In this document: one piece after another, positions 1 through 64,000 of the stretch
Position numbering within the stretch: the stretch's first letter is position 1
Layout of the letters: every line of letters starts with the position of its first letter
DNA from: Phorcus lineatus
Lineage: Eukaryota; Mollusca; Gastropoda; Trochida; Trochidae
Assembly (NCBI GenBank): GCA_921293015.1
Contig: OV121096.1
Coordinates: 12,527,000-12,590,999 of the forward strand
Length of the DNA: 64,000 bases
Reading direction: 5' to 3'
The notes under the pieces: generated by a model
What the model saw: the letters and a program-made list of their open reading frames with translations, nothing else
Databases searched by the model: none
What the model was told of the DNA's origin: nothing
Made by a program: the position numbers and the translations under genes

Positions 1-1643
1 AAGTATTTATCAGTGGAACAGATGTCAATATACAAAAATGTATAACCTCTAAAAGAATCTGAAGTAAAAAAGTGTAATCCTTACGACATACAAAATTGTC
101 CACTTGCCAAATTCTAATAAAGCTGCCATATGAATGGAAATGAACCCGCCATGCTCTCCTAGATGTATGTCAAATGAGAACAATGAGGTGTGGTTAGTTA
201 ACAAATTGTGCTCAAAGTATCTTAGATTTATTCCGCTTTCCTACAACCTTTGTCATTTTGAATTAACAGTTTTTAGATAATATTTTAATGTTTTTGTAAA
301 ACCTAAATTCAGATGTCTTGTAGCCAAGCAGCAATAACATTTATCATCCAAAACTGTGTTCCACGGGAGATATAGCTTGTGGAAGGTCACGGAATCGAAA
401 TGAAAAATGATTTTGGTATGATAAATAGAATCTCACCCTCGTGTCTTCTGATATCAAAAATATCAATATATAATATAATATTTGTAAATTTTATCAACTC
501 TTATTTGATATAAGAAGACACACTTTGCTGAATCTTTCATTTATGGAAAACATATTTGTAACCTAACTTTATAAATCACCTCAATGTTTATCTGTATACC
601 GTCAATCCTCACCTATAAACAGAGTGTAAATGACAGAGTGAGAGGCTGTCCTCGTCTTTCTTGACTTTTTACTTCAATTTGGTTTGTGCTACATTGGGCA
701 TGACCTCCCTCTTTTTGTAACAAAGATTTCTGAAATAAACGCTTGATTAAATGTAAATAATTTATAATTACATTCATTATGGAAGAGGATTTCTACAGTA
801 AATTAATCTACTTATTTACTTGTTAGTTATATAAAATATCAGTTGTGCAAAGAAAATAAAAATAAGGAAGAAAAAATTACAGATATTTCTTTCCCTATCA
901 TGTACTATGCAACCTGACACCTGACAACTAAAACTGGACACGTTGACAAAGTTGTTTTTTGTAGCAGAATATTTTGAATAGCCCCTACTTATATTTTGTC
1001 ATTATATAGTAACTGAATGGATTAATGATATATCCGGACAATATATCGGAAATTTCCAAGAAAATAAAATTTCACACTCAGAGAAAATAGGGTATCACTT
1101 GATTGATTTCAAGTCCAAAGCTGGCCGTAATTGGAAAGGTCTTTCTTTTTGTCAACTGGTGGTACCGTCGAAGAAATTGTCCGTCAGTTCGTTACATTTT
1201 CAACTTGTCAACAGTACCCAACCATTCTACTTGCCAAGCAATAACTTGATGTCCTGTGCTTGTAACAAAGCAAGCCTAAAGTTGACCTTGATAACCTCGT
1301 GAATAAGCCAAGGCATACAAGCGATGAGGGAATATAACGTGTCTTGAAACAATAGACACCACATAGTCAATGCTTTATCACGTGAAATGTTAGTTCTCAA
1401 ACTTAGAGAAAACAATTCGCAATACTACACTCTCCAAAAACAGAAACGCAAAAGTGATTTGGAGAATGTTGAACTCGATTAAACGAAGCAAAAACAATGT
1501 AACTGAAATATTTCTTTCCATCACGTTAGTGTCTGTGTCTGTTTTCTCTACTCAGCAGTTGCGTGGTAATAATTCCAATGCTAACCTTGAACACAGGACC
1601 ACAAATAAGCATATTTTCTGACCAAATGATGAAAAAGGTTTTA
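1..1643. other. AT-rich intergenic stretch, no gene seen
   Basis: No reading frame here resembles a protein family, and open frames are under about 70 codons and look accidental. No tRNA-like boxes or tandem array were noticed. It is best read as intergenic DNA or a distal intron of a gene outside the window. Confidence 0.6.
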
Positions 1644-1804
1644 CTTTAAAGCGAGACTGCGTCCATCGTAGAAATGAGACTCATCGTTATCTACCCGGGC
1701 TTATTAGCCTGACGTTTACAGACAAGCGCTCTTGCCCAGTAACTTATTAGCACGGGTTAATAACGATGAGTCCCCTTTTTAATGCGGACGCAGTCTCCTT
1801 TGAA
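1644..1804. mobile_element. Imperfect palindromic MITE-like element
   Basis: The two ends are inverted copies. The left end contains GAGACTGCGTCC and, further in, GACTCATCGTTAT followed by ACCCGGGC. The right end read on the minus strand contains GAGACTGCGTCC, then GACTCATCGTTAT followed by ACCCGTGC. The element is about 160 bp, has no coding capacity and folds into one long hairpin. I could not fix the target-site duplication, so the exact ends and superfamily are uncertain. Confidence 0.55.
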
Positions 1805-2838
1805 AAAATCGTTAACGCACATGGTTATTCGTTTAAAACACAATGTACGATACCCATGTCTGTGTGCATCTTTCAATTCCAAAGTTACAATATTTCTTAA
1901 ACACTTTCTGGTAGTCATGTATGTGTAGCGTAATTTTGGCTTGTCTATATTTCTTTGTAATCTTTGAAAAGGGAAGATGGAAATGTATAGTCGCAAATTT
2001 ATACAGACAGGAACAAGTATCCCAAAACATTCCATTTCAGAACTAAACCGGTGGAAATATTAACCTTATGTGACTAATTGACTGAATGAGTCATTCCCTA
2101 ATAAATAATGGTTTATTTGGGAGGTCACATTCAAAAGAATTAATCGTGTGAAGCTGTTGGGGATAATAATTGTGATAGTATTGAAATTTCATCACAGAAT
2201 ATCTTGAATTAACGACAATGTTCACTCTCAATTTCTGTTTTCCGTACAGGTTGGCGCTAAATCTAGTTTCTACAAAAATTATTTGTCAACTTGACTCAAA
2301 ATGACATTACTCAGTAAAAATACCAATTGTAACATGACTTCGTTGTATTCTCGATTCTCGAACGCCGTCGGTTTTAAACTAAATTTGAGGGTGGTGAATA
2401 ACAATGAATCCCGGAAATTTTACAAACGCAACTATTTATCTTCAACTAAAAAAATTTTTTAGCAATACTAAATGTTTTTGAAATCAAATTAAACCCCCAA
2501 AAAGATATGATTTTTTTCAACTAACAAACACATTTTCTTTAACTTAAGTTATCAGTGATAGCCATGCGTGTATAGCGTAATTTTGGCTTGCCTTTGGCTT
2601 GACAAGGACACAAGAAGCTGTGTCGAAACGTCGCGTTCTCAGAATAAAGAAGTTGTTATCCATATATTCGTCTCTTTTCTGACTTCCTACTTCTAAATGC
2701 CACTCAAAGAAGTTAAATTAGCACAGTTGATATGATTTATTAAAATAACAGTTAATATAACCACGAAAAACCGCGTGGTATTAACTGACAAATTATAAAG
2801 TACGGAACTAAAGCTACGTAGATGAATACTAAAGAAAT
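1805..2838. other. Intergenic DNA with a short repeated tail motif
   Basis: No gene is seen. The motif TAGCGTAATTTTGGCTTG occurs twice (about 1926-1943 and 2574-2591). The second copy runs into a segment with TGTCGAAACGTCGCG and AGAATAAAGAAG (about 2590-2665). That combination is reminiscent of the 3' part of Penelope-type or other retroelements, but no reverse transcriptase or GIY-YIG frame is present, so this is a weak assignment. Confidence 0.3.
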
Positions 2839-2881
2839 ATGCAAATTGGCTAACCCTGTGACGTCAAGGTCTATGACGTCA
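2839..2881 (+). promoter_or_regulatory. Compact promoter cluster: octamer, CCAAT box, two perfect CRE palindromes
   Basis: Within 43 bp there is an octamer ATGCAAAT (2839-2846), an inverted CCAAT box (ATTGGC, 2845-2850) and two perfect TGACGTCA palindromes (2859-2866 and 2874-2881) spaced 15 bp apart. They end about 48 bp before the first ATG of the stathmin-like gene. TGACGTCA is the consensus CREB/ATF site. Promoter function is inferred from motif density and position; no TATA box is seen. Confidence 0.5.
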
Positions 2882-2928
2882 CGCCATTGTCTCCAAGACA
2901 CGCCTTCGTTCGTCACAGATTGTTGAGC

Positions 2929-3950
2929 ATGGGTTGTTTTGCGTTTCTAGAAGAATTGTTTTCTTGCTACAAGAATAAATCTCCGAAGTTGCCCAAACCA
3001 CACCAGGCGAAGTTAAGTTTGAGCCCAGAACCACGCCCTACTCTGACAGGGGATGAGATTCTGAAACAGTTACGACAGGATGGGATTGTTCCTGAAAAGT
3101 TCGCTTCCGGGGGTGTGTCCTTCTCGGTCCCTGTGGAGGACGGCGTCACCCCCAGACAGAAACCACCCCGGCGCTTGGAGAGAGTGAGGGGACAGAGTCA
3201 TCTTGCTGCTCTGGGATTAAATGAGTACTCGTCAGAAGAGAGGCAGATTATGGCCGATGTTTACAGATACGACCGGTCAGTAACATTGCATTGTTGTTTA
3301 CATTTTGGAAAGAGCAATGAAAACTTCTTCTATACTTATAAAGTTTCTTATATCTCCGATTCAGATTGAATTCACATTTCCTTTGATGTCGGTTTTACGA
3401 AGTAACTTATTTTATTTTATATGCCATTTAGAATTTAGCCGGGAAGCAACTCTTTAAAGCATTTAAACCGGGTTATTAATCAGCACTGGGATTAGGTCTT
3501 ATTGAGTGTCACATCATGCAAATTAAGTGATTTACCTTATTCTGTACTTAAAGTATTTTTAATAAAGACCGTAAACATTATCATAGTTTCAAAAATCTTT
3601 ATCATCTTTTAATGTTAAAATACATAAGAACAATGAAATCACAGTCGCTCCTTACATGCTTGTCTATATATAATTCATTTACACCTCCAGATTGATTTGA
3701 TAAACGACCCTGTAGCGTAGATGGGCTTGTAAGTTTCGTAAAATGCGTTTGTAGATACGTGGAGCAGGCTGAGAAGAAAGCCCTGGAGAGAGACTACAAG
3801 AGATTTGACGTGAAGAAGGAGAGGGAGAGACGGCAGTTGAAGAAGAAAATGTTCACACAACAGAAACTGTACAAGAGAGAAGAGAAGTTGAGACGCTTGG
3901 AGGAAGAGAGGGCGACGAAGAGGAAGGGGAAGACGGCTGTCAAGAAGTAA
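2929..3950 (+). CDS. STMND1: Stathmin domain-containing protein 1-like, putatively N-myristoylated
   Basis: Two coding exons, 2929-3275 and 3755-3950, join in phase (CG|A) across a GT-AG intron and give 180 residues. The first ATG in frame gives an N-terminus MGCF: Gly2 suggests N-myristoylation and Cys3 (and Cys13) palmitoylation, so membrane anchoring is likely. Around residues 45-85 the pattern EIL.QL..DGI...F..GG.SF.V followed by KPPRRLER matches human stathmin domain-containing protein 1 as I know it. Exon 2 is a highly charged Lys/Arg/Glu helix expected to form a coiled coil, like the tubulin-binding stathmin helix, ending in a basic tail. Stathmins bind tubulin dimers; STMND1 function is poorly known. 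The protein is shorter than the human one (about 276 residues), so a further exon could be missing. The family call is moderate, the gene model fairly good. Confidence 0.55.
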
Positions 3951-4143
3951 AGGGGGAGGAAGATACGAAAAGAGAGAGAAGGAAAATGAGAGGCAGAAAG
4001 TTGTGGGAAAGAGGAAAGAAAGGAATACTTTGTAAAAGACTTTTAAATACTGTTCTATTTCCTTATGTATGTAACAGTAAGTTTAAGACCACCCCTATTT
4101 TCAATATTGTGGTCCTTTTACTTTCTGTTTTGAGTATTTATAA

Positions 4144-4149
4144 AATAAA
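4144..4149 (+). terminator. Polyadenylation signal of the stathmin-like gene
   Basis: An AATAAA hexamer lies about 195 bp after the stop codon of the stathmin-like gene, in AT-rich sequence. It is the first canonical signal downstream, so a short 3' UTR (about 3951-4170) is inferred. Confidence 0.45.
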
Positions 4150-4500
4150 CATATAAATATAACTGTAAATATGGTTGCAAATGTATAATTGTAGCTTCCC
4201 AATGACACTGAAGCAAACCTCAAAACAAAAATAATTTATTCGCAATAAGCTTCAATTAGTGCACTCTGAATTGATGTTTAGTAATACATACAAACTTGGT
4301 TTATGAATCGCTGATTGAATAAATAATTGAATGTAGTTCTCAACATTTTGTAAATGTAGTATGTATATCAAATTGAAGTTGAATGTAAACATTTTGAAGA
4401 GGCATTCAACGGATACCTGACACCTGTGTGGCGTGTTCAACAAGGGAAAACTGAGCGCCGACATGACCGCACAAATCAGCAGTGGTTCATCAGTATGATA

Positions 4501-4676
4501 CAGGGATTGGGAAAGACACCCCTTGACAATGGGCCATTTTTAGGGCTTTTAGTCATTTCCAGAATTTTGAATGGGCCATTCCCCATAGTAGCAATGGTAA
4601 AATTTCTGATTGGATGAAAAAATGGCCCATTCAAATGTGCAAAATGGCCCATGGCCCCTGCCTTTCCCAATCCCTG
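4501..4676. mobile_element. MITE with CAGGGATTGGGAAAG terminal repeats, copy 1
   Basis: A 176-bp non-coding element with terminal inverted repeats: the left end is CAGGGATTGGGAAAG and the right end CTTTCCCAATCCCTG. It is flanked on both sides by the direct repeat ATGATA, a 6-bp target-site duplication (8-bp windows do not match). It contains several copies of AATGGGCCATT or its complement. A second copy lies at 59040-59214 in the opposite orientation. CAGGG termini suggest a hAT-related family, but hAT usually makes 8-bp duplications, so the superfamily is open. Confidence 0.8.
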
Positions 4677-5111
4677 ATGATATGAACAAGATGTTCTAGA
4701 CTATTGATTGAAATACACACCAGGAAGAAACTATTGCACAACCAATTTTTCTTTAAGTCTTCCCATGTTCTGAAAAATCAGGTGTTGCAATACTCCTTTT
4801 CTGGTGTAGTTGGCCATTTTTGAAAAAGAAAAATTTCGGGGAAGTCAAGGTTAATTTTGCTCATTTTACCATGTTCAATCCTTCATAACCATACCCACAA
4901 AGCTGAATCTTGTGACTATATCCTGTTACCTCTTAATATGACATTCGGTGTACATACCATGAAAAGATTATAAATGGTCAATAAAAGATTATATGGTGAT
5001 TTAGTTGACAACCACAAGAGGCCACAGGGTCAATGCTATCAGTTGAAATGTTGATCTTTTACCTAACAGATAATAAACTTGCAATACCTGACAAGCTACA
5101 AGGCAAATAGC
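4677..5111. other. Intergenic, no feature seen
   Basis: Between the MITE and the SINE I see no coding frame, RNA gene or clear repeat. Confidence 0.5.
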
Positions 5112-5123
5112 TATTTCTTTCAG

Positions 5124-5436
5124 TGAGTGAGTGAGTTGGGGTTTTACGCCGCTTTCCAGATTATTTCACTTGTATCGCGGCTGCTAGTATTATTGCAGGG
5201 AGAAAGCCTGCAACACCATTGTGGCTATGGATTGCGGTGAAACCTGCGAGCATCGGCTGGAACTAGCGAACCATAGGTGGTTCTGCACTGAAACTAAGTG
5301 TAGCATTGCACCCAAACCTGACTGCGTGTAGAACAGTTCTCTACTGCAGACAAAGTTGCCAAGCCCCTGGCCGGATTCGAACCACGGACCTCTTGATCCG
5401 AAGCCGAACGTGCTAACACTGCGCTATCCCGCCCCT
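5124..5436 (-). mobile_element. tRNA-derived SINE with 12-bp target-site duplication
   Basis: Read on the minus strand, the element begins near 5436 with a tRNA-like head: an A-box-like TAGCGCAGTGTTAGC, and a B box GGTTCGAATCC about 30 bases further. A body follows and a tail near GTGAGTGAGTGAG at the low-coordinate end. It is bounded by perfect 12-bp direct repeats TATTTCTTTCAG (5112-5123 and 5437-5448), a target-site duplication. SINEs of this kind are transcribed by RNA polymerase III and moved by a partner LINE. Related fragments in the window are at 7053-7190 (truncated duplicate), 16010-16160, and tail pieces at 10081 and 59725. Confidence 0.8.
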
Positions 5437-6489
5437 TATTTCTTTCAGACACATTTTTGAGTTTGTTATGAAAGGTAAATGGTTATCACTTAATCCAGTA
5501 TTTCATCTCCCTGATTTACTAACAAAAGTTTAACTCACTCCTTAAAAAGGTTGAGAAGTCTAATCATAGGGACTTGTAACAGCTACCGCTCAGTTTCAAA
5601 TGCACATCTAGACTTAATTGCAAGCAACCAGGAATCTTCCCTGCTCCTACAAGAAACAGGTCTGCATTAGGTTGTTTTCATGCTTTAAAGGTTATGAAGT
5701 AGATCTGTCTGGAAACACACGGACTGTGTTCACATCATCGAATTGAAGAAGATTGCTGATTGACCAAATATAAGAACCACCGATGTTCAAGAAATCTCAT
5801 GTACTGGTTTCTGTGGTGTAATGGTTGGTGTATAATTATTTTACAACTATACTATACTATATATATATATTTTAACTACTATACAATTCACTGCTGCAAG
5901 GCCTAAGCTAGATGTGCTTGATTTGACTTTGGCTTAAAAGTTTCTGCTCAGATGTAACAAAGAAATACTCTCAACTGCCCTGTCGCAAACAGAACAACAG
6001 GTTCAAAACAATGTTTACCTAGACTTTGTGACATCTTATACACGCTTCTTTCAAAGAACAATACCAACTCTGACAGCATTCACAAAGTTTTATTCATGAT
6101 GTAAACGTATAAAAATGTCTGTTCGGCTTCCGTGCAATGTTGAGAGCTGAAGGCGGTGGTGCAATGCCAACAGATCTCAACGGGCGTGCAATGCCGACAC
6201 AGACCAGTAAAAGTCTGTACTGTACCTCTCATACCAACCTCGCGTCCCTCAACAATTCATGCAGGGGAAACCTCCCACACTGAATGAATTTTGGTGAATG
6301 GAATTAACTCCAATGGAATGACACGTCCTATGAAGGGGATAATCCTCACTAGAATGTTCTCAGCGATGTATCTAAGGAGAGTTGATCTTCAAACCTTTGA
6401 ATTCATCAAATCCAACATGAACAGACATTTCAGAATCAGTGATGAAATATTTGCACAACTTGTGTCCGTAATTGTTTGTGAAAATGAGC

Positions 6490-6649
6490 TTATTTCTTGG
6501 CGTACGATATCTTCATAGCATTGCTGGGTGTGATCTTGAAACCTTGTAATGCCTCCTTAGCTGCACCCGCTTGAACGTCTGTTTCGAATTCTACGAAGGC
6601 AATGTCATGACGTCCTGGTACCAGCCTCACCTCCTTGAAACCTGGGAAC
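6490..6649 (-). pseudogene. SNRPA: Duplicated distal copy of the last exon of the SNF-like gene
   Basis: This is the second, downstream copy of exon 6 (the true proximal copy is 8244-8403). It encodes the same 52 C-terminal residues plus stop, with the same TTTTCAG acceptor and the same 3' UTR, including a polyadenylation hexamer at 6089-6094. A transcript using the nearer exon would normally end at 7843-7848, so this copy is probably silent or redundant. Splicing to it would still give the same protein. No degradation is visible, so 'pseudogene' only reflects likely redundancy. Confidence 0.65.
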
Positions 6650-7842
6650 CTGAAAAATATCATTGGAATTGAGTTTGGCTTGTCTGAACTAACACTGCTA
6701 CAGGATAATTTTTTTTTCTGTGTAAAGACTTCTTTGAAAACTTGTTCTGTTTCAAAGTAAACTTTTTATATTCAATTGATTTGTGAAATTTTTCATTTCA
6801 TTAGGAACTGGCATAGCGTCACAAGTATTTGATTACTCAAATTAAGAAAGATCATAGATAAATACAAGGCAGGACAATTCTAAAAGACCAGTAGATTTGT
6901 TTTGCATGCATAAGCTCAAAACTCTTCGACTTGCTTTGCATTATTTTGTATGCATCTCTTATATGCTTATTTGCATCCTATATTGCGTATATGTGTACCT
7001 AAACATCTTTGCAATTTAGCTCTGGTAACCTGGACATGTCTTTTCATAGCATTGTAGCATTGCACCCAAACCTGACTGCGTGTAGAACAGTTCTCTACTG
7101 CAGACAAAGTTGCCAAGCCCCTGGCCGGATTCGAACCACGGACCTCTTGATCCGAAGCCGAACGTGCTAACACTGCGCTATCCCGCGCCTTATTTCTTTC
7201 AGACACATTTTTGAGTTTGTTATGAAAGGTAAATGGTTATCACTTAATCCAGTATTTCATCTCCCTGATTTACTAACAAAAGTTTAACTCACTCCTTAAA
7301 AAGGTTGAGAAGTCTAATCATAGGGACTTGTAACAGCTACCGCTCAGTTTCAAATGCACATCTAGACTTAATTGCAAGCAACCAGGAATCTTCCCTGCTC
7401 CTACAAGAAACAGGTCTGCATTAGGTTGTTTTCATGCTTTAAAGGTTATGAAGTAGATCTGTCTGGAAACACACGGACTGTGTTCACATCATCGAATTGA
7501 AGAAGATTGCTGATTGACCAAATATAAGAACCACCGATGTTCAAGAAATCTCATGTACTGGTTTCTGTGGTGTAATGGTTGGTGTATAATTATTTTACAA
7601 CTATACTATACTATATATATATATTTTAACTACTATACAATTCACTGCTGCAAGGCCTAAGCTAGATGTGCTTGATTTGACTTTGGCTTAAAAGTTTCTG
7701 CTCAGATGTAACAAAGAAATACTCTCAACTGCCCTGTCGCAAACAGAACAACAGGTTCAAAACAATGTTTACCTAGACTTTGTGACATCTTATACACGCT
7801 TCTTTCAAAGAACAATACCAACTCTGACAGCATTCACAAAGT

Positions 7843-7848
7843 TTTATT
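7843..7848 (-). terminator. SNRPA: Polyadenylation signal of the SNF-like gene (proximal copy)
   Basis: AATAAA on the minus strand (TTTATT on plus), about 395 bp downstream of the stop codon at 8244-8246. The duplicate lies at 6089-6094. It is the first canonical hexamer after the stop that I noticed. Confidence 0.4.
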
Positions 7849-8243
7849 CATGATGTAAACGTATAAAAATGTCTGTTCGGCTTCCGTGCAATGTTGAGAG
7901 CTGAAGGCGGTGGTGCAATGCCAACAGATCTCAACGGGCGTGCAATGCCGACACAGACCAGTAAAAGTCTGTACTGTACCTCTCATACCAACCTCGCGTC
8001 CCTCAACAATTCATGCAGGGGAAACCTCCCACACTGAATGAATTTTGGTGAATGGAATTAACTCCAATGGAATGACACGTCCTATGAAGGGGATAATCCT
8101 CACTAGAATGTTCTCAGCGATGTATCTAAGGAGAGTTGATCTTCAAACCTTTGAATTCATCAAATCCAACATGAACAGACATTTCAGAATCAGTGATGAA
8201 ATATTTGCACAACTTGTGTCCGTAATTGTTTGTGAAAATGAGC

Positions 8244-11004
8244 TTATTTCTTGGCGTACGATATCTTCATAGCATTGCTGGGTGTGATCTTGAAACCTTG
8301 TAATGCCTCCTTAGCTGCACCCGCTTGAACGTCTGTTTCGAATTCTACGAAGGCAATGTCATGACGTCCTGGTACCAGCCTCACCTCCTTGAAACCTGGG
8401 AACCTGAAAAATATCATTGGAATTGAGTTTGGCTTGTCTGAACTAACACTGCTACAGGATAATTTTTTTTTCTGTGTAAAGACTTCTTTGAAAACTTGTT
8501 CTGTTTCAAAGTAAACTTTTTATATTCAATTGATTTGTGAAATTTTTCATTTCATTAGGAACTGGCATAGCGTCACAAGTATTTGATTACTCAAATTAAG
8601 AAAGATCATAGATAAATACAAGGCAGGACAATTCTAAAAGACCAGTAGATTTGTTTTGCATGCATAAGCTCAAAACTCTTCGACTTGCTTTGCATTATTT
8701 TGTATGCATCTCTTATATGCTTATTTGCATCCTATATTGCGTATATGTGTACCTAAACATCTTTGCAATTTAGCTCTGGTAACCTGGACATGTCTTTTCA
8801 TAGCTGTCTTAGCACTTAAATGGTTATAAGATAGTTGTGTTTGGTATGGTATTCCTCATATTACAATTCCAACAGACAACATAACCATGAACGCGGGAAT
8901 AAAGTGTACTTACTGGTTGAAGAGCATAGACAACATCATCTCGTTTGTTTCCTCGGGCAGGTTTGTGATGAACAGAATCTGGTTGGGAGGCTGTTCTGGG
9001 ATGGCTGTGGATGCCGCTACAGGGGCTGCTGCAGCAGGTGTCACTACAAGAGGGATTGACAAACCAGTAACAAACAAGGGATTTCAGTTGTCAGTGAACA
9101 AGAGTAATTCAACAAGAACAGTATTGAACATCTGAATTTAGCGAATAACTAAATGATAATAAATTTGGGTTCCCATTACAGAAAAGTAAAATGAGGTTTG
9201 AATAACTTATCAGTTCTACAACAGTGAAAGAATATCAGTGGCCATCACTTTTGGTATAAGACTAAATGTCTTGCAGGAATACAAATTATTGGCTAGTATT
9301 GATTCATTCGCGTAGGATTCTTCAACTAGGACACAAGTTAATTACACTGGCACAGTTTGTTAGGTAAAGGTATGAAAGTACCTGCTACTTGTGGGACTGG
9401 CATCTGGCTGACTGGAGGGGTGACAGCAACAGCAGCAGGAGGGGCCGCCGGGGCTCTACAAATAATATTTATAGTTATACTTTGTCTTATCTGTTAATTG
9501 TTTTACATAAAATGGGAGCCAAAACAAAGCGCTACAAATACATGAAGGAATGACCAAGCACGGAAATGAAAATATTATGACAACTTTCTCTTTGAAGTAA
9601 AGTTTCATTTCAATTTGATTTTTCTTGATTTTATATTACCCTTTTCTTTATACAGTATCTGTAGTTGGTTCTTGCTAGTCTCTCATTACTAGATGATTTC
9701 CCATTCACTACATACTTTGCTTGTTGACCTTTCTTCTTTTTGCGGGGTGCCTCATCTTCATCCCGCTTCCTGCGTGGCTCCTCTACATATGTGCCCTTCA
9801 TCTTTGCAATTACATGAGAGTCCCGCTTGGAGAACTGAATTCTCTACAACATAAAAAGATTGGTTAAGTAGGTGAAACTTTATAAACATTTTTGTAAATC
9901 ATAAATCATCCAGGCTGCTGCTATAGATCTTGATAGTCCAATGAGATATCATATGAGAATTAAAACTTTTCGCCAAAGAGAGTACTTCAGTCAAAACACA
10001 CATTACGACGTGTTAGCAGTAGGTTTTTGATTAGTTAGTGGTAGAAACTGGTGTAACTTGAAGCCATGCAGGGGAAGACTAGTGAGTGAGTTATTGTTTA
10101 ACGCCGCGGGGGCAATATTTCAGCCATTAGCGGCATATGTTGGAAAAGTACCACACACTGATATTGATTGTTTTCTTATAGCTTGCACTATAGGCAGTGA
10201 ATGACATTTAGGTCAAGACATTGGTCAAAATTTAAGAATTTATCAACAAAACATTTGTACTCGTCTTTAAACAGATTCCCTATCCAATGAAAAAAAAAGG
10301 TTCCACTGTCTTACCATTGGTTTATCATAAAAAGGAAATCCCTGCATAGAACGCAATGCATTTGCTGCACTGTTTATATCCTTGAATATGACAAAAGCCT
10401 GGCCCCTCATTTTCAGTGTCTTCAGTGCAACTATATCCAAGATTTGTCCAAACTGAGAAAATATAGCATATAGCGATTTCTTCAATTCTGTAAAAAAAAG
10501 AGAAAGGAATAAATAATAGATATTACTTACAGAAATAGTCTTTGGCCAACTTAAAAAACCTATGTTCAAGCAGCTTTACAAATTGCTTTTAATATAACAT
10601 CACTTGTAATCACTGTTATATTTGAGACAAAACTATCATCATAAGTAGAACTTTTCTCAAGACAGGTTCCTTCAAGACTGAACCCACACCAGAGTCACGT
10701 TCAGATCACCTTGAGATCTCATTTGATAAATGGATCACCTGACGAGTCGGTGCTGGCAAATAGTGATCGAGTGAGGGTCCATAAAGCACTCAAGAAATAG
10801 TGATTCAAATAGTGACATCTCCCAAAAATAGATGATGTTATATTGGTCCTTGGTTCTAAGAACCTTGTGAAATACTGGCATTTGCTAGTGAATTTGGGGC
10901 GTTTCCCCTTCACTATCATAATAGAATGCATTTATTTTACCATCCTTCTTGATCTTCTCATTCAAGTTGTTGATGTAAACAGTGTGGTTTGGCTGGACTG
11001 ACAT
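8244..11004 (-). CDS. SNRPA: U1A/U2B''/SNF-family snRNP protein with two RRMs
   Basis: Six coding exons (11004-10941, 10487-10315, 9843-9716, 9455-9382, 9043-8914, 8403-8244) sum to 729 nt, 242 residues, with every intron GT-AG and every phase closing. RRM1 (about 7-90) has RNP2-like VYINNL (9-14) and RNP1 RGQAFVIF (49-56) plus [11 protein letters not shown]2 (about 169-242) contains [15 protein letters not shown] and [11 protein letters not shown]. The linker is basic (RKKK) then rich in Ala/Pro/Val. Vertebrates have separate U1A and U2B'' proteins; insects have one SNF protein binding U1 and U2 snRNA loops. This sequence is closest in my reading to Drosophila SNF ([20 protein letters not shown]), so it probably serves both snRNPs in the nucleus. 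The length fits (human U1A 282, U2B'' 225, SNF 216). The last exon is duplicated downstream. Confidence 0.92.
10081..10140. mobile_element. SINE tail fragment in intron 2 of the SNF-like gene
   Basis: AGTGAGTGAGTTATTGTTTA, then ACGCCGC and CAATATTTCAGCCATTAG. A close relative is at 59725-59785. This GTGAGTGAGTT...ACGCCGC module is also the tail of the full SINE at 5124-5436. No target duplication was found. Confidence 0.5.
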
Positions 11005-12400
11005 TGTGGCTCTGCTTCTGGAATAAAAAAGGAACATTGATTAATGTGCATATTTTGTGTTAACTTTAAAAATGAAATTTTTCACACTTCAGTTCTTACA
11101 ATTCACATTGTTAGGACACAATATCCTGTTTTTTAACACCAAAAAAGGGTAGCACAAGTATATTCTATCTATAAATATTTATAATTTTCTTGTACCCTTG
11201 AAATCAACATTCATTACCCTAAAAACATGATTTAAAAAAATCTATGGGTGCCAAAATACCCCTGGCTGAGGAAAGGAAAGTACTTTTATTCCATCAACAC
11301 TTGTGTACACAAACACGTGGTAGAGACTTTCAATTCATTGTGCACAAACTTTATATTAGCAGTACGGTTTTCTGTCACTCAATTTTGGGTTTTTGTTGCT
11401 TCCTTTAAACTGGGCTACATGCTCTGCTGCCAGAATGTGTGAAGAGGGAAACGATAGACAGAACGATTTCGAATCTAGATAGTCAATATTCTGAAACTTA
11501 TTCCTTGGAACAAGGTCCATTTTAATCAGACTGCGACTATTCTACAACTTTTTTTTATATCACATGATTACTTTTATAAAAACATATAAAAATAATTGGA
11601 TTAAAAAATATGCGATTAGATACAATGCAATTAATTCATTATTCCAATTTAAATGTTATTTAGAATTTATTTAAAAAACACTGAGGTATGCTGACTGCTT
11701 GTGCATACATTGATACACTTGATTCAACTTGAGCCTGTTGTAGGCAAATGGTCCTGAGCATTGTTCATTTGACCACTATCAGTAAGGTTCAGCAATATCA
11801 GCCATAGCTCCCTAGACGGATAGGTTTAGCACTTCAAAGCTAGATTAGCCGAGAGTTTGAAGAGTAATTCCCTGCCCCACACTGCGACAGAAGTTAAAGA
11901 GACTTGTGCTTTGTGGTGTCAAATTGGGCAAGAGACTTTATTCAAAATGTATCTCGCTCCCCGTTTCCCACCTAAACCTTAAAATTACCCATACCCATTT
12001 AAATATTAAGATGTTATGAAGAAAATATCGGCATAAAAGTTACAGTCAAACTATCATTTACAAAAATGGTTGGTGAAACAATTCTTTAGTCATACCGTTT
12101 CCCTGATACACAATGTAACCGAGTTATCAATGATAAGACACTGAAATATCTCGATGCAGTATTTGTAAACCGGTGTCTGATGACACCGGCTTCTGAACTA
12201 GACTTCATCAGACAAATACACCACTGTCATAAAAAATGTTATTTCCTTGAAATAAATAATAGGTGTCAATATGATTTTACTTACTTTTTAAACAACTTAA
12301 TCGTTTGATAAATGCGATTCCTTTCGATTCTTCCAAACAATAACGTCTAACTCACGTTATCCACAATGGCAACTTCCGCCAAAACCGTAAACTTCCGGTT
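11005..12400 (-). other. SNRPA: 5' UTR exon and first intron of the SNF-like gene (inferred)
   Basis: A consensus acceptor (TTTTATTCCAG on minus) lies 13 bases upstream of the ATG, so the 5' UTR is spliced (piece 11005-11017). A matching donor GTGAGT is read on minus at 12355-12350, giving a non-coding first exon from about 12400 to 12356. The intron between them (11018-12355) shows no gene. This is an inference from splice consensus only. Confidence 0.5.
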
Positions 12401-12598
12401 CATTAAAATTAATCTTCATGAATTTAATATGATACGATAAAATACTTCTGAACCTATTGAATGATTTTGAATTGATAAAAATAAACAAACATATATGTTT
12501 CAATGGAATATAAAATTCATCTATCAAAGTCGCGGATAGACGTGACTTCGTCCGCCATATTATTTTGATAGGAGGACGGGGGAGGCTCGATTAGCAAA
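12356..12598. promoter_or_regulatory. Divergent promoter region between the SNF-like gene and VPS26
   Basis: The inferred first exon of the SNF-like gene (minus) and the start codon of VPS26 (plus) are about 240 bp apart, back to back. ETS-type sites CTTCCG (12373-12378) and ACTTCCGG (12391-12398) lie near the minus-strand start. A YY1-like CCGCCATATT (12552-12561) lies 38 bp before the VPS26 ATG. ETS and YY1 motifs are typical of TATA-less housekeeping promoters. No TATA box is seen. Confidence 0.5.
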
Positions 12599-15500
12599 AT
12601 GGTGTGTATCAATCGCTGATAAACATATTTATTATCTTTGCAATGACAATTTTCTCTTGCAAATTTTCTTTAATTGTGTATATTCCAAACAGGTGAAAAA
12701 TTACATGATAGATAAATGAAATACTGCGTTGGTTTTAGATGAAGGAAGGAGGTGGTATTTGTCATGTGATCAAGTGATTTTCGTCTACATTTTTGAGGAC
12801 GTTTTTGAAATGTCATAGTTTGAACTAACACAAAATGCATCCGTTATGACAAACCGACAGAATTAATCTTGATATGAACCGTAATGATATAAAAGGAAAT
12901 CTGTAGAAGCATAGGTCAGTTGCATTATGCATTCAGTGCCAAGTCCTTTTCAACACTTCCTTGTAATTTGCAACGAGCACCTGCCGATATGTTATAAGTT
13001 TGTAGGCGTTGTTTGGCAGAATTGCTGATTTCTTAAGATTAAAGCTAAATCAAAGGAGTGCTGAATTTAACAATTGTCAATTGTTGTAAGCCGTGAAAAA
13101 CCAGTCCTGACTATGTTGACTGTAAACAAGCTAAGGATCATAGGATAAGAACCCTTAGATTCATTTCCCAGGGAATTATGTTCATTTGTACTATTTTTTA
13201 GCCCTTTGATTCTCATATGACTGTCATCTGACAAATCATAAACAGTTGACACCTCTTACTAAACCCATTAGATTCTGTAATGTAGTCAACATATATCTTA
13301 GCTGACTCATAGATTACAAATTCTACAAGGGCCTGACAGATCAGTAGACCCTTTAAACACTGTGTAACTTGAAATACATACAATTGTTTATAAAAGCCTT
13401 TTGACAATGCTTTCATCTTTGTATCAGTCCCAGTGATTAGGACTTAGATAGGTTAATTATGAACCTTTTTATGTTTTCCTTTCACAGAGTTTCTTCGGTT
13501 TCGGCCAGAGCGCCGAAGTGGACATTGTTCTTGAAAATCAGGATTCACGAAAAACTGCAGAAATAAAGACAGAGGATGGCAAGAAAGAATGGTATTATCT
13601 GTACTTTGATGGAGAAACAGTTGCAGGAAAGGTAAAGATGCAAATTATTATTCAAATTGTTGCAGAATATGTATCATGCCTATTACATTATAATGAGAAA
13701 AAAAGAAAGTTGCTTCAAATGTTCATGTTTAATGTTTAGGTCAACGTGACTTTGAAGAAGTCTGGAAGTAAACTAGAGCACCAGGGAATCAAAATAGAGT
13801 TTATTGGACAAATAGGTAAGTTCTTTTTTCTTTTGATTAAGTGTTCTATGAGTTTTATTTCTAAGACTACTATCAATTATAAGAGCATACCTTTTTCACC
13901 TGAGGCCTTTTTTTTTTTATAAATTGGTTTACGGATCCGCCGACCGTAAAAAGCTGAGATACTGAAAATAAATAAAATTCCCATAAGAGCATTTTTTTAT
14001 TACCGTCGAGTGAAAACAGAAGAAATGTCAATAAAATAATAATCAGTGAAATAGATATGCTTCCCAAATGTCTTGCCTGTGAACCAACGGAGCCCGTTCT
14101 AAAAATAAACCACATCGACAATGCTCCACAGCAGTGCGTGACCTGTTTAAGACAATAACGGCTTCGCTGTAAGGAGCTGCCTTTGCTTAATACTCGACAG
14201 CAGTGTGTGGCATTTATCTCAATGTTTATAATACCGCAGAATCCACTGTAAGGAGCTATGCGATCTACTTCCGGTTTTCAAACATGTGTTCGCCGGCTGG
14301 CGAAAGTTTTTCTTACTTCCAAGTAACATTAAAACCTCCTGGAACAATAAGCTTTCTAAAAGCAAAACATAGTCAGTCGATTGGGGATGCTCTCCTGTGT
14401 CCCATATGTGTTATAATGCATGAAATGACACCATACAGTTTTATTTTATTTTTTTTATGCCTACCGACTGATTTATTCAGTAGAAGAAAAAAATAATTTC
14501 AAAAGCCAATTATATTTATTTTTATTTTTCGACCACCGACTTGAAGTTTTAAGGGAAAAAATCCGTAAACCAACTAATAAAAAATAAAAGGCCTGATATG
14601 CCCTGAGTAAATGATGATTATCAGGAGCTAAAAGCCATCTTCAGGTTTCTATATTTTGCACTTTTTGTCTTACCAAGAACTCCCCTGACCGTCGTGATCC
14701 TACTTATTTGCAGAATTGTACTATGACCGAGGAAATCATCATGAATTCACATCTCTTGTCAAAGAACTGGCTCGGCCTGGCGAGCTTACCCACAACGCCA
14801 GCTATAATTTTGAATTTCAGCAAGTTGAGAAGCCATATGAATCCTACACAGGGGCTAATGTTAGACTACGGTAAATCTAGTTGAAATGATTTTTTTTCTT
14901 GAGTCAAACCACATTCTTATTACTAATTCTAATCCATTTGAATCGCATTGAAATATAAAGAAAACAATCTGCTTCCCCTTTGGTGGCACCTGTCAGTGAC
15001 ACAATTTTTTTATATCACAGGCGAGGTAATTTCAAAATTGTGTGTTGAAACAAACATTGCTTACATTTGGGGAAATATGAAAAAAACTAGTGTTTCACCA
15101 TATGGGTAATAAAATGTGTTTTTTCTTAAATTTGATATCTTTTATGGAATGAATACAAATTGGAAGTTAAACCACCTATACATCCATTAAATTAAACTCT
15201 TTATATGTATTTTAGATATTTCCTGCGGGTGACGATCGTGAAGCGGTTGACGGACGTGGTAAAGGAGCAGGATATTGTTGTGCATACACTCTCCCAGTAC
15301 CCTGACATGAACAACAGTATCAAGATGGAAGTTGGTATAGAGGACTGTCTGCATATAGAGTTTGAATACAACAAGTCAAAGTAGGCACCAAGTTTTTCTT
15401 AACCGACTCTTGATTCACTGATGCTTATGGGCGTATTGACTTTTAATATGGATAGATAACTAGTGATATACTTACTTATCAATCTTTCGTACAGGTAGAT

Positions 15501-18500
15501 TAGTTATTCATTTACATACAAAGTTTTAAAGTAACTACTAAGTTGATACAGATTTGAATACATGTAAGATAGTAAGGGAAATGATTCTTTCCATCATCTT
15601 TACAATTATTGATTGAATCAAGTCACAGAATTTGAATAAAAGTCTACGAAGTGATTATGGATTAAGCCTCCATGACTTCAATATTAGCATTAGGTGACGT
15701 CAGTCTTGGGCTCATCCCTGATAGGCAGATCAATGATTCTCACAAAGTTTGAGTCGAGAATAGCAGCATTTGAGTCCAATCGGTAACATACTCGAAACAT
15801 GTGCTTTCATAATTATTTTAAAGTGTTGGTTTGCTTTTCATCCATTTGCATAATGCCGAATATGTTAAATATTTCTTTTCTTTATTGATTAGCTGTAAAT
15901 AAATTCATCATCTTTTATGATTTGATATGAGAATGTCTCAAACCATCTCTGCAATTTTTCATACATAGTTATATTGGCTTCTTGAGTTAGATATGGGTAA
16001 CATCCCTCACAAATGCAGTACCACCCATGGTTTGCATGTTCCAGCCGCTGCTCGCAGGTTTCACTGCAATGCATAGCCTCAATGGTGTTGCAGGCTTTCT
16101 CACTACAATAACACTAGCGTTCATGATATAAGTGAAAAGCTCTCGAAAGCGGGGTTAAGCCCCAGGTCACCTCACCTCCCTCAAAAGTTCTGTTTCTCTA
16201 ACGACTCATGTGGGCGCTTTTAACAAATGGATAACATTCCTTGACGTAGCACTACATTTTCCATGGAGGAAGCAGTGTTTCAGATTGTTTACAGTCAGAG
16301 TGAGACAAATGTCTCATGAAGCCAAAAAATGATGAGACACTTTCAAAAACAATGAGTCAAGCATTAAAACAAACAAAAAAGTCAAATATTTTGTTCTGAT
16401 GTTTGTGACATAAACGTTTCCATTTCCCTAATCCCATTATTAAAGCCGGTCATATAAAGATATTATATATTGAAAATAACATGTGGGAACCATGCAGCAG
16501 GTGTCTAAAATTTAATTTTAATTCAGTCACTCAAATCATTCTGATTCATTAATGTTCTTAACAGTTTTTAACTAAATGCTTAACATTTCAATGTATGATA
16601 AGCAAGTTTCACTAGTCATTCATTCAGTTAATCACTACTGGGTGTTTAGAATTTTATTATAACAGCAAAGCAGACGATGTACAGATCTATTTATAGACGT
16701 GTAACCGTGCCATGGTAAAATACTGAAAATATATTACATTGAGTAAACTAAAAGCACTCAAGTTCTTTTAAACATGATTAAGTAGAATTATGATGCATAT
16801 TAACTACTTGACACACACCACAAGCTCCAAACACTGTGGGCTTGATTATATATCATGCTCAGTCGATGCATGGAGCTTTGTAACCGGAAATTGAAGTTAT
16901 TGGAGGGAGGGTATAGTAACAGCATGTAAACAATATGGGGACTTGCGATTTCCCGAGAGTTTATTATTGTATCCTCTATAAAGATGAGTTGACAGCTTTT
17001 TCAAAATTTAATTGTTCAATTAAACAATTACACTCGACAGTTAGGCGCATAAGGCTGAAAACCCATGCGACATTTTTTAGAAATCATGCGAGAATGTCGC
17101 GGTCGCGCCGTAAATCTGAAACACTGAGGAAGCCAAACTGATTTTATTATAAGGGAATAAAACCTAAGCAATGAGGTTTCTCATGAGGCTACTGTTCTAA
17201 ATAGTTGCCTGCTCATCAGCTTATGGCTGGTCAATTTCAGATTTGATGAGTTGCAAAAGAGACAATCGAACGTGTCTGGCTTGTCTAGCCTAGTTTATGA
17301 TATACGAAGCTTCAACTCCAATTTTGCCATCGTAAACCAAATAGTATTTGTGTGCTGCAATGACAATGATAAACAGGCCTTTTTACATACACTGTTCATA
17401 ATGCATTTGTACCTTAGCAGTCTTATTTCCAAATCTAATATGTTTTTGGAAATTACAAATTGTTGATAGTTATGCTTTGTGAAATTAACAAAATGTTTGA
17501 TTCTTTTAATGCCTCCTGTGAAGATACCACCTGAAAGATGTAATCGTTGGCAAAATATACTTCCTCCTTGTCAGAATCAAAATTAGATACATGGAGTTAG
17601 CAATAGTGCGTCGAGAATCCACGGGGGCAGGTAGGGTCATGTGAGCTTGTGTCAACCATTCAGATGTTAGATGTGCTTTCGTCATTGTAGGATCAGTAAA
17701 GTCGGCATGTGGTCATTTCCATTTCAGCAACATTGTCATCCAGTTTTGTTGTATTTTACCTCATCATTTACAAATATGTTAAACATTTTTTCTTGTGAAA
17801 TCTGTACATACTTGAAATTTTAGTTCACTAGACCTGAAAGGCACGGTTGCAAATGGGGGTTAGAAATTGTAGATATACCCGTGCTTGAATCTTTGCGGTG
17901 ATTACCGATAACCAATCCCTCACACAAGGATTACACTGCTGCACAGTGCATTGTTGTAAAAATTCTGAAGTTAAAAAAGACTAAATAAGAATACATTGTT
18001 CTCAGATAGATTTCACAAGAAAAAGTTTGAAGAAGTTTTATTTGTTTTCCTGGTTTTGCATGTTTGTGTCTCTGTTGTGCTGTGACCCTGTGCTTCTCTC
18101 CACAGGTATCATTTAAAAGATGTGATTGTGGGAAAAATTTACTTCCTACTTGTCCGGATAAAGATCCGCCACATGGAGATTCAGATAATTAAACGAGAAA
18201 CAACGGGCACAGGTACACTACTTTCTTACTGTAAGGTATTTTGTTTGAAATTAACACATTAGCTTTTGAATAAATGTTCTCCTCAAATCATTAAGAATGG
18301 GCTATTTTCAGGAAATGAATTTTCTGGTATTGGCTGCCTGATAAAGATAGACTTAGTTGAATTATTTTAGAAGCAAAAGGTCCTGTTTTTTGGTACTAAT
18401 TATTCCATTATTGGTTATGCTAGGTTATTTCACCTCAACAAAACTTTTAAACCATCCCCTCCACTTTCATTGAATCCATGAACATTCTTATTATGTTTCA

Positions 18501-20469
18501 AAAGTGCTTTTTCAATATGAATACTAACACAATAGAATATTGATACTTCGGCTAGTATCTATTGTCTCAGGTTATTTTGACCTTTAGCCTGTGGATTGGG
18601 AAATAATTCAGGACATTTGTCAGACAGTCTAAAACATACAAGTGAAAGGTTGAGATTTGACTCCCACACATCAATCACCTGATATAGCCTTCAACTGATT
18701 AGTGTAAGTTTTGATGATAGTTGTCATCTAGTCTTATATAGTACACCTAAATACTATTGTAAAGGAAATAAGACTTTGGAGATAAATGAGAAAAATGCCG
18801 ATCCCAAAGTTTTGTTGACTTCCGGAATTCTAAAGACAGTCGTTAGTTTATTCTTGTACTGATTAGTTAAAGCGTTGATGATACTTCTCATCTAGACAAA
18901 TATATATTATATCTATATACTTTTTTCAAGGATTGAGAAAGGGTAGAGAAATTAGAAAATGGTAACCCTAATGTTATGTTTACCTGAGGAAAACCAGGGG
19001 GCCGTTGCACAAAACAACTTAACACTAAGGTTAACCTTAATGCCATCATTTAACATTGCACTAAGGCTACCTTAGTGACTTAAGGTCACCTTAGTGTTTT
19101 GTGCAACGGGACCCTGAGGGCAGTAGTTAGAGATTTGTGTTGTTTTGTCAAATGCATGCTCAGCGTGAGCTTTTGTCCTGTTGACATATTCATCAGATAT
19201 GAAAGTAGGACGATGTTCATTTTAACTTGTTTGGTAAATGTTGAACTGATGTTAACGCCTATCCTAACAGACAATGTCATGATGAATTTATGATTGAAAT
19301 GTGACCCTATGTTTGTGATCCCATTATTGTTTTTAAGTTTGCTCTTGTGACATTTTACTTGCTTTCCTCCAACATAAGATTGTTTTTTCTATAGCTTTGT
19401 TTCTCTTTAAAGTTTTCCTATACCTCTCAATTAAAGATCTCCAAATTTAACAACAATTTGTAAATTTGTTTAAATATATATCAAAGCTATTGAAGATAAG
19501 TTATATTGAATGAAATAAACATATTTTGCATCTCAGAATGAAAAGTACAATTTTGAAATGTAGATGGAAACTTATACACTATCTCATTGCAGGGCCAAAT
19601 ACATTTAATGAAAATGAGACAATAGCAAAATATGAAATCATGGATGGAGCACCAGTAAGGGGTAAGATTGACTTTCCTACTCTCTTGAGCTGTTGACTTC
19701 AACACGCTATGTACTCTCTTAAACATATGAAACATGGAATCGAGGAATTATCGGTGGTTGCATCTAAACTAGCCCATATCAATGATAAAAGTTATCATCT
19801 TATTTTATGTTTGTTACATATGAAAATACATTTGATGTACAAACATGTTTGGCAATGATTGTAGGTGAGTCTATACCAATCCGATTGTTCCTGAGTGGAT
19901 ACGAGTTGACGCCCACAATGCGGGACATTAACAAGAAGTTCTCGGTGCGCTACTACCTGAATCTTGTGCTTGTGGACGAGGAGGAGAGGCGGTACTTCAA
20001 ACAGCAGGTAAGTTGACTTGACCCATTAGTTGACACTAGATGTCATACTGATCGTGGCCAGAGATCTTGAGTGTTAGGGAATAAAAGCAAGTAATTAGCA
20101 GGTCTACATGAAAAGGTAGTGAGGAGGGACATAAAAAAGGACATTTGTGAAAAACAGAAAAATCATCATGGCATAATTCACAGTGTTATTAAGCATTGGT
20201 ATCTCATCTGTCCCTGCATTTCCCTTAAGGGAGACCCCATTAGCGTTTCATCACCATTACCTTGATGTGTGCTGGTGTTGTAGGAGATCACAATATTCCG
20301 GCGGGCTGACAAGGTGAAGAGAAGTTACCAGTCCTCCATGCACCACCACCAGCCCAACCTGAACCGAGACCGGCGCCAGGTGAAGCCCGCCCAGCAGGAG
20401 AACAACGCCGCTGAGAAGGAGGACGAGGGAGCAGAAGAGGAGGAGGAGGAAGAGGAGGAGTCATCATAA
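12599..20469 (+). CDS. VPS26: Vacuolar protein sorting-associated protein 26, retromer subunit
   Basis: Nine coding exons (12599-12601, 13488-13631, 13740-13815, 14714-14870, 15216-15380, 18106-18212, 19593-19661, 19865-20007, 20284-20469) sum to 1050 nt and give 349 residues; human VPS26A has 327 and VPS26B 336. Exon 1 codes only for the initiator Met. VPS26 is the arrestin-fold subunit of the retromer (with VPS35 and VPS29) on endosomes, which returns cargo to the Golgi or plasma membrane. Recognisable blocks: LEHQGI.IEFIGQIEL, LVKELARPGELT, VEKPYESYTGANVRLRYFL, NNSIKMEVGIEDCLHIEFEY, YEIMDGAP (about 231-238; the equivalent human Ile-Met pair contacts VPS35) and TPTMRDINKKFSVRYYLNLV. The C-terminus is a Glu-rich acidic tail of about 20 residues. 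Exon 6 has an alternative copy at 17524-17630. Confidence 0.96.
13904..14593. mobile_element. PIF/Harbinger-like non-autonomous element in VPS26 intron 3
   Basis: A 690-bp element with terminal inverted repeats of about 33 bp: both ends, read inward, start GGCC, then a T-rich run, then TTGGTTTACGGAT. It is flanked by the trinucleotide TGA on both sides (13901-13903 and 14594-14596), fitting the 3-bp target duplication of PIF/Harbinger transposons. No transposase frame is present. Inside, a segment with CAGCAGTG.GTG and CTGTAAGGAGCT occurs twice (about 14121-14180 and 14198-14259). The superfamily is inferred from duplication size and terminal GGCC. Confidence 0.65.
16010..16160 (+). mobile_element. 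SINE body fragment in VPS26 intron 5
   Basis: Read on the minus strand, this segment matches the plus-strand body of the 5124-5436 SINE: GAAAGCCTGCAACACCATTG, then GTGAAACCTGCGAGCA and CGGCTGGAAC, then a GGTGGT.CTGCA block. Relative to that element it is inverted. The tRNA-like head is not recognisable, so it is an old truncated copy. A 61-codon open frame across it is accidental. Confidence 0.55.
17524..17630 (+). CDS. VPS26: Alternative exon 6a of VPS26, probably mutually exclusive with exon 6
   Basis: A second exon-6-like segment lies 475 bp upstream of the annotated exon 6 (18106-18212). It has the same length (107 nt), the same phase at both ends, an AG before it (GTGAAG|A) and a GT donor after it (GCAG|GTAGGG). 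It encodes 35 residues starting YHLKDVIVGKIYF, with no stop. Residues 183-203 are identical in the two versions although 14 of those 21 codons differ synonymously. Residues 204-217 differ at seven mostly conservative positions (H204Y, I207L, Q208A, I210V, K211R, T214S, T217A). Including both exons would shift the frame (214 nt), so only one can be used. The acceptor of 6a is weaker than CTCTCCACAG of exon 6, suggesting regulated inclusion. Expression is not proven. Confidence 0.8.
18995..19116. mobile_element. Short palindromic MITE in VPS26 intron 6
   Basis: A 122-bp element whose ends are inverted copies: the left reads CAGGGGGCCGTTGCACAA and the right, on minus, CAGGGTCCCGTTGCACAA. Inside are several inverted copies of ACTAAGGT.ACCTTA, so most of it can fold. 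No clear target duplication could be fixed. It has no coding capacity. Confidence 0.6.
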
Positions 20470-23400
20470 CAACTAGGTCAAGGTCATGTCGTCGCTATGG
20501 ATACCCGACTCTGGTTGCCATGGATACTCGTGGAGGCAAATTTAGGAAAGAAGGGAGGGAAAGTCACCATGCTGATCAGATTTTAGCACATTCTACAACT
20601 TCCTGTACCTTAGTGTAACAGTTCTAGTCACTTTTATTGTCCTTCAGACATTTGTTATCTGGATTTAGAGATGAAAATGTTTCTTTTGAATCAGATTTTA
20701 AAAAAACCTGTTTGGATGTGAAATTGTGTCTTTAAAAATGACAAATAAGTATAACAGAAAACATCACAATGAATCAAATTTGCAGGACTACCTGCTTTGC
20801 ATAATTTTAAACGCTACTATTGATATGAAAAATGTTTTAAAACTTTGAAATGTTTATTTTCATGCAACTGGACCTTGAAAAGTTATCTGAAAATACAAAT
20901 AGATTCTTTCAGGAAGTTTTTGAATACATTGATCAGTGATTAAATGTGTATATAATGAGTCTCCCTGAATCCGCCATCTTTCTGTTCATTGTGCTCGTAT
21001 GGGGATTGTGCAAGTTTCACGGTCTACAGTGAATCTAATAAGGCTTGATCATGAAGGAATGAAGTAAGGTGTACTGCTAAGATTAGATGTGGAGATCATC
21101 CTGGTATCTAGGAGCATGCTTCAATAAAAGACAATAAATGTCCAATGTGCTGAAATACTTTGCCTTCGGACTAGAGATTTGTTTGGTGAATTAGGAATTC
21201 AAAAGCTTATGCTCACATTCTAGTGCTAAGATGATATAACATGCTAAGACCTCATCATGAAGACTTCCTCCGTGTTCGTGGAATTTATGTCAATGAAAGC
21301 CAACTTTAGCTAAGTACTGGTTAAGTCATGGATTTATCTTTCATTCACAAACTAAGGATACCTTAGCTCTAAAGAGTAAATTATATGCCAAGATGGACTG
21401 AAATGTTTTTCAACAGTTGCCAGTGAATTGAATGATTTTTAATTCAGTTGAGTATTTCCTAAATCATGAACAAGATTTACTTTCTTTCCATATGTTGCAA
21501 CTCAAATACCATTGTGTTGAGTTTGGTTCAGTGATGTATAACAACTCATGGTCCTAGACAAAATTGACTTATAGCTTGCACCAATTAGTTAGGTAATGTT
21601 GTGAACAGCAGGTCTCACTCCCATTATTGGTGTAAAGCGCCGTGTCCTTAGATTGACAAGCAACAGTGTCTGCCCTGCAAGAGGGTTGACTTCACTGTAC
21701 TATTCTCAAAGTCTCACCCTGGTGATGAGCCCTGTTTAGATATTACAGTTTTGTTAAATGTAGATGAGTTTCTTTCATCACAGCTGGGACCTAGCTCAAT
21801 AATGTGTTGAAAGGATTGTACATAATTTCCCTGATATTTGCCATCTGTGTGGAACTGTGTATTTATTTCCTTAGCGTATTCTTTATGTTGTTGTATGTCA
21901 AGATGGACGTCTCAAAGTTCAGCAATCTTTAAGTCTGATTAAAATAAGGGCTTTAAATTACTCTGTAATCAGGATCTGACAAAATTGCAGTTCAAGCTGT
22001 TCGAATGATGACCCAAGAGTCGTTTTCTGTACTTAGACAGAATGTAAATGATTTTGCGTTCTTCGTGCAGTTCTGTCGCTCAATCCTGTTTCATCAATTG
22101 TCTGCTGTGGAGAATTGTTTTCATTCAGTAGGGTTGAGTAATAACATATAATTGATTTGTTTTTGGAGGATTTATCTGATCAATGTGGCGGATGTTAGTT
22201 AATTTGTATAGTTTTTAAGCAACCCACATAAAAAAAACACCCAAATTATTGAACCATTCAGGTTCAGCCTCAGGATGATGACTTATACATGAGGGTCTGT
22301 CTGACACAGCTTGAAACCATCTTGTCACATCTAGGTTTCCATGTATTACAGGTCTTCATTTTTTTCAGATTGCCCTCTCCTCACCATCGAACAAATTGTC
22401 TCCCTTTGTTCTTGTTTGAGAGCTGACATAATAATTTAATTGAAGAACGTTGAAATATATGTTGATAGAATCCTGTTTGTTTAGACTATGTCAAATAATA
22501 GTGAGTGGTCAGCCTTTTAGCATTTATGATTGAGTAGTTTTTCTAATTGTCCATGTCCGAGTTCTGACCAGTAGTAACTTACCACGAAGACTAACTATGT
22601 ATCAAAATTTGACATTCAGAAATCCTGAGCCGAAGTGGTTAATTGTTCTTCATTATGTTTGTATGTGAATGTAGAGAATGGCAATGTGCGTGAGCATCAT
22701 GTATATACAGATATAAATATATATATAACATGTGTGGATGATTGACTCCTCGTATAGTGCTAACCAACGCTATGTTGTCTTTCTGTGAACAAAGGTTTGT
22801 GAATCGCTTCTAACTTAAATCAAATTTCCTCTCACAACAGAACATGAGGAGATGTTCTGTTAATACCTTTTGATGTCAATACAATTGAAAGAAATAACGG
22901 TACATATGCTTAAAAATGATTTAATTTTCATTAACTACAACATCTCGATTGTTTTTCAAATTCAGTGGCTGGTACTTTTATCCTTTAATTGACTTAACAA
23001 TGAAAAATTTCGATCAACCTCCTGAACCTTTGCAAGTAACTTGCAACAAATGTGGTGTCTGTTGACCCCAACCAGGCCTCATTTAAGATTATCACTTCTT
23101 CAGAAGGAGTACTTCAGATGTGCTCAGCACAAGGTCTATTACGGTTCTCTTTCTTTTAATTTTAATTACTGCCTTGACCATTTGATTTGGCAACAGGACA
23201 TGATGGAAAAGTTAGCCCATGCAGGAAAAATTGTGCCAATTGCAAAATCAGTTTTGGCAATGCAACAGACTTGTGACTTTCAACTCTGATAGTTTCTATT
23301 AAGGATTTCTGTATTGCCAAAGTTTCTGTAAGTGTTGTATTGGCTCTCAACCATGATTTCCACCAGTACAGAACACTTCAGACCTTTCATTTCAGTATGA

Positions 23401-24554
23401 AAATACTTTAAAAAATGACATTTTTGCAAATTAGGATTTAACTATGAGCTCTGTTTGAAATAGCTTTCTGGCCTTTACGTAAAATAAAAGCCCTGTAATG
23501 AAAGCCTTGTCTGTTGCAAGGTAGGTTGCTCACTTCTCCTCCAGGAAGCATATCGAGTGGTTGACTGTGAAGCTGTCAGTCATTTCAGTTTTCTTTGTCA
23601 GCAGCCTCTTGCAATTTGACTGGTTTCAGTTGTCGATGTCTCAATAAGTTTCAGAATTATGAAATGAAATACTATACCAATTGATTTTCTTGGTTTTTTT
23701 CATTTTACCTGTTTAAGAAGTTTAAAACATATTGTCTCTTTGTGAATAAATTTGAGAATTATTATACAATTAAATGAATTTTATATTCTTTTTCATTTTT
23801 TCCATCTAACTTGTCGTTGACTGTACAATGAAATCAGTGCATTCTATTTCATTTCTTTATCTTGGCTGTTTTAAGATACAGATTAGCTTTTCACTATCTT
23901 GATGTCGATATACACTCAACTAAAAGATTAAGGACCATCCTTATGTTTAATATTGAAGTTAATTATTGATCTCGATGTGAATTATTAACTTAAATATTGA
24001 AAATTTGATTTGTTCTTCATCATATTTAGTACAAGTAACTGTTATCTAGTGTCATTGTAACTTGCCCCCAGATTTTGTTAATATACTCGTTGTGTACAGA
24101 TTTGTTATTTTATAGACTTCCTGTATCTATACAAATATAACTATTCTAAAACTTATATAGATATAGATATCTGAAGGAGACAATAATGTAAACATTAAGT
24201 GTCGCAGACATGTCTTGAAAATCAAATTGTCCAATCAGATTCAAGTGTATTAATTTCAGTTTTGTTGGTGTCCCAGAGTGACAGTATCTAAAGAATTTTG
24301 GCAGCTCATCTGCCAAACGTATCCTTTTCTTTGAAGTGAACAAATGTATTAATTTTGTTTGATTAAAGTTAAATGAAGACGTTGCAATATTGTAAATAAT
24401 CAAGAAACTCTTGATTTCATTATTTTTATAATGAAATTAGTGTCTTTTAAATTTCTATTTATGATGTTGCAAACATTCCAGTGGATGAAGTAGGTATTAA
24501 TTGGTATAGGATTGGAATGTAGCAAATTTGACTAAAGGGAAATAACTCTGTATG
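20470..24554 (+). other. VPS26 3' UTR and downstream non-coding DNA
   Basis: No coding exon is recognisable after the VPS26 stop. Canonical AATAAA hexamers occur near 21124 and 21134 (close pair), 23485 and 23745. The first pair would give a 3' UTR of about 0.7 kb and the later ones about 3.2 kb. I cannot choose between them from sequence. Open frames in this stretch are short and unlike known families. Confidence 0.45.
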
Positions 24555-24562
24555 ATACACGT

Positions 24563-25473
24563 CTGTATGATACACATCTGTCAGCAGATGAGCGCAGCTC
24601 TTGATCACTGTGTTAATGACATTAAGGAATGGATGTCTCATAACTTTTTGAAGTTAAACAGTGAAAAGACAGAGCTGTTGATCGTGTGCCCAAAACTATC
24701 CAAAGTCAATCTTCCTCAGATAACCATTGGAGGAAATGCGGTGTGTCCAAGTTCAGAGGTCCGCAATCTTGGTGTCTTTTTTGACTCCAACCTCAGCGGC
24801 TCTGCACAAGTGAACAAGATGTGCAAGAGAGCATATGCAAACATAAAGAACATAAGCCGTATTCGCCATCTGATCGACCTCAATACTGCAAAAACACTGG
24901 TGCAGGCATGTGTGATGTCTCACCTGGATTATTGTAATGCGTTGCTGATAGGCCTGCCACAATATCTCATTCTACGTCTACAGCGTTGTCAGAATGCTGC
25001 GGCAAAACTCATTACAAGATCAAAGAAGTTTGATCATGTCACACCCATCCTGAGGCAATTACACTGGCTTCAAATCGAAGACAGAATAAAATTTAAAGTC
25101 TTGGTGCTTGTGTATAGGTCACTTCATGGACAAGCGCCCAGTTATCTCCAGGAAATCATCCAAGAGTACAGCCCTGCACGTAGTTTGCGATCTAGTCAGC
25201 AAAACCTCCTGGAAATACCAAGAGTCAAATCTTCAACCTATGGTCAAAGATGTTTTGCTAGGGCGGGCCCTGAACTGTGGAACAATCTGCCACAGGAAAT
25301 CAGAAATAGTGACTGTGTCTCCACGTTCAGATCAATGCTGAAAACACATCTGTTCAGACAAACATACGACTAGATATCTACGTTGTTTTGTAGAGCTCAA
25401 GCAGCGCTTTTGAGCAGTGACTCTGTTGCTGGATACAAGCGCTTTATAAATTCTCAGTTTATTATTATTTATT
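24563..25473 (+). mobile_element. 5'-truncated LINE (CR1/L2/Jockey clade), C-terminal part of the reverse transcriptase ORF
   Basis: An open frame through 25373 (stop) encodes the region after the catalytic YADD box of a non-LTR reverse transcriptase: LNSEKTELLIV, then LGVFFDSNLS, LDYCNALLIGLP, LQRCQNAAAKLI and LHWLQIEDRI.FKVL. The catalytic residues are absent, so it is 5'-truncated and dead. The frame has no stop or shift, so insertion is fairly recent. The 3' end has AGCGCTTTATAAAT and a (TTA)n-like tail, as in L2/CR1-type elements. A possible 8-bp target duplication ATACACGT lies at 24555-24562 and 25474-25481. Confidence 0.85.
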
Positions 25474-25706
25474 ATACACGTAGGTTAGATGCTATGAAGG
25501 CGATACCACTTGTAAATTTCACCCAAAACTTGATCATATATTCATTTTGATGTTTGTCATTTGTCATCTAAGGACAAAATAAATAATAAGGAATCCTTTG
25601 TTTTTGTTCTTATCATACATTTTGCTGATAATTCTCTCTAGCTCAAATTAGTCAGGGTGTATGGTGGAGTGTGTCCTGTCAGTAAAATATTTGTTCTGCT
25701 CATAAT

Positions 25707-26119
25707 TATACCCCCGCCTTACAGCGTAAGCGGGGGTATATAGCGTTCATTCTGTTCGTCCGTCCGTCCTTCTGTCTGTCCGTCACAAATCTTTGCATAT
25801 CTCCTAAACCAAACATGCTATCTTAACCAAACTTATACACTTATAAACCATGATCCATTGGTGCGCCTTTTGAGGTTAAGACCAAAAATTATTTTTTATT
25901 TTTTGCGGTTTACATGGAAACATTACTAAAACAATGACTATCTGACAAAGTGCTTTTTCCTGAGCATATCTCCCAAACTATACATGCTAGCTTCAACAAA
26001 CTTAATACACTTATCAACCATGATCCCTAAGTGAGCTTTTTGAGGGTTAGACCAACAAAGAAAGCCAGACTATAGTTTGAAGCAGGGGTATGTGAGCTGT
26101 GCTCACTTCTTTACTTGTT
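25707..26119. repeat. Dispersed repeat with terminal hairpin and two imperfect internal repeats
   Basis: It starts with a perfect hairpin, TATACCCCCGC (25707-25717) and GCGGGGGTATA (25730-25740), followed by a GTCCGTCC-rich stretch. Two imperfect copies of a segment of about 100 bp follow (about 25788-25890 and 25964-26060), each with GCATATCTCC.AA, ACATGCTA, ATACACTTAT and ACCATGATCC. It ends in GTGAGC.GTGCTCACTT. A related end piece is near 28828-28897. No protein is encoded. This looks like a dispersed non-autonomous element of unknown class. Confidence 0.5.
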
Positions 26120-27028
26120 CAAATTTGCGACATATAATCATGATATGTAGATGTGCCTTTTGAATGTTTACATATCCTCTTAATTTTTTAACTTATCAGG
26201 CCTGAAAGATTCGATGGGCTTATGGAATCCGTCCTAAACTTTTGTTTGGACTAAATGTCAGGAACCAGGAACTCTTTAAGAATCTGAAATATTGTATACA
26301 GACTCCTTGACTAATGAGGATTATATAACTTATAGCTTTGATGAGCCTATGGCGCCAGTAGGGCCAAACCCTTAAAAAACTCTTTTAACCCCAAAGGAAA
26401 AAGGTCTAAAAAGGGGAATTTTTGTGTACCGACTGGATGATCAATTAGAGTATAGAGTATGTGCCTTTTTGGCCCCTCATTAAAGTCACAAGGGTCATGC
26501 CAAGTTTTTTAAAACTTGTTTGGAAAGACTGTGAAGTACTAGTACAATTATGTCCATTTTGTGCACAGCTGACCATAGATTTTTTTTATATCTTAACTTT
26601 TTCATTGTTGATTACAAAAATAAGTGTTTCATTGCATCGAAAGAAAGCTAAAGTAAGTTCTTATATCCTCAGTCCTTATGTACAAATTCGGAAAACCTAG
26701 GTGCAAGGTACATCCCCACAAATTTCAGCTATAGGGGTGCAACAGTACAAAATAGAGCCATCGGCTCTGTAGCTCATCAGGCTATCTATAATTTTACAAA
26801 TAGTCAAAGGGTCACAAAATCTATTAACCCTATCGGCTAAGGAGTCCCTACCAAAGGCTTAAAGAGCCACTCCGTGTTTTTCATAACATATTATTTACCT
26901 TTGATACGAACCTAAATGCCATATGTGGTGATAAAAACATCTTAACTTTTTATGCCCAAAAGACATATATATGACAAATACTGGTTTTTCATGAAAATCT
27001 AAAAACAGCTTTATAAATGCACAGAGGT
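26120..27028. other. Non-coding, degenerate repeats
   Basis: No gene seen. Phrases such as GGCGCCAGTAGGG and CTATCGGCTAAGGAGTC recur in altered form and suggest decayed repeats, continuing in part between about 27780 and 28000. Confidence 0.4.
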
Positions 27029-27036
27029 GTAGATAT

Positions 27037-27435
27037 TAAGGGTGGGCGGTATTATCGGTATATTGTAATACAGAAATAAGATAATATGTACCTATACACT
27101 CTTCTGAGAGTATCCAGTATATCGGGGGTTTTAAAATTAACAATTTCCGTGTAAAAGTGCAGAAAAACATAAAAAAACATGTGATTTTATTGAAAGTTGT
27201 AACACAAAGTGTAAACTTGCAAAGTGAAAATAGCACAGACATGATAAAAGTCCGAAAGCAGTCACTGAATTATCTCTCTTTACAAAACGTCGGGCCAGTT
27301 GAGCATTGATTACTGTTATTAAGTCAAGAGAGCATGGAAAAACTAAAATATGAAAAGTACCAATATATTGTAATACGTATTGCAATACGCTTTTCTGTAT
27401 TGCAATACAGAAAATAGGAGCGATACCCATCCTTA
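27037..27435. mobile_element. hAT-like non-autonomous element with 8-bp target duplication
   Basis: A 399-bp element flanked by perfect 8-bp direct repeats GTAGATAT (27029-27036 and 27436-27443). Its ends are inverted: TAAGGGTGGGCGGTAT on the left and, on minus, TAAGGATGGGTATCG on the right. An 8-bp duplication and TA.GG.TGGG termini are typical of hAT elements. The interior is rich in GTATTGCAATAC-type palindromes. No transposase is encoded. Confidence 0.75.
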
Positions 27436-27443
27436 GTAGATAT

Positions 27444-30400
27444 CGCGTCCAATATACATGGATACTAGTTTTATAACCTAACAAACACTATCAACTCCTA
27501 ACTGCCCTCCTGGCTGTTTTAAATGAGTCTCCAAAATTACGTTTGACTATTTGACGCATGCCACTGTCCGGTTTTCAATCATAATTGAAACGTTCTACCG
27601 TCATATTGTCACCTTAAAAAAGACAATAAGCTTTAAAATGTGTCTTTTTGGTAACAGTTGATACTTTGCGATCAAATGACACCATTGGTTAAGTTTGACA
27701 GATATGACCCCAACAACTCACGGAGTGGCTCTTTAAGCTTTCAAGACATTTTGCTTTCTTGAGAAGATCAAAGTAGGTTATAAGAAGGCGGTCACTGGAT
27801 CAGCATATCTATAATTATAATCCCCCATCAGAAGAGGAGTCTGTAAATAAGGTTTCAACCTTCTAGGTCTCTTGCACAGGACGAAGATGAAAATAGCATT
27901 TATAGGGCGAGGCTCCTGTGACGCTTATTAGAAGTCATAGTGTCACCAAATCAATAAAATCAAAAACCTCTTTAGTCAAGGAATCTGCACACAAGATTTC
28001 AGATTTCCCGAGTCAATGGTTCTAGAGAAGAGAAGACATTGAAAAGTTTGTGGCCGGAAGCCATACAACATGCCATGCCTTAGATAGATGACAGACACTC
28101 GCCATGCCGTAAGCCAATCTGTTCTTTTTGGTATGATGAGCTTAAACGCACTAGTGCACACCAATATTTCGTAAACACAACAAATGCACAGATACTGAAT
28201 ATCTCTCAATATTACTCACGATCCTCACTAAAGTAATCTACCTCATAAGTTATTTAACAAATATTTACGTATTAAGGTAGTAAAGTTGATTTTTAAAGGC
28301 CGGAAGTATTTAATGCGACGATGCATTACGCATGAAGTACAATATCGGAAATATTAAAATTTTGCTTATAACCAGAAAAGCGGTAATGGCAGCCACTTTG
28401 GTCAATCTAATAACTCTAATGCTGTGTTATTAAATCGGTTAATTTACAACATTGCTTTCATAAAACATATTTCATTCTTTGTTGTCAAAAACTCAGAAAA
28501 ATGTGTTTACCTAATGAATTTAAATTCAGTAATTTCCTAAAATATCAGATGTGGGTTCAAGTTTAAAAGCTGATTCTGAAAATGTTTTGGTCAGAGTTAT
28601 GGGCCTTGAATATGTAATTGATCTTGGTGCGAATGACTAGTCTGAGCATCATCAGAAACTATTGCATAGTGGTGAGTGAAAGTTTGTATGTTGGTACAGT
28701 ACACTTTATAATTCTCTTGATTGCATTGAAATTCGAATTCAAAATAATATTTTTTAGTAGTCGCCATAAGATGTGTATTTCGGCATATTCCAAATGACAG
28801 GTATGAGGTTCTGACTTATTGCATAGTTCAGGGGTATGTGAACCCAAGAACGTGTATCTATACATGTCCTTGGTGAGCCACGCTCACTTTTGTCTTTTGT
28901 CAATGAGAACAAAGAAAACAACACACTTCCACTTCTCAGAGGTTTATTGCTACCAGGTCCAGCACAATAAGCCCTGCCCCAGGTTAGACTTGCAACTCTA
29001 CTTGACCAAACCTTCATTTGTCTACGATTAATGCTGATTCATCAGTATTTTCAGCCTCACTTTTTGGATAAGGGGTGAGTTTGTATCTGGACGTTTATTT
29101 GATATTTATTTCTAGGAATAAGATTTATTTAATTAGAGTGAATTGCATTTGAATAATGTAGTCAAAAAGTAACATTATAGTAAATATTCACCCCACTTTC
29201 CTGATATTGAAGAAAATACCTTCCACAGAAGTTAGCAACACCAGTGATGGAGACGATCCATGAATAAGGTGAAGAATGAAAATTTTATACTCACAGAAGG
29301 GATATCTCTTTTATTATATTATATATCAAAATCATATTTGAACATTCTATTTTTTTAATTTACCATTCATAGGTTTGATTAATTCCAATAATTTTGAAAA
29401 AGAGATGCAAACCACATTCATTTAAAGCAAAGATAAGATATCCAATAATTTCTGCTAAAGTAATAAAAACTCTTTCCCCAATTCTTAAACCTATTGACCG
29501 AGCTTGCTAAGCAAGCTTTTACTAATATGTACAATACGAAAGACAAATCTCCCTGTATGGTGCATAGATGATCCTTAAAACCCATCTCCATAACAATCTT
29601 AATCATATGTAATACTGTTAATTGTTAACAATATATCAATAATTACTGGCATATATGAATATACAAATGTTATTTCATTAATAACTTAATAATATATACA
29701 ATATGATATAATTACGTTCTTAATGCTACTTACCAAATTAAAGTTGTTAGAAAATATGATTTATTGACTGAATGTTGTAAATAGTTCATTGGTTCAATAG
29801 TAATCTTATGTCGTCAGCATAATTCATTGTGTTATGGCGATATTAAATTGTATAACGTAATAAACAAATCCTTAAAGTTGATGATGAAATTTGACACTAA
29901 CTTCTTCACAACATAACTACAAATGTAGTTAGCGAAAGAAAAAAGTCATTGACAATATTTGTATATAAGAAATATAACAATATGTAGTGTTACAAAACGG
30001 TTTTGAAAATGTCAAATTCGAGGTATAAAATGATGCCACTTTTGAAGATTGTAAAACATAGGGCGGAATGTATTCATAATTCCTAGAAACAATAATTCTT
30101 AAAAACAAAATATAAAAAAACAAAACAAATTTGTATATGAAAGGTCGATTAAAATTCTGGAGAATATGAGTTTTGTTACCATACATGATATTACAATTTA
30201 CTTACAGTAAATTAGTTCTTTGAAACTTTTGAAGGGAAAATAAACTGATTAAGTTATACAGCATAAAGATGTACAATTGTGTCATTATTTAAATGAAATA
30301 GCTACTTCAACAGATTGACAAACTTGTCAAAGGTAATAGATACAGGTTCCATAAGATTTCATGTATAAAGATATGAAATGTATAGACAAGAATCTATACA

Positions 30401-30807
30401 GTTGAACTGTTGAAACTGGCTTTTTTCTTCTTACTGACAGATATTGTGTACAGCAGTTGCCATAGTGACACACTTGACATAAAATGTTTTCATCAATTCA
30501 GTAAAATTAATAAACAACAATTTCTTGGTAACAAACAGTAAAAATCCCTTGTTTGATGTTAGCAAATACAGAATATCTCACATGATTGCAAAGAGGTAAT
30601 TAAATTTCATTGTCATCAAATTCCACAAAATCTCAGGCCAGTTGGGGAAATGACAAATTTGTTAAATAGCTCATTTCATTCACAAAGCTAAATTTGTAAA
30701 AAACTGAAAATGGGGATTTATGAGCATGAAATTTGCATTTTTGAACTTTCGTAAAATCCGGAAATGAAATTTTGTGAATATTCTCGATACAAATAATTGA
30801 AATCATT
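27444..30807. other. Long AT-rich stretch without recognisable genes
   Basis: No coding exon, RNA gene or tandem array is supported. A fragment resembling the end of the 25.7-kb dispersed repeat occurs near 28828-28897, and a perfect short palindrome AGCTTGC...GCAAGCT near 29502-29518. It lies between the VPS26 3' region and the UAP1 3' end. Confidence 0.45.
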
Positions 30808-30813
30808 TTTATT
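30808..30813 (-). terminator. UAP1: Candidate polyadenylation signal of UAP1
   Basis: AATAAA on the minus strand (TTTATT on plus), about 1.1 kb after the UAP1 stop codon. It is the first canonical hexamer downstream that I noticed, so a 3' UTR of about 31906-30790 is inferred with low certainty. Confidence 0.3.
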
Positions 30814-31906
30814 CCTTGTGGACCTATTTATACATGCACCAATTATATAAATAAAATATGAATACTGGTATTGTTGTCCATATCAATTAATAAATAACTA
30901 AAATAAGGCTAATCATGAGATCTTCTTGTATGAACAATAACTGTACAAAAACATCAATAATTTCTTATTTTTTTATGTGTAAAGGATTAAACTAAAACTC
31001 AAATCATAGAGGAAACCTATGGCACTATCTACAACAATGTGAAATTTGCAACGAATAAGCATTGTTAACCCGCACTGCGGAAACAGCGTAAATTCAGTAA
31101 AATATGCAACAACTTGCAGAAGTTTTAGGGTTGAGTACACATACATAAGCAATAACAATGGTTGATAAAATCTATAAATAGCCAAACTGGAGTAGATACT
31201 ATACAACTATGCCAAGCTGGAGACATATTTCAAGTGTCAATGGTGACAGAGGAATCATGGGATGTAATGACCCATCACCAGTAAGGAGGAAAGGGTTTGG
31301 ACCAGTTTGGGTTGATCCCCTCGGCAACCTCCAAGGCAACAATGGTGACAAGGGCCATACCTGTTTGGAAAACATGGCGTACACAGACCCATGACCGACA
31401 TAGCATTAGCCATACTAACAAAGTAACAAAGTAGACAAAACAAGTTATCATCATAAAGGCAGCAATGTGATCCCTTGATAGACTCGATAAATAGATTGAT
31501 GTGATACAAGCAATCTAAATTTCTTTCTTTAAAAGAAATAAAAGTGAAGTTCTTTGTTCATCAACAACTTAAACAACCCAATTATTTCAAAATGCCATTC
31601 TTGAATGTTAACAACAATTTCTCTGATACACTGTGTCCCCTTCACCCACATCTTAAACTAGGATTGGTCTAAGCTTGATTTCAATAAAAATAATATTCTA
31701 TATACATCCATGGCAGACATGAAAGTCTCAATCAAGTATGGCTAATGGCGGTTTTAAACCATGGCAACCAGTCACATCAAGACAGGTGCCAGTAAATGAT
31801 AAAAATGTAAGCTTATTTGCTAGTGAGTGAGAAAGCTTACACAAGACAACAGTATTGGACACATAGATTGACAAGATGATTGAAATGGAGGGTGACGAGT
31901 GTTCCG

Positions 31907-34900
31907 TTAGTCCGAGCCTTGATGTAGGACGGGTTTATCTGATTCGAGTTCGATGGTTACTGGTGATGTCAGTTCCTTGCCGGACACTAGCTGCTCCAGG
32001 TTCTGAAACACAAACATCAGGATGAGTCTACCAGCACTAACACTCCTACAGTAACCCACTGTATGTTAGCTCCTCTCCACTTCTCAGACAACAGGCTGAT
32101 GAGGCTTGCATCACTCTTGTGTCACCAGCTTCATCTATTGCCATTTGTGAATAGTTTAGTTCAAAGTGTTTAGTGTTAGTGGTTATAATGTTGTTACATA
32201 CATTATGATTAATATCATTCAGGGTTTACAAACCCCTGAGATCATGGCATGGCCGTATCTGGAATAACCTGAGGGACCATTAGGCTTCTTCCGCTTCTCG
32301 GAAACAACCTCACAATGGTTTCAAACTAACTTATTTATTTTATTAAGAAATGATTCGATATATACCTTTCAAAGGTATGTTTTATTGGTTTATGAACACT
32401 GTGATAACAACTGAATATACACAAATCATGTACATGGATCTTCAGGCGCTCACACAAAGAACAGTACTGAGCTTCAAGGTTTAAAACCCACTTTTACTTG
32501 TCAAACTGATGATTTGTAATTTCTAAAATTCACAAGTCCATTTGTTTGCGTTGGTTGATTATGCCTTTACCAGCCATTTTGGTTAGAGAAACCAATGAAT
32601 GATATGTTCTTATAAAGCTGTTGAAAAATGGGTCTATCATATGTTAGAGTAACATTTACTGAGACATTGATTTCTTTCTTATCAGACAATTTTAAATAGG
32701 GAAAAAATATGGGGGTGCAACACTGTTGTAGATATCCATCTGACCATTTCATTTTTAGTGCGGGTAGCCTGTCAAGACTCATTGACAACAATGATACAAA
32801 TGCGTGAGTCTGAATAGACTGTCTAACTACAACCAATAAAGACTCACCTCTCCGGCATAAGACACAAGTGGTGAGATCTCGCATACAAGGGATTGACAGC
32901 TGAAACAGACATGCATTATAGTTCAAGATGATATTCAGGGCACAACATACACATAGATGTAATAGTCATTATCATAAATTATTACCCATATGGTTATTCA
33001 TAAGCGGTGACATATTTTCAATATGAGCACATGTGTACATTACACTTTTACCTAGCAACGATTGTCTAAGCACGAGTTACCGTTTTTTGTAGTCTGTGAC
33101 GTCATAAAATCATTGTTCGTGATGTCACTGTTGCTTTCGCTCGGGTAATAAAAAAATTCACACTTGTTTTGTAAAAGTCATTTGACACACTTCCTCGGGT
33201 AATAATCTCTATGTATCAAATGCAACACATTCATACATGACTCTTCAAAAGCGCTACATGTATATGTTCACAAACTTATACTGAATGATTACCTGCCATC
33301 ACCATTTCCATTCTTCTCGTCACTGCAACAGAGAATAAGAAACTTCTATTTTGGAATTCAGATGAATTATATCCAGTTAAAAAAGCTGCTTCATGAAATG
33401 TTCTCATTGAATCTTATAGTCTATCAAACTCGAAGATAAATCAATGAGGGCTTTAAAGAGGAACAAAGGTGACATATGTTATCATATTTAAAGTCATAGT
33501 CTCATTTTTGTAAGGCAACTAAACTGAACTAATTATTTTTCACGAACAAAATCTGATCACTAACACAAATATTTCCTGTCACATTTGCAAAGATTTTCAT
33601 TTTCATGCCCGTTTTACAGTTTTGGATGAAGCAGCTTATTGGCGTATGCCGTTTCAGACCGTTGAGGTACCGAATCAAGTGCAATCCCATCGCGAGTACG
33701 AAACACCGAAAATCTAGTCATCGCAGCGCCGATACTTATGACAGACGCATTCTTCACTGAGTTTACCACCTTTTTGTTATTTCTGTATTTGAAAATGCGT
33801 AAGCTATTAGCTATTTTCATTGGATATTCAGCTGGGAAATTTTATGTGTTCTTCGTCACAGCCTTAGCGAAATGACGTGGTAAGGACTAACGCTCGCAAA
33901 AACATAATATTCTGGTAGGGTAGGGTAGTTTGAACTTCATTATTGAGGGCTAGACTGCCTGCAGAGTTCTAAAAATTGTTGCAAACGTCAGGGGAAAGAT
34001 TTCTGTGAGTGGTGAACTATTTGTCCGGCATTTATTACAATTTGCCTTGCAAAAATGCGACTATGACTTTAATATTGATTACTGCATTGCTGGAGGACTC
34101 ACAAAGTCATTAAGGGACTATCTTCTTCAAATTCAACTGTATAAAAAAAGATATCCCTTTTAAAAGGTATTGATATCTGAAAATACACCACACAGTATCA
34201 ACCAAGATACCCCTGATACAGTGATCATACATCAACTCGGAACATACCTTGAGTTGACAACCTTGCCGCCAGCCCGGATGACGTACTGGTGATGCAGGTT
34301 GAAGAGAGATTGTCGACACGTGGTCGGTGTGTCCTTCACCTTGCCTTCATTGCTGTCAGCATTCTTAAGGGGAGAAAACTCCTCCTCTCTCAGCACGTCC
34401 CACACGCCAAAGTTCCTGTCACATTTACAGCACACAACGGACAAAACCAGCACATTGGGCCAGAGTTGGGAAATAAATGTAAGACCGTACCGAATCCCGC
34501 AGAGCACATGGTGAATACCCAGCGACACCACACCCAAAGCAATAATATAGGTAGCACAAGGTGATGGAAGCATAGCACAGAGACCAAAAAGAGAAAAGAA
34601 ATCTATGTTAGTGGCAGTGTTATACATGTACATTATATAAGGAATACCTGGCTGATGTGCTTCAAGTGTAACACAATGAACAGTCAATTTCTACATGAGG
34701 TTCTATAGTTTGGCGTCATTTAAAAACAAGTTAGAGATTACCTAAATAGTCAATAAACTGTATTACATGCATCATAATACAACTATCGAATTCAAATATT
34801 GACAATTTGGATTGTCCTTAACTTTTTTGTCCATAACAGCATGAAATCCTATCAAAATCAGTTCCTCTTTATTGATGCAGTCAGCTTGCACAGATGGAGG

Positions 34901-37900
34901 GTGATTTATGAAGATGAACCTAAATCTGTATGCCAGGCTAACATCAGCTAGATATTCAATTGAGACTATGGAAATATTGCACAGTGAAAATGTGAATAAA
35001 ATAGGAGCATATTTCAAAAGTGATAAATGAAATTTGTTTTATCTTAGTTCACACTCTGCAGATTAAACTATAAAAGCAACCACAGTTTTATTTGAAAGGA
35101 AAATCTATTGAAATTGTTTAGTCTTTCTCCTTGTGAAGAAGTGCTTGTGAAAAATTCCCACATAAGACTTTCTTGAAATTAAAAAAACTAGAATGAGTAT
35201 TTTTTTTAAATGAAAAAATACCTCATAAATGAAAGAAAAAAAGATGATTTCAAAAGATGTACTTGTAAATAATTCTATAAACTTGAAGGAAAAATAAAGC
35301 TAACACGGTACTGATGTTATTGTATATCATAATATATGACTACCGATGTTACACACTCACCATACTATCAATATTAATCAAGCAGATACACTGGTATACA
35401 TATGCTTTTGCTAGCACTACTCCATAAAAGAGACTGAAAAATTCTCGAAAATATTGGACCATTTCGGTTCACAAAAACATTTTGATTTAAAAAATCTGAA
35501 TAATAAACATTCTCATGTGATCAATGATCATGTTTAAATTAACAGTGGATTTTCAGAAAAGAAATGGTTCAAGATTTCCGTTGTTGTATTGGTTATATAT
35601 GCCCAAACCAAATTATATCAAGCACAACTAACTCTCTAATAATGTCAGGAAAAAATGTAACTGTAAAATGATTACAATATAAACTTTTCAGAAGAACCTA
35701 TTCATATTTTTCTTTACAATATTATTTTCACACTATGTTAAATTCAACAATAAATGTAACTTTGAAAAAAAAACCCATTAAAGTTGACAACAATTAAAAT
35801 TGTTTGCCTAGATGGAATTTATATAGAAAATCAACCAGATTTACAGATGCCAACTTACGTTGCAAACTGGAAAACATCAAAGACAAACTTCTCCATCTTG
35901 ATTCCATTGGGGGTGGTTGGTTTCTGTTGTGTGCCGCTCTCGTCAACGTGAGGAATCTTCTTCTTGGCGACATGATGTTTCAACTGGTTCTCCTGGGGTG
36001 CACTGCAAATTGAGGATAGATGAGTGACTGGTATACTCCCAGGGAGGGACATGATTTGAGGAGCAACTGAGAGGACTCAATAGAGCTCTTTGGAGGGAAG
36101 TGGGGTTGGTGAGTAGACATGATTTGAGGAGCAACTGAGAGGACTCAATAGAGCTCTTTGGAGGGAAGTGGGGTCGGTGAGTAGACATGAGTTGAGAAGC
36201 AACTGAGTGGACTCAATAGAGCTCTTTGGAGGGAAGTGGGGTTGATGAGGAGACATGATTTGAGAAGCAACTGAGTGGACTCAATAGAGCTCTTTAGAGG
36301 GAAGTGGGGTTGGTGAGTAGACATGATTTGAGAAGCAACTGAGTGGACTCAATAGAGCTCTTTGGAGGGAAGTGGGGTTGATGAGGAGACATGATTTGAG
36401 AAGCAACTGAGAGGACTCAATAGAGCTCTTTAGAGGGAAGTAGGGTTGATGAGGAGACATGATTTGAGAAGCAACTGAGAGGACTCAATAGAGCTCTTTG
36501 GAGGGAAGTAGGGTTGATGAGGAGACATGATTTGAGAAGCAACTGAGAGGACTCAATGGAGCTCTTTGGAGGGAAGTGGGGTTGGTGAGTAGACATGATT
36601 TGAGAAGCAACTGAGAGGACTCAATGGAGCTCTTTGGAGGGAAGTGGGGTTGGTGAGTAGACATGATTTGAGAAGCAACTGAGAGGACTCAATAGAGCTC
36701 TTTGGAGGGAAGTAGGGTTGATGAGGAGACATGATTTGAGAAGCAACTGAGAGGACTCAATGGAGCTCTTTGGAGGGAAGTAGGGTTGGTGAGGAGACAT
36801 GATTTGAGAAGCAACTGAGAGGACTCAATGGAGCTCTTTAGAGGGAAGTGGGGTTGGTGAGGAGACATGATTTGAGAAGCAACTGAGAGGACTCAATGGA
36901 GCTCTTTAGAGGGAAGTAGGGTTGATGAGGAGACATGATTTGAGAAGCAACTGAGAGGACTCAATGGAGCTCTTTAGAGGGAAGTGGGGTTGATGAGGAG
37001 ACATGATTTGAGAAGCAACTGAGAGGACTCAATAGAGCTCTTTGGAGGGAAGTGGGGTTGATGAGGAGACATGATTTGAGAAGCAACTGAGAGGACTCAA
37101 TGGAGCTCTTTGGAGGGAAGTAGGGTTGATGAGTAGACATGATTTGAGAAGCAACTGAGAGGACTCAATGGAGCTCTTTGGAGGGAAGTGGGGTTGATGA
37201 GGAGACATGATTTGAGAAGCAACTGAGAGGACTCAATAGAGCTCTTTAGAGGGAAGTAGGGTTGATGAGGAGACATGATTTGAGAAGCAACTGAGAGGAC
37301 TCAATGGAGCTCTTTGGAGGGAAGTGGGGTTGATGAGGAGACATGATTTGAGAAGCAACTGAGAGGACTCAATGGAGCTCTTTGGAGGGAAGTGGGGTTG
37401 ATGAGGAGACATGATTTGAGAAGCAACTGAGAGGACTCAATGGAGCTCTTTGGAGGGAAGTGGGGTTGATGAGGAGACATGATTTGAGGAGCAACTGAGA
37501 GGACTCAATAGAGCTCTTTGGAGGGAAGTGGGGTTGATGAGGAGACATGATTTGAGAAGCAACTGAGAGGACTCAATAGAGCTCTTTGGAGGGAAGTGGG
37601 GTTGATGAGGAGACATGATTTGAGAAGCAACTGAGAGGACTCAATGGAGCTCTTTGGAGGGAAGTGGGGTTGGTGAGTAGACATGATTTGAGAAGCAACT
37701 GAGTGGACTCAATAGAGCTCTTTGGAGGGAAGTGGGGTTGGTGAGTAGACATGATTTGAGGAGCAACTGAGAGGACTCAATAGAGCTCTTTAGAGGGAAG
37801 TAGGGTTGATGAGGAGACATGATTTGAGAAGCAACTGAGAGGACTCAATAGAGCTCTTTGGAGGGAAGTAGGGTTGATGAGGAGACATGATTTGAGAAGC

Positions 37901-40900
37901 AACTGAGTGGACTCAATAGAGCTCTTTAGAGGGAAGTAGGGTTGATGAGGAGACATGATTTGAGAAGCAACTGAGTGGACTCAATAGAGCTCTTTGGAGG
38001 GAAGTAGGGTTGATGAGGAGACATGATTTGAGAAGCAACTGAGTGGACTCAATAGAGCTCTTTGGAGGGAAGTGGGGTTGATGAGGAGACATGATTTGAG
38101 AAGCAACTGAGAGGACTCAATAGAGCTCTTTGGAGGGAAGTGGGGTTGGTGAGTAGACATGATTTGAGAAGCAACTGAGTGGACTCAATAGAGCTCTTTA
38201 GAGGGAAGTAGGGTTGATGAGGAGACATGATTTGAGAAGCAACTGAGAGGACTCAATAGAGCTCTTTGGAGGGAAGTGGGGTTGGTGAGTAGACATGATT
38301 TGAGAAGCAACTGAGTGGACTCAATAGAGCTCTTTAGAGGGAAGTGGGGTTGGTGAGTAGACATGATTTGAGAAGCAACTGAGTGGACTCAATAGAGCTC
38401 TTTGGAGGGAAGTGGGGTTGATGAGGAGACATGATTTGAGAAGCAACTGAGTGGACTCAATAGAGCTCTTTAGAGGGAAGTGGGGTTGGTGAGTAGACAT
38501 GATTTGAGAAGCAACTGAGTGGACTCAATAGAGCTCTTTGGAGGGAAGTGGGGTTGATGAGGAGACATGATTTGAGAAGCAACTGAGAGGACTCAATAGA
38601 GCTCTTTAGAGGGAAGTAGGGTTGATGAGGAGACATGATTTGAGAAGCAACTGAGAGGACTCAATAGAGCTCTTTGGAGGGAAGTAGGGTTGATGAGGAG
38701 ACATGATTTGAGAAGCAACTGAGAGGACTCAATGGAGCTCTTTGGAGGGAAGTGGGGTTGGTGAGTAGACATGATTTGAGAAGCAACTGAGAGGACTCAA
38801 TGGAGCTCTTTGGAGGGAAGTGGGGTTGGTGAGTAGACATGATTTGAGAAGCAACTGAGAGGACTCAATAGAGCTCTTTGGAGGGAAGTAGGGTTGATGA
38901 GGAGACATGATTTGAGAAGCAACTGAGAGGACTCAATGGAGCTCTTTGGAGGGAAGTAGGGTTGGTGAGGAGACATGATTTGAGAAGCAACTGAGAGGAC
39001 TCAATGGAGCTCTTTAGAGGGAAGTGGGGTTGGTGAGGAGACATGATTTGAGGAGCAACTGAGAGGACTCAATGGAGCTCTTTGGAGGGAAGTGGGGTTG
39101 GTGAGTAGACATGATTTGAGAAGCAACTGAGAGGACTCAATAGAGCTCTTTGGAGGGAAGTGGGGTTGGTGAGTAGACATGATTTGAGAAGCAACTGAGA
39201 GGACTCAATAGAGCTCTTTAGAGGGAAGTAGGGTTGATGAGGAGACATGATTTGAGAAGCAACTGAGAGGACTCAATAGAGCTCTTTGGAGGGAAGTGGG
39301 GTTGGTGAGTAGACATGATTTGAGAAGCAACTGAGAGGACTCAATAGAGCTCTTTGGAGGGAAGTGGGGTTGGTGAGTAGACATGATTTGAGAAGCAACT
39401 GAGAGGACTCAATGGAGCTCTTTGGAGGGAAGTAGGGTTGATGAGTAGACATGATTTGAGAAGCAACTGAGAGGACTCAATGGAGCTCTTTGGAGGGAAG
39501 TGGGGTTGGTGAGTAGACATGATTTGAGAAGCAACTGAGAGGACTCAATAGAGCTCTTTAGAGGGAAGTAGGGTTGATGAGGAGACATGATTTGAGAAGC
39601 AACTGAGAGGACTCAATGGAGCTCTTTGGAGGGAAGTGGGGTTGGTGAGTAGACATGATTTGAGAAGCAACTGAGAGGACTCAATAGAGCTCTTTAGAGG
39701 GAAGTGGGGTTGGTGAGTAGACATGATTTGAGAAGCAACTGAGTGGACTCAATAGAGCTCTTTGGAGGGAAGTGGGGTTGATGAGGAGACATGATTTGAG
39801 AAGCAACTGAGAGGACTCAATAGAGCTCTTTGGAGGGAAGTAGGGTTGATGAGTAGACATGATTTGAGAAGCAACTGAGAGGACTCAATGGAGCTCTTTG
39901 GAGGGAAGTGGGGTTGGTGAGTAGACATGATTTGAGAAGCAAGTGAGAGGACTCAATAGAGCTCTTTAGAGGGAAGTAGGGTTGATGAGTAGACATGATT
40001 TGAGAAGCAACTGAGAGGACTCAATGGAGCTCTTTAGAGGGAAGTAGGGTTGATGAGGAGACATGATTTGAGAAGCAACTGAGTGGACTCAATAGAGCTC
40101 TTTGGAGGGAAGTGGGGTTGGTGAGTAGACATGATTTGAGAAGCAACTGAGAGGACTCAATAGAGCTCTTTAGAGGGAAGTAGGGTTGATGAGGAGACAT
40201 GATTTGAGAAGCAACTGAGTGGACTCAATAGAGCTCTTTAGAGGGAAGTAGGGTTGATGAGGAGACATGATTTGAGAAGCAACTGAGAGGACTCAATAGA
40301 GCTCTTTGGAGGGAAGTGGGGTTGATGAGGAGACATGATTTGAGAAGCAACTGAGAGGACTCAATGGAGCTCTTTAGAGGGAAGTGGGGTTGATGAGGAG
40401 ACATGATTTGAGAAGCAACTGAGAGGACTCAATAGAGCTCTTTGGAGGGAAGTGGGGTTGGTGAGTAGACATGATTTGAGAAGCAACTGAGAGGACTCAA
40501 TAGAGCTCTTTAGAGGGAAGTAGGGTTGATGAGGAGACATGATTTGAGAAGCAACTGAGAGGACTCAATAGAGCTCTTTGGAGGGAAGTGGGGTTGGTGA
40601 GTAGACATGATTTGAGAAGCAACTGAGAGGACTCAATAGAGCTCTTTGGAGGGAAGTGGGGTCGGTGAGGAGACATGATTTGAGGAGCAACTGAGAGGAC
40701 TCAATAGACCTTTTATTAGAGTGAAGTGGGGTTTGTGAGGAGACATGAATCTTGGGTGATTGAGAGGACCTGAGGGATCAGGGAGGGACAAAAAGGAGAA
40801 GAGGCTCAATGAAAAAATCAGCTCATCTTATCATTAGCCTGTAGTTACTTTATTGCTGTATGATTTTACTCATCATAGTAACAGAAAATTCTAGACTAAA

Positions 40901-43900
40901 AAAATAATCAAATTGAAATAGTAGTTTTTCAAGGCACTACAAATAACCAGGATGAACTTACTCTGAAGCCAATTTGAGGAACTCAAGTGTGAAGAAATGG
41001 TTACAGATATTGCCAGCATTGAATGTGAGTCTGCCATCTTTGTTACGCATCTCTGCAGTTTTCTGTGTGATCTCGCTGTACTCCACCACCTGGTACACCC
41101 CGTCCACCTTGCACACCACCCCAACAGCCTCTGTCGGAAAGCCTTTCTCTACAACCTGCAAACCAAAACATAAAATCATAATGTTTTACTGACTTGAATC
41201 CCTTTTAAGTGCCAACAAATCCTCTTTCATCATTCAACCTCGCAATAATAACATGTCATTGTTACAGCTCTCTTGATTCTGAAATACATTCACACATAAA
41301 AAACAAAACAATGTTCAAAATGGTCATGTGCCCCTTCAGCAAAATTATTGCAAATCCTGATAATAAAGGAACTGTCATCAGCTCAGTAGCTGTGGAGAAG
41401 CAGAAGCAATAGGACTTCCTTCTTGAATTCCTAATGGCTTGACCAGTAAACTTGAATATGTGATGTATTTCAACACCAAGCAAATTTGCGATACAGTTAC
41501 ATTTTAACTAAATTTAGGTTTAGATTTTACACGTGAATCTTTCCTCGAGTAGCCGTAGTGCCTTGAAAAGTAAATTGATCCCAGATGTTATACTTACTTT
41601 TGCTGCGCAGTTAGCTCCCTTTGACATACAGAATCCCATAAAGGTGGGGTCAGCCATCTTGACTAGGATGTTGTCCACACAGTACACGTGGATGTATTGG
41701 ATTCCTCGCCCCGTCATGTCCTCGATAGCCTTACTCCGCCGCAGGGCACGGTACAGCCCTCCATTGCCATCTGAACATGAAGAGATAGCGGCAAATAATC
41801 ATAACTGTGGCTGAATTACATATAAATGTCCACACTACAATCTTATACATAGGTCTCACAAACTTACAACTGGGTTTTCATTTTGGGTTCATGATTCCCT
41901 TTTATAAAGAGTCATTGTTGCATAAGGAATTGAGACCTGGCACTGGGTGTCATACAGGTGTCATACTATAATCATATGTACACCAAGGCATTTAGGTTTG
42001 AAAATGCCATACATCATTATAACATGACAGGTTGCCCATCAATTATCATACTAAGTGGGATATCTTGAAAATGTCAGGCAACACAAATTGGTCATTCAGA
42101 ATTTTTTTAATAACTGATGAGTGAGGTGAATGATTTGGAAGACTTACCTGGAGCCAGGGCTAGTTTAAACTTGCTCTGTAGGATCATCTTGCCCTCGAAT
42201 GTAAAACAGGGAAGTAGTCCTTGCTCAAACAATATCACATTTTCTTTCTTTAGACCAAAGTAATTGTTGTCTTCAAAGAACTTTCTTGTTGGCTCCATTG
42301 TGTGTTCGCTGGTCATAATGTACCTGGAACAGACAGCACAGGCTATCTTGAGTTAAAATTACTTCTTTGAGAGGCATTTAGAAGTTGGTAAGATGATTAG
42401 AGAATAAGTTCTATGGATTTACAACTTCTTTATTGCAAAATTGCGATGTTTCTGTGTAGATACTAATACCGTAACAAGTTAAAGCTTTCTCTACATAGTT
42501 TTGTCCAAACTGTCAAGCCTTTGTTTCGGGGTGAGGAACGAGAGAGAGAGAGAGAAAACTGGTCCGAATGTTTAAGTCCTGCTCTGCAATTTTGTTTGCT
42601 GTATGGAAAAGATTTACAGGCAAGGTTCGAGAAGATATTCATCATACCATATATAAGTTTACCGTAAAGATATAGCCGGTTTACAAGACAATTACAACCC
42701 AAGCTAGGCGGTAGCATTGAAAAGAAACCACTGTTCAATAATGTAACATCATCTGGACAACGGAGTAGTTTAACACTCTTATTAGTTTTCTTTTCCTTGA
42801 AAGATCTTGTCAAATTATTATTCATTACTTAACGTTGGTCCTTATAAGACATAAACATTTAAGCAAAGTTACATGCATTAGTTCCATGCAAATTTCTTTA
42901 TGTTCATTGTTATTATTCCTTATCCTTCTCACATTGAAGAATACAGAGTCATATCGTGCCCTCCAAAACATCTTCAATTTCAATAGATTACTTGCCCACA
43001 TTTCTTATATAACCAAAAGTTCAAAGTTTTTGAACCTATTTCTAAAAGTTTGAAAGATGAGGAATTATATGTATTGTTATGAATATTAAAAATTTGAAAT
43101 AGATTATAAAGCCATTATTATTAAAATTGACTTTAATCTGACAAAAGAAGTTGTTCACACATTTTTTTGTATTCTTGATTATTGTACGCACCATGGTATG
43201 ACACCCGCCTTGCCTGTCTGTTTCTGGGCGAGGTTCTGCACCCTGAGAATACGTTCTGCCTGGATCTGATAGAGAGTCTTCTTGGAGGGCAGGCCCACGT
43301 TGTACATACCCTTAGGGTACGCCACCCCCAGCCTCGTCCCCTGACCTCCCGCCAGCAGCAGTACCGCCACCTTGTTTTCACTTACTGCTTCTAGACCTGG
43401 GGAGAAATAGATGGGTTACACAGGTAGAAGGACTGTGCACTATCTAACACTTACAGTACTAATATATTGTGGTTCAGATTGTGCATTACAATTACTGCAA
43501 TATGATGTTTCATATCATGATATATGGCACCAACTACTTTAAATCAAATATATTCTGAAAGCTAACTCTATTCTACTTTCAGTGTACAAATAATTCTTTC
43601 TGGTGCGCAAAAAGGTGTTTGGCTGTACAACAAATGATAGTAGAAAGTTTTTATGTATACATGCAATCAAAATTTAATTACTAACTTTATCTTTGTTATC
43701 TATTTTTCAAAAGATCTGAAGGCATTTTATCAGATGTTTAATGTTTAAACTGCATAAAGAAGTATCAAAAGTTGAATTTAGAGTTCACTGCAATACATTA
43801 GCTCTATATAACAATAAATTGCAAAAAGAAATTTAGTGTAGTAACTCAGGCCTAGTAGGTAGAGAGGTACTAGGTAACCCCTCATAAAGTAATTTTGGCT

Positions 43901-46900
43901 AGTCAGTCTTTGGCTATGACAACTGTGAGCGTGTCAGCATGGCAGGCAATGGTTGCTCCAGGCTATCAAACCTGAAACCTAAGAGAGCTGCAGGGTGTGG
44001 ATGGAGTGGTCGAGGAGCAAGAGTCATCTTCATTGGATCATTTAAGCTTTGTTAAGTTTTGTTAAGTTTAACAACTTGTACATTGTAAAGGGTCCATATA
44101 AAAAGAAGTTACAGAACTGGCGAAATTACAAGTTACTCATCCTGTTGCATTACCTCATAAGATGAATTAAAGTTAGCAAGTATTCTATCTATTATGTAAC
44201 TACATGTGTGTGTTACATACTTCAATTGACCTCTTTCAACTTTGTATTTGTGTCCCCATTTTGCTGACTGTAGAACCAGTAAAGCTTTCATAGAGGAGAG
44301 AAAAAACCACGGATCGTGACTCATGATATACACAACTTGACAATAGGTAAACAGTCACAAAAGAAATCTTGTTGAGTTATATCGTCTCAAAGCCCGTTCT
44401 TTGCTCTTGTGCTTTCAGATTATCTAGAGCGTGCAAAACCTGACACCTTTTCATTTGTCCTCTGTAAGCAGAAATTACTCTATGCAATGCTACTCAAATA
44501 AATAAGAACCATCTGATGTGTCCTTAAGGAAGTATTGTCAAATTTTTAAACTTTTAATTTGTAATATTTATTTTTTGGAGAACTGTTACTAATGTACAAA
44601 GAATGTTGCCATTATGATTAAATAGAATGGGCCTTGACTGGACTTTTTTACAAATTAAAAAGAAAGGTGAAGGGATAAATCATGATATTTGAAGAATCTC
44701 TACAACGACACAGCAGTAAGCACATGAAGAAGAATAAAGCAGGATATGTCTCTATTTCATGGAAAAAGCTTGCTTCACTGCACACTACATACACCACATG
44801 AAATCTATACAAAACACAACACACTGTCTGTATCCTATCCAGTCTAGTTATCGTAAGTAATGCTATTGTAAAATTTCTCCCAAGTTTCTAATGCTAATGC
44901 TTCTAATTCTGCTTGTCACATCCTGGTTAACTGTCTAGAATTTCTTCCCTCAACCATCCCTTAGGAATGAATTATCCACTTCCTGAAAGCTAGTTGACTA
45001 AAAGTTTGGTGGCGATATTCCTGAAGACAATTTGATGTTAACCCTTAAGATGCGGGTCCCGGGCCTGTCCGGGTTGAAATTTGCTTTGACCGCATGTCCT
45101 CTGGGCGAGATGCGACATCGAAACTCTATTTTTCTCACGCTAGCTCATTAACGCCGAGGTGCACAGCAGCGAAGGACGGGCAATTGTTGCACGGCAGTAG
45201 TGTCAGTTTAACGCTAGTACTTTCCGTCCGTGTGTCGCTAAGCTACCGAATTTTGTTTCGTTGGTGTTCTAAATAATGCGCGTACATGTTCCGAAAATTA
45301 TGCAACCATTGATAACGTTTATCGTACCGATAATAAGCTTTAAAATCACTCAATTTTCCCCCACTCCCCGCCGTACGTGCTAATAGCCTGTGGGCACTTT
45401 CTACCCTCTCGCACGAGCTTACCGACCCGCGCATGCTATCGTTTACTGAGACGCGTGCATTTTGACCCTATGCACGCCTTCCTATCGCACGCCCTATGTT
45501 CTGAACCCTTGGGCAGATTTCAATATAGGTGGGATCATTTGAAAGAGAAAAAAAATCTCTTTAATTCGATGTAAAAAACATATGTGCGCCTTTTGAAATA
45601 AAGATACCGCATGTGCCGCAAAAAAGGTGATTTTTATATATTTTTAGTTTTACACTGTTTTGTCACACCAATTTTCTCATGATGTGCTCTACATATTTTG
45701 ACATTTTTTATATCACAAGATAGAGAAAAAGATTGTCTTTAATCCCATGTAAAATGTGTACATGCGCAACAATTCATAAAGATACAGCAAGCGCCGCACA
45801 AAAAGGTAATTTTGCCGACTTTCTTATCATGTGATCTGAAGCGCGATTTTCATGTGCCTTTCTTTCACAATGAATTTCTTTTACACCGTGAAAAAGATTT
45901 TGTTGAATTTTACATCACTATAAAGACAAATGAATTGGCTTTAATTCCCTATATCAATTATTATGCGCGCAAATAAATAAAGACTCAACAAGTGCCGTAA
46001 AAAGAACAACTTTCGCACTTCGCAATTCCGTTAGTGACGGAAATAGGGAAACTTTGGCACTTCATATCCCCGTGTACAAATGACACATTTCAAAACCATT
46101 TATATCATTATCAAGAGGAATAAATTGTCTACAAAGTGATATATAAAATGTACATGTACAAACGAGACAAAATATGTCGGGGATCTTTCGCCGGGCACCG
46201 CCATCAGGTCATAAGAAAATGTGTCCAACGAAAATGTTCGTGTTCGAGAAAAAAAATTTCAGCGGACTTTCGTCGGGCACCGCCAGCAGGTATGTGTTTT
46301 TCTCTGCCAAATTTGTGTTGGTCGAGGAAACTCATTTTTGAAAAAAAAGTTTGGTAGCATTCCAATGTATTAAATAGTTTGCTATATATGTCGGGATGGC
46401 ATGAGTTCCTTCGAGTGAAATAAAGACAAGGGGCCGGGTGCTCGTTGACTACGGCCGTCCCGACAGATAGGCCCGTGGAACCTATCATTCTCGGAAGAGA
46501 AGTCAAGAGTTGAAAAACTTTTGTAATCCACAACTGACAATCAGAACTTTCCTGACGTAGAAGGCAGTTGTTCGCGACTCGCCGGCTCGTTGCATAGGAG
46601 TCAGAAGGCGGCATCAGGGTTGATAATGTTGATACAACGTCGGCGGCCGTCGGTGCCATCGGCACCTTCGGCGGGATTGTGAATTTTTGTTTCAAACACT
46701 TACAAAATGTGGCAATTGAACGTCCATGAAGCTCACATTGAATTTCTCTGTACAACAGGTCATGTGTTGATGTTATTATATCTTGCGTGTGCCTAAATTA
46801 TTTTCAATCATTTACAGATTGATGTGAAAGATGCCTAAGGCCAGGAGGCCGCGAACCAGGAGTTGGGAAGGTCCGTCAACGTCTAGCGACGACGACTTCA

Positions 46901-49900
46901 TCAACGAGGTCCATGCCGATGAAGCTTCTGATATGGAATCAACTGATGAGAGTGATAGTGATAGTGACAGTGACAGTGATGGTGAAAGTGACATTGATAG
47001 TGATGTAGAAATAAGAAACATTGCAAGACACATATTAGCAGCTACGGGTGAAACTGCTACGACTGGTACTTCCACAGAAGAAGAGTTCAGTGGCTTTGAT
47101 GAGCAATATAATGAAATGGACACACATTTTGATGACCGTGACAACTTTATGGAACGCTGGACAGAGGGTCCGAGGCCACGTGGACGTGTTGATCTCCAAT
47201 TTACTGGCAACACGGGATTAGGACGCTTCATAGAATTGCCTGATAACCCGCAACCTGTAGACTATTTCGGGTTGTTTTTTCATGAAGATGATTATGGATC
47301 AATGGCAGCAGAAACCAACAGATACTTCCACCAACAGGTTGACGATACGGTTCTAAAGCCCTGTTCAAGGTTGAGGCAATGGTATGATACGAATGCTGAA
47401 GAAATGAAAGTATTCGTAGCAATGACTATAGCAATGTCTTTGGTTGTACAGAGAAACTTTTCTGAGTATTGGTCATCGAGTGATGTGACGTCGACGCCTT
47501 TCTTTGCCAAATGTATGCCTCGTGATAGGTTCTGGTTATTACTAACGTACCTACATTTGAATGATAATAACCAAATGCCGGGACGAAACACACCCCAGTT
47601 TTCACCAATCAATAAACTTGGCTATTTGTACAAGCGCATCGTGCATCGTTTTTCCAGAATTTACAAGCCGCATCAAACTATTTGTGTTGACGAAGGGTTG
47701 GTGCCTTGGAAAGGCCATCTGAGTTTCAAAGTATACAATCCCGACAAGCCGAAGAAGTATGGGATAAAGGCCTACATGCTGTGTGACTCAACCAATGGTT
47801 ATGTTTGCAAGTTTGAACTCTACACTGGAAAAACAAATGAATCTGTTTCTGTCGGTGGGAAAACGTATGATCTCGTCATGGACTTGGTGAAGGATTATGC
47901 TGGGAAAGGATATCATGTGTTCATGGACAATTTCTATTCCTCTGTGGCATTGTATATAAACTTGTGGGAAATGGGAACTGGTGCAACTGGGACGTTGAGA
48001 GGCAATCGCAAAGGCATTCCTGAAAAGCTAAAGAAGGCACAGAAAAAACAGAAGAAAGGGGATATGATGATCTATCACAATCAAGACCTACTCGTTGTGA
48101 GGTATGAGGACAGGAAGTCAGTGCTGCTCATGTCAACCGTAGAAGACACTGAAATTGTAGAGACAGGGAAGAAGAACCGAGTGACTGGGGAAGCAAATAC
48201 GAGACCAAGTATTGTGCACGAGTACAACAAATATATGGGAGGTGTGGATCGGGCCGACCAGATGCTGTCGTACACCCCGTTCAAAATGAAAACTCTTAAA
48301 TGGTGGAAGCGAGTGTGGTTTCATGTGTTAAACGTTGCCATGTTGAACTCTTACATTCTCTATAAAGAATTCTCAAAAGACAAAACCTTGAAAACAAGCC
48401 GTCAATTCAGAAAAGATATAGTGCAGCATATGATCACCTTCGCAGACACGGAAAAAGTACCTTCCCTGCGTAGACGTCCTCGTGGCAGGCCAAGCACAAG
48501 CGACGAAAGTGTGTTACGTCTTCATGGTCGACACTTTCCATCAAAGATTCAGCCTGTTGGAAAGAAGAAGAGGCTTTCCCGTATGTGTGTTGTTTGCTCC
48601 AAAGCGAAAAGAGAACTCTTTCGAAGGGCAGTGGAAGAAAGCAATGAGCCAGTTCGAAAGAAGAAAAGGGTAGGCAAAGAATCTTCTTACGAATGTAGCG
48701 AGTGTAATGTGGCTCTATGTGCAGCACCATGTTTCAGAATTTATCACACGTCACAAGATTGCACTAAAGCTTATATCAGTTTGATGTCAGAGAAGGAAAA
48801 TGAGGGGGATACTCAAGAAGATTGAAGAAAGAAGAAAGAAGCAGAAGTGTGGATGAGCGTTACTCTCCTTATAAAGTTTATTCTTCACATCAATAAGGTG
48901 AATGAGTAATATAAAATACTGATTGTCAATAAAATAATCTTTTTTTTAAGTCGTAAAAGAGACAGAGAAAGTCAATGTGAGCTGTCACTGGACGTTCGAT
49001 ACGAGCCGCATCACGAATCTACCCCGATCTTTCGCAATTTGTATTCTTAGAATCGGGTGGCGAAACTTCATACTTTTTACATCATCGTAAAGGGAAAAGA
49101 ACTGGCTTTGATTCATTTTGAAATGTGTATGTGCGCAACACATAATAAAGAAGCGGCAAATAATGCGAAAAATGTCGCAATTATCAATTTTTTTTCCCAA
49201 ATGTCTGAGGGTACCCCTCTTTAACGGTTCATATCTCCCGAACTATTTGGCACTTTTTAATTTTTTTTCCACCTTTCTCACGCGGAAAGAATGATCTTTA
49301 ATTCCGTGTATAATATGCATGTGCGCAATTAATAAAAATGGTGTGGCGAGTGCAGCGACAAATGTCGCAAATAAAACGATTGTCAAAATCTATTTTCAAG
49401 TAGTTGAGGGTGTCGCTCTTTAGCGGTTCATATCTCCCGAACTATTTTATACTTTTTTATATTTTTTTCACCTATTTCAAGGGAATAGAATTGTCTTTAA
49501 TTCCATGTATAATATGCATATGCGCAGTCCATAATAACGATGCGGTCAATGATGCGACTGGTGTCGCAAATAGAACGCTTATCAAAATTTGTTTTCAAGT
49601 AGTTGAGGGTATCACTCTTTCGTTTTTCATATCTTTTGAACCAGTTGGCACCTTTTCATTATTTTTTCACAGTCGTAAGGACGAAAGATTTATCTTTATT
49701 TCCATGTATAATTTGTACATGCGCAGCAAGAAATAAGGATGCGGCGTGCGTATAGAATGATTGATTTTATTATCTCGGAATGTTCGCCCGCGTGTGACTG
49801 CACGCGCCGAGAGGATCGGTACAGCAGGAAGCAACGCTGTTGCTTAGAACACTGGCACTCGCATGCTGGTGCCTCGGGGGTGCCCCGGGGGTATAACGGT

Positions 49901-51295
49901 ACTAATTAGCGTACCGATGCCAGACTGCCCAAGGGAGAATTAGTTCTGGCTAAAAATCCCGTTATGTCGGAGCATCCTCGGGGTACCCCCAACCATCTTT
50001 CGCGGCGTATATCTTTTGAACAGGGTGACATTTTCTAACAATCTTTTATCATCATAAAGAAGAATAAATTGTCTACAATTCCATATATAATACATGTATG
50101 CGCGCTAAGTATTAGGGATTTTATTCAGCCGGATATAAAGACAATCTTTAGATAATTGTAGAAATCTAACTAGAGGTCGCATTGTAAAAAAATATATATC
50201 ATCGTAAAGAGGAATAATGTATCTTCAATTCCATATAAAAAAATTAATTGTGCGATTATATTTAAGGATTTTGCGTAACTCTAAATAAAGACAATCTTCA
50301 TATTGCAATAGAAACCGTTCTAGGTAAGATAAAAATTTCATTCAAAGTTTCGGATAAAGATCGTTCATTTGTGTACGGGATTGGCGGGCTACTTTTGTAT
50401 CGAACGGTCAGTTTCACCCGTAATCCGCCATGGGAATACACCATTTATCGAAAAAACAGCCGCGACTCGCGGTGCGAAATAATTCAGCCACAGGGGCTAA
50501 TTGCGTTATTAGCGTAGCGAGGCGAGTGCTGGAAAATTCAGCCACGGGGGCAAAACTGGTCAAAATAATATTCAGCAACTTGAGGGTTAAGCTGTTATTC
50601 AGGAAGATATTCTAATATTTTTTATATTTTATATTTTTAGAACTTGATTTCATTGATTCAAGTTTCCTTAAATTTAGTTGAGTAACTACGGTAATTACCA
50701 AATTTTTTTAATAAATGTTACAAAGTTAACAGAGTATGATTTTTCCCAATGGGAAAAAACAATAACTTTTAATTAAGATTACATTAGCTTTGTCAGTCAG
50801 ATCTGCTAAATACTTTTTATTATCATTGAAAATATTATAGGGGATATAATGCTGTAATTTTTGGAAAGTGTTCTCAAGGCATTCCTCAAGGAACACAGTG
50901 CATTATGTGCAATGCCATTTTTGCTATTTTCCACTATTATATATACTATAACCATCCTAAATTTCTTAAACTATGAACATTATCTCTTAGTAAAAAAATA
51001 CAAAAAATAATTGCATACCCTTTGTTTCATAGCCTTTCAGAGTCTCTGCATCAGTCTTGGATGAGCTACCACAGACGTCCGAGGACAGGGGTTGGAGGTG
51101 GTCATCGATCTTCTCTGCGACTGAGTTTAGGTTTTCCTGGGCGAGCTTGAAGAACTGGCAGCACTCCTCAAAGTCAACGGAACTAAGCTCCTTGTGGAGG
51201 GCTTTCTGCTGGTCCGGTGTCAGAGTATCCCAGAACTGGAGCAGGTGCTCCTGCCCGTACTGACTCAGTTTGCCTTTCAGTGCACTCACGTCCAT
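31907..51295 (-). CDS. UAP1: UDP-N-acetylhexosamine pyrophosphorylase
   Basis: Ten coding exons (51295-51019, 43396-43192, 42323-42148, 41770-41598, 41155-40962, 36002-35859, 34415-34248, 33322-33293, 32899-32848, 32002-31907) total 1515 nt, 504 residues; human AGX1 has 505. All introns are GT-AG and all phases close. The cytosolic enzyme makes UDP-GlcNAc (and UDP-GalNAc) from UTP and the hexosamine 1-phosphate, feeding glycosylation, GPI anchors and chitin. The start [18 protein letters not shown] aligns with the human N-terminus. Nucleotide-binding signature [12 protein letters not shown]...[11 protein letters not shown] is at about 105-128. Further conserved blocks are [72 protein letters not shown] and [12 protein letters not shown]. 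An acceptor (CATGCAG) 25 nt before the ATG shows the 5' UTR is spliced. The piggyBac lies in intron 1 and the minisatellite in intron 5. Confidence 0.96.
33293..33322 (-). CDS. UAP1: UAP1 exon 8, a 30-nt microexon at the AGX1/AGX2 splice-variant position
   Basis: This exon adds ten residues (about [10 protein letters not shown]) between exon 7 and the conserved CEISPL block of exon 9. It has good splice sites (TTGCAG and GTAATC on minus). Both flanking introns are in the same phase, so skipping it keeps the frame and gives a 494-residue form. Human UAP1 also varies here: AGX2 has 17 extra residues relative to AGX1 just before this block. Alternative use in this species is inferred, not shown. 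Confidence 0.7.
36049..40742. repeat. Minisatellite, 68-bp unit, 68 units in exact register plus one decayed unit
   Basis: The unit begins ACATGATTTGAGAAGCAACT and continues with GAGGACTCAATAGAGCTCTT and GAGGGAAGTGGGGTTGATGA. From the first (36049) to the last regular unit start (40673) is 4624 bp, exactly 68 x 68, so no indels have accumulated. Units differ at a few two-state sites (A/G at 13, A/T at 24, A/G at 34, G/A at 44 and 54, A/G at 61, G/T at 65). Edge units carry private variants such as GGGGTCGG, and the last unit (40673-40742, 70 bp) is decayed. The unit is not a multiple of three and is not coding. Each regular unit has GAGCTC. The array makes up about 95% of UAP1 intron 5 (36003-40961). 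Confidence 0.97.
43397..45037. other. UAP1 intron 1, downstream part
   Basis: This is intronic sequence between UAP1 exon 2 and the piggyBac insertion. No exon, RNA gene or clear repeat was recognised. The other UAP1 introns outside the minisatellite (32003-32847, 32900-33292, 33323-34247, 34416-35858, 41156-41597, 41771-42147, 42324-43191) are likewise without recognised features, apart from a short GA-repeat near 42540-42556. Confidence 0.5.
45580..46150 (+). repeat. Left subterminal repeat array of the piggyBac
   Basis: About three degenerate units share ATAGAGAAAAAGATTGTCTT-type sequence, then TTAATTCCATGTA.AATGTG and TACATGCGC.A, then AATAAAGAT..CGCAAGTGCCGC. They are in the same orientation as the units on the right side (48960-50300), so they are direct rather than inverted subterminal repeats. 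Confidence 0.65.
46831..48825 (+). CDS. PiggyBac transposase, full length and open
   Basis: The protein has 664 residues. The N-terminus is basic then strongly acidic with an Asp-Ser run (about 42-58). The DDE_Tnp_1_7-type catalytic core carries the three expected aspartates: D287 in [13 protein letters not shown]366 in [10 protein letters not shown] and D473 in [11 protein letters not shown]. Their spacings (79 and 107) are close to moth piggyBac (D268, D346, D447). The C-terminal Cys-rich zinc-binding domain is intact (MCVVC, YECSEC, CAAPCF, YH). It cuts and pastes the element at TTAA without leaving a footprint. A strong acceptor (TTTACAG, ending 46817) just before the ATG and a good donor CAG|GTATGT at 46289/46290 suggest a 5' UTR intron (46290-46817). 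The ATG at 46831 fits the expected start. AATAAA follows at 48928-48933. No frameshift or stop is present. Confidence 0.95.
   Translation: MPKARRPRTRSWEGPSTSSDDDFINEVHADEASDMESTDESDSDSDSDSDGESDIDSDVEIRNIARHILAATGETATTGTSTEEEFSGFDEQYNEMDTHFDDRDNFMERWTEGPRPRGRVDLQFTGNTGLGRFIELPDNPQPVDYFGLFFHEDDYGSMAAETNRYFHQQVDDTVLKPCSRLRQWYDTNAEEMKVFVAMTIAMSLVVQRNFSEYWSSSDVTSTPFFAKCMPRDRFWLLLTYLHLNDNNQMPGRNTPQFSPINKLGYLYKRIVHRFSRIYKPHQTICVDEGLVPWKGHLSFKVYNPDKPKKYGIKAYMLCDSTNGYVCKFELYTGKTNESVSVGGKTYDLVMDLVKDYAGKGYHVFMDNFYSSVALYINLWEMGTGATGTLRGNRKGIPEKLKKAQKKQKKGDMMIYHNQDLLVVRYEDRKSVLLMSTVEDTEIVETGKKNRVTGEANTRPSIVHEYNKYMGGVDRADQMLSYTPFKMKTLKWWKRVWFHVLNVAMLNSYILYKEFSKDKTLKTSRQFRKDIVQHMITFADTEKVPSLRRRPRGRPSTSDESVLRLHGRHFPSKIQPVGKKKRLSRMCVVCSKAKRELFRRAVEESNEPVRKKKRVGKESSYECSECNVALCAAPCFRIYHTSQDCTKAYISLMSEKENEGDTQED
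48928..48933 (+). terminator. Polyadenylation signal of the piggyBac transposase
   Basis: AATAAA lies about 100 bp after the transposase stop codon, followed by a T-run. It is the expected position for the 3' end of the transposase mRNA. Confidence 0.6.
48960..50300 (+). repeat. Right subterminal repeat array of the piggyBac
   Basis: Several imperfect units follow each other with a period of about 198 bp between 49200 and 49740. Each contains GTTCATATCTCCCGAACTA or a variant, a T-rich stretch, TTTAATTCCATGTATAAT.TG, ATGTGCGCA, AATAA and TGCGAC..ATGTCGCAAA. Older, more diverged units flank them (about 49020-49190 and 49985-50300). The piece at 49770-49985 is GC-rich and different, with inverted GGGGGT.CCCCG motifs and a near-palindrome at 49898-49915. 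Confidence 0.7.
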
Positions 51296-54200
51296 CTTGG
51301 TCTCGCCGGCCTTCGTCTGCATGGAAGAATTGGTTTGAATAATAGCTATATCAATCAACACCAATAATTGCCATAAATCATTTTGGCTTTCAGAACGATG
51401 TTGACAAAATTAAAATTTACAAGAAACATGCACTATGACTGATTGTTCAATACATGATCTGACCACGATTTCGTCACCTTGGTGACAGCAACGTAAAATT
51501 TTAGGATTTAGCAAACATTTAACATGCCATGATCAGTTACTTCCATTGGACAAGGCTCTAGATAGACCTAATGACCTATTGTAGTTAAAGATGGAATGTT
51601 GCAAATGCAACTCATCTTTAATCAATAAGATATATTCACAGGCCATTTAGAGTCAGTCAAGTGCTGGGAGTCCCATTTGTGTTATGATTACTGAGGTAGC
51701 AAAAAGGTGGATACATAATCTCACGAATTGTCAAGTTACCTTTGCTAAATACCACTACAATGATGAGTTTACCTTCCTAATCAGGACTAGTCAGACATGT
51801 GGCATATCCAGTCAATATGGCCACAGATCAATACACTCATCAATAATTACAACTACTATGAACAGCAGTTCATCAGCCGACCACTGTTCAATCACTATGT
51901 GCCAGGTGCTTCTCAAATCATTCTCATTGTAGAGGAAACTTGACAAGTTTAAATAAGTTCCAAGAGACAGATAAATCAAATGCCTTTATGCCTATTTTTG
52001 ACATATTTTCTAGGGTTCCAGAACTATGATATTGAACGCGTCCCGCCCCATTATACTTTCAATGTCAGCAAAAAATCTCATGGGCAATTTTCCTAAGATT
52101 GTTAAACTTACATAAACATTCAATGTTTTATGATAACGCAAGTTAATAAATAGATTTGGTAAAGCTCATTACAGGTGTAAAATGACAAAGCCTACACAAA
52201 ACCAGGGTAAGTGACATTTGTTTTACTTGCTTTGTAGCATGTGAACATTAAACAAGGGAAGACATGGGATTGTTTTATTCAGATAAACAATGAAAAAAAG
52301 ACTCTTTCAAAACTAAAATCTAACTTTCTAAACTTTTTCATGAAACATTATTGACAAATACATATTTCAATTTTCCTGAGGTTACCAATTGCTGATGTTC
52401 TGTCAATGATGGTAAAGAGGTTGAGAAGTGTTAGAGCACTACAAACGGCAGATAGTGATCCCATTACAAGAATCGCCGCTCAAGATCAGACCAGTACAAT
52501 ACTCCATTAGTTGCTGACCCATAACACTACCTCCTTAACCCACAAACCAGACCTAGATCTCTGTGAACCACATACACTTGATGTATAGGCACTTGTAACC
52601 CATAAAATGTTTCAAACAGATATCCCCTAAGCATGTGAAATGAGCTTGAAAATTTTACCTCGTAAATTTGGATAACAGCACTGTTGATGTGCTTCAAGAT
52701 GGGGATTTTTTTTTGGTAGGCGACAATTTAACTTAAATCTCAAAAGGCAACAGTAAAAGTTATGATATATTGATGCTGATACAGTCTTAAAGAAATGCAA
52801 CCTGAGTGCTATCATAAAAATGTTTTAAGCAATTGTTGATTGATTAAGATTGATTATTGTTACATGATTGTTAAAAGCAACTACACCTTGATTCATAATG
52901 CCACATCTGAGCTTTCAAATAGCTTAGTTTCAAGCCATGTCGTACATGGCCAGTAGACAACATGTATATCAGTAGGTGGAGGTATGTAGATGCTGCCTAA
53001 TGCATGCCCATTCCAGTGTTATTAGCAACCCTCCCAGGTATAGGAAGGAGGTTATCTGTGCTATCTTCACTTATTACCACCCACACACAATCTGCACCGC
53101 TCTTTACTGTCCAGAGAAAAATGTCTATGAAATATTATATTTTCTAAAAATAAATATTTTATTTTTCTTGACATGCATTTTCTTTCATATGTATATTAAG
53201 ATAGCTATAGATTTGCTGTTGAGAATTCTAAACTGTATAAAAGCCTCATTGATGATAAACAGATGTTGTAGAGCTACTGCGGAGGACCTGAGTTTGTGAT
53301 TTACGCCTATGTTAAATGGCACACCCACTGTAAATTAACTTTGTAAGAAGTGCGAGTTACACAAGGAGTATGTTACACATTTATCACATTCACAAGATGA
53401 CATTGCTGTTGGAGAACTTGACGCTTCCAGGCTACTTATCTACTCATTTTATGTTATATCTTGATAAAGGCATAATAAGTGTCCATAGTGTTCACCTTCA
53501 CTGCTAAGTATGGCCTTCCTCTGTTCACTCAACCTGATCTGGGGTATTCTCAATAGGGAAGTTTTCACAGCAATTACAGATAAGATATGGATGAAAAGTC
53601 TTTAATCTTATCTGTGTCATAAGTGATCAGTGTTTGAAATGTTCACATATCTTATCTTTCTGTTGGATACTTATATAATACAATGTCTACAAGTGGTTTA
53701 CCTACTACACTGCTTCAATCATGTTCTTGATAATCTAAGAATAAAAACAATTGTTCCTCAAGACATTTGGATTTTTTTGTTAGCAAAAGACAATATTGAA
53801 CAGGGACGACATGTAATCAGACAAAAGTGAAGTTGTTAATACATGAGATCAAAGTTGAAAGTGTTATGAAAACTCATATATGTGCTTTAGGCTATTTCTC
53901 AAGCTTTCATGAATATATACATATGGACATGTACAGGTGGCTTCAAGGTGGGATGTCTGACTTGAATTCAGTACACTCAGTCAGTGGACTGTTTTATCAC
54001 CAAACCTGATAAACTTAAATGCAAACATTTTGATGCTAAATGAATTGACTAATTGACTGTGGTTGTTTTGAAAGGTATGCAAGTGAAACATTATCTATAA
54101 AATCATTGAACCAATGACTAAATGAAAAAAATCACCTGACCTTTTTTGGAGCTCTGACAATATATATTAGTATCGTGAATAGTGGTATGTGATACGTTTT

Positions 54201-57200
54201 TAAATACGTGATGGTGATATGGTCTCTGTATCGTGATACATATTGTTGATTTATGATAAGAAAATTAATTGGTAAAAAATCAAGGTGCCTGAATTTTATG
54301 GAGCATCAATAATCTTTTCTTTCACAACACTGATATTTTGGAATTTTTCATACTTTTATCTATACATGTATAAAACAATATACTGAGATCAGAATAAGAG
54401 AGTGACAGTTTCAACTGCCATGTGAATATCAATGAACCTGCCAGTGAATTACCCATGATTGTTGACCATGACAATTCCAATTGCCATACGAAACAGAGTG
54501 TTAATGAATGGTAGTGAATGGTAGTGATGGTAGTGAATGACTGGGAGCTACCAGGAAGCTACCAGGAAGTGGGAGAGAGACCTAATCAGCTGGCACGATG
54601 ACATAGAAGCATGTGCACTCTATCTTTAAACGCTTTATCGAGAAACCGCTCTCTAGATTGTAGCTGCAGTAGGCCAGTGTGGATTTAACATTCACCTTAT
54701 ACATGATGTCTTATTCATTTGATCAAACTTGATAAACTTGGAGTTGTTTGTACTTATCAGTGAAAGGTTATCTTACAGACCATGATCTTAGACTAGAACA
54801 GTTGACAGTAAGTAACTGGGGGTGCCTGATCAAGGAAGTGCACTGACTTTTCAAAAAGGTAAATCATTGGCTAATGATATATCAATACATTTCATTCCTA
54901 TAAATAAACAATTGGGAACAAGACAAAACAGCTTGATCTAGGAAGTGATTTATTCTACTTATCCATAAAGGCCATATTGATAAATTTCAACCCATCTACA
55001 AAAAACTTGACAGTAAAGCCATGATAGCTCAATCTTACACTCTTCACAAGACAGTGCATGCAACTACTCTGACAGATCGTCACCAAGGAAGTGATATTTG
55101 ATGATATTTGATGATCAATCACTTACATTGGATGAACATAATTGTTTTCAACTGCCTACTCACCGCCGGCTTGAATTTGATAACCATAAGTCATATTGAT
55201 TGTTTTCTTTGAGTAGTTTTTTTTAGAATAATATTTCAAATAAGAAGAAGTTTCATGTTTTATAATTACTCAATTAAATTAACTTCAACACAAAATTACC
55301 TTCCATTTTGAGATCAACATAAATGTGTCATTCAATTTTCTTAACAGGTATTTATGGAAAATTCAAATAAACATTTAAATCTTTGCTTATGGGCGACAAA
55401 ATAAGCTTATACATTACGTCCCTCTTAAAAGTCAATGAATGAAAATTCACAAAATTGGGTAATAGATTTTCCTTAATAAAATGATGTCTATTTCATGTGC
55501 ATTTTCAATGTCTCAAAAGTGTCAAGACTTGCAAATTATCGGTGACAGATAAGCTAGCATGTCAAGTGTTTTCTAAAAATCTCACAGACAGGCAAAAAAA
55601 AAGGTATGTTACAAAGTTCAATGTTACACAACCGCTCCAAAGATAAGTTCAGTCTCACTATGAGATAATGAGGTCTCAAATCAAATGGAGATTGCATTGT
55701 ATAGAGAAAGGAGCATCAAAATAATATTAGAATTGCAAATAACTTGTTTTAAAACATTTGAATGCATTCTTTTAAATTATACAAATTCTTGCAACTTATT
55801 CACATTTAAAAAAATAATAGTTTAAAATATCATACAATATTTACTCAGTTGTCATTTATTCAGTGTCTTAGACTAATCCAAAGAACAAAATAATCTGATC
55901 TCATACTGGAGATCAGTTTGAAAAAGTATTCAATATTAGCATTGTGATTTATAAATTTCAATTTCAACAAAGTTTAATTTCTATATTTAGAAAAAAATCA
56001 TCTAACCATACATATTTTTCTGACATGCATACATCACGCCAGAAAAATACTGAAGTCAGATAAAAACTTGTGTCAGTAATTACAATAGATACCATTACAC
56101 ACACACATATATACAAAACTATGTGCGGTCAACTGCATTATGATCTTTTCAATATTCACATATTTTAAATGTAGGTTGTTTTAGTGGTAAAACTAATATT
56201 TGTAAAAATTCTACTCATTCTGTCAACTGTCATGCTTTCTTCTTTACTCAGTGTTATCAATCAAATAGTTGACTGTCAAATGTCATTATAAATAAAACAT
56301 TATTTGGTGTGAATTAAGATGAATCTTTTCCTTATTTTAATGTTCCAATCTTTTAGTTCCAGCTGTTTCAATACACCATCAAGAAGAAATATATATTCAA
56401 ATGCCAAAAGCATACATTCAGGGCTCCAGATAGGATGTGTATCTGCGTAAATTATGCACACGGATTTCAGAAAAATTAAATCAATGAGTGACAGATAGCA
56501 CAACTTTCCCAGCATACGAGTCAGATATTTGTTAACATGAGTGATCATGACTTGTGAAAATAAAATTTCATTTGTACATATCTGATCTTTACATCTCGAA
56601 TAGTAGCCAACTTGATGCCAACCTGAATGGAAACAAAGATTACCTATTTTATATTCCATTCAAGAGAAATCTCTCATTAATTAAATGATTAAACATGTGG
56701 AAAATATAATCAACGACTACCATCGAAAAAGATGTTAATTTGGAATGAGGATCTGAAAACGATAAACCCTGAAATACTCCTGATTCTTTTCATGTTGTAT
56801 TTTTACACCTAAATTTTTATTTTGAGGAGTGAATTACCCCTGAGTCCAAATAATTATCTGGTGCCCTGATACATTATGAAAATTATTTAAGATTTAAATT
56901 TAAAAGTTTGTGTAAGTTCAATGTGGCCTTTGTTGACAAACAAAATGTATCTTTCAAACAACCCCGAACTAAATATTCAATAGCTGCCAAAAAATGAAAT
57001 TATTTGTGAGGACATATGTTATTGAGACAAAATAAGAATATTTTACCTTATACGGGTAATCAGAGGGAAGTCCTTGGTTAACTAAGTGCACCATTGCAAT
57101 GTTTCCCAGAGATTAATGAGGTGAAAGATGAACCTAACTGACACCTCAAGAATCGGTCTGAGCTAAAAGCCTTCAATCATGGAGTGACATAAAAGAAATG

Positions 57201-58430
57201 TTTCATTATGCATATATAGGAGTGATAAGAGCTACAACAACCAATAACTGTCACATAAACCATGCCCCAAGCTAAATAGCTTTATACCAATGTGTTATAA
57301 CCTCTGGGTAAAAAAGCATAAGGACTTTATGCTTAAGGGGCAGTCAAAGGGGCAATATTGCAAAACTGATTAAATCTTAATTACACATGAAAAGTTATTT
57401 GGAGTGTTGGCAATCAAGACCTGCAAAAATATGAAGTAAATGAATTCTTGTCTGTAGAAAAATCTTATCTGAAACTAATACCAGTTTGACTGAAGTTATA
57501 TATATACGCATGATTTACAACCCTTGAAATTGGAGATTTATGTACACATAATAAATGCAAGTTTGCTAACAACATAGCGTTTGCTTTTTATCAAATAGCT
57601 TTATTTTTCCAAAATCACAGATGGCTTTTGTAAAATATTTATGATTTGAAAATGTACGTATCATATCAACATTGTTGCTAATTCTACTTGATCACTCATA
57701 TACTGAATTCTACAGATCTAATTAAAATATGGAAGTTTTAACACATTTTGCCCATAACAATTTCAAGTATCTTATTGGTGTTACTTAAAAGGAGAAAAAC
57801 TACCTATTATCATTCATTAAGATTTCAATAATGCAGAAAATGAGTTGTTTACACATAATCTTGAAAAGATAAAATAAATACCTACAAGTTTGCTTTAACA
57901 ACATACAGTTTTTGATAATTTGATTTCTGCCTGTTTACACATCATCTAAAAACCTACATGATGAAACTCTCATAAATTTATTTAATTTTTTAACAAAATA
58001 TCCAAGATGACATTTACAGGTTAAATATTAATAAATATAAAACATCCCATATCATTTAAAAGGTACAACTTCCAAGTTCCATTCAACTACTTAAAGATTG
58101 GTATAGGTCTACTGATGCAGCCATTTCTTACTCTTCATTAGGAACCTATAGAGAAACTTACTTCGTAACATGCAATTTTATGACCTACAGTTACCATCAG
58201 AAATTTGAATACAGGTATTAAACATTTTTTACCTTTAAAAGGAATTGTTGCCTTAAAAATGCTCATGTAACAACTCTTGGCAACTAAAGATTCATTTAAA
58301 AATTCTTACCTTTGTAAAGCAATAATTGCCTATGTTGGACTAACAATCTACAAGGAGATATGGCAGGTAGGAACCAAGTAAGTGCAGGTGAAAGTCAGAG
58401 TAAGTGGGGAGGTATCGGACGGTACAAGAT
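51296..58430. other. UAP1 upstream region, probably 5' UTR intron; no gene seen
   Basis: The acceptor 25 nt before the UAP1 ATG means at least one non-coding exon lies further up, beyond 51320. I could not place it. A donor-like CAAAG|GTAAGA on minus at 58310/58309 is one candidate. The stretch is AT-rich, with short local duplications (for example AATGGTAGTGAATGGTAGTG near 54507-54530) and no recognisable coding exon. Confidence 0.4.
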
Positions 58431-58440
58431 TCTAGTCGTG

Positions 58441-58474
58441 AGGTCACCGCAGGTCACAGGTGCCTGTGATGTCA
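58441..58474. promoter_or_regulatory. Candidate regulatory cluster: DR4 nuclear-receptor element and CRE-like site
   Basis: Two perfect AGGTCA half-sites (58441-58446 and 58451-58456) are separated by four bases, a DR4 element of the type bound by LXR/TR-class receptors. A CRE-like TGATGTCA follows at 58467-58474. The surrounding 150 bp is less AT-rich than its flanks, and a donor-like site lies 130 bp further on minus. It could mark the UAP1 promoter, but nothing proves this. Confidence 0.35.
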
Positions 58475-59039
58475 CGATGGTACGGGATTTACAACAGATT
58501 ACCAAGTGATCAAACATGCAAGTGTGACGATCGCTCGATTCTCCCGTTTGTACCTTAAACACAGACCGGTGAGAGGTCCGTATCATGTCAACAGTCGCTC
58601 AGCAAGAATGTCGAGTCAAATGGCAAATATGTATCTCTCTTCTGACCAATCTCTGCCGACGCAATATATATCCAACATATATTTGTTACATTGCAGAAGA
58701 TATTACTTACATTTTCATGTGAAATATTTTTACTTAATGAGGGCTGTGGACAGACTCTTCATAAGGGATGAAGCATCTGATTGAAAAATGTCTCTTTTAT
58801 AGCACTGATGGAATTCTAAATCTAGAACCGAGAACACAAATATTTCCTTCAGTTTATACCCCTATATATTCATGTCATGAATTCATTAATCAATATAATA
58901 TGACTGGTCTTGGTCAAATGGTTTCTACATTTAAAAAAAATAACCCTTTACATGTGATTGCAGCTATCTTTAAGGTCAAGTAAGTATAAACGAAATAATA
59001 TCATGTTGTGGTCATTTTAAAACATTTTTGTATCTCCCT

Positions 59040-59214
59040 CAGGGATTGGGAAAGGCAGGGGCCATTGGCCATTTTGCACATCAGATGAAAAAATGGCCCA
59101 TTCAAATTTGGAATGTTACCATTGCTACTAAGGGGAATGGCCCATTCAAAATTCTGAAAATTACTAAAAGCTCTATATATGGCCCATTATAATAGGTATC
59201 TTTCCCAATCCCTG
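59040..59214. mobile_element. MITE with CAGGGATTGGGAAAG terminal repeats, copy 2
   Basis: A 175-bp copy of the 4501-4676 element in reverse orientation, with both terminal repeats CAGGGATTGGGAAAG and TTTCCCAATCCCTG. It is flanked by CTCCCT on both sides, again a 6-bp target duplication. Internal GGCCCATTCAAA motifs are conserved; the two copies differ by scattered substitutions. Confidence 0.8.
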
Positions 59215-62200
59215 CTCCCTATTCAGAAATAAAATTACTGATATAATCTACCCATAAAGTGTAACTGTGTTACAAAAAAATCATAACAGACAATTTGACA
59301 AACATGATGTGTCATATTTTGACAGACTTCCACATAGTTCTCTAAATTCCCACCATTACACTAAGTACGACAATATATTTTGATGAATAATGACAACAAA
59401 ATGTCAAACATCAAATGTTAATGAGATTAAAAACCTAGCATTTTAGTTTGATATTTACTGTATCTTGCTTCCTATCAGTTTTCACTCATCAGGTCTTTTG
59501 CAGGCTAAAATGATTATACTTTGGTTTAAAAAACACTTCTGGGCACTAAATGCAATGTAACTGCTGTCTAAAATACAGCAAGTGGCAATCAAGGTACTTG
59601 TTTGCTTTCCCTTTTCCTTACTAATTTAGTGACCCTTCCAATGACTGAATTCATTGTTAGTAGTACAAAGAGATGTATATTCCAGCACAACCCTGATTCC
59701 CAAAACTTGAATGATATTCATATTGAGTGAGTAAATTATTGTTTAACACTGCTTGACAATATTTCAGCCATTAGTGGGATGTATTTAAACTTAAACAAGG
59801 TTCTATTTTCAGCAACATCAAATTTTCCTCAGTTCATCGAAGGTGAAAAAAGCTTCAACCTGCAATATTGATTGTAAGAATACAATGTTAGCCAATACTT
59901 TAAATTCAAGCAATAGAGATATTTCAACTTAAAAGACAAACCTTTGAAATTCTGAGTTCCTGAAATCTTTAAAAGATTCAAGTTTTAGTTTCAACTTTTT
60001 GTATTTTTCAGGTTTTCAGACGTCTACAAACACAATAATCACAAGGTTGTGCAAGCAAACAGGATATCGACAAGACATGAGGGACTCAAGGCGAAGAAAA
60101 GATGCCGATTCTGACAAAACAGACACAGCAGTTTTATGCTCTCTAATATGTTTCAACAATGGAACATTAACCCTTTGCCTCCTGTAACAAATTACTCAAC
60201 CATTTGATGGTGATCACATCTATACAGACAGAGTTCTTCACTTATTGAACAATGCAAGCTGTGGTAGCTGCATCAATACATTTCACCCTGCTAGCAAGGT
60301 TATAATTTGAACCCCTGTATAGCATCTATCAATACAGCACAGGACAACATCAATCTGACAACACAACTTCTTGTGTTATTTTGATTCTTTTTGAAGTTGT
60401 CTCCTATTATGTATGCTATCTGAATATTTGGTACATTAACAACTTCATAGATTGAATGACGAGATTCTCCTTTAAAAATCTCAGATCTTTACTGTTAAGC
60501 TTTCTCAAAAACAATACAACATAAAGAGGATAAAATTGTTCTTCTGAAAATAATATTACTCTTTAAACCATTTTTTTGCGTTTTAGGGATTTTTTTGGCA
60601 AAAACATAGTTAAATATCTGTTTAAATGCAAAGCATAAATTATGTTGGTACTTAATTTGGGTAAAAAGAGAAATAAAACATCTGAAATTTTAGTGTTTAG
60701 AATAAGAAATAATATTTGTAATTTTAGTAACCTTTATAACCATATCAGGCTGGCCAATTTCTTAACATTATGCTTGTATGTGATAGTAAATTTTCAAAGG
60801 GCTCCTGAACAATACTGCATATACAAATATACTTACATCAAATATCAACATAGAAATACATGTATATGTCTCAGTAACATCTATGCCTCCACGCAACTAA
60901 TTTTCTCAATCTCAAAGAGACATCTGTTACAAGTTGTGAAACCCATAATGCTGAGCTAAGGTGACAGCCTATCATCCTATCTTAGGCTAATCCTGCATTG
61001 GACATTATCTTGGGGATATCATCCAATATAAACAGTGATTAGGGTATCAGTCACTTTGCACACATAGAAAAACTATAGCTAGGACATCTGAGCGTTTCTC
61101 AGAAACAAGGTACACAAACGGGGGGAAAATAATCACCTCACTAGATAATCTTGTCCAAATAGTGACAGCAAATATAGTGACACACATTTATCATGGTTTT
61201 GATCTGACGGGGTATGATTTAAGTCTATACATCTACTTAAAGATCATTATTGTTTGAATTCATACTTAGCCTTAGAATGAGGTAAAATTGAAAAAAATTG
61301 CATAAACAGGATGCTATTTCCATTCCTTTTTCAAGACCACAATTGGTAGATTCTTCACAATATTTTAAGCTATACTGAACAAAAAATTGAGGCATCACAA
61401 TATTACCAATGGGAACATTTCTAAAGATTTTGTGTTCATTTCCCCAAATTGTTCACGTCAACCTGAGTCACCGCCACTAAATGGAACAAATAAGTAAACA
61501 AATAATGTGAAAGAATATGTGCATAAAATGGAATGACATACATACCATAATACTGTGGTTTAAAGAATGTCAGCATTATAATGCAGATTATTCAATGGGG
61601 AAGTATAACAATAGATAATAAGCAGTAATCTCAGTGTGTCAGAATCTGTGTCTTGTGCCTCACAACTCATACAGTTAAGGGCAGTAAGGACTTAACTTTT
61701 CAAGGTGCAACATTGGAAGTACAGAAAATCAAAAGAAAATGTAAAACATGAACAGACTACACCTACAACCAAGCTATGGTCCCATCTGACACGAAAGGCC
61801 TGATGAGCTTAAGTTAGATTGCACATTAAAATTTTAGCTAACAACATGGTAATTTTATCAATGCAAAACATTTCCTGATTATATGTCTAGTAGAATCTAC
61901 TTGTGACTCTAGACATGATAAGACAGCATTTTGAGTTATGTTAATATATTACACAATAATTATTAATGAATTAATCAATTTGACTTCTTTTCAGATTCTT
62001 AACCAATCTATCCAGAATCACAATGTTTAGAGGACATTCAAAACATACCTTATTCCTATTTTCTGTAAACTGAAACTGACTGTTGAAGCGACAGCATTTT
62101 ATGATAAGTTTTACCTACATATTGTCTATATATACCTATATCCTGAAACCAAACCTCAAAGTGATCTACATTAAACCATATACAAAGGCAATTTTACAGG

Positions 62201-64000
62201 GTCGTGCTAGATTGGGTGCCTACACATCCTGTTGTGTGTATGTTAATGACAGGTAAGTCATAGGTGTAAAAGCAAATGAGACTCCCACACACGAACACTG
62301 CACCCTCAAGACCGATGTTCCCACCTTGTAAAGAGTGTCCCAACAGTCTGCGCAGGGATTAGCCACATTTGGCCTCATACATAAACTTAGTTTTTAATTT
62401 TTTTTAACTTATTAAGTTAGTTAAAATTTGGAAAATTTTTATTCTTGTGATCAAGATTTATAAGCATTGCTTTGACTTTTGGAAAGGCAACAGAAAAAAG
62501 ACATAATTTTATAACTCTAAATGGTTTATATTCTTTATTACACTTTAGACTCACATATGTGAGTTTGACCTTCAATCTTTTTTTCACACTATAATATTTT
62601 GTTTTTACAATCACAGAATTGGTTCATGAAATTAACCAAAACAAAAAATCCTATTACCATTCCAGCTTGGCCATTGAGGACGAGAGAAAAATTTTAGGTG
62701 GAATTTATTTGGTAAGGATACGAGTTGAAAAAAATCATAAATAGTTTATTCTAAGTTTATTTCTGAAGCTGACATTGTTTAAGGGATATTCTTCATAAAG
62801 CATCATTCAGCAGTTCCTGTTGTATATAAGACAAAAACTTTTACACAACATTGACATGAAAGACATTTCAAACATGACTATTGATCTTTGGTTGCTGAAT
62901 GTGATTATGCAATGCTTTTAGGTTGTAAAACAGGATTTAATTACCTTCAGGTATAGAATATCTATGAGTATCATTCAGTCCTAATGATAGATTTATGACA
63001 TGACTGTAGCAATATTCATTTAAAAATTGAAGTGGATTGGTTGTATTATTTCACATCAATCCAACCATGTTAAAATTGAATTCAATGAGTGGATATCTGA
63101 AATCTAGATCGAAAGCTGTTAACAATGGTTTAATTACATTATATACATTATATACACAATTCTAATGACAGGAACCAAAAATCAAATGTAAATTTTCAGT
63201 CGAAACAATAACCCAGCTAACATTTAGGGTTAATGACCCTCTTCTAAACAAACAGAAAGCCTCCCATTGGGACCAGCACTATTTACTCATGGAATGCTTG
63301 TATTTGCCATCTGAGACAGTGAGGAAATTCACGTTCAACTTCTTAATGAAGGGATTGCCGAGCAAATAGCTCCGTCTCTCTGCTAACTTGTCACGATAAA
63401 TGCTACTGTATCTTGTAACATGAGGTCACATGGGGTCACTAAGACACGTCTGTTTCGCTCCACTGCCCACATTATCCGTCTATGTTCAGGTAAAGCTGAC
63501 ACATTTTTTATGGCTTTTATATGAACCAAATTGTTTTTATTTTGAAATACAAATAAAGATCCAAAAATCAATCTAAATTGATGTTACTTTTCAAGGTAAG
63601 TCATAATATCATTGATCATTGGTGGTCAGAATGTTGAATGTATGTACAACATGACTGTTTTAATCTTTGTGTTGAATATGACAGATAAAGATCACCTCTA
63701 GGTATGTCCAACTATACCTTTCATTAGATAATGTTTACAAAAGTGTATTTCTCAGAATAAGTAATTAAAGTATTTTGAAGATTTTACCCAAAGACAGTAT
63801 CTTTGAAAAGTAGTATTCAACATTAACTCTGCCAAGTTAGAGACAATGTAGGCCTAGTGATCAATTGCTTCCATTCATTATATATTGATCACTACCGACC
63901 ACGATCTTGACAAACACTGTCATGCCAGGTCAATAGTCAGTGGTATTTGTTTATAAACTGTAGCTAAACTTCACATACATTGGTGTAAGTACATACATTT
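59215..64000. other. AT-rich stretch, no gene seen; contains a SINE tail fragment
   Basis: No coding exon or RNA gene was recognised. At 59725-59785 a fragment GAGTGAGTAAATTATTGTTT, then AACACTGC and CAATATTTCAGCCATTAG, matches the SINE tail at 10081. Open frames are under about 105 codons and do not resemble known proteins. Confidence 0.45.

Follow-up and report, generated by a model that had tools for sequence, protein, structure and literature searches.

The question raised by this locus is whether a single VPS26 gene can provide two forms of the protein by choosing between two versions of one internal exon, and what such a choice would mean for the retromer. The window, the whole stretch of 64,000 nucleotides of DNA that was analysed, contains a complete VPS26 gene on the + strand (12,599-20,469), which in the gene model comprises nine coding exons, the sixth of them present twice. 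Its copies, here termed 6a and 6b, are very probably the old products of a tandem duplication, both of which have been kept as mutually exclusively spliced coding exons.

The VPS26 gene and its genomic setting

The gene is made up of the following exons:

12599..12601, + strand: VPS26 exon 1, of which the coding part is the ATG only (gene model)
13488..13631, + strand: VPS26 exon 2 (gene model, genome search)
13740..13815, + strand: VPS26 exon 3 (gene model)
14714..14870, + strand: VPS26 exon 4 (gene model, genome search)
15216..15380, + strand: VPS26 exon 5, ending after two bases of codon 182 (gene model, genome search)
17524..17630, + strand: alternative exon 6a, the derived copy, from the split codon 182 through codon 217, ...RYMELAIVRRESTGA (strong donor CAG/GTAGGG, modest acceptor)
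18106..18212, + strand: alternative exon 6b, the conserved copy, ...RHMEIQIIKRETTGT (the gene's strongest acceptor and weakest donor)
19593..19661, + strand: VPS26 exon 7 (gene model, genome search)
19865..20007, + strand: VPS26 exon 8 (gene model, genome search)
20284..20469, + strand: VPS26 exon 9 with the stop (gene model)

All intron borders in the gene model are GT-AG and an uninterrupted VPS26 of 349 residues is obtained with either copy of exon 6, each of which matches VPS26, in agreement with the proposal of an earlier note on this DNA that the gene has two alternative coding exons. Both isoforms contain a full-length Vps26 domain (Pfam scores of 462.7 bits for the 6a isoform and 464.2 bits for the 6b isoform) and are closest to VPS26A/B, not to VPS26C. 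Among solved chains, the 6a isoform scores best against VPS26B (527 bits), followed by VPS26A (502) and VPS26C (37). The VPS26A and VPS26B chains matched are presumably mammalian or from another vertebrate.

A search of the whole genome (957,807,699 bases in 74 contigs) for the Vps26 family gave seven matches. Since six of these lie in the VPS26 gene itself and the seventh is a VPS26C exon, of which two pieces, when joined, reach 131 bits against the VPS26C chain, the genome apparently holds one retromer VPS26 gene plus VPS26C. All four matches to the C-terminal part containing 6a, used as a query against the genome, likewise fall in the VPS26 gene. A second retromer VPS26 gene was not found in the whole-genome family search, which divergent copies could escape. 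The earlier note had contrasted this locus with the vertebrates at the level of the gene, and the contrast holds: one retromer VPS26 gene is found here, and in chordates a duplication of VPS26A gave rise to VPS26B (PMC12260524). Scans of viral and prokaryotic contig collections with the VPS26 protein found no relative, which says little given the nature of those collections.

Several features of the surroundings may be recorded in their own right. The VPS26C exon (positions 1459-1906 of its locus, L006) is accompanied, ~0.2 kb downstream, by a second, partial copy whose Vps26 score is 14 bits, compared to 43 for the complete exon, and which is apparently a local duplication. In the window, VPS26 stands head to head with a minus-strand gene (about 10970-12600, by eye), with which it may have a common promoter region; the upstream exons of this neighbour encode an RRM (RRM_1) and look, by eye, SNRPA/U2B''-like. 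The 3' part of the same gene is present as a 1,752-bp tandem copy of 99.9% identity (5299-7050 and 7053-8804), which is either a very recent duplication or an assembly artefact. Further downstream, an open transposase frame of 665 aa with a DDE_Tnp_1_7 domain (46828-48825), piggyBac-like by eye, marks an element that has possibly been active recently. Elsewhere in the genome, the haemocyanin beta-sandwich family gives 16 matches, in two groups of eight on one contig. Two groups of eight such domains are a molluscan, gastropod-like arrangement, in keeping with the mollusc assumed in the earlier note.

Divergence of the two exon 6 copies and selection on them

The earlier note had described two copies of 107 nt with equal phase and AG/GT flanks, and these coordinates and lengths hold. 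Both exons begin with the third base of codon 182, and 74 of their 107 bases are identical; the 33 differences fall 10, 2 and 21 times on codon positions 1, 2 and 3. A recount likewise reproduced the reported distribution of changes along the protein: residues 183-203 are identical (21/21) while 14 of their 21 codons differ silently, and seven of the 14 residues at 204-217 differ (Y/H204, L/I207, A/Q208, V/I210, R/K211, S/T214 and A/T217, 6a/6b), so that 28 of 35 residues are identical over the whole exon. With tblastn, each isoform protein finds its own exon with E-values of 6.6e-17 (6a) and 2.1e-17 (6b). 6a and 6b are thus neighbouring internal exons of similar length, homologous and phase-matched, each with its own acceptor and donor, as expected of tandem-duplicated exons. 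Furthermore, the frame break that had been claimed for the use of both exons does occur, the third full 6b codon then being read as a stop, and the use of neither also breaks the frame: in both cases stops follow soon after, so that joint inclusion or skipping is incompatible with a full protein, as in mutually exclusive exons.

Next to the two exons no match between the adjoining introns was found, as expected of an old duplication. An assembly or haplotype artefact, for which the near-identical 1.75-kb tandem copy elsewhere in the window might be quoted, can practically be discounted, as the two exons show 33 mismatches over 107 bases, have no intron match beside them and are each found once in the genome.

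Silent sites between the two copies are saturated, with an NG86 silent difference of 0.85 over the 35 codons and, in residues 183-203, seven of 21 codons the same compared to 7.9 expected by chance at saturation. Due to this saturation the estimates of the codon model lie at the boundary and its comparisons alone are meaningful: an omega near 0 beats an omega of 1 (2dlnL 52.2), and a model in which 6a has been neutral since the duplication, with 6b constrained, lies 18.8 lnL below the free model. The absence of any residue change over the ~48.7 nonsynonymous sites of residues 183-203 bounds a recent neutral phase to ~0.06 substitutions per site (95%). In simulations of neutral copies, at most seven residue changes without a stop were retained by none of 50,000 copies with 33 changes and by 393 of 50,000 with 17 changes, and by 22,882 and 38,005 of 50,000 with 10 and 7 changes, respectively; because the latter often pass, the simulation count alone is compatible with a short neutral phase. 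On these comparisons, neutral drift of 6a since the duplication is rejected and any neutral phase would have been short. The claim that both copies have long been under purifying selection on the protein is thereby borne out: judging from their codons, both are under protein-level selection, which is weaker in the last 14 codons.

All seven changes lie within the last 14 of the 35 residues (P 0.0005), where omega taken alone is ~0.6, and they are conservative, with a BLOSUM62 sum of 9 that is reached by 1.3-1.7% of random sets. When the changes are polarised by VPS26B, six fall on 6a and none on 6b; polarised by VPS26A, four fall on 6a and one on 6b. This one-sidedness makes 6b the conservative and 6a the derived copy, whether by tuning or by relaxed constraint, and the omega of the last 14 codons and the faster change of 6a fit relaxed constraint as well as tuning. 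In the last block (17588-17630 / 18170-18212), five of the six unchanged residues, methionine omitted, have identical codons in the two copies, compared to 2.3 expected (P 0.03); this excess may reflect a shared splicing enhancer or another constraint at the RNA level, or chance.

The stop that joint inclusion of 6a and 6b meets at the third full 6b codon could also make 6a a regulatory poison exon, included with 6b so that the transcript decays and the level of VPS26 is lowered. Such a role is very improbable: it does not need conservation of amino acids, yet 6a keeps 28 of 35 residues with silent sites randomised in the first 21 codons, a pattern that implies translation of 5-6a-7 transcripts.

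Splice signals and the intron between the copies

Scored against a generic matrix, the splice signals of the two exons appear complementary: 6a has a strong donor and a modest acceptor, and 6b combines the best acceptor in the gene with the poorest donor. The 6a donor scores 10.05 bits, which is reached by 0.3% of 385 decoys, and the 6a acceptor scores 4.41, above the acceptors of exons 8 and 9 and equalled or exceeded by 8.6% of 362 decoy AGs. The 6b acceptor (13.42) is reached by none of the 362 decoys, and the 6b donor (4.49) is the weakest of the nine in the gene, with 6% of 385 decoy GTs as good. Exon 5, for comparison, has an acceptor that is reached by 8.3% and a donor that is reached by 5.2% of decoys, similar to the 6a acceptor and the 6b donor.

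The modest acceptor, the omega of ~0.6 in the last 14 codons and the six-to-nil placement on 6a of the changes polarised by VPS26B would all suit a 6a that worked for long as an alternative exon and has lately gone out of use, so that decay is beginning. However, 6a shows no stop, frameshift or loss of a splice site and not one change in residues 183-203, its seven changes are conservative and lie in a block where VPS26A and VPS26B also differ, and its donor is matched by few decoys, which leaves recent decay improbable compared to continued use of both exons.

Exclusion by steric hindrance is ruled out, the 6a-6b intron being too long at 475 nt. This intron contains an inverted repeat that is a candidate splicing-control stem, with the following arms:

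17779..17803, + strand: left arm, whose 17-nt perfect core occupies 17787-17803
18008..18030, + strand: right arm, with the perfect core at 18008-18024 and 75 nt between its end and exon 6b

The perfect core of 17 nt compares with at most 11 nt in 60 shuffles; with a 2-nt bulge allowed, the stem grows to 23 pairs (-23.9 kcal/mol). A 271-nt stretch with the repeat, chosen post hoc, folds better than its shuffles (z -2.39; 4/200 as good), but the intron as a whole is no more stable than its shuffles (z -0.13; 42/100 as good). Among the eight introns scanned (the long 5-6a intron omitted), two others also exceed their shuffles, of which ten were made for each: intron 3, with 13 nt, and the 6b-7 intron, with 15 nt; the latter repeat belongs to a genome-wide repeat element. 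The best candidates for docking/selector pairing were equalled in 13 and 3 of the 29 shuffles, respectively, so that none stands clearly above shuffles. The 271-base stretch itself is found once in the genome. An origin of the 6a-6b inverted repeat from a repeat element is unsupported because this stretch is single-copy and the control element of the 6b-7 intron is present in many copies, although the copy-number search passes over very common words, and a single old copy of an element is still conceivable.

The element in the 6b-7 intron is a foldback element (18990-19120) with many genomic copies of up to 99% identity (62 rows from the 40 scored of 2282 candidates). In intron 3, inverted-repeat ends (13924-13936 / 14561-14573; 34 nt at 91%, with a 13-nt perfect core) bound a stretch of ~0.7 kb that looks like a transposable-element insertion.

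The inverted repeat between 6a and 6b is thus an unproven candidate control element. In view of the results from shuffles, folding and docking, the frame-shift with nonsense-mediated decay (NMD) is ranked as the main enforcer of exclusive use and the stem as an unproven helper. Frame-shift and NMD are a common basis of exclusivity in mutually exclusive exons (PMC5740500).

The mechanism that we propose would have begun long ago with a tandem duplication of exon 6 in what is apparently the sole retromer VPS26 gene. Exon definition would pick one copy: by default 6b, on account of its strong acceptor, and preferentially 6a whenever some factor strengthens the weak 6a acceptor or holds 6b back. 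NMD would remove transcripts that carry both copies or neither, as in U2AF1, and the 23-pair inverted repeat may help the choice.

Place in the protein, precedents and meaning

In a hand alignment to arrestin, the end of exon 6 appears to lead into a C-loop-like hairpin, and the strand after this hairpin contains a motif that we take to be VPS35-binding. Because of this proximity, the variable residues would more likely affect contact with the membrane, cargo or VPS35 than dimerisation. By sequence, on which alone the mapping to solved structures rests, residues 182-217 correspond to residues 184-219 of the 327-residue VPS26A chain (4p2a). Nothing was found in the open-licence literature on the VPS26 loop 15 residues, L197S/R199E or I235/M236, and the available portions of PMC9636581, PMC5409824, PMC11580166 and PMC2515105 contain nothing on exon 6.

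Since the two proteins would be identical apart from one short segment in the C-terminal arrestin-like lobe, the switch would fine-tune contact with the membrane, cargo or VPS35 rather than create a new function, a step towards which we lean slightly. The alternative, which coincides with the preferred reading in all but this step, is that both exons are used and the proteins are equivalent, the pair being kept by redundancy or by differing responses to splicing factors with the retromer unchanged. The seven changes are indeed conservative and lower the Pfam score by 1.5 bits, but the long retention of both copies and the faster, conservative change of 6a are more easily explained by some difference; equivalence is the less likely reading but a serious rival.

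VPS26A and VPS26B likewise are two retromer VPS26 forms, and in the exon 6 segment both pairs differ only in the last part. Unlike 6a and 6b, they are separate genes with further differences in other parts, mostly at the C-terminus (PMC12260524). VPS26A and VPS26B differ at four of the seven sites that changed between 6a and 6b, an overlap with P = 0.015 when the whole exon is considered. For the variable block 203-218 taken by itself the value is P = 0.33, so that the overlap reflects which sites vary, and a specific site parallel with the vertebrate pair was dropped.

The closest precedent is U2AF1, whose exons Ab and 3 are also adjacent homologous internal exons with seven amino-acid variants and unequal splice signals, and in which including or excluding both exons leads to stop codons, NMD of such transcripts having been shown (PMC5224494). 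Its authors tentatively tie inverted repeats to the exon choice (PMC5224494). In contrast to VPS26, where the pair is known from sequence alone, U2AF1 is another gene with another fold, from vertebrates, and its switch was demonstrated by transcripts and minigenes (PMC5224494). Similar length, the same frame, conservative changes and retained key residues are shared with mutually exclusive exons in general (PMC9741552, PMC5740500), but the sets described there are human-centred and ion channels are the enriched class named; 'VPS' does not occur in the main text of PMC9741552, nor 'VPS26' in that of PMC5740500. Another retromer subunit is also diversified by alternative splicing, in the VPS29A/B/C isoforms, but these are N-terminal extensions and not a swap of homologous exons (PMC12260524). 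The inverted repeat in the intron of the cluster recalls the docking/selector choice of the Dscam type (PMC6071210), from which VPS26 differs in having no competing selectors clearly above shuffles. Among the titles and beginnings of abstracts listed from the open-licence literature on VPS26 or retromer splicing and on mutually exclusive exons of molluscs, no such exons in VPS26 are reported. As far as this search extends, mutually exclusive tandem exons are known as a kind and VPS26 is new as a gene that carries them.

In its fullest form the proposal is tentative and rather less likely than not: in a mollusc lineage, an old exon switch, chosen by tissue and partly controlled by the stem, would yield two retromers as an exon-level counterpart of VPS26A/VPS26B. 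The retromer is a core recycling coat and is strongly conserved. Should both exons be used, one VPS26 gene would provide two coats distinguished by a single defined segment. Such a pair would be a natural swap experiment, pointing to a surface of VPS26 worth tuning, and would parallel independently the A/B split of vertebrates.
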